A model generated the notes under the pieces. That model made no database searches. It worked only from the letters and a program-made list of their open reading frames with translations, and was not told the origin of the DNA. A DNA stretch of 61,997 nt from contig JAILNC010000126.1 in assembly GCA_024691985.1 (NCBI GenBank), positions 1-61,997 on the forward strand, given 5' to 3'. The translations under genes and the position numbers were made by a program. Positions within the stretch are counted from its first letter, which is position 1. Each line of letters starts with the position of its first letter. This DNA is from Oscillospiraceae bacterium. Lineage in GTDB: Bacteria; Bacillota; Clostridia; Oscillospirales; Oscillospiraceae. Shown piece by piece: positions 1 through 61,997 of the stretch.

Positions 1-1
1 G

Positions 2-283
2 GACCTCGCGGCCTACGACAAGAACCGCCTCACGCTCTATGAGGCGCTGACTTCCTACGGCTACGAGTGCGTCAAGCCCATGGGTGCCTTCTACATGTTC
101 GTAAGGGCCCCCGGGGACGACGCCCAGCGCTTCTCCGACGCAGCGAAGGAGAAGAACCTCCTCCTCGTGCCCGGCGGCGACTTCGGCTGCCCGGACTACT
201 TCCGCATCTGCACCTGCGTGTCCCACGACATGATCCTGCGGAGCCTGCCCTCCTTCAAGGAACTGATCGCGGAATTCGCCTGA
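2..283 (+). CDS. PLP-dependent aminotransferase, class I/II (C-terminal fragment)
   Basis: The last 93 codons of a gene that begins before the window; the frame is open from base 2. The fragment matches the C-terminal small domain of fold-type I aminotransferases: an MGAFYMF strand, then a segment around FRICTCVS that resembles the conserved Arg-containing strand that binds the substrate carboxylate. The PLP lysine lies upstream and is not visible, so the substrate cannot be named. The gene converges on galU and shares a terminator hairpin with it. Confidence 0.8.
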   Translation, partial: DLAAYDKNRLTLYEALTSYGYECVKPMGAFYMFVRAPGDDAQRFSDAAKEKNLLLVPGGDFGCPDYFRICTCVSHDMILRSLPSFKELIAEFA

Positions 284-295
284 GCTCCAAACAGC

Positions 296-328
296 AAAAG
301 ACCGCCGTCCGTTGGACGGCGGTCTTTC
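296..328. terminator. Bidirectional intrinsic terminator
   Basis: An 11-bp perfect stem (GACCGCCGTCC at 300-310, its complement at 314-324) with a 3-nt loop, flanked by A-run and T-run. It lies between the convergent aminotransferase and galU genes and can serve both. Confidence 0.85.
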
Positions 329-340
329 TTTTGCCGGATC

Positions 341-1225
341 TTATCCCTGCTTCTTCAGAATCTCGGCCTTGTCGATGATGAACTTCTTCAGCCACTCGCC
401 CGCCTCCTCGTTCTGGAGGGCGAAGTCGATGATGGACTCGAGGTAGCCCTTGAGGTTGCCGGTGTCGTAGCGGCGGCCCTCGAAGTCCACGGCGCACATC
501 TTCTCGCGGCGGCAAAGCGTGCGCATGCCGTCGGTCAGCTGGATCTCGTTGTTGCGGCCGGGGGAGGTGTTCTCGAGGATGTCAAAGATCGCCGGGGTCA
601 GCACGTAGCGGCCCATGATGGCGTAGTTCGAGAGCTTCTCGTAGATGGAGGGCTTCTCGTTCATGTCGCCGATGCGGTAGACGTTCTCGCCGAGCTTCTC
701 CTCCATCTTGACGGAGGAGTACTTGCAGATCTCCTCGCCGGGGAACTCGCGCACGGCGATGGCGCTGCAGGCGTTGGCCTCGGCGGCGTCCACGAGCTGC
801 TTCAAAACCGGCGTCTCGCTGAGCATGATGTCGTCGCCCAGCAGGATGCCGAAGGGCTCGTCGCCGACAAAGTTCTTGGCGCGCCAGATGGCATGGCCCA
901 GACCCTTGGTCTCCTTCTGGCGCAGGAAAAACACGTCCGCCATGTCGGCCACCTTGCGCACGGTGTCGGCCTCGCGGATCTTGCCGTCGCTCAGAAGCCG
1001 GGCCTCAAGATCGGGGGCGTAGTCGAAATAGTCCTCGATGGGGGACTTGCCGCGGTTGGTGATGATGAGGATCTGCTCGACGCCGGCGGCCACGGCCTCC
1101 TCGACGATGTACTGCAGCACGGGCTTGTCCACCAGCGGCAGCATCTCCTTGGGGATGCTCTTGGTGTTGGGCAGCAGGCGGGTGCCGAGACCCGCCGCGG
1201 GGATGATCGCTTTGCGCACTTTCAT
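341..1225 (-). CDS. galU: UTP--glucose-1-phosphate uridylyltransferase
   Basis: Makes UDP-glucose from UTP and glucose-1-phosphate in the cytoplasm for envelope polysaccharide and glycolipid synthesis. At 294 residues it has the usual family length. The N-terminal nucleotidyltransferase signature is clear: AAGLGTR at about 10-16, then IPKEMLPLVDKP at 24-35. The start has a good ribosome site (AAAGGAG, 8 nt upstream). It lies 31 nt after queT on the same strand and could be co-transcribed with queH-queT, although the functions are unrelated. Confidence 0.95.
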   Translation of the reverse strand: MKVRKAIIPAAGLGTRLLPNTKSIPKEMLPLVDKPVLQYIVEEAVAAGVEQILIITNRGKSPIEDYFDYAPDLEARLLSDGKIREADTVRKVADMADVFFLRQKETKGLGHAIWRAKNFVGDEPFGILLGDDIMLSETPVLKQLVDAAEANACSAIAVREFPGEEICKYSSVKMEEKLGENVYRIGDMNEKPSIYEKLSNYAIMGRYVLTPAIFDILENTSPGRNNEIQLTDGMRTLCRREKMCAVDFEGRRYDTGNLKGYLESIIDFALQNEEAGEWLKKFIIDKAEILKKQG

Positions 1226-1256
1226 GCGAGCACTCCTTTCGCCCCGGTGGGGCAGT

Positions 1257-1793
1257 CTATTTTTCGTTGCACTTTCCGACGAATTCCCGGAAGAATTTCA
1301 GCCTGGGCAGATATTTCATCAGCGTGTAGCCGATCAGATAGAGGACGCCGGCTTCGCCGAGGCCGACCCAGGCGGCGTTGAGGGCCCAGAGCCCGGGGCG
1401 CTCGAAGATGTTCTGGCCCTCGTAGGCCCAGGTGATGACCGCGCCGACGATGACGGCGTTGAAGACGACGGGCATCAGGCAGGCGAGCAGGCGGTTTCTG
1501 ACCGTGTTCCCGCCGCGGCCGAAGCGGGCCGTGAGCAGCCCGGCCAGCAGCGTGGCAAGCGAGCCGAACACGATGTCGAAGACGTTGCCGGTGAAGAGAT
1601 TGGCGAGGATGCAGCCGACATACAGGCCCCAGACGGTGCCGGGGATAAAGAAGGGCAGGACGGTCAGGGCCTCGCTGACGCGAAACTGCACCGCGCCGTA
1701 GCTGATCGGGGCGAGGGCGATCGTCAGCGCGGCATAGGCCGCGGCGACCATGGCGCAGACGGCGAGCATGCGGGTGCGGGGAGAACGGTTCAT
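1257..1793 (-). CDS. queT: QueT-type queuosine-precursor transporter (ECF S component)
   Basis: A 178-residue, very hydrophobic protein with about five membrane segments. It matches the QueT (DUF988) family, substrate-binding S components of energy-coupling-factor transporters that import preQ1 or related queuosine precursors. Family-like signatures are the N-terminal YGAVQFRVSEALTVLPFF stretch (about 31-49) and the following GCILANLFTGN. It has no ATPase of its own and would share the general ECF module encoded elsewhere. It lies directly downstream of queH, with a structured leader between them, which supports queuosine salvage. Confidence 0.88.
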   Translation of the reverse strand: MNRSPRTRMLAVCAMVAAAYAALTIALAPISYGAVQFRVSEALTVLPFFIPGTVWGLYVGCILANLFTGNVFDIVFGSLATLLAGLLTARFGRGGNTVRNRLLACLMPVVFNAVIVGAVITWAYEGQNIFERPGLWALNAAWVGLGEAGVLYLIGYTLMKYLPRLKFFREFVGKCNEK

Positions 1794-1795
1794 GT

Positions 1796-1918
1796 TTGGG
1801 ATACCTCCATTTTTTATTTATCCGAAAGGAGGCGTCCGAAACCGCGCGGCAGGCACAGCCCGCCGGGCCCATTTTTTATGCCGCCCTTCGGCGCGGCAGG
1901 GTGTGGAAACCTGCCGGT
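1796..1918 (-). promoter_or_regulatory. Candidate preQ1-type riboswitch and SD-sequestering leader of queT
   Basis: Reading the minus strand, four nt after the queH stop comes a 7-bp helix (CGGCAGG, 1917-1911, with CCTGCCG, 1900-1894). Its loop includes TTTCCACAC. A small GC hairpin follows, then an A-rich tail ATAAAAAATGGG (1879-1868). The CCTGC plus ATAAAAAA tail, and possible loop-to-tail pairing CCA/TGG, resemble class I preQ1 aptamers. A second strong hairpin follows (about 1869-1842), then CCTCC near 1831, which can pair with the queT ribosome site GGAGG near 1808. The hairpin between helix and tail is atypical. Confidence 0.45.
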
Positions 1919-1921
1919 TAT

Positions 1922-2551
1922 TCACTTGTCAGGGGCGCCTTCCTCGCGCCGGTGCAGGGAGTATTCGCAGCCGCAGTAGAGCTGGCGGTAGACGTGGTAC
2001 TGCTCGCACAGCTCGATGGAGCGGTTCTCCCCGTCGCGCTTTTTGAAGTCCGAGGGCAGCCAGTTGACGCCGAAGGCGCGGGCGAGCTCCTCCCCGAGAT
2101 CGTTGATGAGCACCGCGTCCTTGTGGCGTGAGAGCGTCAGCGTCGTGCAGAAATAATCGAAGCCGTAGTGCTTGCAGAGCCGCGCGGTCTCCAGCAGGCG
2201 CAGGCGGAAACATTCGGCGCAGCGTTTCCCGCCCTCCGGCTCGTCCTCCAGGCCCTTGACGCGCGCATAGTAGTCCTGCTCCTTGCGCGGCTCGGCCAGG
2301 ACGGAGACCCTGTCGGCCAGGCCCATGTCCCCGATGAGCTTGACGAGGGTCTCAAAGCGGCGCTCGAACTCGGCCTGGGGGTAGATGTTGGGGTTGTACC
2401 ACAGCAGCGTCACGTCGAAATACTGCGTCAGGTACTCGAGCACGGCGCTGGAGCAGGGCCCGCAGCAGACGTGCAGCAGAACGCGGGGCCGACGATTGCC
2501 CTGCTTCTGGATGATCCGGTCCAGCTCGCGCTGGTAATTCCTTCTGTTCAT
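1922..2551 (-). CDS. queH: Epoxyqueuosine reductase QueH
   Basis: Catalyses the last step of queuosine tRNA modification, reducing epoxyqueuosine to queuosine. The 209-residue protein matches the QueH (DUF208) family: N-terminal HVCCGPCSS (vicinal Cys pair plus Cys) at about 27-35, CAECFRLRL in the middle and an YCGCEYSLHRR C-terminus. These cysteines hold the Fe-S and metal site in the family. The start at 2551 (MNRRNYQREL) was chosen because the upstream extension does not look like the family and overlaps the promoter. It is followed by queT in the same pathway. Confidence 0.92.
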   Translation of the reverse strand: MNRRNYQRELDRIIQKQGNRRPRVLLHVCCGPCSSAVLEYLTQYFDVTLLWYNPNIYPQAEFERRFETLVKLIGDMGLADRVSVLAEPRKEQDYYARVKGLEDEPEGGKRCAECFRLRLLETARLCKHYGFDYFCTTLTLSRHKDAVLINDLGEELARAFGVNWLPSDFKKRDGENRSIELCEQYHVYRQLYCGCEYSLHRREEGAPDK

Positions 2552-2562
2552 GATCCCATCAT

Positions 2563-2592
2563 ACCATAGCTCCGCAAAAAAAGCTACCGCAA
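2563..2592 (-). promoter_or_regulatory. Putative promoter of queH
   Basis: TTGCGG (2592-2587), 18-nt spacer, TATGGT (2568-2563). Transcription would start about 5 nt before the queH ATG, giving an almost leaderless mRNA. The -35 lies next to that of the divergent dCMP deaminase promoter. Confidence 0.45.
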
Positions 2593-2593
2593 C

Positions 2594-2622
2594 TTGACGC
2601 GGCAGGCGCGAGAAGGTATAGT
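2594..2622 (+). promoter_or_regulatory. Sigma-A-type promoter of the dCMP deaminase gene
   Basis: TTGACG (2594-2599), 17-nt spacer, TATAGT (2617-2622), about 33 nt before the start codon. Confidence 0.75.
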
Positions 2623-2655
2623 AGAGACACAAAGGGACCCGGGAGGGCATGCGAT

Positions 2656-3144
2656 ATGGACAAAAGGACCGACAAGCAGAACTACTATCTGGATATCGCG
2701 GACGCGGTGCTCGAGCGCTCGACCTGCCTCAGGCGCAAGTACGGCGCGATCATCGTGCGCAACGACGAAATCATCTCCACCGGCTACAACGGCGCGCCGC
2801 GCGGACGCAAAAACTGCTCCGACCTCGGCGGCTGCATGCGCGAGAAGCTCGGCATCCCCTCGGGCCAGCGCTACGAGCTGTGCCGCTCGGTGCACGCCGA
2901 GGCCAACGCCATCATCTCCGCCCCGCGGCGGGACATGATCGGCGCGACGCTCTACCTCGTCGGGCGGGAGGCCGCGACCAACGCCCTCATGCCCAACGCC
3001 ATGAGCTGCTCGATGTGCAAGCGCACCATCATCAACGCCGGCATCGAGAAGGTGGTCATCCGCACCAGCCCCACCGAATACATCACCATCCCGGTCTCGG
3101 ACTGGGTCGAGAACGACGACTCCATCTTTACGCTGGATTACTGA
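2656..3144 (+). CDS. comEB: Deoxycytidylate (dCMP) deaminase
   Basis: Zinc-dependent cytidine-deaminase-fold enzyme that converts dCMP to dUMP for thymidylate synthesis. The 162-residue protein shows the zinc and catalytic motif HAEAN (His80, Glu82) and the paired cysteines in SCSMCKR (Cys118, Cys121). The ATG follows a GGGAGGG ribosome site and a clear promoter. Single gene, ended by a long hairpin. The name comEB is used for this family in Firmicutes; nothing nearby links it to competence. Confidence 0.92.
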   Translation: MDKRTDKQNYYLDIADAVLERSTCLRRKYGAIIVRNDEIISTGYNGAPRGRKNCSDLGGCMREKLGIPSGQRYELCRSVHAEANAIISAPRRDMIGATLYLVGREAATNALMPNAMSCSMCKRTIINAGIEKVVIRTSPTEYITIPVSDWVENDDSIFTLDY

Positions 3145-3170
3145 GAAAGCGGATGCTTTCTCAGTAATCC
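3135..3170 (+). terminator. Hairpin terminator overlapping the dCMP deaminase stop
   Basis: A perfect 16-bp inverted repeat (3135-3150 with 3155-3170, 4-nt loop) that includes the last codons and stop. The T-run after it is weak. Confidence 0.6.
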
Positions 3171-3180
3171 TTGATTCAAA

Positions 3181-3222
3181 CGCGCCATTCTCGCCCCTGA
3201 CGGGGCAAGCGAATGGCATGCG
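3181..3222. repeat. Intergenic inverted repeat
   Basis: GCCATTC (3184-3190) and GCCCC (3193-3197) pair with GGGGC (3202-3206) and GAATGGC (3211-3217). It is an imperfect hairpin before the EFR1 gene; role unknown. Confidence 0.4.
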
Positions 3223-3305
3223 TAAAAACCCCCATGCCGCCGATATTTTCATTCATCATTGTGCGGAATCTCCGCATGGGAATTTAATGAGAAAGAAGGT
3301 TCAAC

Positions 3306-4088
3306 ATGAGCACCAACACCATTTACGTCTTCTCCGGCAGCGGCAACTGCCTGGACATCGCAAAGAACATCGCCAAAAAGCTGGGCGACACCGACATCGT
3401 CCTGATGCGCGGCGCTCCTGAAAAAACTGACGCCACCGACTCCGAGCGCGTGGGCTTCGTCTTCCCCTGCTACGCGGGCGGCCTGCCCGGCGGCGTGGAG
3501 GAGAGCTTCCGCGCGGTGAAGATCGCCCCGGGGACCTACACCTTCGGCGTGGCGAGCTGCGCCGCCTATCCCGGCGTCGGGCTGAGCGTGCTCGACAGCA
3601 TCCACAAGCTCGACTACTGGAACGTCGTGACGCACCAGTGCTCGTGCATCTGGCTTTTCCCGCACGATCTGATGATGCCGAAGATGGGCGCCGAAAAGGC
3701 GCAGGAGCGCTCCGAGCGGCTGGCGGCCCTGATCGGCGCGGAGGTCCTCGGAGGGGTCAGGAGCGCGAAGGCCCCGAAGGCCAACGCCTTCAACAAGGTC
3801 GAGGCCTCGGCCTGGCCGACGCTCTCGAAGAAGAAGGCCGCGAAGCTCCGGAGCACCGAGGCCTGTGTCGCCTGCGGCCAGTGCGTGCAGCTGTGCCCGA
3901 AAGGCAATATCAGGATCGAGGACGGCCGCGCCGTCTTCGGCAGCGACTGCATCGGCTGTCTCGCCTGCCTGCAGTACTGCCCGCAGGAGGCCATCAACAT
4001 GGGCGGCGTCACCGTCAAACGCGAGCGCTACCACAACCCGAAGGTCTCCGCCGCGGAGCTCATGCAGAAGATCATCCACGTCGAGTGA
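3306..4088 (+). CDS. EFR1-family flavodoxin-ferredoxin fusion
   Basis: A 260-residue cytoplasmic electron carrier. The N-terminal half is a flavodoxin-like domain with the FMN phosphate loop FSGSGN (about 9-14). The C-terminal part carries two 4Fe-4S clusters: CVACGQCVQLCP (Cys187, 190, 193, 197) and CIGCLACLQYC (Cys215, 218, 221, 225). This order defines the EFR1 family, common in anaerobic Clostridia; the redox partner is not known. The ATG follows AGAAAGAAGG. Single gene with its own terminator. Confidence 0.9.
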   Translation: MSTNTIYVFSGSGNCLDIAKNIAKKLGDTDIVLMRGAPEKTDATDSERVGFVFPCYAGGLPGGVEESFRAVKIAPGTYTFGVASCAAYPGVGLSVLDSIHKLDYWNVVTHQCSCIWLFPHDLMMPKMGAEKAQERSERLAALIGAEVLGGVRSAKAPKANAFNKVEASAWPTLSKKKAAKLRSTEACVACGQCVQLCPKGNIRIEDGRAVFGSDCIGCLACLQYCPQEAINMGGVTVKRERYHNPKVSAAELMQKIIHVE

Positions 4089-4094
4089 ACGCAA

Positions 4095-4123
4095 ATGCCC
4101 CCGCCGACACGGCGGGGGCGTTT
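4095..4123 (+). terminator. Intrinsic terminator after EFR1 gene
   Basis: GCCCCCGCC (4097-4105) pairs with GGCGGGGGC (4111-4119), followed by GTTTC. Confidence 0.75.
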
Positions 4124-4250
4124 CACACCTTTCTCAAACTATCGTATTTTGTGCAAAATGTCAAGAGAAAATGCAGGATGCTTTCAGAAAATGAAGCACA
4201 TTTGTCAAAATGCACAAAGGCGAGGCGGTTTTTTCGGTCAGCATCCCATC

Positions 4251-4279
4251 TTGTAAAACGCCGGGGGCCGTGCTATATT
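4251..4279 (+). promoter_or_regulatory. Promoter of the structured RNA
   Basis: TTGTAA (4251-4256), 17-nt spacer, TATATT (4274-4279). Predicted start near 4286. No credible protein gene follows before the next terminator. Confidence 0.7.
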
Positions 4280-4510
4280 GTAATCACAAAGGGGTGAACC
4301 CAATGTACCGAGTATCCCCCAGATCATGAATCGGCGTGATCAAACACGGGGGGAGCGCTGTAAGCCCAAAATATGCAGGAGGACAGCAGCCAACCTTGAG
4401 AAGGACCCACATTTGGGTTAGTCCCGAGCGGACAAAAGATGCGGTTTGAGCTGGAGAAATGTGTCCCGTTGGCTAAGGCAGCGCCCGAAATACGAGAAAG
4501 AGAGGTAACC

Positions 4511-4543
4511 ATGATGTTAGATACCAAGAATTCAAAGAAATGA
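4511..4543 (+). CDS. Possible 10-residue ORF at the end of the structured RNA
   Basis: An ATG at 4511 follows GAGAGGT at a sensible distance and opens a 10-codon frame (MMLDTKNSKK) whose stop lies inside the terminator stem. GGTA of the ribosome site (4504-4507) could pair with TACC (4306-4309) at the 5' side of the RNA. It may be a leader peptide or coincidence. Confidence 0.2.
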   Translation: MMLDTKNSKK

Positions 4544-4605
4544 CCCTTGACTGCAGAAGAGGCGAACGGGAAAAAATCGCCGCGGTCAAGGGTCATTTCG
4601 TATTT
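4537..4605 (+). terminator. Terminator of the structured RNA
   Basis: GAAATGACCCTTGAC (4537-4551) pairs perfectly with 4585-4599 around a 33-nt loop, followed by GTATTTT. Confidence 0.55.
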
Positions 4606-4663
4606 TAAACGGGTTTTGCGCGCCGGGTTTTTGGCGCTTTTTTCTTTTTTCGGGAGCGGCATT

Positions 4664-4812
4664 TGTAGGGGGCGGCGCCTCGACGCCCCGCGCGGGACAG
4701 ATGTAAAACAGCAATAAATGTGCGGCGAATCCGTTGCTTGTGACGAATTTGCCGTACATTTATTCAGTATGAATGCAGGATTCTGCCGGGCCGCCGAGGG
4801 CGGCGGCCCCTG
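4664..4812. repeat. Dispersed repeat, single copy of the 53-kb tandem family
   Basis: Begins TGTAGGGGGCGGCGCCTCG and contains the same central palindrome (TGCGGCGAATCCGTTGC...) and the same GCCGGGCCGCC end as the two tandem units at 53.3-53.7 kb. It fills most of the space between the structured RNA and the GT39-like gene. No gene seen here. Confidence 0.8.
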
Positions 4813-4829
4813 CGAAGAGACCCGCTTTT

Positions 4830-6362
4830 TTATGCCCTCCATAGCACATTGAACACGCCGTGCCTCTCCGCGGTGAAGCCCAGCGTTTCCCAGGGCGTCA
4901 GGTCCGTCCCCGCCCAGAGGATGTAGACGCCCTCGGGGTCGAGAGGCATCTCCGCGTCCTCATACAGGCGAAAGCGCGTGAAGCTGCGCGCGTTCAGATA
5001 AGCCGCGGGCCAGTCCTCGTATTCTGCGGTCGAAGCGAAGTCCCGGGGCGGGACGCGGGCATAGAGCAGCAGCTTCGGATAGTGGATCGCGCTCGTCGCG
5101 TAGACCGTACCCTCGTGCGAGACGGCGGCCTCCACGGCCTCGCCGACCCCGTCGGTGAAGGCGCCGCGCAGGCTCTCGGCGTAGGGGCCGAAGTAGGAGA
5201 CGGCGAAGAAGGCGAAGAAGCAGAGATACACGGCGGCGCAGGCCGCGAAGCCCGCCCGCGCGAAGCGGCCCGCGTGCGTAAGCAGGGTCTCGAGCCCGTG
5301 GGCGGCGCAGAGCACCAGCGGCAGCAGCAGGATGTTCACGCGGTTGGCGTTGGCACTGATCAGCAGTCCCAGTGCGAGCCCCGCGAGGGTCCAGAGCAGC
5401 AGGGGCACGGCCGCGTCGAAGCGCCGCCCTTTCAGCGAGCGGACAAAGCGGACGAAGAGCGAGCCGAGGCCGAGCAGCGCGAAGGGCAGAGAGATCGGAT
5501 AGAACAGGCCGAAGGGCGTCGGCGTGTTCCAGACCAGCCCATCCGAGCGGCCCAGCAGGAGCTTGAACAGATTGCGGGCGTTTCGCGGGATACGCCGCAG
5601 CGAGAGCTCCCAGGCGCGCATCACGAGCAGCTTCGGCACCGAGAAGGGGCCGAGGGAGAATTCTCCGATCAGGCCGTAGTTGACGGCGAGGAAGAGAAGC
5701 AGCGGCAGGGCCAGCGCCGCGAGGAGCAGGGCGGAAACCAGCAGCTCCCGGCTTCTCTTGGGCCGCGCGTACAGGAGCAGGGCCAGGAGCAGCAGGGGCG
5801 TCACCGGCCAGATGGCCGAGTACGCGTAGAGCGAGAGCCCGTAGAACAGGGCCGACAGGAGATAGAAGCGGGGCTGCTCCATCCCGCGCAGGAAGCAGCA
5901 CAGGCCGAAGAGCAGCAGTCCCGGCGCGAGGTTCGATTCCAGCGCCCAGCGCCCCGCGGCGATATGCCAGGGACACACGGCCAGCAGCAGCGCGAACAGA
6001 AGGCCCGCGCGCCCGCCCCCGATGCGGCGGCCGAGGCGGTATGCTGCCCAGACGCTCAGCAGGGAGATCAGGACCTGCGGCAGACGGACGACCCAGGTAT
6101 GGACGCCGAAAACGGCGAGCAGCGGGATGAGCAGGTAAGTCTCAAGCGCGTTCATGCCGCTGCCCCAGGCGGTCAGATAGACCGGCCAGGCGCGCAGGGA
6201 GCTGTCGACCCCGCTCGTCAGCAGGGCCCAGGCCTCGTAGGCGGCAAAGGCCTCGTCCTGGTTGAGGCCGCAGGGCACGGCGCCGAAGCGCCACAGCCGC
6301 GCGAAGGCCCCCAGAACGAGGATGGCCGCGAGTATCCACTTGTCGCGCCTGCGCTCTGCCAT
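4830..6362 (-). CDS. Multi-span membrane glycosyltransferase, GT39-like
   Basis: A 510-residue membrane protein with roughly ten to twelve hydrophobic spans and an acidic loop after the first one (LNQDEAFAAYEAW, about 36-48). That is the layout of lipid-linked sugar transferases of the GT39/ArnT/PMT type; the Asp-Glu pair is the expected catalytic region. The C-terminal 110 residues are mostly outside the membrane. Start 6362 was chosen for its GGGAG ribosome site; the longer frame upstream is encoded by a palindromic repeat. Single gene; donor and acceptor unknown. Confidence 0.65.
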   Translation of the reverse strand: MAERRRDKWILAAILVLGAFARLWRFGAVPCGLNQDEAFAAYEAWALLTSGVDSSLRAWPVYLTAWGSGMNALETYLLIPLLAVFGVHTWVVRLPQVLISLLSVWAAYRLGRRIGGGRAGLLFALLLAVCPWHIAAGRWALESNLAPGLLLFGLCCFLRGMEQPRFYLLSALFYGLSLYAYSAIWPVTPLLLLALLLYARPKRSRELLVSALLLAALALPLLLFLAVNYGLIGEFSLGPFSVPKLLVMRAWELSLRRIPRNARNLFKLLLGRSDGLVWNTPTPFGLFYPISLPFALLGLGSLFVRFVRSLKGRRFDAAVPLLLWTLAGLALGLLISANANRVNILLLPLVLCAAHGLETLLTHAGRFARAGFAACAAVYLCFFAFFAVSYFGPYAESLRGAFTDGVGEAVEAAVSHEGTVYATSAIHYPKLLLYARVPPRDFASTAEYEDWPAAYLNARSFTRFRLYEDAEMPLDPEGVYILWAGTDLTPWETLGFTAERHGVFNVLWRA

Positions 6363-6388
6363 GCCTGCTCCCATGTGCAAATAAATGC

Positions 6389-6501
6389 TCGTCATTCCGA
6401 GCCGGTGCGCACACTGGCGCGGGAATCCGTCCTTCCGGGCTTCGATGAGGGGAAATACGGATTGCCACACCGGTGACGTCGGTCACCGGTTCGCAATGAC
6501 G
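6389..6501. repeat. Bipartite palindromic repeat (BIME-like)
   Basis: Two inverted copies of one unit: CGTCATTCCGAGCCGG... (6390-6430) and ...ACGGATTGCCACACCGG through CGCAATGACG (6457-6501). Each half is itself a hairpin. Single units recur at 36578-36618 and 38121-38161. It lies upstream of the GT39-like gene and provides a false N-terminal extension of its frame. Confidence 0.85.
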
Positions 6502-6526
6502 TGCAAGCGGTTAGACTATACTTTGT

Positions 6527-6549
6527 CCGGGGCGGCTGTGCCGCCCCGG
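6527..6549 (-). terminator. Hairpin after psuG
   Basis: CCGGGGCGG (6527-6535) pairs with CCGCCCCGG (6541-6549). Just past the psuG stop; no clear U-run. Confidence 0.5.
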
Positions 6550-6555
6550 CGTTCT

Positions 6556-7467
<912 letters not shown>

Positions 7468-7489
7468 AGCTTTCCTCCTGATATTCTCT

Positions 7490-8425
7490 CTATTCCTGTT
7501 CTTCCATGCCCGCGAGCAGCGCCTCGACGCTCATGCGGGGACTGACGGTCTCGGTATCCGCCATGGCGACGCCCGCCGCGGCGCGCCCGGCCCTCGCGCT
7601 GTCTTTGAGGCCGAGGCCCCGCAGATGGGCCCAGACCAGCGCCGCCAGAAAAGCGTCGCCGCAGCCGGTGGTGTTGACGTGCGTCCCCTTCGCGGCGGGG
7701 AGCCGGAGGCGCGCACTCCCCTCCGCGGCCAGCAGCCCGTCCGCGCCGAGGGTGATGAAGACGCGCCGGAGCCCGGTATCCAGCAGGGCGTCGGCCGCGC
7801 GGTGCAGGCTATGCTCGTCATGGATCCTGACGCCGGACAGCAGCTCCGCCTCCAGCCGATTCGGCTTGAACGTGTGCAGCTTCCCCAGCACGGCGCGCAG
7901 GCGCTCGGCTTTCGCGGCGGAGACCGGGTCGGCGAAGAGGGGGGCTTCGATGTGATCGCAGAGCCATTCGATGGTCCCGGCCGGGAGATTGGCGTCGAGC
8001 ACCACGGCCTGCGCGTCCAGCAGCCAGTCGAGCCGCTTTTCCAGCGCCGCCGGGGTGAGGCGCGCGTAGATGTCCATGTCCGACACGGCCAGGGCCATGT
8101 CGCCCTCCGGGCCCGCGATGTAGAGATAGGCGGAGGTCGAGGCCCCGGGCACGATCAGCGAGCCCTTGAGGTCGATGCCGAGCAGGGCGCAGGAGCCCTC
8201 GATCCGGCTGGCCCAGAGGTCCTCGCCCAGGGCGGTGAGCAGGCGCACGTCCACGCCCAGCAGGCTCAGGTTGTGGGCGATATTCCGCCCCACGCCGCCG
8301 AGACTGACGCGCACGGCGCCGGGGTTGGAGTCGCCCGCGGTAAGCCTCGCGCGCGAGACGCCGCCGATGTCGATGTTCACGCCGCCGACCACCGCCGCGC
8401 GGCCTCTGCCTTCGCCCGCGTCCAT
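7490..8425 (-). CDS. psuK: PfkB-family sugar/nucleoside kinase, probable pseudouridine kinase
   Basis: A 311-residue ribokinase-fold enzyme. Signatures: the N-terminal GGVNIDIGG, LGGVGRNIAHNLSLLG (about 43-58) and, near the C-terminus, NTTGCGDAFLAAL, in which the Asp is the catalytic base. Together with psuG directly downstream this indicates phosphorylation of pseudouridine to its 5'-phosphate. Start 8425 has a GGGAGGG ribosome site; the longer frame crosses the promoter. Substrate is assigned by context. Confidence 0.88.
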   Translation of the reverse strand: MDAGEGRGRAAVVGGVNIDIGGVSRARLTAGDSNPGAVRVSLGGVGRNIAHNLSLLGVDVRLLTALGEDLWASRIEGSCALLGIDLKGSLIVPGASTSAYLYIAGPEGDMALAVSDMDIYARLTPAALEKRLDWLLDAQAVVLDANLPAGTIEWLCDHIEAPLFADPVSAAKAERLRAVLGKLHTFKPNRLEAELLSGVRIHDEHSLHRAADALLDTGLRRVFITLGADGLLAAEGSARLRLPAAKGTHVNTTGCGDAFLAALVWAHLRGLGLKDSARAGRAAAGVAMADTETVSPRMSVEALLAGMEEQE

Positions 8426-8458
8426 ACGCTCCCTCCCGTCCTCGTGATAGCCGGGTAC

Positions 8459-8487
8459 AGTATAGCAGGTTTTCAGCGTAAAGTAAA
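8459..8487 (-). promoter_or_regulatory. Promoter of psuK-psuG
   Basis: TTTACT (8487-8482), 17-nt spacer, TATACT (8464-8459) on the minus strand, about 34 nt before the psuK ATG. Confidence 0.7.
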
Positions 8488-8512
8488 CCGCCGGGCACAA
8501 ATCGCCCGGCGG
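8488..8512 (-). terminator. Hairpin between HAD gene and psuK
   Basis: CCGCCGGGC (8488-8496) pairs with GCCCGGCGG (8504-8512), followed on the minus strand by TTTACTTT. It ends the HAD transcript just before the psuK promoter. Confidence 0.7.
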
Positions 8513-8518
8513 TCGGTA

Positions 8519-9172
8519 TCATGTTTGAAGCACAAAATCCGTCAATTCCTCGGGGGTGTCAAACAGGAACGTTGCACCCGCGGCGCGTAGTTCGGATTCG
8601 CTGCGAAAGCCCCAGGTGACGGCGGCGCAGTCGATGCCCGCCGCCCTTGCGGTCTCGAGATCGACCTCGGTATCGCCGACGTAGAGACAGCGCGAAAGGG
8701 ACACGCCCATCTCTTCCGCCGCGGCCTCGAGCATGTCGGGCCAGGGCTTGCGCCGCACGCCCGGCCTCTCGCCCACGGCGAGCTTCAGCCACGAGGCGAA
8801 GAAGCGCCGCACGCCCGGCTGCACGGCGGCGTCCGGCTTGTTGGAGATCACGGCGAGCTTCAGCCCCGCCGCGTGCATGCGCGAGAGCATCTCCGGCACG
8901 CCCGGGAAGGGCTGTGTGCGGTCGTTGGCGTGGGCGGCGTAGTAGGCGACGTATTCGTTGTACAGCGCCTCCAGCGTCTTGTCGTCGGTCCCGGCAGGGG
9001 CGGCCCGCTGCAGCAGCACGCGCGCGCCGCTGCCCGCGAAGGAGCGGTACGCGGCCTCCCCGTGCGCGGGCAGACCTTTAAGGCGCAGCGCGCGGTTGGC
9101 GGCTTCGGCTATGTCCGCGATCGAATCCGCCACGGTGCCGTCATAGTCAAAGAGCACGGCCTCGTATTTCAT
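8519..9172 (-). CDS. HAD-superfamily phosphatase, phosphoglycolate-phosphatase-like
   Basis: A 217-residue soluble hydrolase of HAD subfamily IA. Motif I is FDYDGTVADS (nucleophile Asp9, acid/base Asp11), motif II lies in VISNKPD, motif III is a Lys around GVRRKPWPD and motif IV is VGDTEVD. The helical cap follows motif I, as in phosphoglycolate phosphatases. The substrate is uncertain; this subfamily is broad. It lies just past the terminator of the HPr gene and may be read from its own weak promoter or by readthrough. Confidence 0.8.
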   Translation of the reverse strand: MKYEAVLFDYDGTVADSIADIAEAANRALRLKGLPAHGEAAYRSFAGSGARVLLQRAAPAGTDDKTLEALYNEYVAYYAAHANDRTQPFPGVPEMLSRMHAAGLKLAVISNKPDAAVQPGVRRFFASWLKLAVGERPGVRRKPWPDMLEAAAEEMGVSLSRCLYVGDTEVDLETARAAGIDCAAVTWGFRSESELRAAGATFLFDTPEELTDFVLQT

Positions 9173-9197
9173 GGGCTTCCCCCCATAATTATAAGAT

Positions 9198-9223
9198 GAG
9201 CGCCGTCTTTCGGGACGGCGCTC
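9198..9223 (-). terminator. Terminator after the HPr gene
   Basis: GAGCGCCGTC (9198-9207) pairs with GACGGCGCTC (9214-9223). It ends the minus-strand ascorbate operon. Confidence 0.7.
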
Positions 9224-9241
9224 TCGCTGCGGGCTGCGAGC

Positions 9242-9502
9242 TTACAGATTCTCCTCGAGGAAGGCGAGCAGGCCGGCGCAGGCCTCTTCCTCATTGGCGC
9301 CCTCGCAGGCGACGGTGACCTCGGTGCCCTGCTTGATGCCGAGCGCCATCAGCTTCATGAGCTGGGCGAGGTTGACGGTCTTGCCGTTGGCGGTCAGGGT
9401 GACGGTCGTGTCGGCATAGCCCTTGGCCTTCTTGCACAGCAGGCCGGCGGGACGGGCATGGATGCCGAGCGGGTCCTTGATCGTGTAGGTAAACTGCTTC
9501 AT
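9242..9502 (-). CDS. HPr-family phosphocarrier lacking the regulatory serine
   Basis: An 86-residue HPr that carries phosphate from Enzyme I to EIIA. The active-site GIHARPA with His15 is intact. The helix-2 region reads NGKTVNLAQLMKLMALG, where typical Firmicute HPr has NLKSIMGVMSLG: the residue aligned with Ser46 is Gln, so HPr kinase could not phosphorylate it there. It is the last gene of the ascorbate operon, which suggests a dedicated carrier. The ATG at 9502 follows GAGGTG; a GTG at 9511 is less likely. Confidence 0.88.
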   Translation of the reverse strand: MKQFTYTIKDPLGIHARPAGLLCKKAKGYADTTVTLTANGKTVNLAQLMKLMALGIKQGTEVTVACEGANEEEACAGLLAFLEENL

Positions 9503-9535
9503 GTTGTACACCTCGTATCAAAATTTTTTGGAGTT

Positions 9536-10333
9536 TCAGTCTTTTGCGGCGGCGATCTCGGGGAAGTCCGCCTTGCGCACCTGGACGACGGACATGCCGA
9601 TCGCCCGCAGCTGGGCGAGCACCTGGGGATTGGCGCGCTCGTCCGTGATGACGCAGCCGCTCTTCTCCAGGGAGAAGCTGGCGTAGGTGCCGGTCTTGCC
9701 GATCTTGGTGTAGTCGGCCAGGATATAGTAGCGGGCGGCGTGGGAGATCATGGTGTCGTTGATCCCCAGCTCCGTGGGGATGCCGCAGAGGATCTCCCCG
9801 CCGGGGGAGATGCCGCTGCAGCCGAGGAAAGCCTGGTCCGCCTGCTCCATCAGGAGATTGCGCAGCGTGCAGTCGCCGGTCATGATGTGATTCTGCCCGC
9901 GCAGACTCCCGCCCGAGAGGGTGATCTCCACCCCGGGGGGATATTTCTGCTCGACGGCGGCGCCGTTGTTGGAGAAGACGTGCACCGTCTTGTCCCCGAC
10001 GTAGTCCAGAAGACCCAGCGCCGTGCGGCTGCCGTTGATGAAGATGCGGTCGCCGGAGTTAACCAGGGTCGCGGCGTACCGGGCGATCAGACGGCGGTAG
10101 AGCGCCACCTCGTCCTTCTCGGACGCCGCGGCGGGGCGGATGTCCGCCGTCGCGCCGCCGTGGGTGCGGCTGATCTGGCCGCGGTCCTCCAGCATCTGCA
10201 GGTCCCGCCGGACGGTCATCGAGGAGATGCCGAAGCTGGCGGCTAACTCCTCCACGCTGGCCTGGCGGTGCTCGCGGATGTAGGAGAGCATCTCGGCGTG
10301 GCGCAGATCGACGGATTGACGGTCTCGTTTCAT
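9536..10333 (-). CDS. DeoR/GlpR-family transcriptional regulator of the ascorbate locus
   Basis: A 265-residue regulator. The N-terminal winged helix-turn-helix (about 13-60) contains ASVEELAASFGISSMTVRRD and the DeoR-type end RTHGGA. The C-terminal sensor domain (about 80-255) is of the ISOCOT type, which binds sugar phosphates. Its position inside the ascorbate operon makes it the likely UlaR counterpart, binding near the divergent promoters where ATGTTC motifs recur. The effector is inferred. Confidence 0.88.
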   Translation of the reverse strand: MKRDRQSVDLRHAEMLSYIREHRQASVEELAASFGISSMTVRRDLQMLEDRGQISRTHGGATADIRPAAASEKDEVALYRRLIARYAATLVNSGDRIFINGSRTALGLLDYVGDKTVHVFSNNGAAVEQKYPPGVEITLSGGSLRGQNHIMTGDCTLRNLLMEQADQAFLGCSGISPGGEILCGIPTELGINDTMISHAARYYILADYTKIGKTGTYASFSLEKSGCVITDERANPQVLAQLRAIGMSVVQVRKADFPEIAAAKD

Positions 10334-10361
10334 GGATGATCGGCCTCCTTGAGGTCTGGGG

Positions 10362-11042
10362 TCAGAGGGTTTTCAGCAGCTCCGGCAGCTCTGTCAGCGA
10401 GCGGATGACGGGCACGCCCTCCGCCTCGCCGCCGTCGGGACGAAACCACACGGGCAGCATCCCGGCGTTTTGCGCGCCGAGCACGTCGGTCTTCCAGCCG
10501 TCGCCCACACAGACGCATTCCGCCGCCGCGCACCCGAGCTTTTCGGCGCAGCGCAGGAAGACGCGCGCGTCGGGCTTTTCGGCGCCGAGCTCCTCGCTCG
10601 TGACCAGCGCGTCCACCCAGGGCCAGAGGCCCAGGCGCTCGAGCTTGTCAAACTGGCGGTCCGCGGTCATGTTCGTCGCGACGCCGAGGCGACAGCCCGC
10701 CTGCCGCAGGGCCTCCAGCCCCTCCTTGGTCCCGGGGAAGAGCCGGAGACGGCCGAGAAAGTTCGACCAGTAGCACGCCGCCATCAGGGGGGCGTGCCAG
10801 AGAGGCTGGCCCAGCGCCTCCAGCAGGAGCTGATAGCGGATCAGCCGGTTGTGGACGACGGGGCCGTCGCCCGCATGGGCGCGCAGCGTGCGGTCCGCCT
10901 GCGCGTGCAGCGCTTCAAAGCGCTCCGGCGCGAGGGAGAGCTGTTCGCCCGCGTAGTCCGTCAGCGCGAGCCAGGCGGCGGCGTGGGCCTCGTCATAGCT
11001 GTAGAGCGTATTGTCCAGATCAAAGAGAACGGCCCGGAGCAT
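10362..11042 (-). CDS. HAD-superfamily hydrolase in the ascorbate operon
   Basis: A 226-residue HAD-IA phosphatase: FDLDNTLYSYDEAH (Asp8, Asp10), VATNMTADRQ for motif II, GAEKPDARVF for motif III and VGDGWKTDVLGAQNAG for motif IV. The cap is helical and long, like YjjG or haloacid-dehalogenase relatives. It lies 19 nt after the IIB gene and 28 nt before the regulator, so it is part of the operon. It may remove phosphate from a dead-end sugar phosphate; the substrate is unknown. Confidence 0.8.
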   Translation of the reverse strand: MLRAVLFDLDNTLYSYDEAHAAAWLALTDYAGEQLSLAPERFEALHAQADRTLRAHAGDGPVVHNRLIRYQLLLEALGQPLWHAPLMAACYWSNFLGRLRLFPGTKEGLEALRQAGCRLGVATNMTADRQFDKLERLGLWPWVDALVTSEELGAEKPDARVFLRCAEKLGCAAAECVCVGDGWKTDVLGAQNAGMLPVWFRPDGGEAEGVPVIRSLTELPELLKTL

Positions 11043-11061
11043 GGAAGGGTCCCTTTCGGAA

Positions 11062-11370
11062 TCAGTCGAGCAGACCCGCGTCCTTCATGGCCTGCTCCAT
11101 CTCGGGAGCGGACATGATGTTCTTCAGGCCGATGACGGTGGTGCCCTTCTTGGCGGCGTCGTCAAACATCTTGGCGAAGTTGCGGGCGCAGAGGACGATG
11201 TCGTAGCCGGGGGCGGCGGACTTGCCCTCGGACAGGGAGCAGTGGTGCAGGGAGCCGGGCTTGACGCCGTACTTGGTCAGGACCTTCTGGAGGGTCATCT
11301 TCATCATCAGGGAGGAGCCGGCGCCGTTGGCGCAGCAGACCATGAATTTCTTGTTGTCGAGCTTAGACAT
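11062..11370 (-). CDS. ulaB: PTS ascorbate-type EIIB component
   Basis: A 102-residue soluble phosphotransfer protein. The phosphorylated cysteine is in CCANGAGSSLMMKM, most likely Cys13, followed by the P-loop. It accepts phosphate from EIIA and gives it to the incoming sugar on EIIC. Size and sequence fit the lactose/galactitol/ascorbate IIB group; UlaA and UlaG in the same operon specify ascorbate. RBS AAGGAA is upstream. Confidence 0.88.
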   Translation of the reverse strand: MSKLDNKKFMVCCANGAGSSLMMKMTLQKVLTKYGVKPGSLHHCSLSEGKSAAPGYDIVLCARNFAKMFDDAAKKGTTVIGLKNIMSAPEMEQAMKDAGLLD

Positions 11371-11421
11371 CTTGCGTTCCTTTCCTTACAATAAGATCGT
11401 ATTACCCGAAAACGGGCTTTT

Positions 11422-11450
11422 CCGGAGGGACGGCGGGGCCGTCCCTCCGG
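11422..11450 (-). repeat. Strong intercistronic hairpin between IIC and IIB genes
   Basis: CCGGAGGGACGGC (11422-11434) pairs with 11438-11450: 13 bp with a 3-nt loop, followed on the minus strand by a short AAAA and a second small stem. It lies in the 96-nt gap. It could protect the upstream mRNA end or tune the IIC:IIB ratio. Confidence 0.6.
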
Positions 11451-11466
11451 GCGTGTATGAGGGGGA

Positions 11467-12975
11467 TCAGGCTTCCTCGGCCGCGGGAGCGTTCTTCTCG
11501 GCCATGTACTCCTTGTAGGCCTCGTAATCCTCGGTGATGAGGAAGTAGGCCTTGGGGTCCTTGCGGTATTCGAGCTGCGGCAGGGCCAGCAGCAGGGCCG
11601 CGACGATGACGACGCCGAAGTAGCCGAGGAACTTCATGATGACGGTGAACAGAGGCCACACGGTCGCCCAGTCGAACATGCCGAGGTAGCCGCCGTACTG
11701 GGCCATGCCGACCCAGCCGGCGATAAACGCGGAGCCGAAGACCTGGATGAGACCGGAGCAGAAGGGGATGGCCAGGCAGGCCTTGAGACCGCCCTTCTCG
11801 TTGGCGACGAGGCCGATGGTGGCGTTGTCGAAGAAGACGGGCACGAAGCCGCAGATGATGAGGGTGGGGCTCTTGAAGACGATCAGCAGGACGATGGCGA
11901 CCAGCTGGCCGACCAGACCGGCGAGGAAGCCGAAGGTGACGGCGTTGGCGTCGCCGAAGCCGTAGCAGACCGCGCAGTCGACGCCGGGGACGGAGGAGGG
12001 CAGGAGCTTGTCGGCAATGCCCTGGAAGGAGGCGGTCAGCTCCGTGACGAAGGTGCGCACGCCGAGCTGCAGGATGGCGAGGTAGACGGCGAAGTTCAGG
12101 CAGGTGTTGAGCACGTACATGAAGAAGCTGTCGCTCTCCTTGATGGAGCCGTGCTCGATGAAGTAGGGACGGCCGATGACGGTCATGATGGCGCCGAAGA
12201 AGACGGTCATCAGGATGGCGGTGCAGACCATGTTCTCATTGAAGATGGAGAAGAAGCCGGGCATCTCCATATCGCCGACCTTCTTGATCTCCTTCTGCTT
12301 CTTGCCGCCGTCGGTGCCGAAGAACTTGTCGGCCACGATGTAGCCCAGCCGGATGCCGAACATCTGCTGGTGGGCGATGGCGAAGCCCGCGCCGTCGGTC
12401 AGCTCCTGCATGGGCTTGACGGTCAGGTTGGAGCCGACGGCCCAGTAGGCGCCGAGGATGACGGACATGACCACGAGCATCAGCACGTCGTTGTTGAGCA
12501 GGGCGGGCAGGGCGAACATGATCAGCCAGTAGGCGGTCGCGGCCTGCTGCACCTGCACGTGGCCGGTGGTGAACAGGGTACGGCACTTGGTGATCTTGTT
12601 GAAGCGCACCAGCAGGATGTTGACGATGAAGGCGATCAGCAGCAGGGTCATGACCTGGGAGAAGCCCTTGCCGAAGACCTCCTCCACGCCCGCGGTCACG
12701 GCGTTCTGGCCGTAGTAGGGGTCGATGACGCAGGCGGTCAGGTTGAAGCGGTCCTTGAGGCCGGCCAGGATCGGACGGAAGTTCGAGACCAGGCCGCCGG
12801 AGCCGACGTTCAGGATCAGCATGCCGATGATGGCCTTGAGGGTGCCGCCCAGAATGTCGTACCACTTTTTCTTCATCAGCGCGTAGCCGATGAGGGTGAT
12901 GAAGCCGATCATGTACGGGGCCTGGCGCAGGATGTAGGTCGCAAAGAAGTTCCAGATAGAACTAAGAAATCCCAT
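11467..12975 (-). CDS. ulaA: PTS ascorbate-type EIIC permease
   Basis: A 502-residue integral membrane permease that moves and phosphorylates L-ascorbate with EIIA and EIIB. It has about eleven hydrophobic segments and matches the UlaA (PTS-AG superfamily) pattern. Examples are the N-terminal FATYILRQAPYMIGFITLIG, the GTLKAIIGMLILNVGSGGL stretch and the central MPGFFSIFNENM. Slightly longer than E. coli UlaA. It lies between IIA and IIB in the operon. Confidence 0.9.
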   Translation of the reverse strand: MGFLSSIWNFFATYILRQAPYMIGFITLIGYALMKKKWYDILGGTLKAIIGMLILNVGSGGLVSNFRPILAGLKDRFNLTACVIDPYYGQNAVTAGVEEVFGKGFSQVMTLLLIAFIVNILLVRFNKITKCRTLFTTGHVQVQQAATAYWLIMFALPALLNNDVLMLVVMSVILGAYWAVGSNLTVKPMQELTDGAGFAIAHQQMFGIRLGYIVADKFFGTDGGKKQKEIKKVGDMEMPGFFSIFNENMVCTAILMTVFFGAIMTVIGRPYFIEHGSIKESDSFFMYVLNTCLNFAVYLAILQLGVRTFVTELTASFQGIADKLLPSSVPGVDCAVCYGFGDANAVTFGFLAGLVGQLVAIVLLIVFKSPTLIICGFVPVFFDNATIGLVANEKGGLKACLAIPFCSGLIQVFGSAFIAGWVGMAQYGGYLGMFDWATVWPLFTVIMKFLGYFGVVIVAALLLALPQLEYRKDPKAYFLITEDYEAYKEYMAEKNAPAAEEA

Positions 12976-13019
12976 GAGTTAATCCTCTCTTAAATAGTAT
13001 TTTGGGGTTCTCTCGCTGC

Positions 13020-13511
13020 TCAGTCTGCCAGGATGTCCTCGGGCGGGAAGTCCTTCTCCGCCTGCAGGATGTCCTCGGGCGTCTCGGCCGCCATCAGGGC
13101 GTCGAGCAGCTCCTCGTTGCAGAAGACGTTCATCAGCTGGTTGATGTTGTCAAGGTGCTCGTCCGGATTGGCGGCCGCCAGCGTGAAGAAGAGGCGGGCG
13201 ATCTTGTCCTCGCCGTCCTCGTCCTTGCCGAAGTCCACGTCCTCCTTGACGCGCAGGAAGCCGACGGCCGTCTTGTAGGCGCCCACGGCCCCTTCCTGCG
13301 AGTGGGGCATGGCCACAAAATGCTCGAATACGACGTAGGGGCCGTACTTCGTGATGCAGTCGACGATCTGCTTGTAGTAATCCTCGCTGACATAGCCGGT
13401 CTCGACCAGGGACTCGGTGCTCAGGCGCACGGCCTCCTGCCAGGAATCGACCCTGTCGACGAACTTGTAATGACCGCGTCTGACGATCTTCTGCAGAATG
13501 CTCTCTTCCAT
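13020..13511 (-). CDS. ulaC: PTS EIIA component, mannitol/ascorbate type
   Basis: A 163-residue EIIA of the PTS_EIIA_2 fold. It accepts phosphate from HPr on the histidine of FVAMPHSQ (His70) and passes it to EIIB. A second conserved acidic region (FFTLAAANPDEHLDNINQLM) fits the family. The gene directly follows ulaG with 12 nt between them and precedes ulaA. Confidence 0.88.
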   Translation of the reverse strand: MEESILQKIVRRGHYKFVDRVDSWQEAVRLSTESLVETGYVSEDYYKQIVDCITKYGPYVVFEHFVAMPHSQEGAVGAYKTAVGFLRVKEDVDFGKDEDGEDKIARLFFTLAAANPDEHLDNINQLMNVFCNEELLDALMAAETPEDILQAEKDFPPEDILAD

Positions 13512-13523
13512 GCGCGGCCTCCC

Positions 13524-14627
13524 TTACAGACAGGAGCGGAACGGGATGTTCTGCTCGTGCTCGAAGCAGTCGTCGAAGCCGCGGGGATGATGGTAATACA
13601 TCTTGTCCTTGTCGCGCGGATAGACGTACTTGCCGCCGACCTGCCAGAAGAAGGGGTGGAACTTGTACTCGTTGCGGGGCTTCTTGAAATCGTAGAGCAG
13701 GCGGATCTCCTCCTGGTCGGCCTGGAAGTTGGTCCAGACGTCCCAATGGATGGGGATGACGACCTTGCACTGCAGGTTCTCGGCCATGCGGAGGATGTCG
13801 ATGGAGCTCATCTTGTCCTGCATGCCGATGGGGTTCTCGCCGAAGGAGCCGAAGGCCACGTCGATGTCGTGATCCTTGCCGTGCTTGGCGAAGTAGATGG
13901 AGAAGTGCGAGTCGCCGGAGTGATAGATGTTGCCGCCGGGGGTCTTGACCAGATAGTTGACGGCCTTCTCGTCCATGTCGGTCGGGCAGACGCCGGTCAG
14001 ATCCTCGCGGTCGGGGCCGGTGGAGTCGGTGGTGACGATGCAGGTGCGGTCAAAGCTGTCGAGACAGACGATCTCGACGTCCTTGATCCTGATGACGTCG
14101 CCGGGCTTGACGACGGTGCAGCGCTCCGCCGGTACGCCCCACTTGACCCAGAGGTCGACGCTTCTCTGCGGGCCGATGAAGGGGACGGGGATGACGTTGC
14201 CCTGGTCGTCGGTGGTGGTCATGTTGCTGTGCAGCACATGGGCCGCCCACTCGGCGGACATGTGGTCCTGGTGGTAGTGGGTGGCGAGCACCGCGTCTAC
14301 CTGCTTGAAGGCGAAGGGGTCGATCACAAAGGGAACGTTGCGGAGATTGGGCTGCATCTTGCGGCCGCCGCACATGTTGGCCATCTGGTGGCCGACCTTC
14401 ATCTTGCCGTCGCCGTGGGTGCGCTTGCCGTTGCCGCACCAGAGGTCGATGGTGAGATTCGCGCCGCCGGGAGTCTTGAACCAGATGCCGGTGCAGCCGA
14501 GCCACCACATGGCGACGTTGCCGGGCTGGACGACCTCGTTCTCGATTTCCTCGACCAGCCAGGTGCCCCACTCGGGGAAGGTGGATTCGATCCACTTTTC
14601 GCGGGTCATCTCAGAGATCTTGCTCAA
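13524..14627 (-). CDS. ulaG: L-ascorbate-6-phosphate lactonase
   Basis: A metallo-beta-lactamase-fold enzyme that opens the lactone of ascorbate-6-phosphate to 3-keto-L-gulonate-6-phosphate. The metal motif is THYHQDH (His117, His119, Asp121, His122), with further ligands around HSGDSHFS and PIHWDVW. The start is a TTG at 14627, 6 nt after AGGAGGA; this gives 367 residues, the usual UlaG length. First gene of the minus-strand operon. Confidence 0.93.
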
Positions 14628-14682
14628 TACACATCCTCCTTTTTCCATCCGAAATGTTCCAATTTCAGTCTTGCGCATTTTA

Positions 14683-14711
14683 ATTATACGTGGCGGGCGG
14701 CGCTTTTTCAA
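14683..14711 (-). promoter_or_regulatory. Promoter of the ulaG operon
   Basis: TTGAAA (14711-14706), 17-nt spacer, TATAAT (14688-14683). Confidence 0.8.
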
Positions 14712-14938
14712 TCATAATTTTATGTTCATATTGTAATTATATGTTCGTTTCACAAAAGCAGCGCGCGCCTTTGTGCAAGTGTTCGGGAAGCTTTTCGGAG
14801 CAATGGGGGCGCTTTCCTGTTCCCGGCATGGTTATTGTGCACTTTTTTGAGCAGCTGAGGGAAAAGAACAAAGACAGGCATTGGCAAAAACGCCGAATTT
14901 CCAGAAAAACATTTTTTTCGGAAACGGGCCTTTTCCTG

Positions 14939-14967
14939 TTGCAAACAGGACGCTTTTCCGCTATAAT
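14939..14967 (+). promoter_or_regulatory. Promoter of the ulaE operon
   Basis: TTGCAA (14939-14944), 17-nt spacer, TATAAT (14962-14967), with a leader of about 65 nt to ulaE. Confidence 0.8.
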
Positions 14968-15039
14968 CGAACAAAAGAGCAAACATCTTTATGTTCCCCG
15001 TGGCGCAAAAATCAAACAAATATTTGAAGGGACTTTGCC

Positions 15040-15891
15040 ATGAAACGCTACGCAGTCGGCCTGTATGAGAAGGCCATGCCGCCGGGGATGAGCTGGCGGG
15101 AAAAGCTGTGCTTCGCCAAAGAAGCCGGCTACGATTTCGTGGAGATCAGCATCGACGAGAAGGAGGAAAAGCTCGCAAGGCTTGACTGGAGCCGGGAGGA
15201 ACGGCTCGAGCTCGTCGGGCTCATGTCGGAGATCGGCCTGCCGATCCGCAGCATGTGCCTGTCCGGACACCGCAAGTTCCCGCTCGGCGCCCCCGACCCC
15301 GCGGTGCGCGCGCGGGGCATGGAGATCATGGAGAAGGCCATCCTGCTGGCCGACGATCTGGGCATCCGCATCATCCAGCTCGCGGGCTACGACGTGTACT
15401 ATGAGCAGGGCACGGCCGAGACAAGGGCGCTGTTTCTCGAGAACCTGAAAAAGGCGGCGGAGATGGCTGCGGTGTACGGCATCGTGCTCGGCTTCGAGAC
15501 CATGGAGACGGACTTCATGAACACGGTCTGGAAGTCCATGTACTATGTCGACGCGGTGGGCAGCCCCTGGCTCGGCGTCTACCCCGATCTCGGCAACCTC
15601 ACCAACGCCGCGCTCTCGTCCGGCGGCAGCGTGACGGGCGACCTCTACGCCGGACGCGGACACATCTTCGCCCTGCACCTGAAGGAGACGGTACCCGGCG
15701 TGTTCCGCGAGGTGCCCTTCCTCACCGGACACGTGGACTTCGAGACCGGCATCGCCATGGCCTGGCGGCTCGGCATCCGCCGCTTCGTCACGGAGATGTG
15801 GTACGTCGGCAACGACGACACCTGGGCGGACGACGTCCGCTTCGCCTGCCGCAGCATGCGGGAGATACTCGACAAACAGTGTGGAGAGTGA
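15040..15891 (+). CDS. ulaE: L-ribulose-5-phosphate 3-epimerase
   Basis: A 283-residue TIM-barrel enzyme that converts L-xylulose-5-phosphate to L-ribulose-5-phosphate. UlaE/SgbU signatures: GLYEKAMP (7-14), FVEISIDE, RSMCLSGHRKFPLG, GYDVYYE, GFETMETDFMNT and GVYPDLGNLTN. The last codons and stop (CGE) are supplied by the start of a dispersed repeat. First gene of the plus-strand operon and strong evidence that the locus handles ascorbate or another L-xylulose-5-phosphate source. Confidence 0.93.
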   Translation: MKRYAVGLYEKAMPPGMSWREKLCFAKEAGYDFVEISIDEKEEKLARLDWSREERLELVGLMSEIGLPIRSMCLSGHRKFPLGAPDPAVRARGMEIMEKAILLADDLGIRIIQLAGYDVYYEQGTAETRALFLENLKKAAEMAAVYGIVLGFETMETDFMNTVWKSMYYVDAVGSPWLGVYPDLGNLTNAALSSGGSVTGDLYAGRGHIFALHLKETVPGVFREVPFLTGHVDFETGIAMAWRLGIRRFVTEMWYVGNDDTWADDVRFACRSMREILDKQCGE

Positions 15892-15990
15892 AGCGTGGAG
15901 AGTGAAGGGAAGGTGTCCGCGGAGCGGACGATTATAATTGCGCCGAAGACGCACCATAACTCCACTCTCCACTCTCAACACTCCGCTCTC
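15880..15990. repeat. Inverted repeat between ulaE and the next gene
   Basis: GTGTGGAGAGTGAAGCGTGG at the left is answered by CCACTCTCCACTCTCAACAC at the right, around GTCCGCGGAGCGGAC. It looks like a mobile intergenic repeat; its left end forms the ulaE stop. Confidence 0.75.
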
Positions 15991-16028
15991 AAAAAACTTG
16001 CCGCATACGCGGCGGAAAGGAAAACGCT

Positions 16029-17090
16029 TTGAAGGTCGAAAAAAAGATCCTGGGCAAGCTGCCCAAGTGCTACGCCACCGCGCCGCTCAGATACAAGGGC
16101 AGGAACTGCTTCCTCATCTGCGCCGAGAAGGAGGGCAACTGCTTTATCTTTGACGAGGACGGCGAGCTGCTCGAGAGCGTATGGGAGGGCGAGTGCGGCG
16201 TCATGACCCTGCTGCAGGTCCCCGGCTCGGACGGGGAGTTTCTGTCCACCTACAAGTTCTACGGCCCCAACAACGCCGGCGAGGCGTCCATCGTGATCAA
16301 CACCCCCGGCGAAAAGGGCTGGGAGCGCCGCACCCTGGTCAAGGCGCGCTATGTCCACCGCTTCGGCATCCTCGAGCGCGGCGGCGTGAACTACCTGATC
16401 GTCTGCTGCCTCAAGTCCGGCCACGAGTACAAGGAGGACTGGCGCTTCCCCGGCGCGGTCTACGGCGCGGCGCTGCCGAAGGACCTGTCCGCGTACAACG
16501 ACGATCATCAGCTCGAGCTGAAGCTCATTCAGGGCGGACTGCTCCGGAACCACGGCTTCTCGCTGACGAAGTGGGGCGGACACGACGCCGCCGTCATCGG
16601 CGCGGAAGAGGGGACCTTCCTCTTTGAGCCGCCCATGCTCCCGGGTGCGGAGTGGACCGTCACGCAGCTGCTGGACATCCCCACCAGCGACGCCGTGCTG
16701 CTCGACTTCGACGGCGACGGGCAGAAGGAGCTCGGGGTGCTCTCCGACTTCCACGGCAATTCCCTGACGATCTACCACCTCAACAAGTTCGGCAACTACG
16801 TCCCGCAGTGGAAGTTCCCCGCGCCCGAGAAGGACACGGAGTTCCTGCACGCCACCTGGGCCGACACGATCCTCGGCAGACCCACCTGGGTCGTCGGCTG
16901 GCGCAAGGGCACGCGCGACACCGTCGCCATCCGCTGGGACGCGGAGGCCGGGACCTATACTTACGAGTATCTCGACCGCAGCACCGGCTGCGCCAACGCC
17001 ATGCACTTTATCAACGCGAAAGGTCAGGACGTCGTGATCGGCACCAACCGCGAGATCGACGAGATGGCCATGTACGTCATTACAGAATAA
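16029..17090 (+). CDS. Unknown FG-GAP/propeller-like protein between ulaE and ulaF
   Basis: A 353-residue protein that I cannot assign to an enzyme. It has no signal peptide or membrane segment, so it should be cytoplasmic. Short beta-rich repeats and one clear calcium-type loop, LLDFDGDGQKELGVL (about 223-237), suggest a beta-propeller of the FG-GAP/VCBS kind. It starts at a TTG 7 nt after AAAGGA. Its place between ulaE and ulaF, 12 nt from ulaF, implies a role in the same pathway; UlaD, which belongs beside these genes in E. coli, is missing. Confidence 0.6.
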   Translation: MKVEKKILGKLPKCYATAPLRYKGRNCFLICAEKEGNCFIFDEDGELLESVWEGECGVMTLLQVPGSDGEFLSTYKFYGPNNAGEASIVINTPGEKGWERRTLVKARYVHRFGILERGGVNYLIVCCLKSGHEYKEDWRFPGAVYGAALPKDLSAYNDDHQLELKLIQGGLLRNHGFSLTKWGGHDAAVIGAEEGTFLFEPPMLPGAEWTVTQLLDIPTSDAVLLDFDGDGQKELGVLSDFHGNSLTIYHLNKFGNYVPQWKFPAPEKDTEFLHATWADTILGRPTWVVGWRKGTRDTVAIRWDAEAGTYTYEYLDRSTGCANAMHFINAKGQDVVIGTNREIDEMAMYVITE

Positions 17091-17102
17091 GGAGGAGAAG
17101 CG

Positions 17103-17801
17103 ATGCTCGAAGAACTCAAGAAAAAAGTCTATGAGGCCAACATGGAGCTGCCGCGCCGCGGCCTCGTCACCTACACCTGGGGCAATGTCAGCGGCATCGA
17201 CCGCGAGAAGGGCCTGTTCGTCATCAAGCCCTCCGGCGTGGAGTACGACGAGCTCAGGCCCGAGGATCTTGTGGTGATGGATCTCAAGGGCAATCAGGTC
17301 GAGGGCGAGCTGAACCCCTCCTCCGACACGAAGACCCATCTGGTGCTCTACAACGCCTTCCCGCAGATCGGCGGCATCGTCCACACCCACAGCCCCTACG
17401 CCGTCGGCTGGGCCCAGGCCGGGGAGGATATCCCCTGCTTCGGCACCACCCACGCCGACTATTTCTACGGCCCCGTCCCCTGCGCGCGCCATCTGACGCA
17501 GGAGGAGCTGGACGAGGACTATGAGCTCAACACCGGCAAGATCATCGTCGAGACCTTCACCGAGCGCGGCATCGACCCCGTGGCCGTGCCCGCCGTCATC
17601 TGCTTCAGCCACGGCCCCTTCACCTGGGGCAAGGACGCCGCGCAGGCCGTCTACCACGCGGTCGTGCTGGAGGAGGTCGCGAAGATGGGCATCTACACCC
17701 GCCAGGTCAGGGGCGACGCCGCCCCCGCGCCCCAGCGCATCCTGGACAAGCACTATCTGCGCAAGCACGGCCCCGGCGCCTACTACGGCCAGAAGAAGTA
17801 A
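17103..17801 (+). CDS. ulaF: L-ribulose-5-phosphate 4-epimerase
   Basis: A 232-residue class II aldolase-family enzyme that converts L-ribulose-5-phosphate to D-xylulose-5-phosphate. GNVSG (27-31) binds phosphate, Asp75 (SSDTKTH) is in place and the zinc ligands are His94 and His96 (HTHSPYA) and His170 (CFSHGP). Length and ligand spacing match AraD/UlaF. GGAGGAGAAGCG precedes the ATG. It provides the link to the transketolase genes downstream. Confidence 0.92.
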   Translation: MLEELKKKVYEANMELPRRGLVTYTWGNVSGIDREKGLFVIKPSGVEYDELRPEDLVVMDLKGNQVEGELNPSSDTKTHLVLYNAFPQIGGIVHTHSPYAVGWAQAGEDIPCFGTTHADYFYGPVPCARHLTQEELDEDYELNTGKIIVETFTERGIDPVAVPAVICFSHGPFTWGKDAAQAVYHAVVLEEVAKMGIYTRQVRGDAAPAPQRILDKHYLRKHGPGAYYGQKK

Positions 17802-17804
17802 GCG

Positions 17805-18377
17805 ATGGCTGACAAGGAAAAGGCCCTCTACTCGGCGAGCTTCGTGTACACCGACGCGATCCTCAGGGACTTCGAGGCGCTGTATCTGGAGAAGAAAAAG
17901 CTCTCGCCGACGGCCCGCGTCGTACTGGGCGTGCTCGGCGGCGCCGGTGCGCTCTTCTTCGGCTGGATGCTGTACCGGGACGGCCTGCAGTTCACGCGCG
18001 TGGCCTATCTGCTGGTCTGCTCGGTGCTGCTGGTGCTGGCCTTCTACCGCGGCAGGGGGCGCCCGGACGACTCGGTCGAGAGGTATCGAAAGGCCTATCT
18101 CAACAAGCGCGCGAGCTTCAAATTCGACTCCGAGGCCGTGGAGATGAAGCTCGAGGGGCAGAAGAGCTACGCCCGCAGCAAGTACAGGGAGGTCTACGGC
18201 CTGTTCGACACGGCCGCCTGCTTCTACCTCACCATCAAGGGCCGGGCGTATTACATCCTGCCCAAGGCCGCCTTCTCCGAGGAGGACCGGGAGGGGCTGA
18301 AAAAGTTCCTGCAGAAAAAATGCGCGAAAAAATTCCAGCATTTTGATTTATCCGAAACGAAAGGGGAAACCGCATGA
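17805..18377 (+). CDS. YcxB-like two-span membrane protein
   Basis: A 190-residue protein with a cytoplasmic N-terminus, two adjacent membrane segments (about 47-64 and 70-85) and a C-terminal soluble domain. The latter reads KSYARSKYREVYGLFDT...ILPKAAF, the pattern of YcxB-like domains of unknown function. It begins 3 nt after ulaF and overlaps the transketolase gene by 4 nt, so it is translated with them. No link to ascorbate is known. Confidence 0.65.
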   Translation: MADKEKALYSASFVYTDAILRDFEALYLEKKKLSPTARVVLGVLGGAGALFFGWMLYRDGLQFTRVAYLLVCSVLLVLAFYRGRGRPDDSVERYRKAYLNKRASFKFDSEAVEMKLEGQKSYARSKYREVYGLFDTAACFYLTIKGRAYYILPKAAFSEEDREGLKKFLQKKCAKKFQHFDLSETKGETA

Positions 18378-19219
18378 CAGCCAACGAGAAAAAAGAACTG
18401 GGGATGCTGGCCTGCAAGGTCCGCATGGGCGTCGTCACCGCGACGCATGCGGCCAAGTCCGGGCATCCGGGCGGCAGTCTCTCCGCCGCCGAGCTGTTTA
18501 CCTATCTGTATTTCAAAGAGATGAAGGTCGACCCCGCCAACCCCGCCTGGGCCGACCGCGACCGCTTCGTGCTCTCCAAGGGCCACACCGCGCCCGGCCT
18601 CTACGCGGCGCTGGCGCTGCGCGGCTTCTTCCCGGTCGGGGAGCTGGAGACCCTGCGCCACATCGGCAGCCGTCTCCAGGGTCACCCCAACATGAACGAG
18701 ACCCCGGGCGTGGACATGTCCACCGGCTCGCTGGGGCAGGGCGTGTCCTGCGCGGCTGGCATGGCGCTCTCGGCAAAGTACATGAAGAAGGACCTGCGGG
18801 TCTACACCCTGCTGGGCGACGGCGAGATCGAGGAGGGCCAGGTCTGGGAGGCGCTGATGTTCGCGCATCACCACAAGCTTGACAATCTCTGCGTCATCGT
18901 CGACAACAACGGCCTGCAGATCGACGGCCGCATTGAGGACGTCATGAGTCCCTATCCCATCCCCGACAAGCTCAAGGCCTTCGGCCTGCACGTCGTGGAG
19001 ATCGACGGCACCGACTTTGAGCAGATGGAGGCGGCCTTTGCCGAGGCGAAGGCGACCAAGGGCGTGCCCACGGCCATCGTGATGAAGACCACGAAGGGCA
19101 AGGGCGTCAGCTTCATGGAGGACAAGGCGGGCTGGCACGGCAAGGCCCCCAACGACGAGGAATACGCGCAGGCGATGAGCGAGCTGAACGCCGCGCTGGC
19201 AGAATGGGAGGCGAAGTAA
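18374..19219 (+). CDS. Transketolase, N-terminal subunit
   Basis: The thiamine-diphosphate-binding half of a split transketolase (281 residues). It has GHPGGSLSAAE near the start, LSKGHTAPGLY, and the TPP motif GDGEIEEGQVWEA ending in NN (about 141-177). With the next gene it exchanges two-carbon units between sugar phosphates and can use the D-xylulose-5-phosphate made by UlaF. The ATG overlaps the stop of the previous gene; RBS AAAGGGG. Confidence 0.93.
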   Translation: MTANEKKELGMLACKVRMGVVTATHAAKSGHPGGSLSAAELFTYLYFKEMKVDPANPAWADRDRFVLSKGHTAPGLYAALALRGFFPVGELETLRHIGSRLQGHPNMNETPGVDMSTGSLGQGVSCAAGMALSAKYMKKDLRVYTLLGDGEIEEGQVWEALMFAHHHKLDNLCVIVDNNGLQIDGRIEDVMSPYPIPDKLKAFGLHVVEIDGTDFEQMEAAFAEAKATKGVPTAIVMKTTKGKGVSFMEDKAGWHGKAPNDEEYAQAMSELNAALAEWEAK

Positions 19220-19220
19220 G

Positions 19221-20159
19221 ATGGCAGAACTGAAAAAGATCGCGACCCGCGACAGCTACGGCAACGCCTTGGCGGAGCTCGGCAAAGAGCATGAGGACGT
19301 CATCGTCTTCGACGCCGACCTCTCCGGGGCGACCAAGACCTCCGTGTTCAAGAAGGCCTTCCCCGACCGGCACTTCAACTGCGGCATTGCCGAGGGCAAC
19401 ATGCTGGCCGTGGCCGCGGGTGCCGCGGCGATGGGGCTCGTGCCCTTCGCGTCCACCTTCGCGATGTTCGCCGCCGGGCGCGCCTTCGAGCAGGTGCGCA
19501 ACTCCATCGGCTACCCGCATCTGAACGTCAAGATCGGCGCGACCCACGGCGGCATCTCCGTCGGTGAGGACGGCGCGTCCCACCAGTGCTGCGAGGATTT
19601 CGCGACCATGCGCTCCATCCCCGGCATGGTGGTGCTCTGCCCCTCCGACGACGTGGAGGCCAAGGCCGCCGTCAAGGCCGCCTACGAGCACAAGGGCCCC
19701 GTGTACATGCGCTTCGGCCGTCTGGCCGTCCCCGTGTTCCACGAGGAGGGCATGAAGTTCGAGATCGGCAGGGGCGAGCTGCTGCGCGACGGCAGGGACG
19801 TCGCGATCATCGCGACCGGCCTGATGAGCTATGAGGCCCTCAAAGCCGCCGAGGCGCTGGCCGAAAAGGGCATCGATGCGCGCGTTGTAAACCTCTGCAC
19901 CATCAAGCCGCTCGACGAGGAGCTGGTGGTCAGGGCCGCCGCGGACTGCGGGAAGGTCATCACCTGCGAGGAGCACTCCGTCATCGGCGGTCTGGGCGAG
20001 GCCGTCTGCGCCCTGCTCGGCGAGAAGTGCCCGGTCCCGGTGCGCCGCATCGGCGTCAACGACGAGTTCGGCCACTCCGGCCCCGCGGGCAAGCTGCTCG
20101 AGCAGTTCGGGCTCAGCGCCGCGCACATCGTCGAGGTCGCGGAGGATTTCTGCAGGTAA
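19221..20159 (+). CDS. Transketolase, C-terminal subunit
   Basis: A 312-residue partner of the preceding subunit, with the pyrimidine-binding domain (about 8-170) and C-terminal domain (about 185-310). Signatures: FDADLSGATKT, FNCGIAEGNM with the catalytic Glu, THGGISVGEDGASHQ and EEHSVIGGLG. Split transketolases are usual in Clostridia. It starts 1 nt after the stop of the N-terminal subunit and ends the plus-strand operon. Confidence 0.93.
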   Translation: MAELKKIATRDSYGNALAELGKEHEDVIVFDADLSGATKTSVFKKAFPDRHFNCGIAEGNMLAVAAGAAAMGLVPFASTFAMFAAGRAFEQVRNSIGYPHLNVKIGATHGGISVGEDGASHQCCEDFATMRSIPGMVVLCPSDDVEAKAAVKAAYEHKGPVYMRFGRLAVPVFHEEGMKFEIGRGELLRDGRDVAIIATGLMSYEALKAAEALAEKGIDARVVNLCTIKPLDEELVVRAAADCGKVITCEEHSVIGGLGEAVCALLGEKCPVPVRRIGVNDEFGHSGPAGKLLEQFGLSAAHIVEVAEDFCR

Positions 20160-20170
20160 GCCAATACGAC

Positions 20171-20210
20171 AAAAAATGCTTCGATTTCAGATGAAATCGA
20201 AGCATTTTTT
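20171..20210. terminator. Bidirectional terminator between transketolase and glgP
   Basis: AAAAAATGCTTCGATTTCA (20171-20189) pairs with 20192-20210, giving A- and T-runs on either side. Confidence 0.85.
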
Positions 20211-20225
20211 TGTCGTGGGAATGTT

Positions 20226-22628
20226 TTACCCGATGTGCCAGATCTCTTTCGCGTACTGCTCGATGGCGCGGTCGGCGGCGAAGAAGCCGCTCTCGGCGGT
20301 GTTCATGACCGCAAGCCTGCCGCGCTCGGAGGGGTCGGCGATGCGCTTGTACAGGCGCTGCTGGCAGTCGGCGTAGGGGCGGAAGTCCGCCGTGACCATG
20401 TAGGGGTCGCCGCCGAAGAGCAGGTTGGAGATGAGATCCGAATAGCTCTTGCCGTCGGCGAAGCCGTTCATGGCGCGCATGCAGACGCTGTACAGCTCGC
20501 GGTCGGCCTGGGCCATGCCGTTGGGGTCGTAGCCGTGGGCGCGCCAGTGGGCGATCTCGTCGGTGTGCAGGCCGAAGAGGAACATGTTCTCGTCGCCGAG
20601 GCGCTCGTACATCTCGACGTTCGCGCCGTCGAGCGTGCCGATGGTCACCGCGCCGTTCATCATAAGCTTCATGCAGCCGGTGCCGGAGGCCTCCTTGCCG
20701 GCGGTGGAGATCTGCTCGGACACGTCGGCCGCGGGGACGATGGCCTCGGCGGCGGTGACGCGGTAGTTCTCCACGAAGTAGACCTGCAGCCTGTCCTTGC
20801 AGACGGGGTCGTTGTTGACGTCGGCGGCGAGGGAGAGCAGCAGCTCGATGATGCGCTTGGCGGCCTTGTAGCCCGCGGCGGCCTTCGCGCCGAAGACGTA
20901 GGTGCGCGGCACGAAGTCCATGTTCGGATTGTCGTGCAGGCGCATCTGCAGGGAGATGATGTTCAAAGCACACAGGAGCTGGCGCTTGTACTCGTGCAGA
21001 CGCTTGATCTGCACGTCCATGAGCGCGTCGGTGTTGAGCGTGAAGTTGTCGTTGCGCTTGGCAAACGCCGCGAAGCGCAGCTTGTTGGCATGCTTGATCT
21101 CGTTCATGCGCGCGCGGACGGTCTCGTCGTCGGCGAAGGCGGCGAGCTTTTTGAGCTCTTCCGGCTTCGTCAGATAGTCGTCGCCGCCGAGAAGCTCCGT
21201 CACGAGAGAGTGCAGGCCGGGGTTGATCTGCGCCAGCCAGCGGCGGTGGTCGATGCCGTTGGTGACGTGGGTGAAGCGCTCGGGCCGGACGCTGTAGACG
21301 TCGTGGAAGAGGTCGTTCCGGAGGATCTCGCCGTGGAGGCGGGACACGCCGTTGATCATGTAGCAGGAGGCGAGGCAGAGGTTCGCCATATGCACCTGGC
21401 CGTCACGGATAATGAGGTTGCGGCCGAGCCTGTCGCTCGCGCCGAACTTCACCGCGAGGAAGTCGCACCAGCGGCGGTTGATCTCGCACAGGATCTCCCA
21501 CAGGCGGGGGAGAAGCTGCTGGAACAGCTCCTGCGGCCACTTCTCGAGCGCCTCGCTCATGACGGTGTGGTTGGTGTAGGCTACGCTGTTCTTCACGAGC
21601 TCCCAGGCGTCGTCCCAGCCGAGACCGTGCTCGTCCATGAAGATGCGCATCAGCTCCGGGATGATCATGGCGGGGTGGGTGTCGTTGATCTGGATGACGT
21701 GGTGGCGGGAGAAGGAGCGGATGTCTCCCCAGCGGCGGATGTGCTTGCGCACGATGTCCTGCGCGGAGGCCGAGACGAAGAAGTACTGCTGCTTGAGGCG
21801 CAGGTTCTTGCCCTGGATGTGGTCGTCCGCCGGGTAGAGGACCTTGGTGATGACCTCCACCATGGTGCGCTGCTCCAGACTCTTGACATAGGCGCCCGCG
21901 GAGAAGAGGTACATGTCAAGGGAGTCGGGGCTCTTGGCGTCCCAGAGGCGCAGGGTGTTGATCTGATTGCCGCCGTAGCCCGCGATCAGCATGTCGCGCG
22001 GCAGAGCGGTGACCGCGGTGTAGCCGGTATGCTCGGCGTGGTAGTGGCCGTAGTTGTCCCAGTGCGGGGAGATCTGGCCGCCGAAGCGGACCTCGACCTC
22101 GTCCTCGTAGCGGGGGATGAGCCAGCTCTCGGCGGAGCTGCGCCAGTTGTCGGCGACCTCGGTCTGTCTGCCGTCGACGAGCTTCTGCTTGAAGATGCCC
22201 AGCTCGTAGCAGATGGAGTAGCCGGTGGCGGGGATGTTTTCGGTGGCCATGGAGTCCATGTAGCACGCGGCGAGACGGCCGAGACCGCCGTTGCCGAGAC
22301 CGGCGTCAGGCTCCTCTTCAAAAATGTCCGCGGCGGAGCGGCCCATATCCTCGAGCGCGCCGACGACGGCCTCGGAGATGCCGAGGTTGAAGGCGTTCTT
22401 CATCAGGCTGCGCCCCATGAGAAACTCCATGGACATGTAGTGGACTTCTTTATCACCCTGACGGGTGCTGCTGACGGCCAGATAGCGGCTCATCAGCTCA
22501 CGGATGACGATGGCGGTCGCCTGGAAGATCTGGGCGTCGGTAGCCTCGACGCCGGAGACGCTGAACTGCGCACAGAGCTTATCCTCGATGGCGCTGCGAA
22601 CTTCTTCGCGGGAAATCTGATTGATCAT
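20226..22628 (-). CDS. glgP: Glycogen/starch/alpha-glucan phosphorylase
   Basis: An 800-residue PLP enzyme that releases glucose-1-phosphate from alpha-1,4-glucans. It covers the whole family length: EFLMGRSL (about 68-75), EEPDAGLGNGGLGRLAAC, NDTHPA, TNGIDHRRWL, KRLHEYKRQ and the PLP-lysine region EASGTGCMKLMMNGA near 655. It is separated from glgD-glgC by two hairpins, so it is probably a separate transcript of the same glycogen cycle. RBS GGCAGGT. Confidence 0.95.
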   Translation of the reverse strand: MINQISREEVRSAIEDKLCAQFSVSGVEATDAQIFQATAIVIRELMSRYLAVSSTRQGDKEVHYMSMEFLMGRSLMKNAFNLGISEAVVGALEDMGRSAADIFEEEPDAGLGNGGLGRLAACYMDSMATENIPATGYSICYELGIFKQKLVDGRQTEVADNWRSSAESWLIPRYEDEVEVRFGGQISPHWDNYGHYHAEHTGYTAVTALPRDMLIAGYGGNQINTLRLWDAKSPDSLDMYLFSAGAYVKSLEQRTMVEVITKVLYPADDHIQGKNLRLKQQYFFVSASAQDIVRKHIRRWGDIRSFSRHHVIQINDTHPAMIIPELMRIFMDEHGLGWDDAWELVKNSVAYTNHTVMSEALEKWPQELFQQLLPRLWEILCEINRRWCDFLAVKFGASDRLGRNLIIRDGQVHMANLCLASCYMINGVSRLHGEILRNDLFHDVYSVRPERFTHVTNGIDHRRWLAQINPGLHSLVTELLGGDDYLTKPEELKKLAAFADDETVRARMNEIKHANKLRFAAFAKRNDNFTLNTDALMDVQIKRLHEYKRQLLCALNIISLQMRLHDNPNMDFVPRTYVFGAKAAAGYKAAKRIIELLLSLAADVNNDPVCKDRLQVYFVENYRVTAAEAIVPAADVSEQISTAGKEASGTGCMKLMMNGAVTIGTLDGANVEMYERLGDENMFLFGLHTDEIAHWRAHGYDPNGMAQADRELYSVCMRAMNGFADGKSYSDLISNLLFGGDPYMVTADFRPYADCQQRLYKRIADPSERGRLAVMNTAESGFFAADRAIEQYAKEIWHIG

Positions 22629-22869
22629 AAAATACCTGCCTTGTTAGGAAGAATAGGGGAAAAAAATATAAACACCGGTGAGTCGGGCATCCGTCCGACA
22701 CACCGATGAAAATGGCCAGCGGAAAAGTTGGGTTTCTGAGAAGCGGGGGAGCTCGAGGGGTAACGAAGTGTCGCTGCGGGAGTGAATGACGTGCCGGGGG
22801 CACGTCAGAGCCGCAGTGAGACCGAGCCGCAGCGAGAACAGGCCCGCCTCGAATCAGATAAACCGCCGT

Positions 22870-22926
22870 CTGAAACCCCTGCAAGCAGGGGTTTCAGATT
22901 TCAGCATTTTGCTTTGGCAAAATGCT
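22870..22926 (-). terminator. Two hairpins after glgD
   Basis: AGCATTTTGC/GCAAAATGCT (22903-22912, 22917-22926) and CTGAAACCCCTGC/GCAGGGGTTTCAG (22870-22882, 22885-22897). The rest of the 342-bp gap up to glgP shows only short GC-rich complementarities and no gene. Confidence 0.7.
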
Positions 22927-22970
22927 CGGCGGCATATCCGGCGCACCGAACCTTTATGACGAAAGCGGGA

Positions 22971-24083
22971 TCAGAGCGCGCTGCCCTTGGGAACGACGAG
23001 CGGCAGCTTTTCGTTGCCGGTCAAGACCGTGCCGGGAGAGAAGCTGACGTCCTTGTCGACGATGCAGTAGTCCAGCTTCGAGTCGGCGCCGACGACGCAG
23101 TCGCTCATCACGATGCAGTTTTTCAGCTTCGCGCCCTTGCCGATGCGCGCGCCGGAGAAGACGACGCAGTTTTCCAGGCTGCCCTCGACGATGCAGTTGT
23201 CGGCCACGAGGCAGTTGCGGGAGTAGGCCCCCTCGGCGTAGTAGGTGCTGACCTCCTCGCGGACCTTGGTGAAGACCGGCTGGTCGGCGGGGAAGAGCTC
23301 GTGCCGGATGGCGGGGTCGACCATGTCCATGTTGGCCTTGAAGTAGCTGTCCACGCTGCGCACGAGCACGGAGTAGCCGGTGTGGACGTAGCAGTCCATC
23401 CTGCCGCCCTGCTGCAGGAAGCGCGGCAGCGCCTCGCGGTGGAAGAGGTGGATGCTCTCCTTGCGGCAGTCCTCGATCATGTTCAGGAGCGTGTCGCGGT
23501 TGATGATATAGCCCTCCATGGAGACCGGGCCGGCCTTGGGGTCGGCGGTGTCGACGAGGATCTTCTTGAGCAGGCCGTCCTCGCCCTTGACGTAGGTCAT
23601 GCGGAAGCCGTCGCCGCTGCGGTCGGTGCAGAGCGCGGTGATCTCAGCCCCGGAGCGGCGGTGCTGCTCCATGGGTTTGGTCAGGTCGATATTGGCGACC
23701 ATGTTGCCCAGCAGCAGGACGATGTACTTGGCGGGGATGTCCTGAATGTAGGAGCGCACGGCGATCAGGGCTTCCATGGTGCCGGAGTAGTTGCCGCGGT
23801 GATACTCGGGCAGGCCGAAGGGGGGCAGCATGCGCAGGCCGCCGGTGCGGCGGGCCATGTCCCAGGCCTTGCCGCCGCCGAGGTGATCGAGCAGGGACTG
23901 GTAGTCGCGCTGCATGATGACGCCGACGTCATAGATGCCCGCGTTGCGCATGGAGGAGAGGGAGAAGTCGATCAGGCGGTAGCGGCCGCAGAAGGGGAGG
24001 GAGGCCGCGGTGCGCACGTTGACGAGCTCCCGGAGATTGGGGTTGGTGAAGTAGGCGAAAATCAGGCCATGGAAATCGTTCAT
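22971..24083 (-). CDS. glgD: GlgD, glucose-1-phosphate adenylyltransferase-like subunit
   Basis: A 370-residue partner of GlgC. It keeps the nucleotidyltransferase fold and the C-terminal left-handed beta-helix (about 280-365: NCLVADNCIVEG..NCVVFSG). The N-terminal GGGQGSRL-type catalytic loop of GlgC is degenerate here (AYFTNPNLREL), as in the non-catalytic or modulatory GlgD of Firmicutes. The start is 3 nt after the glgC stop. Confidence 0.92.
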   Translation of the reverse strand: MNDFHGLIFAYFTNPNLRELVNVRTAASLPFCGRYRLIDFSLSSMRNAGIYDVGVIMQRDYQSLLDHLGGGKAWDMARRTGGLRMLPPFGLPEYHRGNYSGTMEALIAVRSYIQDIPAKYIVLLLGNMVANIDLTKPMEQHRRSGAEITALCTDRSGDGFRMTYVKGEDGLLKKILVDTADPKAGPVSMEGYIINRDTLLNMIEDCRKESIHLFHREALPRFLQQGGRMDCYVHTGYSVLVRSVDSYFKANMDMVDPAIRHELFPADQPVFTKVREEVSTYYAEGAYSRNCLVADNCIVEGSLENCVVFSGARIGKGAKLKNCIVMSDCVVGADSKLDYCIVDKDVSFSPGTVLTGNEKLPLVVPKGSAL

Positions 24084-24086
24084 GTC

Positions 24087-25280
24087 TCAAACCTCCTCGC
24101 TCTTGCTGATCATGGCGCCCGCCGGGACGCTGGCGCCGGGGCGGACCTCAACGTCCGGACCGATGGTGGCGACGCCCCAGGCCTCGCTCCCGTCGGGGGC
24201 GTTGCCCACGTGCGCGCCGGCGCGGACCACCGTGTTCTCGCCGATGATGGCATACTCGACGGTGGCCCCGGCCTCGACCACGGCGCCGTTCATCAGCACG
24301 CTGTACAAGACGCGCGCGCCGACGTCGATGCGGACGGAGGGGGAGAGGACGGAGTTGGCCACATGCCCGTCGATCTCGCAGCCCTCGGTGACGATGGAGT
24401 GGGAGATCTCGGCGTGGGGACCGGTCTGGTGCGGGGGGCAGATGGGGGACCTGGCGCTGATGGGCCAGTCGGGATCGTAGAGGTTGATCAGATCCGGAGA
24501 GAGCATGTCCATGTTGGCGTCCCAGAGACTGGTGATGGTGCCGACGTCTCTCCAGTAGCCCTGGAAGTGGTAGGGCCAGATCTTCTCGCCGTCGGCGATC
24601 ATGGCGGGGATGATGTTGTGGCCGAAGTCGTGCTTGGAGTTGGGGTTGGCCTCGTCCGCGATCAGGTAGTGCCGGAGCTTGGGCCAGTTGAAGATGTAGA
24701 TGCCCATGGACGCCAGATCGCTCTTCGGGTGCTTGGGCTTCTCCTCAAACTCGTTGATGTAGCCGTCTTCGCCCAGGTTCATCATGCCGAAGCGGCTGGC
24801 CTCCTCCAGCGAGACCTGCAGCACCGAGATGGTGCACGCGGCGTCATGCTCGAGATGGTCGCGCAGCATGTCGGCATAGTCCATCTTGTAAATATGGTCG
24901 CCGGAGAGGATGAGGACGTTCTCGGGATCGTAGTTCTCAATGAAAGCCAGGTTCTGGTAGATGGCGTTGGCCGTGCCGGAGAACCAGGAGCCCTTCTCGC
25001 CCGCGGACTGGTACGGGGGAAGAATGTAGACGCCGCCGTTGTTGACGTCCAGATCCCAGGGCTGGCCGCTGCCGATGTAGCTGTTGAGCTGCAGCGGGCG
25101 GTACTGGGTCAGCACGCCGACGGTGTCGATGCCGGAATTCGCGCAGTTGGAGAGGGGAAAGTCAATGATTCGATACTTGCCTCCGAAAGGCACGCTGGGT
25201 TTGGCGACGCTCTGGGTCAGAGCGTACAGGCGGGATCCCTGTCCGCCGGCCAGGAGCATGGCGATGCAGGTTTTCTTCAT
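24087..25280 (-). CDS. glgC: Glucose-1-phosphate adenylyltransferase
   Basis: Makes ADP-glucose, the committed step of glycogen synthesis. The 397-residue protein has [15 protein letters not shown] (9-23), [35 protein letters not shown] and [10 protein letters not shown], followed by a beta-helix domain. AGAGGAGG precedes the ATG. A perfect 10-bp inverted repeat lies just before the ribosome site. It forms an operon with glgD. Confidence 0.95.
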
Positions 25281-25301
25281 GGGCAGCCTCCTCTATTTAA
25301 T

Positions 25302-25330
25302 TCAATTGTGAGACCGTGTTTCACAATTGA
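25302..25330. promoter_or_regulatory. Perfect inverted repeat upstream of glgC, possible operator
   Basis: TCAATTGTGA (25302-25311) and TCACAATTGA (25321-25330), 9-nt spacer, 22 nt before the glgC start. AT-rich in a GC-rich context. It may be an operator or an mRNA hairpin. Confidence 0.5.
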
Positions 25331-25411
25331 GGTACTCGCATTGATCGCACTCGGCTTGCGGGGGACGCCTCGTTCGGTCGATGCGAGGCCTCGCGTTGCT
25401 CGGCTCAGGGT

Positions 25412-25442
25412 GTTTTTGCCGCGGCAGAGCTGCGACAAAAAC
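25412..25442 (-). terminator. Possible terminator after pth
   Basis: GTTTTTGCCGC pairs imperfectly with GCGACAAAAAC; 38 nt after the pth stop. Confidence 0.4.
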
Positions 25443-25479
25443 GGATTGAAATGCTTGGGCGCTGTGGTTCGGAGTTCGC

Positions 25480-26076
25480 TTATGCTTTGGAATTGAAGCG
25501 GTTCATGGCCCGCTCCGCGCCTTGCGTGATATAGCATTCGACGGCCTGCGCCGCGCGCTCCGCGGCGGCGGCCATCTCCTCGGCCTCCCTGTCGTGAAAC
25601 ACGCCGAGCACCCAGTCGGCCATGTCGTAATCCGGGTGCGGCGGCGCGCCGACGCCGATGCGGATGCGGGGAAAGGCGTCGCTGCCGAGGGCTTCGATGA
25701 TGCTCTTGAGCCCGTTGTGCCCCCCGGCGGAGCCCTTGGGGCGCACGCGGAGCCTGCCGACGGGCAGACTCACCTCGTCCGAGACGACGAGCACGTGCTC
25801 CGGCGGGATCTTGTAGAAGCGGGCGGCGGCAGCGACGGCCTCGCCCGAGAGGTTCATGTAGGTCTGCGGCTTCATGACGAGCACGCGCTGATCCCCCAGC
25901 CGCAGCTCCCCCGTGAGGGCGTGAAAGCGCAGCCTGTCGACGCGGATGTCCCTGGCCTTTGCCAGCGCGTCCGCGGCCATAAAGCCCGCGTTGTGCCGGG
26001 TGCCCGCGTAGCGGGGGCCCGGGTTGCCGAGGAAGACGGCGAGCCAGGTATAGCCGCCGGTTGACTTGAAAAGCAT
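25480..26076 (-). CDS. pth: Peptidyl-tRNA hydrolase
   Basis: Recycles peptidyl-tRNA that has dropped off ribosomes. The 198-residue protein has GNPGPRYAGTRHNAGF (Asn and catalytic His, about 15-30), KPQTYMNLSGE, VVSDEVSLPVGRLRVRP and KGSAGGHNGLKS. Start 26076 (MLFKSTGGYTW) was chosen because the longer frame reads into prs. It begins 4 nt after the prs stop, a common pairing in Firmicutes. Confidence 0.93.
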   Translation of the reverse strand: MLFKSTGGYTWLAVFLGNPGPRYAGTRHNAGFMAADALAKARDIRVDRLRFHALTGELRLGDQRVLVMKPQTYMNLSGEAVAAAARFYKIPPEHVLVVSDEVSLPVGRLRVRPKGSAGGHNGLKSIIEALGSDAFPRIRIGVGAPPHPDYDMADWVLGVFHDREAEEMAAAAERAAQAVECYITQGAERAMNRFNSKA

Positions 26077-26080
26077 GGAC

Positions 26081-27043
26081 TCAGTCGAAAAGGTTGGAGA
26101 TCGAGACCTCCTCGTAGATCCGGCGGATGGCCTCGGCAAAGACGCCGGCGGCGGTCAGATAGCAGATCTTGGAGCAGGCGGGGGCGTCCGAGGGATAGGG
26201 GATCGTGTCGAGCAGGAGCAGCTCCTTGATGCAGCTTTCCTCGATGCGGCCGATCGCAGGACCGGAGAGCACGCCGTGGGTCGCGCAGGCGTAGACCTCC
26301 TTCGCGCCGCCGAGCTCCTTGATGGCCCGGGCCGCGCCGCAGAGAGAGCCAGCGGTGTCCACGATGTCGTCGAGCAGGATGCAGGTCTTGCCCGAGACGT
26401 CGCCGATGATGTTCATGACCTCGGACTGGTTGGCGCGCTCGCGCCGCTTGTCGACGATGGCCATATTGGTGCCGAGCTTCATGGCGAAGGCGCGGGCGCG
26501 GGCCGTGCTGCCCACGTCGGGGGAGACGACCATCACGTCCTCGTTGCCCTTGCCAAACTTGCTGACATAGTGCTTGACAAACAGGTGCCCGCCCTGGAGG
26601 TTGTCCACGGGGATATCGAAGAAGCCCTGGATCTGGGCGGCGTGGAGATCCATGGTCAGGACCCTGTCGGCCCCGGCGGCGGTGATGAGGTTCGCCACGA
26701 GCTTGGCGGAGATGGGATCGCGGCTCTTGGCCTTGCGGTCCTGACGCGCGTAGCCGAAATAGGGGATCACGGCGGTGATGCGCCCGGCCGAAGCCCTGCG
26801 CATGGCGTCTATCATGATGAGCAGCTCCATCAGGTTGTCGTTGACGGGCTTGCAGGTGGGCTGGACGATGAACACATCCTTGCCGCGGACAGGCTCATAG
26901 ACCGAGATGGAGCACTCCCCGTCCGCAAACTGCGAGACGCTGGCGCTGCCGACGCTGCGCTTGAGCTCGCTGCAGATACTGGCTGCGAGCGCGGGGTTGG
27001 CATTGCCGGTGAAGACAGCAATGTCCTTGCCGTGTGCAATCAT
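26081..27043 (-). CDS. prs: Ribose-phosphate pyrophosphokinase
   Basis: Makes PRPP from ribose-5-phosphate and ATP for nucleotide, His and Trp synthesis. The 320-residue protein has the flexible-loop region PYFGYARQDRKAKSR, the metal-binding MDLHAAQIQGFFDIP and the PRPP loop LLDDIVDTAGSL. It is divergent from prfB and in an operon with pth. GGAGGATA is upstream of the ATG. Confidence 0.95.
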   Translation of the reverse strand: MIAHGKDIAVFTGNANPALAASICSELKRSVGSASVSQFADGECSISVYEPVRGKDVFIVQPTCKPVNDNLMELLIMIDAMRRASAGRITAVIPYFGYARQDRKAKSRDPISAKLVANLITAAGADRVLTMDLHAAQIQGFFDIPVDNLQGGHLFVKHYVSKFGKGNEDVMVVSPDVGSTARARAFAMKLGTNMAIVDKRRERANQSEVMNIIGDVSGKTCILLDDIVDTAGSLCGAARAIKELGGAKEVYACATHGVLSGPAIGRIEESCIKELLLLDTIPYPSDAPACSKICYLTAAGVFAEAIRRIYEEVSISNLFD

Positions 27044-27104
27044 ATTCTCTATATCCTCCGTACGAATCAGGCTTGACCCCTCGGATCAGATTCTTTTTCA
27101 GCTT

Positions 27105-27133
27105 ATTATAACACCCCTTGGGGAAAATGGGAA
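27105..27133 (-). promoter_or_regulatory. Promoter of prs-pth
   Basis: TTCCCA (27133-27128), 17-nt spacer, TATAAT (27110-27105). Confidence 0.55.
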
Positions 27134-27180
27134 GGGCTTAATCCGTTTTTATCCATCTTCAAAAGCAAAGAAAAAAGCGA

Positions 27181-27209
27181 TTTACAATAACAGAGTTTTT
27201 GTGTATAAT
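27181..27209 (+). promoter_or_regulatory. Promoter of prfB
   Basis: TTTACA (27181-27186), 17-nt spacer, TATAAT (27204-27209); leader about 33 nt. Confidence 0.8.
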
Positions 27210-27248
27210 ATAAAAACTGACTTATGCATGCAGAGGTGTACTGTTCTT

Positions 27249-28355
27249 ATGCTGGAATTTGACGAATATAAGGCGAAGCTGAGCGCGGTCAAGCCCTCGC
27301 TCGAGGTGCTGCGCGGCGCGCTCAATCTTGAGGCCGCCCAGAAGGAGATCGAGGAGCTGGAGGCCGCCAGCGAGCGCGAGGGCTTCTGGAACGATGTGGA
27401 GAACTCCCAGAAGGTCCAGAAGCGTCTGAAAAATCTCAAGGACAAGGTGGAAAACTTTGACCGGCTCTGCGCCGCCTGGGACGATATGAGCGCCCTGTGC
27501 GAGATGGCCATCGAGGAGAACGACGACTCCATGCTCGACGAGCTGAAGCAGGAGTACGAGGCCTTCAGCCAGAAGATCGAGTCCACGCGCCTGTCCACCC
27601 TGCTGACGGGCGAGTACGACGCGAACAACGCCATCCTCACCTTCCATGCCGGGGCCGGCGGCACCGAGGCGCAGGACTGGGCCTCGATGCTCTACCGCAT
27701 GTACAACATGTGGGCCGACCGCCACGGCTACAAGGTCAAGGTGATGGATTATCTCGACGGCGACGACGCCGGGATCAAGAGCGCCACCATCATGATCGAG
27801 GGCGAGAACGCCTACGGCTTCCTCAAGAGCGAGCACGGCATCCACAGGCTCGTGCGCGTGTCCCCCTACGACGCGGCGGGACGGCGCCACACCTCCTTCG
27901 CCGCGGTGGAGGTCATGCCCGAGATCAGCAACGATACCGAGATCGAGCTCAGGGACGAGGATATCAAGATGGATGTGTTCCGCTCCTCCGGCGCGGGCGG
28001 TCAGAAGGTCAACAAGACCTCCTCCGCCGTGCGTCTGACCCATATCCCCACGGGCATCGTCGTGTCCAGCCAGGTCGAGCGCAGCCACTTCCAGAACCTC
28101 GAAAACTGCAAGAACATGCTGCGCGCGAGGCTCGCCGAGATCAAGGAGCGCGAGCATCTTGAGAAGATCAGCGACATCAAGGGCGTGCAGATGAAGATCG
28201 AATGGGGCAGCCAGATCCGCTCCTATGTGTTCATGCCCTACCAGCTCGTGAAGGACCACCGCACCGAGTATGAAAACGGCAATATCGACAGCGTCATGAA
28301 CGGGGATCTCGACGGCTTCATCAACGCCTTCCTGTCTATGCGCGCCAAAAGCTGA
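27249..28355 (+). CDS. prfB: Peptide chain release factor 2
   Basis: Terminates translation at UGA and UAA. The 368-residue protein contains the catalytic SGAGGQKVNKTSSAVRLTH loop and RF2-type domains. It is one uninterrupted frame: the programmed frameshift with an internal UGA near codon 25, common in RF2 genes, is absent. The stop-codon recognition tripeptide, normally SPF in RF2, reads SPY here (RVSPYDAAGRRHTSF). Start 27249 fits the family; a longer frame runs back antisense to prs. Confidence 0.93.
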   Translation: MLEFDEYKAKLSAVKPSLEVLRGALNLEAAQKEIEELEAASEREGFWNDVENSQKVQKRLKNLKDKVENFDRLCAAWDDMSALCEMAIEENDDSMLDELKQEYEAFSQKIESTRLSTLLTGEYDANNAILTFHAGAGGTEAQDWASMLYRMYNMWADRHGYKVKVMDYLDGDDAGIKSATIMIEGENAYGFLKSEHGIHRLVRVSPYDAAGRRHTSFAAVEVMPEISNDTEIELRDEDIKMDVFRSSGAGGQKVNKTSSAVRLTHIPTGIVVSSQVERSHFQNLENCKNMLRARLAEIKEREHLEKISDIKGVQMKIEWGSQIRSYVFMPYQLVKDHRTEYENGNIDSVMNGDLDGFINAFLSMRAKS

Positions 28356-28364
28356 AAGAACACG

Positions 28365-28396
28365 AACGGGCCGGGGACTGCGCCGCGGCCCGTTTT
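28365..28396 (+). terminator. Terminator of prfB
   Basis: AACGGGCC (28365-28372) pairs with GGCCCGTT (28387-28394), followed by TT. Confidence 0.65.
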
Positions 28397-28399
28397 CCC

Positions 28400-28510
28400 T
28401 TATCGGCTGCTGGGACCGGGGTCGCAGTCGCCGTAGATCAGATCGTCAATATCCATGCTTTTTCCCTCCTGCATCATGACGTATATCGTTTCTTCGATTG
28501 ATTTCGACAT
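28400..28510 (-). CDS. Candidate 36-residue small protein behind a Fur-like box
   Basis: A frame from ATG 28510 encodes an acidic 36-residue peptide (MSKSIEETIYVMMQEG...CDPGPSSR). A second in-frame ATG (codon 19) has an excellent GGAGGG ribosome site 7 nt upstream, so an 18-residue product is also possible. A Fur-type palindrome and a TACAAT -10-like hexamer lie just upstream. No similarity is recognised. It is convergent with prfB. Confidence 0.35.
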   Translation of the reverse strand: MSKSIEETIYVMMQEGKSMDIDDLIYGDCDPGPSSR

Positions 28511-28512
28511 GC

Positions 28513-28525
28513 GATAATCATTATC
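28513..28525. promoter_or_regulatory. Fur-box-like palindrome
   Basis: GATAATCATTATC is the 6-1-6 core of the classical Fur target TGATAATNATTATCA and differs only at the two outer bases. It lies 5 to 15 nt downstream of a TACAAT (28536-28531) on the minus strand, immediately before the small ORF. Confidence 0.5.
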
Positions 28526-28596
28526 CGTTCATTGTATGCGGGAAAGGGGCGGCGCAGCACGGAAAACTGTTTCCGCACTTTAAATAATTGCGCCGC

Positions 28597-28623
28597 GCGG
28601 ACGATTTTGCTTGAATCGTCCGC
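28597..28623. promoter_or_regulatory. Inverted repeat over the foldase promoter -35
   Basis: GCGGACGATT (28597-28606) and AATCGTCCGC (28614-28623), 7-nt spacer; the right arm overlaps the -35 hexamer. It may be an operator, or a remnant of the repeat seen at 15.9 kb, which shares GCGGACGATT and AATTGCGCCG. Confidence 0.4.
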
Positions 28624-28639
28624 AGGTATGCGTTATAAT
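28611..28639 (+). promoter_or_regulatory. Promoter of the PrsA-like foldase gene
   Basis: TTGAAT (28611-28616), 17-nt spacer, TATAAT (28634-28639). Confidence 0.75.
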
Positions 28640-28692
28640 GCATCAGTCTGTTATAGCAGCAAGTAACTACGCAAAGGATGAGATGACAAGCC

Positions 28693-30213
28693 ATGAGTGC
28701 ATCGACCGAGAAGAAAAACCGTCAGGCCGCCCGCGAGGCCGGTACCGACAAGAAGACACTTGCGCTGGAAAAGGAAGCGAAGGAAAGGGCCAAAAGCAAG
28801 CGCCGCTGGACCGCCGGCACCGTCGCCGTCGTGGTGCTGATCGCGCTGGTGCTGCTGCTCAACTCCCCGCTCGTGTACAAGAGCACGGCCTATTCCGTCG
28901 GCGACAGGAAGTATTCCACCGCCGAGACCAGCTATTACTACGCCAATCAGTACTATACGTTTGCCAACAACTACGGCAGCTATGCGAGCATGTTCGGCCT
29001 GGACACCTCCACCGGCATCAAGGGGCTGGACAAGCAGGACTGCGCCTTTACCGAGGGGACCTGGAAGGATTACTTCATGGACGCCGCCAAGAACGCCATG
29101 CTCCAGAGCACGGCGCTGAACGACTACGCCAAGGCCAACGGCATCACGCTCGACGAGAGCGAGATCGCCGCGGTCGACGCCGCCTTCGAGGGGCTTGACG
29201 AGGCTGCGCTCGCCAACGGTTACGGCAGCGGCGACAAGATGCTGGCCGCCAACTACGGCACTGGCGTCACGAAGGCTCTGGTGCGCGGCGCCTATCTCGA
29301 CAACGCCCTGGCTACCAAGGCGCTTCAGGCCGCCTCCGACGCCCTCAGCTTTACCGACGCGGAGCTTGAGGAGGCCTACGCCGCCTATGAGGGCAGCATG
29401 GATACCTTCACGTTCAGCTATGTGCAGGTAGAGGCCCACGATCACGACAACGCTGAGGCGGAGGCCACCGAGGAGGATCACGCCGAGGCAGAAAAGACCG
29501 CCGAGGCCATCCGGGCCGCCTATTCCGAAAGCGAGGGCGAGGACTTCGCCGCAAGGCTCTCCGAGGCCGCCGCGGCCCAGGGACTGAGCGCCGTGAAGAC
29601 GAATCTCTCCGGCGGGAACCTGTACTTTGCCGCCGAATGGCTGAAGGACGCGTCCCGCAAGGCGGGCGACATCACCGTCGAGGAAAACGGCGACCACTTC
29701 TATGTTGTGGTCTTCCTCGACCGCAGCGACAACCACTACAAGACCGTCTCCGTGCGCCACATCCTCGTCAAGGCCGAGCCCGACGCGAACGGGGCGTACA
29801 CCGACGAGGCCAAGGCCGCGGCCAAGGCGAAGGCCGAGGAGATCCTGGCCGAGTTCAAGGCCGGGGACAAGAGCGAGGAGAGCTTTGCCGCACTGGCGGA
29901 GCAGTACTCCGAGGACGTCGGCTCCAACACCAAGGGCGGCCTGTACGAGGGCGTTACCAAGGGGACGACGGTCCGGGAGTTCAACGACTTCTGCTTTGCG
30001 CCCCACAGCAAGGGCGACACCGGCATCGTCTACGGTGAGAGCGCCACCTATGTCGGCTACCACGTCATGTACTATGTCGGCGAGAGCGACGAGCTCTACG
30101 CCTACAGCATCGCCGGGGAAGACCTGCGCAGCGACAGGCTCAACGCATGGCTCGACGAGCTGACGGGCAGCTACACGACGTCCGAGGGCTTCGGAATGAA
30201 GTTCGTGGGATAA
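28693..30213 (+). CDS. PrsA/SurA-type peptidyl-prolyl isomerase, membrane-anchored
   Basis: A 506-residue envelope foldase. A charged cytoplasmic N-terminus (1-38) precedes one membrane anchor (about 41-57), so the rest lies outside the cell. There is no lipobox, unlike classical PrsA. The N-terminal chaperone-like helical region is followed by a parvulin domain from about residue 350 (VRHILVKAEPD ... GGLYEGVTKGTTVREFNDF). A short His/Asp/Glu-rich insert (HDHDNAEAEATEEDHAEAE) may bind metal. Single gene between a good promoter and a terminator. Confidence 0.8.
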   Translation: MSASTEKKNRQAAREAGTDKKTLALEKEAKERAKSKRRWTAGTVAVVVLIALVLLLNSPLVYKSTAYSVGDRKYSTAETSYYYANQYYTFANNYGSYASMFGLDTSTGIKGLDKQDCAFTEGTWKDYFMDAAKNAMLQSTALNDYAKANGITLDESEIAAVDAAFEGLDEAALANGYGSGDKMLAANYGTGVTKALVRGAYLDNALATKALQAASDALSFTDAELEEAYAAYEGSMDTFTFSYVQVEAHDHDNAEAEATEEDHAEAEKTAEAIRAAYSESEGEDFAARLSEAAAAQGLSAVKTNLSGGNLYFAAEWLKDASRKAGDITVEENGDHFYVVVFLDRSDNHYKTVSVRHILVKAEPDANGAYTDEAKAAAKAKAEEILAEFKAGDKSEESFAALAEQYSEDVGSNTKGGLYEGVTKGTTVREFNDFCFAPHSKGDTGIVYGESATYVGYHVMYYVGESDELYAYSIAGEDLRSDRLNAWLDELTGSYTTSEGFGMKFVG

Positions 30214-30233
30214 TCGGAAAAAAAAAAGATCAG

Positions 30234-30260
30234 ACCCCGCCGGCTTCCCGGCGGGGTTTT
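30234..30260 (+). terminator. Terminator after the foldase gene
   Basis: ACCCCGCCGG (30234-30243) pairs with CCGGCGGGGT (30248-30257), followed by TTTT. Confidence 0.85.
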
Positions 30261-30277
30261 TCAAAGGAGGGGAAAGC

Positions 30278-30988
30278 ATGGACGAGAGAACGATCCGCGA
30301 GGAGATGCTGCTCGGCGCGGCGGCCATGGAGAAGCTCAGACGCAGCCATGTGGCGGTGTTCGGGCTGGGCGGCGTCGGCTCCTGGTGCTGCGAGGCCCTG
30401 GCGCGCGCCGGGGTCGGCCGCTTGACGCTCGTCGACCAGGATACGGTGAGCCTCTCCAACTGCAACCGCCAGCTCTGCGCGCTCACGTCCACGCTCGGGC
30501 AGGAGAAGACCGCGGTCATGGCCGCGCGGGTGCGGGACATCAACCCCGCCATCGAGCTGCGCATGATCGTCGGACACTATGAGGCGGCCTGGAGGGAGCG
30601 CTTTTTCGCCGACTACGACTTCGTCGTGGACGCCATCGACCTCGTCGCCTGCAAGCTCGACCTGATCCTGAGCTGCCGGGAGCGGGGCATCCCCGTCGTC
30701 TCCGCCCTCGGCACGGGCAACAAGCGGGACGCCTCCCTGCTGCGCATCGACGATATCGCGAAGACTTACGGCTGCAGCTTCGCCCGCGTGATCCGCAAGG
30801 AGCTGCGCGCGCGGGGCGTGGAGCACCACCCGGTGGTCTATTCGCCCGAGGAGCCGATGACGCCCGCCCAGGCCGAGGCGCCGCCCCCGGGTCGGCGGAG
30901 CGTGCCGGGTTCACTCGTATGGGTGCCCGCGGCGGCGGGCCTGCTGCTGTGTCAGTATGTGGTGACGGAGCTGACGAAGGAAAGCTGA
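30278..30988 (+). CDS. tcdA: tRNA threonylcarbamoyladenosine dehydratase
   Basis: An E1-like (ThiF/MoeB fold) enzyme that uses ATP to cyclise t6A37 of tRNA to ct6A. The 236-residue protein has the nucleotide loop FGLGGVGSWCCEALARAG (about 28-45), DQDTVSLSNCNRQ and DAIDLVACKLDL. The C-terminal PPGRRSVPGSLVWVP is typical of TcdA. AAGGAGGGG precedes the ATG. It converges on sigG. Confidence 0.9.
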   Translation: MDERTIREEMLLGAAAMEKLRRSHVAVFGLGGVGSWCCEALARAGVGRLTLVDQDTVSLSNCNRQLCALTSTLGQEKTAVMAARVRDINPAIELRMIVGHYEAAWRERFFADYDFVVDAIDLVACKLDLILSCRERGIPVVSALGTGNKRDASLLRIDDIAKTYGCSFARVIRKELRARGVEHHPVVYSPEEPMTPAQAEAPPPGRRSVPGSLVWVPAAAGLLLCQYVVTELTKES

Positions 30989-31020
30989 GAAAGCAGGATC
31001 GTTTTTCGATCCTGCTTTCT
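30988..31020. terminator. Bidirectional terminator between tcdA and sigG
   Basis: AGAAAGCAGGATCG (30988-31001) pairs with 31007-31020 around TTTTT. Confidence 0.8.
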
Positions 31021-31023
31021 GCG

Positions 31024-31800
31024 TTATTGTGACAGCTCCTTTTTGATGCGGCCGATAGCGTTTTTCTCCAGCCGCGAGACCTGAGCCTGGGAGATGCCGA
31101 TGGCCCGGGCGACCTCCATCTGGGTGCGCCCGTCGTAGAAGCGCAGGGCGAGGATGCGCTTTTCCCGACTGTCGAGGTGTCTGACGGCCTCCTCCAGCGC
31201 GATCTGCTCGAGCCAGTGCTCGTCGGTGTTGTGCTTGTCGCCGATCTGGTCCATGACGGTCGCGCTTTCGCCGCCGTCGGCGTAGACGGGATCGTAGAGG
31301 GAGACGGGGTCGCTGATGGCCTCGAGCGCGAAGACGACCTCCTGCCGCGCGATGCCCAGCTCCGCCGCGATGCGGTCGATGTCCGGCTCGCGCCCGTCCT
31401 GCGCGGCCAGCTTCTCCTTGGCCTGCAGGACGCGGTAGGCCGTGTCGCGCATGGAGCGCGATACGCGGATCGCGCTGTGGTCGCGCAGAAAGCGCCGCAG
31501 CTCCCCGGCGATCATGGGAACGCCGTAGGTGGAGAACTGGACGTTCTGGCTCAGGTCGAAGCAGTCGACGGCCTTGATGAGGCCGATGCAGCCGACCTGA
31601 AAGAGATCGTCCATACTCTCGCCGCGGCCGGTGAACTTCTGGATGACCGACAGCACCAGCCTCAGATTGCCCGCGATCAGCGCCTGCCGGGCCTCCTTGT
31701 CGCCCGCGCGGGCCTTCTCCAGCAGCGCGCGCGTTTCGGACGCCTTCAAAACAGGCAGCTTCGCGGTGTTGACGCCGCAGATCTCGACCTTCCCCTGCAT
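31024..31800 (-). CDS. sigG: Sporulation sigma factor SigG
   Basis: Directs late forespore transcription. The 258-residue sigma-70 protein has the SigG-type N-terminus (KVEICGVNTAKLPVL), region 2 (NLRLVLSVIQKF ... DDLFQVGCIGLIKAVD ... FSTYGVPMIAGELRRFLRD) and a region 4 HTH (TQMEVARAIGISQAQVSRLEK). It stands alone rather than behind spoIIGA-sigE. A sigma-F/G-type promoter lies upstream, fitting activation by SigF and autoregulation. Its presence shows that the organism has an endospore programme. Confidence 0.95.
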   Translation of the reverse strand: MQGKVEICGVNTAKLPVLKASETRALLEKARAGDKEARQALIAGNLRLVLSVIQKFTGRGESMDDLFQVGCIGLIKAVDCFDLSQNVQFSTYGVPMIAGELRRFLRDHSAIRVSRSMRDTAYRVLQAKEKLAAQDGREPDIDRIAAELGIARQEVVFALEAISDPVSLYDPVYADGGESATVMDQIGDKHNTDEHWLEQIALEEAVRHLDSREKRILALRFYDGRTQMEVARAIGISQAQVSRLEKNAIGRIKKELSQ

Positions 31801-31834
31801 AATACAGCTCCACCCCCGAAAACAAGCGTGGAGT

Positions 31835-31864
31835 TAGTATTTCCCGACGAATGGGAAATGATAC
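31835..31864 (-). promoter_or_regulatory. Sigma-F/sigma-G-type promoter of sigG
   Basis: GTATC (31864-31860), 15-nt spacer, GGAAATACTA (31844-31835). The -10 fits the forespore consensus GGnnAnAnTR exactly. Confidence 0.75.
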
Positions 31865-31953
31865 AGAGAGATCAAGCCGTACGCCTGTTCTTGAGATCCG
31901 CGCGTCTCTTTTTCCGCATTTCTTAATTTCTGTCATAAAATATGATGAATAGG

Positions 31954-31981
31954 TTGAAATTCACCTATAATATGTTATACT
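31954..31981 (+). promoter_or_regulatory. Promoter and small palindrome of the phd-doc pair
   Basis: TTGAAA (31954-31959), 16-nt spacer, TATACT (31976-31981). The inverted repeat TATAA-TATG-TTATA (31966-31979) overlaps the -10, the usual place for autorepression by a Phd antitoxin. Confidence 0.6.
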
Positions 31982-32000
31982 AATGGTGGAGGCGATAAAA

Positions 32001-32243
32001 ATGATGATCGATACCAATGCAATCGTGACGGCGACCGAGGCCAATCAGAACTTCTCGCGTGTTGCGAAACTGGCGGAGAAGAAAGGCCGCGTATATGTAT
32101 TTAAAAACAACAGGCCCAAGCTGCTTGTGATCGACCTGGATACAGAACCTCAAATTGAAATATCCGACGAGGAGAAGTTTGAGCTTGTTACCAAACGGAT
32201 ACTGAAGGAGCACAAAGCCGCTTTTGAGGAGCTTGCCAAATGA
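32001..32243 (+). CDS. phd: Phd/YefM-family antitoxin
   Basis: An 80-residue antitoxin. The N-terminal DNA-binding part (ATEANQNFSRVAKLAEKKG...FKNNRPKLLVID) is typical of Phd/YefM. The acidic, helical C-terminus would bind and block the toxin. The ATG at 32001 follows GGTGGAGG; an upstream in-frame ATG at 31983 lies before that ribosome site. It overlaps doc by 4 nt. Lower GC than neighbouring genes suggests recent acquisition. Confidence 0.85.
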   Translation: MMIDTNAIVTATEANQNFSRVAKLAEKKGRVYVFKNNRPKLLVIDLDTEPQIEISDEEKFELVTKRILKEHKAAFEELAK

Positions 32244-32617
32244 TCAGGTTTTCAAAAGAAAAGATATTGCTTCTGCATCAGAACCTGGCCGAAGCGACCG
32301 GAGGGAGCGCGGGCGTGCGTGACGAAGCCCTGCTGGATTCCGCGCTTGAGAGCGCCTATGCCGGTTTCGGAGACAAGGAGTTCTATCCGACCAAGGAAGA
32401 AAAGGGGGCGCGCCTTGGGTATGCGCTGATCTCCAACCATGCGTTTGTTGACGGAAACAAGCGGATCGGGATCTACGTAATGCTCTCATTCCTGGAAATG
32501 AACGGCGTTCCGGTTCAGTGCACGGATGATGAGCTTGTTGAAGTCGGCCTGTCTGTTGCTGACGGCAGCATGGACTATGACGGCCTCCTGCAGTGGGTGT
32601 TGGATCATAGAAGATGA
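32240..32617 (+). CDS. doc: Doc-type death-on-curing toxin (Fic fold)
   Basis: A 125-residue Fic/Doc protein. The active loop is NHAFVDGNKRIG (His67 to Arg75), matching HxFxDGNKR. Doc toxins phosphorylate EF-Tu and stop translation; the Phd partner neutralises them. The frame is intact, so the toxin should be active if unblocked. The pair lies between sigG and thrH, outside the phage locus. Confidence 0.9.
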   Translation: MIRFSKEKILLLHQNLAEATGGSAGVRDEALLDSALESAYAGFGDKEFYPTKEEKGARLGYALISNHAFVDGNKRIGIYVMLSFLEMNGVPVQCTDDELVEVGLSVADGSMDYDGLLQWVLDHRR

Positions 32618-32641
32618 TCTCTTGTCTGCTCTGCAGATAAT

Positions 32642-32683
32642 AAAAACGGCAGTTTCACCGATTCGGTGAAACTGCCGTTTTTT
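32642..32683. terminator. Bidirectional terminator between doc and thrH
   Basis: About 20-bp stem (AAAAACGGCAGTTTCACCGA with its complement) with terminal T-run. Confidence 0.85.
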
Positions 32684-32749
32684 ATGAACGGTTCGGACAT
32701 AAAGATTTCTTTGCCTATCTTTTGTAATTATCTCTATCTTTCGGAAAAA

Positions 32750-33352
32750 TCAGACCATGGCGCCTTTGATCAGGCGCAGGAGATCGTCGTACTCCTCGCA
32801 GGAGGGGATCTCGGGGTACTGGGCCTTGATGGCGTCGGGGGCGCGGAAGAGGAAGCCGGACTTGCTGGCCTGGATCATCGCCAGGTCGTTGAAGCTGTCG
32901 CCGGCGGCGATGGTCTCATAGCCCACGGACTGGAAGGCGCGGACAGTGGAGAGCTTCGTCTGCTTGCAGCGCAGGCGGAAATCCGTCACCTCCCCGTTGG
33001 GGGCGACGACCAGCTCGTTGCAGAAGAGGGACGGCCAGCCGAGCTTGCGCATCAGAGGCTGGGCAAACTGCGTGAAGGTGTCGCTGAGGATGACAGCCTG
33101 GGTGGTCGCGCGCAGCTCGTCCAGGAATTCCTTCGCGCCGGGCAGGGGGTCGACGGTGGCGATGACGTCCTGGATCTCCTTCAGGCCGAGGCCGTGCTCC
33201 TTGAGGATGCCGATGCGCCAGCGCATGAGCTTGTCATAATCCGGCTCGTCCCGCGTGGTGCGCCGCAGCTCGGGGATGCCGCTGGCCTCGGAAAAGGCGA
33301 TCCAGATCTCGGGCGTCAGCACGCCCTCCATATCCAAACATACGATATACAT
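32750..33352 (-). CDS. thrH: ThrH phosphoserine phosphatase / homoserine phosphotransferase
   Basis: A 200-residue HAD-fold enzyme: CLDMEGVLTPE (Asp7, Glu9 in place of the usual second Asp), ILSDTFTQF and AAGDSFNDLAM. ThrH can move phosphate from phosphoserine to homoserine, making O-phosphohomoserine. It follows thrC by 21 nt, so the operon could make threonine from homoserine without a classical homoserine kinase; whether thrB exists elsewhere is not visible. Confidence 0.9.
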   Translation of the reverse strand: MYIVCLDMEGVLTPEIWIAFSEASGIPELRRTTRDEPDYDKLMRWRIGILKEHGLGLKEIQDVIATVDPLPGAKEFLDELRATTQAVILSDTFTQFAQPLMRKLGWPSLFCNELVVAPNGEVTDFRLRCKQTKLSTVRAFQSVGYETIAAGDSFNDLAMIQASKSGFLFRAPDAIKAQYPEIPSCEEYDDLLRLIKGAMV

Positions 33353-33373
33353 GGTGATCTTCCTTTCTCTGTT

Positions 33374-34831
33374 TTATTTTGCCCAGGAGGGCTCCGCCTT
33401 CCGGCGCTTTACATACTCGAGCATGTCGGCGGGGGCGACGCAGTCGGTGTGCAGGACCGGGCGCTCGCGCAGACCGCGCAGGTTTGCGGGCATGGGCACG
33501 CCGCTGAGCGTCTCGAGCGCGTCCATCATCGCGAATTCGTCAGAGCCCGCGGCCTGCCCCAGCGCGCCGAGCACGGCGGCGGGGAACTTGTAGGGCGAGG
33601 CGGTGGAGAGGATGACCGTGGGGCCGTGCTCCTTGCCGAAGTCCTGCGCTGCGCGCCAGGCCACGGCGGTGTGCGTGTCCATCAGGTAATGGTGCTTCTC
33701 CCAGACTTCGGCGATGGCGGCCTGCGTCCCGACGTCGTCGCAGCAGAAGGCGGCGAAGCGGGCGCGCAGCTTCTCCATCAGCGCGTCGGGCGCGGTATAG
33801 CGCCCCTCGGCCGAGAGCTGCGCCATCAGCGAGGCGACAAGGCCGGGATCCCCGCTCAGCAGGTAGAGCAGGCGCTCGAGATTGCTGGAGATCAGGATGT
33901 CCATCGAGGGGGAGAGGGTCTTGTGGAAGGGGCGGCGGCGGTCGTAGACGCCGGTGTCGATGAAGTCCGTCAGCACATTGTTGGCGTTGGATGCGCACAG
34001 CAGGGTGCCGACCGGCAGGCCCAGCTCCGCGGCGAGATAGCCCGCCAGAATATCGCCGAAGTTGCCGGTGGGGACGGCGTAATTCAGCTTCTCCCCCTCC
34101 CGGATGCGCCCCATGCGCAGGGCGTCGAAGTAGGCGGAGTAATAGTAGACCACCTGCGGCACGAGACGGCCGATGTTGATGGAGTTGGCCGAGGACAGGC
34201 CCTCCGGCATGGCGGCGAAGATGCGCTTGACGCCGGTCTGGGCGTCGTCAAAGTTCCCGATGACCGAGCAGACGCCGACATTGCGGCCGGTCTGCGTGAC
34301 CATCTGCGCCTTCTGCACGGGGCTGACCCCGTCGCGCGGGAAGAAGACCAGGATGCGGATGCCGTCCACGTCCCGGAAGCCCTCGAGCGCGGCCTTGCCG
34401 GTGTCGCCGCTCGTGGCGGTGAGGATGAGGATGTCGCCCGTGTGGCCGCATTTCGCGCTCGAGGCGGTCATCAGGTGCGGCAGCAGGCACAGCGCCACGT
34501 CCTTGAAGGCGGCGGTGGGGCCGTGGAAAAGCTCGAGGAACAGGTCGCCGCCCGCGTCGACCAGGGGGGCGATGCGGGGATCGGAGAACTTGCCGCTGTA
34601 GCCGCGGCGTACCAGCGCCTCCGCCTCCTCCACGGAGAAGTCCGGCAGGAGGGCCGAGAGGATGCGCGCGGCCAGCGCGGGGTATTCGAGATCCTTCAAG
34701 TCGCGCCAGTCCAGCTTCGGCAGCGCGTCGGGGGCCATGACGTACAGGCCGCCGTCGGGTGCCAGACCGTCCACGATCGCCTGGGCGGAGCTCACGGCGG
34801 GGGCGCCGCCGCGGGTGCTGCTGTAGAGCAT
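33374..34831 (-). CDS. thrC: Threonine synthase
   Basis: A PLP enzyme that converts O-phosphohomoserine to threonine. The 485-residue protein has the N-terminal MLYSSTRG, the PLP lysine in ELFHGPTAAFKD (Lys110), TATSGDTGKAAL and FPRDGVSPVQKAQM. Good ribosome site (AAGGAAGTG) and promoter. Operon with thrH. The promoter abuts the phage immunity module. Confidence 0.94.
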   Translation of the reverse strand: MLYSSTRGGAPAVSSAQAIVDGLAPDGGLYVMAPDALPKLDWRDLKDLEYPALAARILSALLPDFSVEEAEALVRRGYSGKFSDPRIAPLVDAGGDLFLELFHGPTAAFKDVALCLLPHLMTASSAKCGHTGDILILTATSGDTGKAALEGFRDVDGIRILVFFPRDGVSPVQKAQMVTQTGRNVGVCSVIGNFDDAQTGVKRIFAAMPEGLSSANSINIGRLVPQVVYYYSAYFDALRMGRIREGEKLNYAVPTGNFGDILAGYLAAELGLPVGTLLCASNANNVLTDFIDTGVYDRRRPFHKTLSPSMDILISSNLERLLYLLSGDPGLVASLMAQLSAEGRYTAPDALMEKLRARFAAFCCDDVGTQAAIAEVWEKHHYLMDTHTAVAWRAAQDFGKEHGPTVILSTASPYKFPAAVLGALGQAAGSDEFAMMDALETLSGVPMPANLRGLRERPVLHTDCVAPADMLEYVKRRKAEPSWAK

Positions 34832-34861
34832 GTGATCACTTCCTTATTTAATCATACGGAT

Positions 34862-34890
34862 ATGGTATCCCGTCGGGGGGAAAATGTCAA
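34862..34890 (-). promoter_or_regulatory. Promoter of thrC-thrH
   Basis: TTGACA (34890-34885), 17-nt spacer, TACCAT (34867-34862). The -35 contains the TGA stop of the upstream ImmA-like gene. Confidence 0.75.
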
Positions 34891-35219
34891 GGGAGAGAGA
34901 TGCCGAGCTGTGCACAGAGGACGCAGAGCCAGCGGGCGAGGGCGTCCTCGGAGCGGAAGCAGGGGATCATGCCCGCCGGGGGGTGCAGCACCACGTTCAG
35001 CGCCTCCCCGTCGGCCTGGCGCTCCATGGACGAAACGTCCAGATCCAGATAGAAATGCTCCCGCCGGATGTGGCGCAGCTCGTGCTCGAGCGTCTCCTGC
35101 TGGCGGGCCGGGGACAGGCGGGAGTTGATATAGACGTCGAAGCTCCCGTCGTCGTTCGGGAGCGTCACGCCCTCCACCTTCACCGGCAGCGGCACGAGGC
35201 GGATATAGGTATCAGTCAT
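34887..35219 (-). CDS. ImmA/IrrE-like metallopeptidase
   Basis: A 110-residue protein with a zinc-protease motif EHELRHIRREH (His46, Glu47, His50). ImmA-type proteases cleave phage or ICE repressors when activated. The gene overlaps the XRE regulator by 8 nt, the usual ImmA-repressor arrangement. It is shorter than many ImmA proteins. It marks the left end of the phage-derived locus. Confidence 0.75.
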   Translation of the reverse strand: MTDTYIRLVPLPVKVEGVTLPNDDGSFDVYINSRLSPARQQETLEHELRHIRREHFYLDLDVSSMERQADGEALNVVLHPPAGMIPCFRSEDALARWLCVLCAQLGISLP

Positions 35220-35598
35220 GCCGCCGCAGCGCCTCGATGATCTTCACGGCCTGCCGCACATCCTCGGGCGAGGCGTCCTGCGCGAGCTTGAAGAGCATGC
35301 GCATATCCTCCCGCTCGCGCAGGGAGGCCAGCAGCGCCGCGAGCTCCGCATCCTCCGCCGGGACCGGGGCGGGATCGTCCGTCTCCCCGCGCAGATACGC
35401 CGGGCTCGTGTCCAGGATGCGGGCCACAACGGCGAGCTGCTCGTCATTCGGCTGGGACTTCTGCAGCTTCCAGTCCTGACAGAGCGTGGAGCTGCGCCCC
35501 AAAGACTGCGCGATGAAGCGCTTCGTGATCCCACGGGATTTGCGGAGCGCTTCAAATCTTTCATAAATGAACAATCTTTTCACCGATCCTTTGTGCAT
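35212..35598 (-). CDS. XRE-family repressor of the phage locus
   Basis: A 128-residue regulator. An N-terminal helix-turn-helix (about 14-68: YERFEALRKSRGITKRFIAQSLG ...) is followed by an acidic linker and a C-terminal helical region for dimerisation. It is divergent from the phage structural operon. Three GAATCTTA/TAAGATTC sites in the intergenic region are likely operators. ImmA downstream would be the protease that inactivates it. Confidence 0.82.
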   Translation of the reverse strand: MHKGSVKRLFIYERFEALRKSRGITKRFIAQSLGRSSTLCQDWKLQKSQPNDEQLAVVARILDTSPAYLRGETDDPAPVPAEDAELAALLASLREREDMRMLFKLAQDASPEDVRQAVKIIEALRRHD

Positions 35599-35604
35599 TC
35601 CACC

Positions 35605-35749
35605 GAATCTTAAAAAAGTACGAGCGAAACCTAGAAAATCTGAAATAAATGCGATATAATGCGAGCGTATCTGAAAAAGATAAGATTCTCTTCCCGCCTT
35701 GCACCCTTATTTTACGGCGCTTTGCGGGACTTGTCAAGAAAGAATCTTA
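35605..35749. promoter_or_regulatory. Candidate operators of the XRE repressor
   Basis: GAATCTTA at 35605-35612 and 35742-35749, and its inverse TAAGATTC at 35681-35688; related ATCTGA copies at 35638 and 35669. One lies near the repressor start, one inside the spacer of the late-operon promoter. Confidence 0.5.
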
Positions 35750-35759
35750 ATTTTATGCG
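35731..35759 (+). promoter_or_regulatory. Promoter of the phage late operon
   Basis: TTGTCA (35731-35736), 17-nt spacer holding GAATCTTA, TATGCG (35754-35759). The -10 is poor, so it may need derepression or an activator. Confidence 0.45.
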
Positions 35760-35776
35760 ATTAAGACGGAGAAAAC

Positions 35777-35917
35777 ATGAAGCTGATCGCGGACGATCCG
35801 ATCCTGCGCTGCATCGAGCGCAGCGGATACCCGCCCTGGCTGTCCGGGCGCGGGGCGGAGACTGACACGGAGCCGGAGGACGAGCCCGGCGGAGAGGACG
35901 AGGATGGGCAACTATAA
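35777..35917 (+). CDS. Small acidic phage protein, 46 residues
   Basis: ATG 35777 follows ACGGAG. The N-terminal half (MKLIADDPILRCIERSGYPP) looks folded; the C-terminal half is Glu/Asp/Gly-rich. It overlaps the next gene by 14 nt in another frame. No function recognised; first gene of the phage rightward operon. Confidence 0.5.
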   Translation: MKLIADDPILRCIERSGYPPWLSGRGAETDTEPEDEPGGEDEDGQL

Positions 35918-36146
35918 GAAGATCTGTTGGACGGAGGCGGACGTGCAGTGCCCCTTCTACATCGCGGACGACCGGGGCGCGCGCTCCATCACCTGCGAGG
36001 GCTACAGCGCGGGGGCCGAGGTCGTCAGCCGCTTTCGGACGCTGGCGCAGAAGGACCGGCATATGGGCTGCTTCTGCGTGGGCCGCTACACCCGCTGCCC
36101 CGTCTACCGCTGCACCTATTCCTGCAAGTACGAGGACAGGGAATGA
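35904..36146 (+). CDS. Cysteine-rich phage protein, 80 residues
   Basis: Contains eight cysteines, among them CPFY, CFCVGRYTRCPVYRC and YSCKYEDRE, a pattern expected of a small zinc-binding or disulfide domain. It has no membrane segment. It lies between the first small ORF and the terminase small subunit with overlapping start and stop codons (ATGA), so it is co-translated. Function unknown. Confidence 0.6.
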   Translation: MGNYKKICWTEADVQCPFYIADDRGARSITCEGYSAGAEVVSRFRTLAQKDRHMGCFCVGRYTRCPVYRCTYSCKYEDRE

Positions 36147-36511
36147 GAGACTGGGAAGCGATGCGCAGGCGCTTTGTCGAGGAGGGGAAGAGCCTGGTCG
36201 AGATCGCGAAGGAGGCGGACGTCCCCTACAGCACGGCGGCGAACAGGGCCAAAGCCGAGGACTGGCGCGGACAGCGCGAGGCCTGCCTGGCCGAGAGCAA
36301 CACCATGCGGCTCGAACGGCTGACGAGGCGGCTGCTTGACCAGATCGAGGCCGCGCTCTGCGCCGGGGACGGGATGGAGGCCAAGGATTTCAAGGCCGTG
36401 ACCGGCGCCCTGCGCGAGCTCAGCGAGCTCTGCGGCGCAAAGAGCGAGCGGTCGGGGCCGGGGGAGCTGACGGTCAGGTTTGTCGGCGAGGCGGAGGATT
36501 ACAGCAAGTAG
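36143..36511 (+). CDS. Putative terminase small subunit
   Basis: A 122-residue DNA-binding-type protein. An N-terminal helix-turn-helix (MRRRFVEEGKSLVEIAKEAD ... AANRAKAEDW, about 5-40) precedes a helical segment for oligomerisation. The position directly before the terminase large subunit gene, and this architecture, fit the small subunit that recognises phage DNA for packaging. Called mainly from context. Confidence 0.6.
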   Translation: MRDWEAMRRRFVEEGKSLVEIAKEADVPYSTAANRAKAEDWRGQREACLAESNTMRLERLTRRLLDQIEAALCAGDGMEAKDFKAVTGALRELSELCGAKSERSGPGELTVRFVGEAEDYSK

Positions 36512-36514
36512 AGG

Positions 36515-36618
36515 GGACGACCCGTCAGTCAGTCCGCGAGGCGGACTGACGGCTCCCCTTACAGGGGAGCCGAGAAAACGGATTGCCGCACCAGTGTGCG
36601 CACTGGTTCGCAATGACG
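36515..36618. repeat. Composite host-type repeat between terS and terL
   Basis: Two hairpins (GTCAGTCCGC/GCGGACTGAC and GGCTCCCCTTACAGGGGAGCC), then the unit ACGGATTGCCGCACCAG to CGCAATGACG. The last unit is the one found at 6.4 kb and 38.1 kb. Confidence 0.8.
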
Positions 36619-36632
36619 CATGGGGGAATGGT

Positions 36633-38057
36633 ATGGCGGAGCTGAGGCTGCCGGAGCCGAGCGAAAAACAAAAGCAGTTTCTGCGCGACGAGCACCGCTA
36701 CATCGGCTACGGCGGCGCGCGGGGCGGCGGCAAGAGCTGGGCCGTGCGCGTCAAGGCCGTGCTGCTCTGCCTGCGCTACCCCGGCATCAAGGTCATGATC
36801 GTCCGGCGCACCTATCCCGAGCTGCGCGAAAACCACATCCTGCCCCTGTGCCGCATGCTTGGCTGCTTCGGGCCCGACGAGGAGCGCATCGCGGTCTATC
36901 ACGAGGGACAGAAGACCATGCTCTTCCCCAACGAAAGCCGCATCCTCTTTCGCTACCTGGAAAACGAGAGCGACGCTTTGCGCTTTCAGGGCAGCGAGGT
37001 GGACGTGCTCTTCGTCGACGAGGCCACGCAGCAGTCCGAGGAGAAGATGGAGAGCCTGCGCGCCTGCGTGCGCGGCGTCAACGATTTTCCGAAGCGCATG
37101 TACTTCACCTGCAACCCCGGCGGCGAGGGACACGGCTGGGTCAAGCGCCTGTTCATCGACAGACGCTTCCGTGAGGGCGAGGTGCCGGAGGAGCACAGCT
37201 TCATCCAGGCCCTCGTCACCGACAACCGCGCGCTGCTCGAGCACGACCCCGACTACGTGCGGCGGCTGGAATCCCTGCCGCCGAGGCTCAGGCAGGCCTG
37301 GCGCTACGGGAGCTGGGACATCTTCGAGGGGCAGTTCTTCGAGGACTTCCGCGCAAGCCCCGATCTCGCCGCGGCGGCGGAGGCGGGCTGCACCCTCACC
37401 GCCGAGGAGCTGCGCGCCCAGGGGCGCTGGTGCCACGTGATCGAGCCCTTCGATCTCAACGCCGGGGCCAGACGCGGCTGGCGCATCCTGCGCAGCTACG
37501 ACTTCGGTTACGGCAAGCCCTTCTCCTGCGCCTGGTGGGCCGTCGACTACGACGGCGTGCTGTATAGGGTGCTGGAGCTCTACGGCTGCACCGGCACGCC
37601 CAACGAGGGCCTGCGCTGGACCCCGGATCAGCAGTTTCAGGAGATCGCCCGCATCGAGCGCGAGCACCCCTGGCTGCGCGGAAAGCACATCGAGGGCGTG
37701 GCCGACCCCGCCATCTGGGACGCCAGCCGCGGCGAGAGCATCGCGGACACCGCGGGTCGTTACGGCGTCTGGTTCACGCCCGGCGACAACAAGCGCATCC
37801 CGGGCTGGATGCAGTGCCACTACCGCCTGCAGTTCGACGACGAGGGCCGCAGCCGGATGTATGTCTTTTCCAACTGCAAAGCCTTTCTCCGCACGATCCC
37901 GCTGATGGCCTTTCACAAGTCGAAGCCCGAGGATCTGGATACGGAGCTGGAGGACCACGTCGCCGACGAGTGGCGCTATATCTGCATGTCCCGGCCCGTG
38001 GCCCCGCTGCGGCCGGTGGAGAGGCGGGATGTGTTCATCGACCCGCTGAAGAAGTGA
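36633..38057 (+). CDS. Phage terminase large subunit
   Basis: The DNA-packaging motor, 474 residues. The N-terminal ATPase has Walker A GYGGARGGGKSWA (about 25-37) and Walker B VDVLFVDEAT (123-132), then a coupling motif region around FTCNPGGEGHGW. The C-terminal nuclease has RSYDFGYGKPFSCAWW and a later acidic residue in EGVADPAIWDAS. The start at 36633 follows GGGGGA; the longer frame is repeat sequence. Frame intact, so packaging should be possible. Confidence 0.92.
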   Translation: MAELRLPEPSEKQKQFLRDEHRYIGYGGARGGGKSWAVRVKAVLLCLRYPGIKVMIVRRTYPELRENHILPLCRMLGCFGPDEERIAVYHEGQKTMLFPNESRILFRYLENESDALRFQGSEVDVLFVDEATQQSEEKMESLRACVRGVNDFPKRMYFTCNPGGEGHGWVKRLFIDRRFREGEVPEEHSFIQALVTDNRALLEHDPDYVRRLESLPPRLRQAWRYGSWDIFEGQFFEDFRASPDLAAAAEAGCTLTAEELRAQGRWCHVIEPFDLNAGARRGWRILRSYDFGYGKPFSCAWWAVDYDGVLYRVLELYGCTGTPNEGLRWTPDQQFQEIARIEREHPWLRGKHIEGVADPAIWDASRGESIADTAGRYGVWFTPGDNKRIPGWMQCHYRLQFDDEGRSRMYVFSNCKAFLRTIPLMAFHKSKPEDLDTELEDHVADEWRYICMSRPVAPLRPVERRDVFIDPLKK

Positions 38058-38063
38058 GGAAAG

Positions 38064-38161
38064 GCCCCCCCCTCTCAGACGCTGTGCGCCAGCTCTCCCG
38101 GAGGGGGAGCCGGGGAGAGAACGGATTGCCACGCCAGTCTGCGGACTGGCTCGCAATGACG
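38064..38161. repeat. Composite host-type repeat between terL and portal
   Basis: CCCCCCCTCTCAGACGCTG and the hairpin CTCTCCCGGAGGGGGAG, then ACGGATTGCCACGCCAG to CGCAATGACG. Same order of parts as at 36.5 kb. It ends at the portal ribosome site. Confidence 0.8.
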
Positions 38162-38177
38162 TGCAGGAGGGGAAGCT

Positions 38178-40028
38178 ATGATAATTGAAAAGGAGAGAAG
38201 TATGGAGAAAGCTGGAAAGCTGCCGGTGGACGAGGGCAGACTGCGCGAGTTCACGGGCATCCTGCAGAAGTACAAGGCCGGCAAGGCCAGCGTCGAGCGG
38301 CGGACCGTGGCGGCCGAAAACTGGTGGAAGCTGCGCAACACCGCGGAGGCGCGCAGGACGAGCGAGGGGCTCGGCGGCTTCCAGGCCGTCAGCGGCTGGC
38401 TGCACAACGTGATCGTCTCCAAGCACGCCGACGCCATGGACGCCTTCCCCGAGCCGACCGTCCTGCCCCGCGAGCCGGACGACCGGCAGGAGGCCAGGAT
38501 TTTGTCGAAGATCCTGCCCGTCATCCTCGAGCAGAACGGCTTCGAGAAGACCTATTCCGAGGCGATGTGGCAGAAGCTCAAGACCGGGACGGGGGCCTAC
38601 AAGGTCTTCTGGGACCCGGACAAGGCCGGGGGACTCGGCGACATCGCCATCGAGCGCGTCGACCTGCTCAACGTCTTCTGGGAGCCCGGCAAGAGCGATA
38701 TCCAGGACAGCCGCTGCCTGTTCCACACGCGGCTGGAGGACAACGACAGACTCGAGGAGGAATACCCGCAGCTCAAAGGGAAGCTCAAAAACAGCGGCTT
38801 TGCCGCCACGCGCTTCCTCTACGACGACGCGATGCCCCTCGACGGCAAGTCCACCGTCATCGAGGTCTATTACAAAAAGAACGAGGGCGGACGGCAGATC
38901 CTGCACTACTGCCGCTATGTCGGCGACACGCTGCTCTATGCCAGCGAGAATCAGACCGGAGCGGACGGAGAGGCCGTCGGGATCTACGAGCACGGGCGCT
39001 ACCCCTTCGTGTTCGACAGCCTCTTCCCCGTGGAGGGCAGCCCCTGCGGCTACGGCTACATCGACCTGTGCCGCAACAGCCAGACGCAGATCGACCTCAT
39101 GCAGACCGCCTTCCTCAAGAACACCATGGTCGGCGCGACGCCCCGCTATTTCCAGCGCAGCGACGGCGCGGTCAACGAGGAGGAGTTCCTCGATCTGAAA
39201 AACCCCATCGTCCACGTCAGCGGCAATCTCGGCGAGGACAGCCTGCGCATGGTGGAGTACCGGCCGCTCAGCGGCAACTATCTCAATATGCGCACCAGCA
39301 TCATCAACGAGCTGCGCGAGACCTCCGGCAACACCGAGACCTCCGTCGGCCTCGCCAACGCCGGGGTGACCGCCGCCTCCGCCATCGCCGCGCTGCAGGA
39401 GGCCTCCGGCAAGGGAAGCCGCGACGCCACCCGCGCCAGCTACCGGGCCTACAGCGAGATCGTCACCCTCTGCATCGAGCTGATCCGGCAGTTCTACGAG
39501 CTGCCGCGGCAGTTTCGCATCACGGGAAGACTCGGCACCGAGGAGTTCGTCGCCTACGACAACGCGATGCTGCGGCCCCGGGAGCAGGGCGCGCTCGGCG
39601 GCGTCGAGCTCGGCCTGCGGCAGCCGGTCTTCGATATCCGCGTGATCCCCCAGAAGAGCAGCGCCTATTCCCGGCTCACCCAGAACGAGCTGGCTCTGCA
39701 GTTTTACCAGCTCGGCTTCTTCGCCCCGCAGCAGAGCGACCAGGCCCTGGCCTGCATGAGCATGATGGAGTTCGAGGGGCGCGACGAGCTGATGCAGAAA
39801 CTCGCCATGAACGGGACCATGCAGCGCCGGCTCGCTCTTTACCAGCAGTACGCGCTGGCGATGACGGCAAAGTACGAGCCCGAAAACGCCCCGGCCATGC
39901 TGGCCGGGATCACGGGCGACGCCTCGCTCGCCGCGCCGAGAGGGAAAAAGCCGGAGACGCGCAGGGCTGACCGCGTCGAGAGGGCGCGGGCCGGGGCCGC
40001 GGGCTCGGCCCTGCCGGGAGGCGCATGA
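38178..40028 (+). CDS. Phage portal protein
   Basis: A 616-residue portal through which DNA enters the capsid; the sequence resembles P22-type portals of short-tailed phages (MWQKLKTGTGAYKVFWDP, NVFWEPGKSDIQDSRCLFH, GYIDLCRNSQTQIDLMQ, SGNTETSVGLANAGVTAAS). Two in-frame starts have good ribosome sites, 38178 (AGGAGGGG) and 38202 (AAGGAGA). The C-terminus overlaps the protease gene by 4 nt. Confidence 0.85.
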   Translation: MIIEKERSMEKAGKLPVDEGRLREFTGILQKYKAGKASVERRTVAAENWWKLRNTAEARRTSEGLGGFQAVSGWLHNVIVSKHADAMDAFPEPTVLPREPDDRQEARILSKILPVILEQNGFEKTYSEAMWQKLKTGTGAYKVFWDPDKAGGLGDIAIERVDLLNVFWEPGKSDIQDSRCLFHTRLEDNDRLEEEYPQLKGKLKNSGFAATRFLYDDAMPLDGKSTVIEVYYKKNEGGRQILHYCRYVGDTLLYASENQTGADGEAVGIYEHGRYPFVFDSLFPVEGSPCGYGYIDLCRNSQTQIDLMQTAFLKNTMVGATPRYFQRSDGAVNEEEFLDLKNPIVHVSGNLGEDSLRMVEYRPLSGNYLNMRTSIINELRETSGNTETSVGLANAGVTAASAIAALQEASGKGSRDATRASYRAYSEIVTLCIELIRQFYELPRQFRITGRLGTEEFVAYDNAMLRPREQGALGGVELGLRQPVFDIRVIPQKSSAYSRLTQNELALQFYQLGFFAPQQSDQALACMSMMEFEGRDELMQKLAMNGTMQRRLALYQQYALAMTAKYEPENAPAMLAGITGDASLAAPRGKKPETRRADRVERARAGAAGSALPGGA

Positions 40029-40369
40029 TGACCAGGATCGTATACGACCCCGCGCAGCTGCGGCTGGAGATGGAGGGACACGCCGGGGCGGGCGTTTACG
40101 GGCAGGACCCGGTCTGCGCGGCGCTGAGCATGCTCGGCATGACGCTGGAAAAGCGCGTGTCGGAGCTCGCGGAGAGCTGCTTTCCCACGCTCAGCCGCGC
40201 GCCCGGACGCTTTCTGGTCGTCTGCCGCCCCGAGGCCGGGGCAGAGGCGCAGTGCCGGGAGATTTTCGAGACCGTGGCCGCGGGGCTGGCCCTGCTTTCG
40301 GAGGAGAAGCCGGAGCATGTCAGCTTCCGGCGCGAAGAGGATGAAGACGAGGAGGAGTGCCAGACATGA
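40025..40369 (+). CDS. Prp-family cysteine protease, probable prohead protease
   Basis: A 114-residue protein with the Prp signature EGHAGAGVYGQDPVCAALS, catalytic His19 and Cys31. Host Prp removes the N-terminal extension of ribosomal protein L27 after LQFF in Firmicutes. This copy lies in the phage head cluster, and the capsid protein of the same operon begins MFDLQFFA. It is therefore likely to trim the capsid N-terminus. Acidic C-terminus. It overlaps portal and the next gene (ATGA). Confidence 0.82.
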   Translation: MMTRIVYDPAQLRLEMEGHAGAGVYGQDPVCAALSMLGMTLEKRVSELAESCFPTLSRAPGRFLVVCRPEAGAEAQCREIFETVAAGLALLSEEKPEHVSFRREEDEDEEECQT

Positions 40370-41172
40370 CAGAGCAGGAACAGATCGTAAATACACACAG
40401 CGGCAGCGCTTACGGCAGCACCATGGAGGCGCTGCGCCGGGCGGAGCAGAGCCTGCCCGATCTCTCGACCAGCTACGACAGCGAGATCCGCAGTCTCTAC
40501 GAGAAGATCGTCAACCGCCCCGCCTTCTCCTATGAGGCGTCGAGCGATCCCCTGTACGGGATGTACCGGGACAGCTACGTCCGGGAGGGCAGTCTCGCCA
40601 TGCGCGACACCGTCGGACGCAGCGCGGCGCTCACCGGGGGCTACGGCTCCAGCTACGCCCAGAGCGTGGGCCAGCAGCAGTACGGCGAATACCTCCGCAA
40701 GCTCGGCGACGTGATGCCGGAGCTCTACGGGGCCGCCTACAAGCGCTGGCAGGCGGAGGGCGAGGCGCTGAACGCGCAGCTCGACCGCGCCTCGTCGCTG
40801 GCGCAGGACGAGTACGGCAGAAAGAAGGACAGGCTGAGCATGGCCGCGGACGTCGAGCAGAAGGACTATGACCGGCGCTGGGCCTCCTATCAGAGCCTGA
40901 TCTCCGTCATCGCCCGGAGCGGCTACACGCCGAGCGATCGGGAGCTGGCCGAGACCGGCATGAGCCGGGAGCTGGCCGACGCGCTGCTGAAGGAATTCAA
41001 GCGCACAAGGCCGAGCGGCGGCGGAGGCACGCGCGTCGTGACAGGCGGCGGAGGCGGATACGGCGGCGGCTCCGGCAGCAAAAAGACCGAGAGCAAAAAA
41101 ACTGCCTCGGGCAGCAAGGAAGCGATCATGCTGAGCGCGGGCTACAGCAGCGAAAAAGGCAGGAGAAAATGA
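40366..41172 (+). CDS. Phage structural protein of unknown role
   Basis: A 268-residue, mostly helical protein rich in Tyr, Gly, Ser and Arg, with repeated GYGSSYAQ/QYGEYL-type segments. A glycine-rich low-complexity stretch (TRPSGGGGTRVV...GGSGSKK) comes before the C-terminus. The start at 40366 follows GAGGAGG. The position between the Prp protease and scaffold suggests an internal head, ejection or linker protein. Confidence 0.6.
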   Translation: MTEQEQIVNTHSGSAYGSTMEALRRAEQSLPDLSTSYDSEIRSLYEKIVNRPAFSYEASSDPLYGMYRDSYVREGSLAMRDTVGRSAALTGGYGSSYAQSVGQQQYGEYLRKLGDVMPELYGAAYKRWQAEGEALNAQLDRASSLAQDEYGRKKDRLSMAADVEQKDYDRRWASYQSLISVIARSGYTPSDRELAETGMSRELADALLKEFKRTRPSGGGGTRVVTGGGGGYGGGSGSKKTESKKTASGSKEAIMLSAGYSSEKGRRK

Positions 41173-41222
41173 GCCTCTGTACCCCCGCTGCAGAGGGGGA
41201 GGAAATAAAAGGAGGAGCCGGT

Positions 41223-41948
41223 ATGGAAGCCGAGAGAACCGAGCAGAGCACAGCCGGGGAGAGCCGGAGCTTTCCCGGGACCGGGCCCGCCGCGGCACAG
41301 GCGGAGAACACACAGACGGACAGCCCGCCCGCCGCGCAGAAGCGGCTGAGCTGGGAAGAGATCCTGGCCGATCCGGACTACAGAAAGAGCTACGACGAGG
41401 CGGTCGGGCGGACAGTGCAGCGCAAGCTGCGTTCCCGCGCCGAGGCCGAGCAGCGCCTGAGCGCGCTCGAGCCGGTGCTGCAGGCCCTGCGCGAGCGCTA
41501 CGGCGAGCAGGACGAGACGCGCCTGGCCGAGCAGATCCGATACGGGGAGAGCCCCGTCCGGGAGGAGGAGATCCGCCGGCATCTCGAGGACCTGTTCGAG
41601 CAGGCCGGGCAGCTCCGGGCGCTGGCGCCCGACTTCGATCTGCTGCGCGCGCTGGAGGACCCCGCCTTTCTGCGCCTGACCGCCCCGCACAGCGGCGTGT
41701 CCCCGGAGGACGCGTGGTACGCTCTGCACCGCGAGCAGATCGGCGCCGAGGCGGCGCGCAGAAGTCTCGAGGCGCTCAGCCGCAGCGTCCGCTCCCAGGC
41801 GGCCAGACCCCGCGAGAATCACGGCGGCGCGGCCGGGACGGACCTCGTCCGGGACCCGAAAAGCATGTCCAGACAGGAACGCGAGGAGCTGAAGAAACGC
41901 ATCCTCGAAGCAAAAGCACAGGGGCGGAAGATCCCGGTGGGAGAATAA
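41223..41948 (+). CDS. Putative phage scaffold protein
   Basis: A 241-residue, highly charged, helical protein with a disordered N-terminus and a basic C-terminus (SRQEREELKKRILEAKAQG), as in capsid scaffolds. It directly precedes the major capsid gene. The start at 41223 follows AAAGGAGGA. It has no LQFF site, so it is probably not a Prp substrate at its N-terminus. Confidence 0.65.
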   Translation: MEAERTEQSTAGESRSFPGTGPAAAQAENTQTDSPPAAQKRLSWEEILADPDYRKSYDEAVGRTVQRKLRSRAEAEQRLSALEPVLQALRERYGEQDETRLAEQIRYGESPVREEEIRRHLEDLFEQAGQLRALAPDFDLLRALEDPAFLRLTAPHSGVSPEDAWYALHREQIGAEAARRSLEALSRSVRSQAARPRENHGGAAGTDLVRDPKSMSRQEREELKKRILEAKAQGRKIPVGE

Positions 41949-41980
41949 CGCCCCGAGAGAAAAAGGAGAAAAAAGAATCT

Positions 41981-43282
41981 ATGTTTGATCTGCAGTTTTT
42001 TGCCGACGCGGGCACCCTCGTCAACGCGACCGGCAGCTTCGTCAACGCCTCGACCGGCGAGACCACGGACTTCGACAGCGCCCACAGCCTGTCGAGCGAG
42101 CTGAAGAGCTTCTATGACACGGAGCTGCTCGAAAACGCCAGGAGCGAGCTGTTCTACGCGCAGTTTGCCAAGCGCCAGCCCCTGCCGGCCAACCACCACG
42201 GCGTCGTCGAGTGGCGCAAGTGGAACACCTTCGACAAGGCCTCGAAGCTCAGCGAGGGCGTCATCCCCACCGGCCAGAAGTTCGGCGTCACCGCCGTGAC
42301 CGGCACCGTCGATCAGTACGGCACCTACACCGCCATCACCGACAAGCTCGAGCTGCGCGCCTACGACGACGTCATCCTCGGCGCGACCGAGGAGATGGGC
42401 GCCTCCGCCGCCGAGACCCAGGAGGCCCTGATCCGCGACGCCCTGTTCACCAACACCAACGTCCTCTACTGCGACAAGATCGCCCGCGCCACCGGCGCCG
42501 TCGCCGCGACGCCCGCCGCCCAGAGCGAGCTTGCCGAGGATGAGACCTGCGCCTGCCGTCTCACGCCGGAGATGGTCAACAAGGCCGTCACCGTCATGAA
42601 GAAAAACCGCGTGCCCCGCATCGGCGGCAAGTACTACGCGGTCATTCACCCCTCCGTCGCCCACGATCTGAGGGCCGACGAGAGCTGGATCGAGGCGCAC
42701 AAGTACGCCTCCCCCGAGGAGGTTTTCAACGGCGAGATCGGCGAGCTGCACGGCGTGCGCTTCATCGAGGACGTCTTCGCCCCGGTGCTCAAGGGCGCGG
42801 ACCTCGCCAGCGACGCGCGCAGCCTCAAGGTCAATTACGCCTCCGGCTACAGCGGCGCGATCACCTCGCTCGCCTTCGACGGCGGCACCGTGGCCGAGGA
42901 CGCGCTGATCGGGCGCGTGATCTCCATCAACGGCGTCACGGCGAAGATCACCGACAACACCGCCTCCGCCATCTCCTTCGCGTCCACGAACTTCGGCTCC
43001 GTGGCCGACAACGCCGACATCCTGCCCGCCGACTTCGGCGCGGACGACATCGCCGCCTACGCCAGCTATTTCTTCGGCAAGGACAGCTTCGGCATCATCG
43101 ACCCCGAGGGCGGCGCGCTGGAGATGATCATCCACGACAAGGGCGAGATCGGCGGTCCGCTCAACCAGTTCAGCACCATCGGCTACAAGTTCGAGACCAA
43201 CGGCGCGACCATCCTCTACCCCGAGCGTCTGCTGCGCGTGATGAGCACCAGCTCCTTCTCGGCGGCCGACGAGGCCAACTGA
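41981..43282 (+). CDS. Major capsid protein, N4-gp56 family
   Basis: A 433-residue capsid protein. The HK97-like body fits the N4-gp56 group: LPANHHGVVEWRKW, TAITDKLELRAYDDVI, GGKYYAVIHPSVAHDLR and the C-terminal IIDPEGGALEMIIHDKGEIGGPLNQ. It begins MFDLQFFADAG, which contains the LQFF-A recognition sequence of Prp proteases; removal of seven residues is predicted. AAGGAGA lies upstream of ATG 41981. Confidence 0.88.
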   Translation: MFDLQFFADAGTLVNATGSFVNASTGETTDFDSAHSLSSELKSFYDTELLENARSELFYAQFAKRQPLPANHHGVVEWRKWNTFDKASKLSEGVIPTGQKFGVTAVTGTVDQYGTYTAITDKLELRAYDDVILGATEEMGASAAETQEALIRDALFTNTNVLYCDKIARATGAVAATPAAQSELAEDETCACRLTPEMVNKAVTVMKKNRVPRIGGKYYAVIHPSVAHDLRADESWIEAHKYASPEEVFNGEIGELHGVRFIEDVFAPVLKGADLASDARSLKVNYASGYSGAITSLAFDGGTVAEDALIGRVISINGVTAKITDNTASAISFASTNFGSVADNADILPADFGADDIAAYASYFFGKDSFGIIDPEGGALEMIIHDKGEIGGPLNQFSTIGYKFETNGATILYPERLLRVMSTSSFSAADEAN

Positions 43283-43297
43283 GAGGAGGGGAAGGAA

Positions 43298-43507
43298 ATG
43301 AGCGAGAAACGCGTCGAGGTCTTTATCCCCAGAGGCGGCGAACGCGCCGACCCCAATCTCTTCGTCGGCATCAACGGCGTGAACTACCTGCTGCCGCGTG
43401 GCAAGAAGTCCGTGGTGCCCGCCGCGGTGGCCGAGGAGATCGCCCGCAGCGACAGGGCCGCCGACAGGCTCTACGAGAGCATGGACGAGCGGAAGCAGAG
43501 CGTCTGA
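43298..43507 (+). CDS. Small phage head-associated protein, 69 residues
   Basis: Soluble 69-residue protein (RVEVFIPRGGERADPNLFVGI...) that follows the capsid gene by 15 nt, with a GAGGGGAAGG ribosome site. Its sequence (FVGINGVNYLLPRGKKSVVP) looks beta-rich. Proteins of this size and place may stabilise capsids; no family assigned. Confidence 0.6.
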   Translation: MSEKRVEVFIPRGGERADPNLFVGINGVNYLLPRGKKSVVPAAVAEEIARSDRAADRLYESMDERKQSV

Positions 43508-43520
43508 GGCAAACACAGAA

Positions 43521-43550
43521 TCTTCCCGGGGAGCACGCTCCCCGGGAAGA
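43521..43550 (+). terminator. Strong hairpin in the phage late operon
   Basis: TCTTCCCGGGGAG pairs with CTCCCCGGGAAGA (4-nt loop). It has no U-run and is followed at once by the next ribosome site, so it may be a processing or attenuation site rather than a full terminator. Confidence 0.45.
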
Positions 43551-43562
43551 GGGAGGAAAACG

Positions 43563-43931
43563 ATGAAAGCGATCGACATGATCGAGCGGGTGGATCTGCT
43601 CGAGCCCAACGACTACTCCCCCGAGCAGAAGCTGCACTGGCTGTCCAGTCTCGACGGGAAGGTCTTCCGGGAGCTGATCGAGACCCACGAGGACGCCCGG
43701 ACCGACACGATGCCCGCGTACGTCAACGGCGACGAGGAGCTGCTTGTCGGCGCGCCCTACGGGGAGGATCTGTACTATTACTATCTGCAGGCGATGATCG
43801 CGGCGGAGAACAGCGAGACCCAGCGCTACAACAAGCGCATGACCCTGTTCAACAGCGTGTGGACCGCCCTGGCCGCCTGGTATTCCCGGACGCATCGGCC
43901 AAAGCGCGGCGGCGACGCGTTTCGCTTCTGA
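43563..43931 (+). CDS. Putative phage head-tail connector
   Basis: A 122-residue, helical, acidic protein (MIERVDLLEPNDYSPEQKLH ... YYYYLQAMIAAENSETQRYN). Size, fold impression and position between capsid and tail genes resemble gp6-like head-tail adaptors. A good GGGAGGAAAA ribosome site precedes the ATG. Confidence 0.6.
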   Translation: MKAIDMIERVDLLEPNDYSPEQKLHWLSSLDGKVFRELIETHEDARTDTMPAYVNGDEELLVGAPYGEDLYYYYLQAMIAAENSETQRYNKRMTLFNSVWTALAAWYSRTHRPKRGGDAFRF

Positions 43932-43948
43932 GGGGGGGGAAAAACGCC

Positions 43949-45703
43949 ATGGCACTGCTGCCGACACTGAGCTATGAATACACCGACCGGGAGGTGACCG
44001 ATACCTTCCGCGGATACAGGCACCAGCTGAAGATCGACGAGGGCGAGTTCTATGACATGCGCAATCTCACGAGCGAGAACGCGCCCCTGCTGGCAAACCG
44101 CAGAAGGCGCGGGAGAGTCCGCGTCCTGCAGTCGCCCGGCGGGCTGCTCGCCAAGGAGAAGCTGGCCTGGGTCGAGGACGGCTGCCTGTACTACGACGGG
44201 ACGGCGACGGCGCTCACGGGGCTGAGCGCGGGAAAAAAGCAGCTCGTCAGCATGGGCGCTTATATCGTCGTCTTCCCGGACAAGAAGTACTACAACACCG
44301 CCGACCCCACAGACAGGGGAAGCCTGGGGGCGCTCTATACCTCCGCGGGCGCGGTGGAGTATACGCTGTGCAAAGCGGACGGGACCGCCTGCCGGCAGCC
44401 GACGGTCTCGGACACGGCGCCGGAGGAGCCCGACAACGCGGCGCTGTGGATCGACACGTCCCAGCAGACGCATGTGCTGCGCCAGTGGAGCGCGGCTCAG
44501 AGCGCGTGGAACGAGATCACGACGGTCTATACCAGGCTGCGCTTTCTCTCCGAGGGCGAGCTGCCGGGGCTGTTCTCCGTCTATGACGGGGTGCGCATCT
44601 CGGGCGCCGCGCCCGACGGGATCGACGGCGACAGGATCATCTATGCCGTCGGCGGGGGCGAGGGCGTGCTCGACTACATCGTGGTGACGGGCCTGCTGGA
44701 GCAGGCGGTGACCCAGACGACGGGCTCGGTCCGCATCGAGCGGAGCGTGCCGGAGCTGGACTTCGTGATCGAGTGCCAGAACCGTCTCTGGGGCTGCCGC
44801 AGCGGGACGGAAGACGGCAAAACGCTCAACGAGCTCTACTGCTGCGCGCTCGGCGACTTCAGGAACTGGCGGCAGTACATGGGGCTGAGCACCGACAGCT
44901 GGACGGCCTCGGTCGGCTCCGACGGGCCCTGGACGGGCGCGGTCAACTATCTGGGCTGCCCCATGTTCTTCAAGGAGAACCGCATCCACCGCATCACGGT
45001 CTCCGCCTCCGGCGCGCACGCCGTCAGCGAGACCGTGTGCCGCGGCGTGCAGGCGGGCAGCGCGCAGAGCCTGCAGGTGGTCAACGAGACGCTGTTTTAC
45101 AAGAGCCGCAGCGACGTGTGCGTCTACCAGGGCGGCTTTCCCCAGAGCATCAGCGAGCCGCTGGGCCCCGAACTTTTCTCGGACGCGGCCGCCGGGGCTG
45201 TCGGAGAGCGCTACTATCTGTCCGTGCGCGGCGCGGACGGGGGCTGGCGGCTCTTCGTCTACGACATCCGGCACGGCGTGTGGATGCGCGAGGACGAGCT
45301 GCACGTCGAGACCTTCGCCCGGCTCGGCGACGAGCTGTACGCCCTCACGGGGGAGGGGGAGCTGCTCGCCCTGCTCGGCAGCGAGGGGGAGCGCGAGCCC
45401 TTCGTCGCCTGGGAGGCGGAGACCGGGATGCTCAGCTGGCAGCACCCGGACCGCAAATACGTCTCCCGCTTCAATCTGCGGCTGTACATGGAGGAGGGCG
45501 CGGAGCTGAGCGCCTGGCTCATGTACGACTCCGACGGGACCTGGGTGCGGCAGGGACGCATCCGCACGAGGGGGACCCGGACCGTCACGCTGCCGATCCG
45601 GCCGCGCAGATGCGACCATCTGCGCATGAAGCTGGTGGGGAAGGGCGAGGTGCGCCTGTACTCCATCGCAAAGATCCTGACGTATGGGAGTGATGTGGGA
45701 TGA
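43949..45703 (+). CDS. Large phage tail/stopper protein
   Basis: A 584-residue, beta-rich protein with many repeated short strands (YLGCPMFFKENRIHRITVS, VVNETLFYKSRSDVCVYQGG, YYLSVRGADGGWRLFVYD), consistent with a beta-propeller-like tail hub such as the stopper proteins of P22-type phages. Start 43949 was chosen for the GGGGGGGAAAA ribosome site. Its size and the lack of a tape measure point to a short tail. Confidence 0.6.
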   Translation: MALLPTLSYEYTDREVTDTFRGYRHQLKIDEGEFYDMRNLTSENAPLLANRRRRGRVRVLQSPGGLLAKEKLAWVEDGCLYYDGTATALTGLSAGKKQLVSMGAYIVVFPDKKYYNTADPTDRGSLGALYTSAGAVEYTLCKADGTACRQPTVSDTAPEEPDNAALWIDTSQQTHVLRQWSAAQSAWNEITTVYTRLRFLSEGELPGLFSVYDGVRISGAAPDGIDGDRIIYAVGGGEGVLDYIVVTGLLEQAVTQTTGSVRIERSVPELDFVIECQNRLWGCRSGTEDGKTLNELYCCALGDFRNWRQYMGLSTDSWTASVGSDGPWTGAVNYLGCPMFFKENRIHRITVSASGAHAVSETVCRGVQAGSAQSLQVVNETLFYKSRSDVCVYQGGFPQSISEPLGPELFSDAAAGAVGERYYLSVRGADGGWRLFVYDIRHGVWMREDELHVETFARLGDELYALTGEGELLALLGSEGEREPFVAWEAETGMLSWQHPDRKYVSRFNLRLYMEEGAELSAWLMYDSDGTWVRQGRIRTRGTRTVTLPIRPRRCDHLRMKLVGKGEVRLYSIAKILTYGSDVG

Positions 45704-45810
45704 CGGAGCTGCCGCCGATCCTCACGGGAAGCGAACAGCAGCAGATCGAGCAGCTGCGCGAGTATCTGATCCGGCTTGTCCGGCAGCTTGAGGAGGAAAA
45801 ACATGCTTGA
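45700..45810 (+). CDS. Small coiled phage protein, 36 residues
   Basis: ATG 45700 overlaps the previous stop (ATGA). It encodes a Gln/Glu/Leu-rich helix (SEQQQIEQLREYLIRLVRQ) ending inside the start of the fibre gene, an 8-nt overlap. It may be a small virion helix or serve translational coupling. Confidence 0.5.
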   Translation: MTELPPILTGSEQQQIEQLREYLIRLVRQLEEEKHA

Positions 45811-47197
45811 ATGTTATGTCAGCGGGCAGAGCCTGAAGCTCTATACGCCGGTGATCGCGGCGGACAGCCTGCACTATCTGACGGGACTGGTCCATTTCAG
45901 CGGCAGCGACTGGGACGGACACAGCGCCTGGCTCCATTTCCGCAGGGGGGAGACCGTCTATGACGTCGCGCTGGACGAGAGCGGCGCCTTCGGCGAGGAG
46001 GCGGAGCTGACGCTCACCGCGGGGGAGTGGGAGCTCTACCTGACCGGGAGCGACGGCGAGGACCGGCTGACGACCGTGCCGCTGCAGCTGACGGTGAAGG
46101 CCTCGGGCCTGGTGGACGCCCCGCTGCACCCCATGCCGCTGAGCGTGGCCGAGCAGATCGACAGCAAGGCGACGAACGCGCTGGCCTTCGCCGCGGCGGT
46201 GAAGGCCGCGGCCGAGGCCGGAGACTTCGACGGCGAGGACGGCAAGAGCTTCGTGATCGGGGGCTTTTACGACACCTACGCGGAGCTCACCGCGGCCGTA
46301 TCGGATCCGGCGCCGGGCGAGGCCTACGGCGTCGGCACGACGATCCCCTACGACATCTATATCTGGGACGAGATCAATCTCACCTGGAAAAACAACGGGC
46401 CCATCCAGGGCGCCAGAGGCGAGACCGGCGCCGCGGGGGCGACCTTCACGCCGAGCGTCGATACCAACGGGAATCTCTCCTGGACAAACAACGGCGGGCT
46501 TGAAAACCCGGTCACCCGGAACATCAAGGGGCCGACCGGCGCGACGGGCCCGGCGGGCGCCGACGGCCAGAGCCCCTACTCAGCCGCGGTGGAAAACGGC
46601 TACACCGGCACGGAGGCGACCTTCAACGCCGCTCTGGCCGCCGTTCCGTATCACAACGCGCGGCATCTGCCCGAGGGCGCCGACCCCATCACGGTGCAGA
46701 CGGGGAATCTGGCGAACGGCGCGGTCACGCTGGAGAAAATGGCCGCCGCCGCGAAGGCCGCGTTTGTCGCCTACGACACCGACCAGAGCGGCAACACGAG
46801 CGCCGCGCAGAAGGCGCAGGGGCGGAAGAACATCGACGCCGCCTCGAAAGCCTATCTGCTCTGGCAAAACGCGAGCCCCGGAAGCTCTTTTGCCGCACAG
46901 AACATCAGCGTCGATCCGAGAGGATATGCGTGTATCGACGTCTTTTTCTGCCAGTGGATCGACAGCGGCGGCAAGGTCGACGGATATGTGAGAGTTCCGG
47001 TCCCCGCGTCCGGGACGCAGTATTTTTCGCTCGGCGCGGTTGCAAACGCCAACACGGTCAGACACTGGTGCAGCTTGAGCGCGAGCAGCGCGAGAATCCA
47101 TTTCGACGACTGCACGATATACCCCACGTACTGCAACCAGACCGGCCGAACGAACAATGAGATGTGCGTACCGGTTCGCGTTTACGGTATCAAGTAA
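45803..47197 (+). CDS. Putative tail fibre / receptor-binding protein
   Basis: A 464-residue protein. The N-terminal beta domain (about 1-110: LECYVSGQSLKLYTPVIAAD) resembles virion-attachment domains. Two short collagen-like stretches follow (GARGETGAAGATF and GPTGATGPAGADG), then a helical linker and a C-terminal beta domain with several cysteines. This is the usual plan of a trimeric fibre. AGGAGG precedes the ATG. Confidence 0.72.
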   Translation: MLECYVSGQSLKLYTPVIAADSLHYLTGLVHFSGSDWDGHSAWLHFRRGETVYDVALDESGAFGEEAELTLTAGEWELYLTGSDGEDRLTTVPLQLTVKASGLVDAPLHPMPLSVAEQIDSKATNALAFAAAVKAAAEAGDFDGEDGKSFVIGGFYDTYAELTAAVSDPAPGEAYGVGTTIPYDIYIWDEINLTWKNNGPIQGARGETGAAGATFTPSVDTNGNLSWTNNGGLENPVTRNIKGPTGATGPAGADGQSPYSAAVENGYTGTEATFNAALAAVPYHNARHLPEGADPITVQTGNLANGAVTLEKMAAAAKAAFVAYDTDQSGNTSAAQKAQGRKNIDAASKAYLLWQNASPGSSFAAQNISVDPRGYACIDVFFCQWIDSGGKVDGYVRVPVPASGTQYFSLGAVANANTVRHWCSLSASSARIHFDDCTIYPTYCNQTGRTNNEMCVPVRVYGIK

Positions 47198-47221
47198 AAC
47201 GCCAGGAGAAAGGAAAACAGA

Positions 47222-47470
47222 ATGTACGCATTGAATCTGTCCGAGGAAAACAGGATCCTCTCGGCGACCTTCGAGCAGTACGCCGCGCCCGGCCAGCCCT
47301 TGGTCGAGCAGCTGCCGGAGGGCGATATCGCAAACTATCTTTATCGGGACGGCGCGTATGTATACGACCCGCTGCCCGCACCGCCCGAGCCCGGGCCGAG
47401 CGATTTTGACCGGCTGGAGGCGCAGGCCGTCTATACCGCCATGATGACGGATACGCTGCTGGAGGAGTAA
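47222..47470 (+). CDS. Small phage protein next to the fibre, 82 residues
   Basis: An 82-residue protein with a proline-rich middle (PLPAPPEPGPSDF) and a helical end. It lies between the fibre gene and the XkdX-like gene, a place where small fibre-associated proteins often occur. AAAGGAAAACAG precedes the ATG. Function unknown. Confidence 0.6.
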   Translation: MYALNLSEENRILSATFEQYAAPGQPLVEQLPEGDIANYLYRDGAYVYDPLPAPPEPGPSDFDRLEAQAVYTAMMTDTLLEE

Positions 47471-47473
47471 GCC

Positions 47474-47608
47474 ATGTTTGAAAAAATCAGGAAATGGTAC
47501 AGGCAGGGCCTCTGGACCGCGCAGATGGTGCGGCAGGCCGCGGCAAAGGGTCTGATCGGCTCCGCGCAGGCCGAGGCGATCCTGAACGGGGAAGTGTACG
47601 CGGCGTGA
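47474..47608 (+). CDS. XkdX-family phage protein
   Basis: A 44-residue protein (MFEKIRKWYRQGLWTAQMV...) matching the small XkdX family that follows tail-fibre genes in Firmicute phages. GGAGGAGTAA precedes the ATG. It overlaps the next gene (GTGA). Confidence 0.75.
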   Translation: MFEKIRKWYRQGLWTAQMVRQAAAKGLIGSAQAEAILNGEVYAA

Positions 47609-47757
47609 CCGTCACCCTGTACAGCATCCTGCACGGCCCGGAGATCTGGCTCGCGATCGCGGGGCTGTGCCTGCTCGCGATCGCGGCGGGGGCTGTCGGA
47701 TGCCTGGTCTTTGCACTTTGGAAGGAAGAGGACGATGAGCACAAAAACGATCTATGA
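47605..47757 (+). CDS. Small single-span membrane protein of the lysis cassette
   Basis: Starts at GTG 47605, overlapping the xkdX stop. It encodes 50 residues with one membrane segment (about 13-35: WLAIAGLCLLAIAAGAVGCL) and a charged tail. It overlaps the lysozyme gene by 23 nt. Possibly a holin-type or pinholin-type protein. Confidence 0.5.
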   Translation: MTVTLYSILHGPEIWLAIAGLCLLAIAAGAVGCLVFALWKEEDDEHKNDL

Positions 47758-48364
47758 CGCGCTGACCGCCGCGGGGCTGACGCCGGAGGGGGCCTGCGGC
47801 CTGCTCGGCAACATGACGGCCGAGAGCGGGCTGCGCGCGGACATCGCGCAGCGCGGGACCACGGCCCTGAGCGACGCGCAGTACACCGACGCCGCCGACC
47901 GGGGCAGCATCCCCTTCGCAAGGGACGGCGTGGGCTACGGCCTGTGCCAGTGGACCTGGCCCACGCGCAAGGCGGCGCTGCTGGCCTTCGCGGGGGAGCG
48001 CGGCGTCTCGGTCGGGGACGAGGCGATGCAGGTGCAGTTCTGCATCCGGGAGCTGCGGGAGGACTTCCCCGGCGTGTGGCGCGTGCTGACAAGCTCGCAC
48101 GATCTGTACGAATGCGCGCGCATCGTCTGCGTGCAGTACGAGCGCCCGGCGGTGAACAACATCGACGCGCGCCATGCGTATGCGCAACGCTGCTTCCGGG
48201 AGCTGTCCGGGACGGAGACGCCGTGCTTTTCGCCGGACCTGTCGGTGCTGGTGCTGCAGGCGGTGATGCGCGGCAGCGGCTGCGACGTGGAGCTCGACGG
48301 GCGAAAGAGCGCGGACTTCTTCGCGAAGCTCCGGAAATTCACGGCGGATATGGAGGCGTGTTAG
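47735..48364 (+). CDS. Phage lysozyme/endolysin
   Basis: A 209-residue peptidoglycan hydrolase of the phage-tail-lysozyme type: GLLGNMTAESGLRADIAQR (catalytic Glu region, about 27-45) and GVGYGLCQWTWPTRKAAL (70-90), then VQYERPAVNN. It lacks a signal peptide, so it would be released by the holins encoded beside it. The ATG at 47735 follows GGAAGAGG. Confidence 0.78.
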   Translation: MSTKTIYDALTAAGLTPEGACGLLGNMTAESGLRADIAQRGTTALSDAQYTDAADRGSIPFARDGVGYGLCQWTWPTRKAALLAFAGERGVSVGDEAMQVQFCIRELREDFPGVWRVLTSSHDLYECARIVCVQYERPAVNNIDARHAYAQRCFRELSGTETPCFSPDLSVLVLQAVMRGSGCDVELDGRKSADFFAKLRKFTADMEAC

Positions 48365-48365
48365 C

Positions 48366-48593
48366 ATGTGGGAATCGGTGCTGGCGGCGCTCATCACGGG
48401 GGTGCTGACGCTCATCGGGGTCCTGGTGTCGAACGGCAGGGCCCAGGCGGTGACGGAGACAAAGCTCGAGGAGCTGACGCGCGAGGTGCGCGAGCACAAC
48501 GGCTTCGCCCGGCGTATGCCCGTCGTGGAGGAGCAGATCAAGGTCATGAATCACCGGATCAGCGATCTGGAAAAGGAGAGACGAAACGGATGA
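48366..48593 (+). CDS. Holin-like protein, one span plus coiled coil
   Basis: 75 residues: an N-terminal membrane segment (about 4-22: SVLAALITGVLTLIGVLVS) and a charged coiled-coil tail (ETKLEELTREVREH ... HRISDLEKE). This is the plan of XhlA-like and related small phage membrane proteins. It overlaps the next holin gene by 4 nt. Confidence 0.65.
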   Translation: MWESVLAALITGVLTLIGVLVSNGRAQAVTETKLEELTREVREHNGFARRMPVVEEQIKVMNHRISDLEKERRNG

Positions 48594-48784
48594 ACTGGAA
48601 GAACATACTCGAGCGGGCGGCCTGGACCTTTCTGGAGGGCTTTCTTGTGGCCCTGCCCGCGAGCTTCGGCCTCGGCATGGACGGCGCGGCCTGGAAGGCA
48701 GCCCTGCTCGGGGCGGCCATGGCGGGACTTTCGGCGCTCAAGACCTTTCTGGTCGAGCTGCTGCGCGAGGAGAAAACGGAATAA
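48590..48784 (+). CDS. Phage holin, two spans
   Basis: 64 residues with two hydrophobic segments (about 10-24 and 33-55) separated by a short turn and a charged C-terminus (LLREEKTE), like r1t-type holins. Last gene of the phage operon, followed by a strong terminator. Confidence 0.7.
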   Translation: MNWKNILERAAWTFLEGFLVALPASFGLGMDGAAWKAALLGAAMAGLSALKTFLVELLREEKTE

Positions 48785-48798
48785 GACGGCAAAGAAGA

Positions 48799-48824
48799 AG
48801 CGCCCCGGAGCGATCCGGGGCGCT
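48799..48824 (+). terminator. Terminator of the phage operon
   Basis: AGCGCCCCGGA (48799-48809) pairs with TCCGGGGCGCT (48814-48824), followed by TTGA. Confidence 0.8.
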
Positions 48825-48849
48825 TTGATATGCAGACGACTCCAAAACA

Positions 48850-48978
48850 TGTCATCCTGAGCGGAGCATTCTGACGCGCGGGCAGCGTGTGACATTCCAA
48901 GCTTGTCTGCGGAGGCGAAAGATCTTAAAACCCTGGATTCCCGAGCTGTAAGATCCCTCGACTGCGCTCGGGATGACA
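48850..48978. repeat. Dispersed inverted repeat
   Basis: TGTCATCCTGAGCGGAGC at the left is answered by GCTCGGGATGACA at the right, with inner AAGATCTTA and AGATCCCTCG parts. This resembles a repeat type widespread in bacterial intergenic DNA. It marks the right flank of the phage locus. Confidence 0.8.
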
Positions 48979-49014
48979 CAAGCCTTCGGCTTGCTGGGTG
49001 TTATCGACAGCTTG

Positions 49015-49048
49015 AAGCGCCCGGACAAATCTCTGTCCGGGCGCTTTT
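49015..49048. terminator. Terminator at the end of hppA
   Basis: AAGCGCCCGGACA pairs with TGTCCGGGCGCTT; T-run on the plus strand and A-run at the other side. Confidence 0.65.
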
Positions 49049-49075
49049 GCGCGGGTATATGGGAGGAAGAGGAAA

Positions 49076-51091
<2,016 letters not shown>

Positions 51092-51147
51092 AGACACACA
51101 CACTCCCAGAGCAAGAGTAAGGGAGCTCATTCTCCCTCTGATTGTAT

Positions 51148-51176
51148 ATTTTAACCGATTGGAGCGTTTTTTGCAA
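51148..51176 (-). promoter_or_regulatory. Promoter of hppA
   Basis: TTGCAA (51176-51171), 17-nt spacer, TAAAAT (51153-51148). Confidence 0.75.
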
Positions 51177-51640
51177 GGAAAGAAAACGCGATTATGATGC
51201 AAAATAACCAAATTCATACAAAACGCCGAAAGCCCCCCGCGAGGATGGGGCGCAAAAGGCAGAATCAACAAAACAGAATACGGAAGCGTGCGCATTCCGC
51301 GGGCACCTGTCCGCGGAGGAGAAGGAAGGTGTAGGGGCTGACGCCCTCGGCAGCCCTCATCTCCGTGACCGGTATGCAGACCGTCCCCTGCGTAATGCGC
51401 CCCCCCGGCTCGATCCCCCCTCTGTTTTTGAAATTTTTTTGAAATTTTTCTCCTGTCCTCCGGGAACAAAAGCCGGGAGGGCAGCGTCAAACAGAACACA
51501 AGAAGCTCCGACGACCCCCGTTTCGCGTCGCTGCGGGGCCCCCTCCGGGGCTTCGGCGATCCGTTTCCGGGCCCCCGCCGGACAGGCCCACCTCCGAAAA
51601 AGTTACAAAATAGAAAAATTTTTATCGCAAAACATGAAAA
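51177..51640. other. Non-coding stretch between divergent hppA and surface-protein genes
   Basis: I see no gene here. It holds several GC-rich hairpins (for example GCCCC...GGGGC near 51234-51253 and CCGCGG parts near 51300), half of a REP-like unit, GTAGGGGCTGACGCCCTCGG through AGCCC (51331-51356), and a near-duplicated TTTTTGAAATT stretch near 51425-51445. Confidence 0.6.
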
Positions 51641-51646
51641 AAACTC

Positions 51647-51675
51647 TTGCAATTCTCGTAGCATCGTGTTACATT
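51647..51675 (+). promoter_or_regulatory. Promoter of the surface-protein gene
   Basis: TTGCAA (51647-51652), 17-nt spacer, TACATT (51670-51675). A leader of about 95 nt with a small CTGCA/TGCAG hairpin follows. Confidence 0.65.
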
Positions 51676-51776
51676 ATAGCTGCACCGCAGAACGGGAGAA
51701 CTGCAGGCTCTTTGTTTCGGGGTGGAGATAGCGTTTGTTTTTTGAAATCTGGCAAGTATAAAGGAAGGGAACAAAC

Positions 51777-53219
51777 ATGAAGACTTTGACAAAGATTTTG
51801 ACAGTGGTGGCGCTCGTTGTTCTCTGCGTCTCCCTGTTCACCCTGACTGCGTATGCGGCCACGGTCACCGACTACGTGAAAGCAAGTCCCGCCAGCTGCA
51901 CCAAGCAGGGCAACATTGAGTACTGGAAGGATGACGAGGGCAATTATTACGACTCGAACCCCGTATCCGGTGCTTCTGCGACCGGCGCGGTCGGCAAGGA
52001 AGTTGACGATACCTCCGGCCAGCTCGGCGGCTTCAGCGACACGCAGACGGGCCCTCTGGATCATGAGCTCAAAAAGCATCCTGCGAAGGCCAAGGACTGC
52101 GGCAACGGCATCCCCGGCAACATCGAATACTATCAGTGCCAGGTTTGCGGCAAGTGCTTTGATGATGATCAGGCGAGCACCGAGTATACCCCCAATGACT
52201 ACATCATTCCTGCGACGCACAGTGCCAGCCCCAGCGGCGGCTATCCCCCGACTTGCGATCAGCCCGGTCTGAAGGATTGGGACAAGTGCTCGGACTGCGG
52301 CAAGCTGATCGATGGCAACGGCAATCCTACCACTTGGGATAAGCTGGTCATCCCCGCCACCGGCGACCACGTCTTTTCGACCTGGACGGTCACCAAGGCG
52401 CCCACGAACGTGAGCCCCGGCATTCAGGTCTCCGTCTGCGACAACTGTGGTGTTGCCACGAAGGAAGAGACCATCCCCGCGCTCGGCATCGACGACGGTG
52501 AGGATATCTACTACGTCATCGCCACCCGCGACACCTGGATCCCCGGCGAGGAGCCGCTGACCTTCAGCTCTCCGCTGATCAAAAAGCTCAACACGCTTGG
52601 CCAGCCGGTCAACGCCAACTATGTCGGCGTCCGCATCGGCACCGACAGCCTGTACGAGAACAGCTACGACACCTATGACTTCTGGTCCTGGGATCAGTAC
52701 GTGATGCTCGGCGAGAAGACCATGAACAGCCTGGAGCCCGGCATTTACCGCCTGTGGATCTATGACCGGCTGCATCCCGAGGTCTACACCGACAGCTGCA
52801 CCTTCTGGATCCTTGACGTCCCGACGCTCGAGCCCTACAGCACCGACAAGCACGTCGTCAACAGCTCCAAGAGCCTGCGCTTTGTCGCCAGCGAGGAGAT
52901 CGATCCCAACACCGTCCGCGTCGGCAGCCGTCTGCTCTACGACTCCAGCGACTACTTCGTGAGCAATGACCGCAAGAACATCACCCTGAGCGCCGACTTC
53001 CTGAACAACCGCCAGACTGGCACCTACACCATCTCGGCGAAGACCAAGGACGGCCAGACTGTCAAGACCAACTTCTACATCCTGACGACCGCGCAGGCCT
53101 CCTCCTCGCCGCGCACCGGTGACGAGAGCCAGATCGGCCTGTGGGCAGCCTTCCTGCTCCTGTCCGGCGCTGCCGTGGTCGTGCTGGTCCCGAAGCTCCG
53201 CAAGACCGGCGTGAAGTAA
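51777..53219 (+). CDS. Sortase-anchored surface protein with CxxC domains
   Basis: 480 residues with a signal peptide (about 1-27, cut after AYA). The first half has repeated small domains with paired cysteines: CQVCGKCF, CSDCGKL, CDNCG, each near a PAT/PAL turn, a type frequent in clostridial cell-surface proteins. The second half is beta-rich. The C-terminus is a sorting signal: SPRTGDE (444-450), hydrophobic span, then KLRKTGVK. The ligand is unknown. GGAAGGGA precedes the ATG. Confidence 0.8.
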   Translation: MKTLTKILTVVALVVLCVSLFTLTAYAATVTDYVKASPASCTKQGNIEYWKDDEGNYYDSNPVSGASATGAVGKEVDDTSGQLGGFSDTQTGPLDHELKKHPAKAKDCGNGIPGNIEYYQCQVCGKCFDDDQASTEYTPNDYIIPATHSASPSGGYPPTCDQPGLKDWDKCSDCGKLIDGNGNPTTWDKLVIPATGDHVFSTWTVTKAPTNVSPGIQVSVCDNCGVATKEETIPALGIDDGEDIYYVIATRDTWIPGEEPLTFSSPLIKKLNTLGQPVNANYVGVRIGTDSLYENSYDTYDFWSWDQYVMLGEKTMNSLEPGIYRLWIYDRLHPEVYTDSCTFWILDVPTLEPYSTDKHVVNSSKSLRFVASEEIDPNTVRVGSRLLYDSSDYFVSNDRKNITLSADFLNNRQTGTYTISAKTKDGQTVKTNFYILTTAQASSSPRTGDESQIGLWAAFLLLSGAAVVVLVPKLRKTGVK

Positions 53220-53249
53220 GCGGGAACGCGCGAACTAACAAATAATCTC

Positions 53250-53280
53250 GAATCCCCCGCGCTGTTTGCGCGGGGGATTC
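53250..53280 (+). terminator. Terminator after the surface-protein gene
   Basis: GAATCCCCCGCGC pairs with GCGCGGGGGATTC, followed by TCTTT. Confidence 0.8.
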
Positions 53281-53297
53281 TCTTTGTGTTGCGCGGG

Positions 53298-53709
53298 CTG
53301 CCGGGGCGTCGGCCCTTGCGGGGTGTAGGGGTGATTGACGGATCGCGCGTATGCCTCGCCCGTCTCCCTGTAGGGGGCGGCGCCTCGACGCCCCGCGCGG
53401 TGCAATTTCAAGAAGATAAAGGATGTGCGGCGAATCCGTTGCTGGTGACGAATCCGCCGCACATTTTGCCGTTAAGGATACAGGATTCCGCCGGGCCGCC
53501 GGGGCGTCGGCCCCTACGGGGTGCGGGGGTGATTGACGGATCGCGCGTATGCCTCGCCCGTCTCCCTGTAGGGGGCGGCGCCTCGACGCCCCGCGCGGTG
53601 TAATTTCAAGAAGATGAAGAATGTGCGGCGAATCCGCTGCTGATGACGAATCCGCCGCACATTTTGCCGTTACGGATACAGGATTCCGCCGGGCCGCCGG
53701 CCCCTACGG
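53298..53709. repeat. Tandem array of a 198-bp repeat (two units)
   Basis: The same block recurs with a 198-bp period (GTGATTGACGGATCGCGCG at 53331 and 53529). Each unit holds TGTAGGGGGCGGCGCCTCG, a long palindrome built on GTGCGGCGAATCCG, and ends GCCGGGCCGCCGG..CCCCTACGG. A related single copy lies at 4.7 kb. The array runs into the end of the RAYT gene. It fills the gap; no gene seen. Confidence 0.85.
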
Positions 53710-54201
53710 ATTCGGGTAAAAACAATCCTCGCACCATTTTGCGGGATTTGTGTCGATGTAATTCCAAATCTCCCGATAATCGTCCTCGCCCCGGATGATG
53801 TGGTCATGGTAGGATCGCTGCCATATGTTTTTTCCCAATTCTCTGTTTGCCAGACGCTTCAATCCAGAGACGGCACTTGGTACAGCCGCCGTTGTAGGGG
53901 CCGACGCCCTCGGCGGCCCGGCGGCCTCCTCAACGCGCAGGATCAGGTGGATGTGATTCGGCATGATCACGTATTTGTCTACATGAACGCCGGGGATGTT
54001 CTCTGTGGACAGGATGTACTTCTCCACAACTTTGCCCGCGTGGGTCAGCACGGTCTGCGGGCCGCCGAAGGCGTCGGCCCCTACGGCGATTTCGGACAGG
54101 ACGCACTTTCGCTCATGTGTGCAGACCGTGACGAAATACGCCCCGGGCAAGCTGTAATCGTAGCCCGGCAGGCGGGTGCGCTTTCGCTGCGGAAGTTCCA
54201 T
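53704..54201 (-). CDS. REP-associated tyrosine transposase (RAYT, IS200-like Y1 family)
   Basis: A 165-residue HUH nuclease-type transposase. The HUH motif is in YVIMPNHIHLIL (about 79-90); the catalytic Tyr is probably in WQRSYHDHIIR. Lone copies of this family process REP palindromes. Two in-frame inserts, VGADAFGGP and AAGPPRASAPTTAAVP, are translations of the REP-like unit found around the gene. There are no IS ends. The last codons (FYPNP) lie in the repeat array. Confidence 0.85.
   Translation of the reverse strand: MELPQRKRTRLPGYDYSLPGAYFVTVCTHERKCVLSEIAVGADAFGGPQTVLTHAGKVVEKYILSTENIPGVHVDKYVIMPNHIHLILRVEEAAGPPRASAPTTAAVPSAVSGLKRLANRELGKNIWQRSYHDHIIRGEDDYREIWNYIDTNPAKWCEDCFYPNP
53894..53924. 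repeat. REP-like unit inside the RAYT gene (first)
   Basis: GTAGGGGCCGACGCCCTCGG followed by CGGCCCGGCGG; read through in frame by the transposase gene as part of a loop after the HUH strand. Confidence 0.75.
54059..54084. repeat. REP-like unit inside the RAYT gene (second)
   Basis: GGGCCGCCGAAGGCGTCGGC followed by CCCTAC, the inverse of the unit at 53894. Read through in frame near the transposase N-terminus. Confidence 0.75.
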
Positions 54202-54219
54202 CGAAGTATACCCCCCTCC

Positions 54220-54277
54220 TGTAGGGGCCGTTCACGAACGGCCCGAAAACGCGGGCGATTCGTGAATCGCCCCTGCG
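54220..54277. repeat. Double palindrome between comM and RAYT
   Basis: GGGCCGTTCACGAACGGCCC and GGGCGATTCGTGAATCGCCC in series, bounded by TGTAGGGG and CCCTGCGG. Confidence 0.8.
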
Positions 54278-54300
54278 GCATGGAACGAAAACCGTCTCCC

Positions 54301-55806
54301 TCACCACGTAAACGTGCGGTACTGGATCGCCTCGGCGATATGCGCGCTCTCGATCCGCTCCGCGCCCTCGAGATCGGCGATCGTGCGCGCGACGCGCAGG
54401 ATGCGGTCGTGGCTGCGGGCCGAGAGGTTCATCGTGTCGAAGGCCGCGCGCAGCAGCGCCTCGCTCTCTTCGTCGAGGGCGCAGAAGCTTCGGAGCTCCT
54501 TCGCCCCCATGCGCGCGTTGCACATCGCCCCGTCGCCGAAGCGCCCGCGCTGGACGCCCCGCGCCGCGTTGACGCGCTCGCGCACGGTCCCGGAGCTCTC
54601 CGCCGGTTCCCGGCGTCTGAGCTCCGTGAAGTCCAGAGCCGGGACCTCGACGATGAGGTCGATGCGGTCGAGCAGCGGGCCCGAGACCCGCGCGTGATAG
54701 CGGCGCACGTCGAACTCGCTGCAGCGGCAGCGGCCCGAGGGGTGCCCGTACCACCCGCATTTGCAGGGGTTCATGGCGCACACCAGCATGAAGCGGCTCG
54801 GATAGGTGACCGTGCCCGCCACGCGCGAGACCGTGACCTGCCCGTCCTCGAGCGGCTGGCGCAGCACCTCCAGCGCGTCGGAGCGAAACTCCGGCAGCTC
54901 GTCGAGGAAGAGCACCCCGTTGTGGGCCAGGCTGATCTCGCCCGGCCGCGGGGTGGAGCCGCCCCCGGCGAGGCCGGCGGCGGAGACCGTGTGGTGGGGC
55001 GAGCGGAAGGGGCGCAGCGCGACGATGGGCTGCTCATGGCTGGTCAGCCCGGCGACGGAGTGGATCTCGGTGCTCTCGAGCATCTCCTCCCGGCTCATGT
55101 CCGGCAGGATGCCTGGCAGGCGCTTGGCGAGCATGGACTTGCCCGAGCCCGGCGGCCCGATCATCAGCAGATTGTGCCCGCCCGCCGCGGCGATCTCCAG
55201 CGCGCGCTTGACGTTTTCCTGCCCCTTGACCTCGCTGAGGTCGGGCGCACCGGCGCGAAACAGCGCGGGCGCGGGGGCTTCGGCGGGGGAGAGCGCCGCC
55301 TCGCCGGAGAGGTGGGCGATCAGCTCGCGCACGGTTTTGACGCCGTAGACCTCCACGCCCTCGGCGAAGGCGGCCTCAGCCGCGTTCTCCGCGGGGACGA
55401 AGAGGCGGCGCAGCCCCTCGCGCTCGGCGGCGATGGCCATGGGCAGCGCGCCCTGCACGGCCCGCAGCTCTCCCGTGAGCGACAGCTCCCCGCAGAAGGC
55501 GGCGTCCTGCCCGGGGTGGGCGATCGCGCCGGAGGCGGCGAGGATGCCGATCAAAATCGGCAGGTCATAGACCGTGCCGATCTTCTTCGTGTCCGCGGGG
55601 GCGAGATTGACCGTCACGCGGCTCTGGGGGAAGCGGAAGCCGCTGTTTTTGACCGCGGCCCGCACGCGCTCGCGCGCCTCCTTGACCGCGGCGTCCGGCA
55701 GCCCGACGATATCAAAGCCAGGCAGCCCGTTGGAGATATAGACCTCGGCCCTGACGCCGTAGCCCCCGATCCCGCTGAGCCCGAGACTGTTGATGGTCGC
55801 AATCAT
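54301..55806 (-). CDS. comM: ComM/YifB-family Mg-chelatase-like AAA+ ATPase
   Basis: A 501-residue hexameric DNA helicase-type ATPase; ComM in other bacteria promotes branch migration during transformation. Order: N-terminal Lon-like fold (about 1-170), AAA+ with Walker A IGPPGSGKSMLAKRLPG (near 210) and Walker B GVLFLDELPEF, and a C-terminal Mg-chelatase domain with a CGWYG..GRCRC cysteine set. Start 55806 (MIATINSLG) lies 6 nt after AGGAGG. Both flanks carry related palindromic repeats. Confidence 0.9.
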   Translation of the reverse strand: MIATINSLGLSGIGGYGVRAEVYISNGLPGFDIVGLPDAAVKEARERVRAAVKNSGFRFPQSRVTVNLAPADTKKIGTVYDLPILIGILAASGAIAHPGQDAAFCGELSLTGELRAVQGALPMAIAAEREGLRRLFVPAENAAEAAFAEGVEVYGVKTVRELIAHLSGEAALSPAEAPAPALFRAGAPDLSEVKGQENVKRALEIAAAGGHNLLMIGPPGSGKSMLAKRLPGILPDMSREEMLESTEIHSVAGLTSHEQPIVALRPFRSPHHTVSAAGLAGGGSTPRPGEISLAHNGVLFLDELPEFRSDALEVLRQPLEDGQVTVSRVAGTVTYPSRFMLVCAMNPCKCGWYGHPSGRCRCSEFDVRRYHARVSGPLLDRIDLIVEVPALDFTELRRREPAESSGTVRERVNAARGVQRGRFGDGAMCNARMGAKELRSFCALDEESEALLRAAFDTMNLSARSHDRILRVARTIADLEGAERIESAHIAEAIQYRTFTW

Positions 55807-55840
55807 ATATGGCCTCCTGTACATGTTGATGGATGCTTGC

Positions 55841-55911
55841 CCGACCGTTCACGAACGGCCCGCCTGAAAGGTGCCGGATGTCCGGCACGGGCGATGCGTG
55901 AATCGCCCCTG
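55841..55911. repeat. Triple palindrome upstream of comM
   Basis: CCGTTCACGAACGG, GTGCCGGATGTCCGGCAC and GGGCGATGCGTGAATCGCCC in a row. Its first and last parts match the element downstream of comM. Confidence 0.75.
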
Positions 55912-55924
55912 CTCTCCGCAATCT

Positions 55925-55957
55925 TCAAAAAATCCGGAGACGCGGGGTCTCCGGATT
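55925..55957 (-). terminator. Terminator of aspS
   Basis: AATCCGGAGAC (55931-55941) pairs with GTCTCCGGATT (55947-55957); a T-run follows on the minus strand. Confidence 0.85.
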
Positions 55958-55969
55958 CTTGCGTTTTCT

Positions 55970-57751
55970 TTATTCCTCGACTTCGCCGACTACCGCGATG
56001 TGCAGTTCATCGAGCTGCTTGGGCGTGACCTCGCCGGGCGCGCCCATGAGCACGTCCTGCGCGTTCTTGTTCATCGGGAAGGGGATGACCTCGCGGATCG
56101 AATCCTCGCCGGCCAGCAGCATCACCATGCGGTCGACGCCCGGGGCGATGCCCGCGTGCGGCGGCGCGCCGTAGCAGAAGGCGTTGTACATGGCGGGGAA
56201 TTTCTTCTTGACGTCCTCCTCGCCGAGGCGCACCATCTCAAAGGCCTTGATCATGATCTCGGGGTCGTGGTTGCGCACCGCGCCGGAGCTCAGCTCCACA
56301 CCGTTGCACACCAGATCGTACTGATCGGCCGTGATGGTCAGCGGGTCGAGCTCGCCGCGCTCGGCTTTGAGCAGCACGTCCAGCCCGCCCGCGGGCATGG
56401 AGAAGGGGTTGTGGCAGAATTCGAGCTCGCCCGATTCCTCGCCGATCTCGTACATCGGGAAGTCGACGATCCAGCAGAACTCGTAGCGCTCCCTGTCCAT
56501 ATGCCCCGGCGCCGCGGCGCCGAGCATCTTGCGCAGCACGCCCGCGGTCTTGAGGCACTGATCGCGCTTGCCCGCGGCCACGCCGACGAGACAGCCGGGC
56601 GTGAGCCCCAGCGCCTCGACGAGGGCGTCCTTCCTGTCCGCGAGGAATTTGGATACGCCGCCGACTAGCTCGCCCTTTTCGTCCAGACGGAACCAGTAGG
56701 GCTTCGCGCCCGCCTGCACCTCCACGTCGGCGCAGAGCTTGTCGATCTGCTTGCGGGTCAGCGCGCAGTCCGTCACGACGACGGCTTTGACCGTGCTGCC
56801 CTCCGCGAAGGGGGCAAACTCCGTGCCCCGCACGAGCGTGCCCATGTCCTGCAGCTTGAGGTCGATGCGCAGATCGGGCTTGTCCGTGCCGTAGGTCTCC
56901 ATGCTCTCGAGATAGGGGATGCGCTTGAAGGGCGCGGAGGAGGCGATATCGTAGCTGCCGTATTTGGCGAAGATCGGGGGCAGCACGTCCTCGAGCACCG
57001 CGAACACGTCCTCCTGCGTGGCGAAGGCCATCTCCATGTCGAGCTGGTAAAACTCGCCGGGGGAGCGGTCGCCGCGCGCGTCCTCGTCGCGGAAGCACGG
57101 CGCGATCTGGAAATAGCGGTCGAAGCCGGAGGTCATCAGCAGCTGCTTGAACTGCTGCGGGGCCTGGGGCAGGGCGTAGAACTTGCCCGGGTGCTTGCGC
57201 GCCGGGACGAGATAGTCGCGCGCGCCCTCGGGGCTGGAGGCCGTGAGGATGGGCGTCGTGATCTCGAGGAAGCCGTGCTCCGTCATGGCCTGACGCAGCG
57301 CGGCCACGACATTGCAGCGCAGGATGATGTTCTTCTTGACCGCGGGGTTTCTGAGGTCGAGATAGCGGTATTTCAGACGCTGCTGCTCGTCAGCCTCGCG
57401 GCTGCGGTTGATCTCAAAGGGCAGCTCGTTGTAGCGGCAGCGGCCCAGTACCTCGATCTTGTCGGGCACGATCTCGATGTCGCCGGTGGGCAGCTTGGGA
57501 TTCTTGCTGGCGCGCTCGCGCACCGTGCCCGTGACGGAGATTGTGCTCTCCTTGTTGATAGCCTTGACCGCGCGCATCATGTCCTCGGTCTCGACGACGA
57601 CCTGCGTGACGCCGTAAAAGTCGCGCACGACCACGAAGGCGAAGTTGCTGCCGACCTCGCGGACATTCTCCATCCAGCCGACGATCGTGACCTGCTGTCC
57701 CACGTGCTCCATCCGGAGCTCGCCGCAGGTATGGGTTCTCATCTGTGTCAT
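55970..57751 (-). CDS. aspS: Aspartate--tRNA ligase
   Basis: A 593-residue class II synthetase of the bacterial type. N-terminal OB fold for the anticodon (about 1-110), then motif 2 (FRDEDARGDRSPGEFYQLDMEM), the bacterial GAD insert (about 290-410) and motif 3 (GAPPHAGIAPGVDRMVMLL). It charges tRNA-Asp; in many Firmicutes this type also charges tRNA-Asn. It follows hisS with a dispersed repeat between them. Confidence 0.95.
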   Translation of the reverse strand: MTQMRTHTCGELRMEHVGQQVTIVGWMENVREVGSNFAFVVVRDFYGVTQVVVETEDMMRAVKAINKESTISVTGTVRERASKNPKLPTGDIEIVPDKIEVLGRCRYNELPFEINRSREADEQQRLKYRYLDLRNPAVKKNIILRCNVVAALRQAMTEHGFLEITTPILTASSPEGARDYLVPARKHPGKFYALPQAPQQFKQLLMTSGFDRYFQIAPCFRDEDARGDRSPGEFYQLDMEMAFATQEDVFAVLEDVLPPIFAKYGSYDIASSAPFKRIPYLESMETYGTDKPDLRIDLKLQDMGTLVRGTEFAPFAEGSTVKAVVVTDCALTRKQIDKLCADVEVQAGAKPYWFRLDEKGELVGGVSKFLADRKDALVEALGLTPGCLVGVAAGKRDQCLKTAGVLRKMLGAAAPGHMDRERYEFCWIVDFPMYEIGEESGELEFCHNPFSMPAGGLDVLLKAERGELDPLTITADQYDLVCNGVELSSGAVRNHDPEIMIKAFEMVRLGEEDVKKKFPAMYNAFCYGAPPHAGIAPGVDRMVMLLAGEDSIREVIPFPMNKNAQDVLMGAPGEVTPKQLDELHIAVVGEVEE

Positions 57752-57771
57752 TTCCGATCTCCTTCCTTATA

Positions 57772-57911
57772 GACTTCCCCTTGAGGGGAAGCTGTCGCAA
57801 AGCGACTGATGAGGTGGAAGCAGAAGCCTCTGAGCGACTCCTTTCAGGCGATGAACAACACCTCATCCGCCCCGGTTTGCGAACTGGGGCACCTTCCCCT
57901 CGAGGGGAAGG
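57772..57911. repeat. Dispersed inverted repeat between hisS and aspS
   Basis: CTTCCCCTTGAGGGGAAGCTG at the left is answered by CACCTTCCCCTCGAGGGGAAG at the right, with inner ATGAGGTG and CACCTCAT. The right end touches the hisS stop. Confidence 0.8.
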
Positions 57912-57915
57912 CGGT

Positions 57916-59271
57916 TTATTCCCTGATCACGCAGCCCGCGTTCATTTCCGCCACGCGCCCGGCGATGTGCTTCCCGGCCTCCTCGGGCGTGAGCTTGATC
58001 TGCTCGCCCGACTGCATATCCTTGACGGAGACCAGGCCTGCGGCCTGCTCGTCCTCGCCGATGAAGACCGCGAAGGGCACGCCGATCCTGTCGGCGTAGC
58101 TCATCTTCGCCTTGAACTTCTTCTTCTCGCCGTAGAGCTGTGTGCGCACGCCCGCGCGCCTCAGCGTCGTCGAGACCGCGACGGCGTAGCCCAGCTCCTC
58201 GGTCATCGGCAGCACCAGCGCGTCGCAGGGCGCGGTGACGAGCTCGTCGGACAAAAGCCCCTGCTCGCCCAGCACGTAGAACAGCCTCGTCAGCCCGATG
58301 GAGATGCCCACGCCGGGCAGCTGCTTGTCGGTGTAGTACTCGGCCAGATTGTCGTAGCGCCCGCCCGAGCAGATGGAGCCGATCTCCGGGTGCTCGGTCA
58401 TCTCGGTCTCGTACACCGTGCCGGTGTAGTAATCCAGCCCGCGCGCGATCGTGAGGTCGACGGCGAAGTTCTCCTCCGGCACGCCGAAGTCGGCAAGGTA
58501 CTTGGCCACGGTGTTCAGCTCGTCCAGGCCCTGGTCGAAGACCTCGTCCATGCCGCGGTAGCGCTCGAGGGCGGAAAGCACCTCGGCGTTCGTGCCGCGG
58601 ATGGCCATGAAGTCCAGCACGTTTTCGGCCTTGCAGGGCAGCATCTTCACCTCGTCGATGAGCAGGAGCTTGACCTTCTCGGGCCCGATCTTGTCGATCT
58701 TGTCGACCGTGCGCATGATCTCCCCGGCCTTCTCCTGCATGCCGTTCATGCGGTAGAAGCCGTTTAAGAGCTTGCGGTTGTTGACGCGGATCCTGAACTT
58801 CTTCAGCCCCAGCCGCGTGAAGGTGTCGTAGATGATGGCGGGGATCTCCGCCTCGTTGAGGATGTCGAGCTTCCCGTCGCCGATCACGTCGATGTCGGCT
58901 TGATAGAACTCGCGGAAGCGGCCCCTCTGGGCTCTTTCGCCGCGGTAGACCTTGCCGATCTGGTAGCGGCGGAAGGGGAAGGAGAGCTCCGCGTAATGCG
59001 CCGCGACGTACTTGGCCAGCGGCACGGTCAGATCGAAGCGCAGCGCGAGATCGCTGTCGCCCTTCTGGAAGCGGTAGATCTGCTTCTCGGTCTCGCCGCC
59101 GCCCTTGGCGAGCAGGACCTCGGCCGACTCGATGACCGGCGTGTCCAGCGGCGTGAAGCCGTACAGGGAATAGCTCTCGCGCAAAACCTGCATCATGCGC
59201 TCCATCTTCATCTGCTGCGCGGGCGGCAGCTCCATGAATCCGGACAGCGTCCGGGGCGATACCTTTGCCAT
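57916..59271 (-). CDS. hisS: Histidine--tRNA ligase
   Basis: A 451-residue class II synthetase. Motif 1 region, motif 2 (RRYQIGKVYRGERAQRGRFRE), the histidine-specific ARGLDYYTGTVYE and motif 3 (GGRYDNL ... GVGISIGLTRL), followed by the anticodon-binding domain (about 360-440). GAAAGGAAACC precedes the ATG. No T-box features were seen upstream. Confidence 0.95.
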   Translation of the reverse strand: MAKVSPRTLSGFMELPPAQQMKMERMMQVLRESYSLYGFTPLDTPVIESAEVLLAKGGGETEKQIYRFQKGDSDLALRFDLTVPLAKYVAAHYAELSFPFRRYQIGKVYRGERAQRGRFREFYQADIDVIGDGKLDILNEAEIPAIIYDTFTRLGLKKFRIRVNNRKLLNGFYRMNGMQEKAGEIMRTVDKIDKIGPEKVKLLLIDEVKMLPCKAENVLDFMAIRGTNAEVLSALERYRGMDEVFDQGLDELNTVAKYLADFGVPEENFAVDLTIARGLDYYTGTVYETEMTEHPEIGSICSGGRYDNLAEYYTDKQLPGVGISIGLTRLFYVLGEQGLLSDELVTAPCDALVLPMTEELGYAVAVSTTLRRAGVRTQLYGEKKKFKAKMSYADRIGVPFAVFIGEDEQAAGLVSVKDMQSGEQIKLTPEEAGKHIAGRVAEMNAGCVIRE

Positions 59272-59298
59272 AATCTGGTTTCCTTTCAGGCAGTAAGA

Positions 59299-59331
59299 CG
59301 GGATGACGGCGCGAGAGCGCAGTCATCCCGT
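59299..59331. terminator. Hairpin between mgsA and hisS
   Basis: CGGGATGACGGCGC pairs with GCGCAGTCATCCCG; a T-run follows on the plus strand only. It may partly end the mgsA transcript or separate its mRNA from hisS. Confidence 0.4.
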
Positions 59332-59358
59332 GCAGTTTTTTCGGCTGATGCGGACCGC

Positions 59359-59763
59359 TTATCTCTTCTGCGGGTTGACGATGTTGCGCCAGTCGAGATC
59401 GCCGCGCCGCAGGCCCTGCACCAGCACCTCGGCCGTGGCCGCGTTCGTGGCGAAGGGGATTTGATATTGGTCGCACAGTCTCTCGATCTTGTTGATGTCG
59501 TCAAAGCCCTTGGGGTTGGTCGGGTCGCAGAAGAAGAGCACAAGGTCGATCTCGTTGAAGGAGAGCCTCGCGCCGATCTGCTGGGCGCCGCCCTGCTCCG
59601 CGTGCAGGTAGAGCGTGATGGGCAGGCCCGTGGCCTCCGCGACGAGCTTGCCGGTCACGTGCGTGGCGCACAGGTTGTGCTCGGCCAGGATGCCGCAGTA
59701 GGCGATGCAGAACTGGACCATCAGTTCTTTTTTCCGGTCATGTGCCATTAATGCTATATTCAT
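59359..59763 (-). CDS. mgsA: Methylglyoxal synthase
   Basis: Converts dihydroxyacetone phosphate to methylglyoxal and phosphate, a bypass of lower glycolysis. The 134-residue protein has the whole family core: IALMAHDRKKELM (start), ATHVTGKL, the phosphate-binding GGAQQIGARL and FFCDPTNPKGFDDI. It has its own promoter. It lies upstream of hisS on the same strand. Confidence 0.93.
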   Translation of the reverse strand: MNIALMAHDRKKELMVQFCIAYCGILAEHNLCATHVTGKLVAEATGLPITLYLHAEQGGAQQIGARLSFNEIDLVLFFCDPTNPKGFDDINKIERLCDQYQIPFATNAATAEVLVQGLRRGDLDWRNIVNPQKR

Positions 59764-59814
59764 ACGGGTACTCCGTTTCTCAGCGATTCACAGAAACACT
59801 CTCAATACGGCGTA

Positions 59815-59843
59815 ATTATAACCGCATCTTCCAGAAAATTCAA
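59815..59843 (-). promoter_or_regulatory. Promoter of mgsA
   Basis: TTGAAT (59843-59838), 17-nt spacer, TATAAT (59820-59815). Confidence 0.8.
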
Positions 59844-59914
59844 TCACCAAATGATAAAAAACCAAACTTTTTTGAAACAAAGTCAGAATTTTTGAAGGAA
59901 TATACAGTGTTTTC

Positions 59915-61997
59915 CTACCGAAGCAGCGTCATTTCCGGGTCCGAGGTGTCGCTGTAGCTCTTGATCGTGATGTAGGCGTCCATGATCTGCCGCGCGATAA
60001 ACTGCACGTCGGCGCCCGCGCCGCCGCGTTCGACCACGACGAAGATCGCGACCTCCGGGTCCTTGAAGGGCCCGTAGCACATGAAGATGCCGTCGTTCTG
60101 GATGCCCTCGCCCTTCTGGGCGGTGCCGGTCTTGCCGGCGCAGCGCCAGGCGCAGGGGACCCAGATGTTGGCGTTGGTCTCGTTGACGTAGTCGTTGAGC
60201 ACCAGCCACATCCCCTCGTGCACCGCGTCCCAGTTGTACTGCGCGGTCTCCACGGTGGACATGACGCGGGCCTCGCGCTCGTAGAGCTTCTGGCTGTAGT
60301 CGTAGTTGCGGATGGCCTTGATGATGGAGGCGGAATAGCGCGTGCCGGAGTTGGCGACGGTGGCGCAGTATTCGGCCATCTGGATCGGCGTGAACACGGA
60401 GTCGGACTGGCCGATGGCGGCCTGCAGCGTGTCGCCGATGCGCCACTCGCTCCCCGCGTAGTCCTGGTGGTTGGCGCGGTTGGACATGTTGCCCTTGGCC
60501 TCCACGAGCTCGATGCCGCTGTACTGGCCGAGGCCGAAGGCGGCGGCGAACTGGCCCATGTCGTCGACGCCGAGATCGTTGCCGACGGTGTAGAAGAAGT
60601 AGTTGCACGAGTCGCGGATGGCGGTGGTGACGTTCTCCTCCGGGTGGGTCAGGTGCTCCTTTTTGTTGACGTTCCAGATCCAGCATTCCGGGGCGTAGCC
60701 TTCGGCCGCGTACCTTGTGTACACGCCCTGGCACTTGACCTTGGTCTCGGTGTTGATAATGCCCTTGGTCAAGCCCGCGATGGCCGTGCAGGGCTTGAAG
60801 GTGGAGCCGGGGGCGTAGGTGCCGAGCAGGGCGCGGTTGAAGAGCGGGGCGTTCTCGGCCTCGAGCAGCTGCTGGTAATCCTCGATGATGCGCGACACGT
60901 CGTAGGTCGGCCAGCTCGCGAGGGCGAGGGGCTCGCCCGTCTTGACGTTGACGACCACGGCGGAGGCGCCGGTGATGTTGTCCTTGAGATCGACGTTGTA
61001 GTCGCCGCGGGCGGTGCCCTCGGCGCGCTTCTGGGCGATGTTCTTCTTGAGGATCTCCACGCCGTTGCCCAAAATGCGCTCGGTCTGCTCCTGCAGCACC
61101 ATGTCGATGGTCAGATAGATGTGGTTGCCGGGCACGGGCTCCTTGATATACTCGGTGGCGAGGATGGTGCCGGCGGAGTTGCGCGTCTCGCGCACCTTGC
61201 CGTCCGTCCCGTGCAGGTAGTTTTCAAAGGCGTACTCGATGCCGTCCTTGCCGACCATGGCGTCGGTGGAATACTCGAGCAGGGAGTATTTCTCAAACTC
61301 CTCCTGGGTCATCAGGCCCACGTAGCCGAGGATGTGCGCGGCGTAGTCCGTGGAATACTGGCGGATGTAGGCGCGCTTGACCTCGATGCCCACCAGCTTG
61401 TTCTCCATGATGGAGGAGATCAGGTTCATGCTGGCGTCCTCGACGAAGACGTAGTCGGCGGTGTTGATGGCGTAGCGGACGTTGATGGAGTAGCGCACGC
61501 CCGCGATCATGCGCATCTCAATGGCGGAGTAGCGGTTGTCGATGTTGTAGCGCGTGCGCATGTAGCTCATCAGCTCGACCGCGGTGCAGTTGGGGTCCAG
61601 ACCCTGGCGCACGAAGTAGGCCTCGAGCATGGTGCGCTGGATGGCGGTCATGTTCGGGTCGTATTCAAAGGGGGGCTCCATGGTGATGGGCAGATCGTCG
61701 GTATACTCGTCGCCGAAGCCGCGCACCATGCTCACCAGCTCCAGAATGACGGAGTTGGGGTCCTCGTTGGCAAAGAGCTTGTCGGTGTCGATGCGGAGGT
61801 TGTAGCACTCGGCGTTCGAGACCAGCACGCGGCCGTAGCGGTCGAGGATGTTGCCCCGGGCGGCGGTGACGGTGCGGGTGGTCTGCGTCAGCTCGTTGGC
61901 GCGGTTGTAGTAGGCCTCGCCCTGGATGATCTGCAGTTGATACAGGAAGTACAGGTAGATCACGAGCAGCACAGCCGCGATGCCGGCCATCGCGGCG
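59915..61997 (-). CDS. Penicillin-binding protein 2, class B transpeptidase (5' end outside window)
   Basis: A peptidoglycan transpeptidase of the elongation or sporulation type. At least 691 residues; the frame is open to the window edge, so the true start may lie outside. Near the N-terminus is one membrane anchor (IAAVLLVIYLYFLYQLQII), then the pedestal region (RGNILDRYGRVLVSN). The catalytic motifs are GSTFKP (Ser nucleophile, Lys), DSCN and AGKTGTA. The insert between pedestal and catalytic domain is long. Confidence 0.9.
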   Translation of the reverse strand, partial: AAMAGIAAVLLVIYLYFLYQLQIIQGEAYYNRANELTQTTRTVTAARGNILDRYGRVLVSNAECYNLRIDTDKLFANEDPNSVILELVSMVRGFGDEYTDDLPITMEPPFEYDPNMTAIQRTMLEAYFVRQGLDPNCTAVELMSYMRTRYNIDNRYSAIEMRMIAGVRYSINVRYAINTADYVFVEDASMNLISSIMENKLVGIEVKRAYIRQYSTDYAAHILGYVGLMTQEEFEKYSLLEYSTDAMVGKDGIEYAFENYLHGTDGKVRETRNSAGTILATEYIKEPVPGNHIYLTIDMVLQEQTERILGNGVEILKKNIAQKRAEGTARGDYNVDLKDNITGASAVVVNVKTGEPLALASWPTYDVSRIIEDYQQLLEAENAPLFNRALLGTYAPGSTFKPCTAIAGLTKGIINTETKVKCQGVYTRYAAEGYAPECWIWNVNKKEHLTHPEENVTTAIRDSCNYFFYTVGNDLGVDDMGQFAAAFGLGQYSGIELVEAKGNMSNRANHQDYAGSEWRIGDTLQAAIGQSDSVFTPIQMAEYCATVANSGTRYSASIIKAIRNYDYSQKLYEREARVMSTVETAQYNWDAVHEGMWLVLNDYVNETNANIWVPCAWRCAGKTGTAQKGEGIQNDGIFMCYGPFKDPEVAIFVVVERGGAGADVQFIARQIMDAYITIKSYSDTSDPEMTLLR

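Follow-up and report, generated by a model that had tools for sequence, protein, structure and literature searches.

Genomic setting and features of the element

The window, the whole 61,997 nucleotide stretch of Oscillospiraceae DNA that was analysed, carries at positions 4251-4605 what reads from its sequence as a standalone structured-RNA gene with a predicted transcript. It lies between a ferredoxin-like gene (3306-4088, + strand) and a membrane-protein ORF (4830-6470, - strand), both named by eye, and the next gene after the element is therefore on the opposite strand. The element belongs to a family of RNA genes, found in Clostridia of the gut, that has apparently not been described before. 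The features of the locus are:

4097..4119, - strand: terminator-like hairpin that would terminate the divergent tiny RNA; its U-tract (ATTTGCGTTC) is weak here
4136..4164, - strand: promoter of the divergent tiny RNA, TTGACA-17-TAGTTT, with a start near 4129 (GGUGUG...)
4199..4218, no strand assigned: conserved upstream box 1 (CATTTGTCAAAATGCACAAA; consensus near AWTTTCTGnGTTTTGCACAA), from column conservation
4231..4250, no strand assigned: conserved upstream box 2 (TTTTCGGTCAGCATCCCATC), adjoining the -35, from column conservation
4251..4279, + strand: promoter of the long RNA, TTGTAA-17-TATATT, with an extended -10 (TGC) and a predicted start near 4286
4303..4329, + strand: ORF1 region, Shine-Dalgarno-like AAAGGGGTGA and then ATGTAC...
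4315..4486, + strand: structured core, with covariation in alignments A3, A6, and A7 (models R2 and R3)
4317-4320/4348-4351 and 4322-4326/4337-4341, + strand: core helices
4355-4361/4478-4483 and 4364-4366/4471-4473, + strand: core helices
4377-4384/4463-4469 and 4387-4393/4446-4453, + strand: core helices
4405-4408/4415-4418 and 4421-4424/4430-4433, + strand: core helices
4496..4506, + strand: extended Shine-Dalgarno of ORF2 (GAAAGAGAGGT), kept in nearly all R1 matches
4514..4543, + strand: ORF2 (ATGTTAGATACCAAGAATTCAAAGAAATGA), MLDTKNSKK*, with its stop codon inside the terminator stem
4537..4599, + strand: 3' stem of 18 bp (arms 4537-4554 and 4582-4599), which holds the ORF2 stop codon
4561-4565/4577-4581, + strand: inner 5 bp stem within the 3' stem
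4620..4648, + strand: second, canonical intrinsic terminator (GCGCCGGGTTTTTGGCGC-TTTTTT), terminator hairpin 4620-4637

The initial annotation of this region had described a large RNA that is structured and has a promoter and a terminator of its own, which agrees with the covariation, promoter, and terminators found here. It placed the start of the RNA at a consensus promoter, and TTGTAA-17-TATATT with TG ahead of the -10 is indeed present at 4251-4279; it placed the end at a 15 bp stem, where there is a stem, but one of 18 bp. That no protein gene follows is correct for the downstream sequence, but the RNA itself holds a short ORF. The reading as RNA only was thus incomplete, there being a conserved ORF of 8-10 codons that ends in the terminator stem and one of 2-3 codons that opens many copies. 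ORF2, together with ORF1 in many copies, the divergent promoter, and the two conserved boxes are features additional to that description. Of 210 copies, 80 have a second terminator of this kind; for random stretches the figure is 13 of 511.

A conserved structured core

The sequence from 4280 to 4612 folds with a predicted energy of -111 kcal/mol, compared with -87.5 ± 5.2 kcal/mol for 100 shuffled sequences, none of which is as low (z -4.5). At least six compatible helices had been noticed originally, with covariation in homologues as the check; eight are present in the core, and pairs that change on both sides are seen in homologues more often than in shuffled or slid controls. In A3, an alignment of 11 close relatives including the window that was made with MAFFT by sequence alone and was not fitted to the model, 99.1% of cells in the 63 pairs are paired and 13 of the pairs have changed at both partners, where shuffling gives 4.1 ± 1.5 and sliding the partners 0-1; these changes fall in five of the eight core helices. 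In the wider alignment A6, both partners have changed in 30 of 40 core pairs (9.6 ± 2.3 with shuffling, 4-8 with sliding) and all eight helices carry such changes, while in A7 there are 35 of 40 pairs (27.7 ± 2.0 shuffled) and 237 cells (74 ± 7 shuffled). Since fitting to the model was part of making A6 and A7, their pair counts are biased towards the structure.

A core model made from window positions 4315-4486 (R2) matches in 8 of 61 genomes of the genus, which indicates that evolutionary change is much quicker in the core than at either end of the element. Weak R2 matches in L091, L096, L014, and L148 are directly upstream of the ORF2 Shine-Dalgarno, and one in L052 is on the wrong strand. 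The wider core set omits L052, where the match is on the strand opposite its elements, and L005 as a near duplicate, as well as L002, which is cut short, and L036, L053, and L080, which were assumed to be duplicates from equal or nearly equal scores, their sequences unchecked. When 200 of the collected loci were searched with the iterated core model R3, with matches taken to E 0.5, there were 26 matches outside the training set. A script placed 24 of these on the right strand, 7-30 nt upstream of the Shine-Dalgarno of ORF2. The 25th (L027) is correctly placed by eye, and that in L138 is not. Thus the core is common to diverged copies. It differs greatly among them, with little or no core in the shortest copies, L097 and L009, and is therefore dispensable in some.

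In 54 of 213 copies there is a hairpin with a near-constant loop, YCYC-RC[AU]UA-GRGR, mostly at -87 to -109 before the ORF2 ATG, with a few of the 54 matches elsewhere. The loop may be a contact site.

A pseudoknot had also been suggested between AACCC at 4297 and GGGTT at 4415. Of the ten A3 sequences that reach the 5' end, AACCC is present only in the window and in L003, both AACCC and GGGTT being absent from the remaining eight; moreover, GGGT at 4415-4418 pairs with 4405-4408 in a conserved hairpin. The pseudoknot is rejected on account of this lack of conservation and of the conflict with the hairpin.

Short reading frames at the ends of the RNA

The 3' part of the element was searched for with a covariance model built from 28 sequences (R1), its matches being selected without recourse to an exact pattern. 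Copies were also collected by pattern, giving 149 distinct copies from loci found largely by demanding a Shine-Dalgarno and an ATG; 148 copies have enough sequence for the frame of ORF2 to be followed, and 118 of the 148 are non-redundant. Since the search pattern contained the Shine-Dalgarno, its conservation in the 118 copies is partly built in. In 116 of the 118 the frame closes after 9 codons (101 copies) or 8 codons (15 copies), using TGA (55), TAA (46), or TAG (17) across the set, and in the other two the stop is lost and the frame runs on. The stem motif, recognised in 96 of the copies but not in the other 22, is at a distance of 29 or 26 nt and never in another phase. In the window there is a second possible start, an ATG at 4511 that would give MMLDTKNSKK*.

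The R1 matches from the order place no requirement on the ATG. Of 97 rows, 72 were used, 24 having been dropped as lying on the opposite strand over rows that were kept, and L221:2858-2967 also having been left out. A start followed by (x)-[LI][DE] is kept in 64 of these 72. Within the R1 matches the codons exchange synonymously, with leucine as TTA, TTG, CTG, CTA, or CTC, and GAT for GAC, GAA for GAG, and AAG for AAA. The eight misfits are three weak matches (L226, L227, L228), one with the stop lost (L192), and four variants (L214, L216, L223, L224: MTEP, MKTD, MEPT, and no ATG). The synonymous changes and in-frame insertions and deletions support ORF2 as a coding sequence; the coding signature is strong, and translation is predicted from it. 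ORF2, at 8-10 codons, is present in nearly every recognised copy, in part by construction as copies are recognised by their 3' part. The peptides, MLDTKNSKK and relatives, are by eye hydrophilic and not hydrophobic, at 8-10 residues. In L199, L209, L211, L212, L213, L219, L220, L221, and the second copy in L162, ORF2 starts M[LI]EP rather than MLDxK.

At the 5' end, the ORF1 motif is recognised in 65 of 159 copies with a good promoter, and the remaining 94 do not fit it, some showing remnants. ORF1 stops after 2-3 codons in 57 of the 65 (ATG-TAC-Ann-TAA and variants with TGA or TAG); in the two alternative frames, the numbers that close within 4 codons are 17 and 2. The window has lost the early stop and reads MYRVSPRS*, where the sibling copy L003 reads ATG TAC TGA. 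A minigene has reportedly been found within a toxin-antitoxin operon.

Predicted pairing with the 3' end of 16S rRNA is -15.4 kcal/mol for the ORF2 Shine-Dalgarno of the window. The medians are -14.6 kcal/mol for the ORF2 site (149 copies) and -16.0 for the ORF1 site (65 copies), against -8.7 for 266 genes with uncurated starts, an assumed 16S tail sequence having been used. By this prediction both sites rank among the strongest 5-8% of genes. The cry3A mRNA, whose 5' end is protected by a 30S subunit bound at a STAB-SD sequence, offers a precedent for such protection (PMC4113751). The similarity is in the Shine-Dalgarno-like sequence near the 5' end, which would hold a 30S subunit; the present family differs in the ORF of 2-3 codons after the site in many copies and in the second strong site near the 3' end.

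The rank of the two sites would fit an RNA that acts as a sponge for ribosomes or translation factors, in which the strong Shine-Dalgarno and minigene ends engage 30S subunits or provoke peptidyl-tRNA drop-off, so that translation is lowered when the promoter is on and the core is a scaffold. The shortest copies, which retain little besides the two minigenes, are consistent with this. The covariation of the core between diverged copies indicates that the core matters, however, and the ORF2 stop codons and L/I-D/E residues that are kept would be needless in a pure sponge, which makes this account rather unlikely, if the best placed of the alternatives.

A divergent promoter at discrete spacings

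Of 221 copies, 213 were retained, of which 147 have a good promoter and 135 of those have at least 150 nt upstream. Of the 135, 108 have a near-consensus divergent promoter, against 5 when the opposite strand of that stretch is read, and a perfect-stem terminator follows the divergent promoter in 63 of the 108. The tiny RNA would be ~25-55 nt long, with only G-U-U-G(GG) at its start conserved. The divergent promoter of the window is weak at its -10 (TAGTTT), the terminator tail is poor, and the hairpin at 4097-4119 is directly after the ferredoxin-like gene and doubles as its terminator.

Among 133 copies examined for the distance between the two -35 boxes, 110 have the divergent promoter, and in 99 of the 110 the gap is 64-66, 73-76, or 84-87 bp (86 bp in the window), a spacing that was not built into their selection. 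These clusters correspond in sequence distance to steps of one helical turn. Together with the boxes between the promoters, the conservation of which was measured in 142 long-RNA promoters with a 17 nt spacer, the helical spacing points to a protein bound between them. A scan for the boxes in the collected loci and the window gave 492 matches, 319 of them no more than 420 nt upstream of a copy. Among the other 173, inspection by eye shows some of the top matches to be additional copies of the element whose RNA is longer (L218, L222, L173, L039); the rest of the 173 include some without explanation. In these four loci the promoter and boxes are ~440-660 nt upstream of ORF2, which would suggest that some of the RNAs may far exceed the length of that in the window.

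The layout recalls type I toxin-antitoxin modules: a near-consensus promoter would give a short RNA with its own terminator, and the mRNA read in the opposite direction has a tiny ORF behind a long structured leader. In such a module the tiny RNA would be the antitoxin and the long RNA the mRNA of a small toxic peptide or of toxic minigenes. Divergent loci of the tisB/istR-1 layout are described, with antisense complementarity of 18 nt or more (PMC4147584). The present family is like tisB/istR-1, shoB/ohsC, and zorO/orzO in that a short, divergent, constitutive RNA would face a regulated one in which a small ORF follows a long structured leader, a divergent short RNA with both promoter and terminator being predicted from the sequences of 63 of the 135 copies. 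It is unlike them in having no general antisense complementarity, in its hydrophilic peptide of 8-10 residues, and in promoters locked at discrete helical spacings. We know of no counterpart to this locking among type I toxin-antitoxin loci.

The first 16 nt of the tiny RNA pair with the long RNA of their own copy no better than in other pairs. For the first 45 nt there is an own-pair excess of -0.92 (p 0.0026), but the reversed tiny sequence nearly reproduces it (-0.82, p 0.0068), and so it is mostly composition. The exception is L085, where the tiny RNA begins CAUUGGG, matches the CCCAAUG start of its own long RNA, and pairs far better than expected. With no general antisense match, a tiny RNA conserved only at its start, and a short peptide that is not hydrophobic, a module of this type is decidedly unlikely.

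Distribution, copy number, and neighbouring genes

By blastn against 60 relatives, the 3' part is present in nearly all genomes of the genus. R1 matches 58 of the 61 at E ≤ 0.01 (G079 weakly), with 90 distinct places in the 58, at 1-6 per genome; these counts exclude opposite-strand rows, in which the terminator stem matches its own complement. In genomes drawn from the order R1 matches 49 of 295, or 31 of 225 good ones, and in those drawn from the class 22 of 391, these being its own genome and 21 others, 19 with E < 1e-7. In the draw from the phylum there are matches in 3 of 398: its own genome, one weak match in the same class, and one weak match outside it. A pattern scan of species genomes found at least 120 stretches. 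Among the 80 matches listed, 46 are Oscillospiraceae or Ruminococcaceae and the others are nearly all Clostridia, Clostridiales, Eubacteriales, Ruminiclostridium, or Candidatus Scatomorpha, with one Bacillota and one 'uncultured bacterium'; many of the listed matches are from ruminants.

The genome of the window has a second copy (L002, G000:C58:33040-33147), which is cut by a contig end and is 83% identical over the matched core. Tandem copies are present in L127, L069, L073, L052, L054, L118, and L129, short and long forms are side by side in L006, L069, and L073, and one genome, G078, has six element places.

The number of places per genome, the tandem copies (L127, L069, L052), and the patchy presence across families might suggest a small mobile element or a repeat, the promoters and hairpins of which would serve its own propagation. 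No transposase was recognised as a recurrent neighbour, however, and the left-hand hairpins vary between copies. Neighbours are shared in 37 of 54 copy pairs at 90% identity or more and rarely in distant pairs, as would be expected of resident genes with local duplication; at least one pair scored as unshared, L001 and L003, has a gene in common by eye. No match to window positions 4240-4640 was found by blastn in 50,697 phage records. In IMG/VR the degenerate pattern found nothing and the exact pattern a single contig end. Mobility of this kind is considered very improbable. At that contig end (L032:6160-6194, IMGVR_UViG_3300014057_000130) the last 35 bases of the viral contig are the Shine-Dalgarno and ORF2 start, fused to an ORF that by eye resembles a phage tape-measure gene; this is probably an assembly junction at a repeat.

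Linkage to any particular gene, and with it cis-regulation of a neighbour, was considered and rejected, as there is no recurrent neighbour and the orientation of the flanks is mixed. Among the genes that flank the 149 copies, no family recurs in more than 8 loci, and the next downstream ORF is on the same strand for 67 copies and on the opposite strand for 68, in loci of up to 8 kb, many of them 3 kb. A cis-acting leader or attenuator, in which translation of ORF2 governs the terminator and hence a downstream gene, would accord with the stop codon in the terminator stem, with the second terminator that often follows, and with the leaders of similar ORF size considered below, but it is largely contradicted by these neighbour data, from loci many of which span a few kb, and by the gene on the other strand in the window, and is the least probable explanation of all.

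Comparison with known RNA families

A cmscan of the whole window against Rfam 15 gave no matches at the gathering score, and for 4100-4760 at E values up to 10 there are just four chance matches to microRNA and lncRNA models. Twenty related loci likewise have no Rfam match on the element, three tRNAs being outside it. That no family fits supports the original suggestion of a possible new class. The raiA motif had been offered as one option, which finds no support here; the raiA model has no match in the window, nor in 4100-4760 to E 10, and a search of the genome for raiA (RF03072) found none, with the control genomes equally silent. OLE, GOLLD, and ROOL are large intergenic structured RNAs, standalone and with their own transcription unit. 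They share traits with the element of the window, but there are no matches to their Rfam models at gathering thresholds.

The raiA RNA, ModT, is described as a standalone structured RNA of Clostridia that acts in trans (PMC11706538). The family has the same character, insofar as it too would act in trans, and differs in its short ORFs, extended Shine-Dalgarno sites, and divergent promoter. Leaders with an upstream ORF of the size of ORF2 and a terminator are known (PMC8632094, PMC11109978). Like the odc1, ilvB, and fthC leaders, the element has a short conserved ORF, and ilvB and fthC also have a terminator hairpin, but those are upstream of a constant gene and no gene appears to be cis-regulated by the present family. 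No description of the element was found among the literature matches listed, and the supplements of PMC8040213, PMC11109978, and PMC8632094 may list it. Standalone structured RNAs and dual-function RNAs are kinds of element that are already known; the system of paired minigenes with phase-locked divergent promoters may be categorically new.

A proposed role for the RNA

The gene family, its fold, the coding signature of ORF2, and the divergent promoter with its phasing can be read from the DNA itself. From these we infer a function, in which transcription, translation, a regulator, action in trans, and protection by ribosomes would go further than the sequence. The reading preferred here, to which a probability of about 0.4 is given, is a new family of standalone genes for a regulated, trans-acting, ribosome-loaded structured RNA with a dual function. 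A regulated promoter would produce an RNA of ~320 nt, the core of which has a conserved branched fold, with very strong Shine-Dalgarno sites and minimal ORFs at its ends, ORF2 nearly always and ORF1 in a large subset. A putative DNA-binding regulator between the phase-locked divergent promoters would select either the long RNA or the tiny constitutive RNA. The folded core would act in trans, and ribosomes recruited at the ends would protect the RNA and couple its lifetime or folding to translation. The ORF2 nonapeptide may add a function of its own; the conservation of its first residues suggests that the peptide matters. Ribosomes on ORF2 would have to open the 3' stem, however, and the RNA could be destabilised rather than protected by them.

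A more tentative proposal is that the locus is a new kind of genetic switch, with two divergent promoters locked in helical phase. One would make the tiny RNA with its terminator and the other the structured RNA with a minigene on either side, and ribosomes seated at both ends of the latter would set its lifetime or fold, such that the RNA would report on or throttle translation in gut Clostridia.

The element seems to have escaped annotation through being neither an ordinary protein gene nor a member of an Rfam family. An RNA gene in 58 of 61 genomes of a genus, and scattered in other gut Clostridia, thus appears to have been overlooked by annotation. Structured trans-acting RNAs, minimal ORFs, and facing promoters in fixed helical phase, which are for the most part investigated separately, would come together in it.
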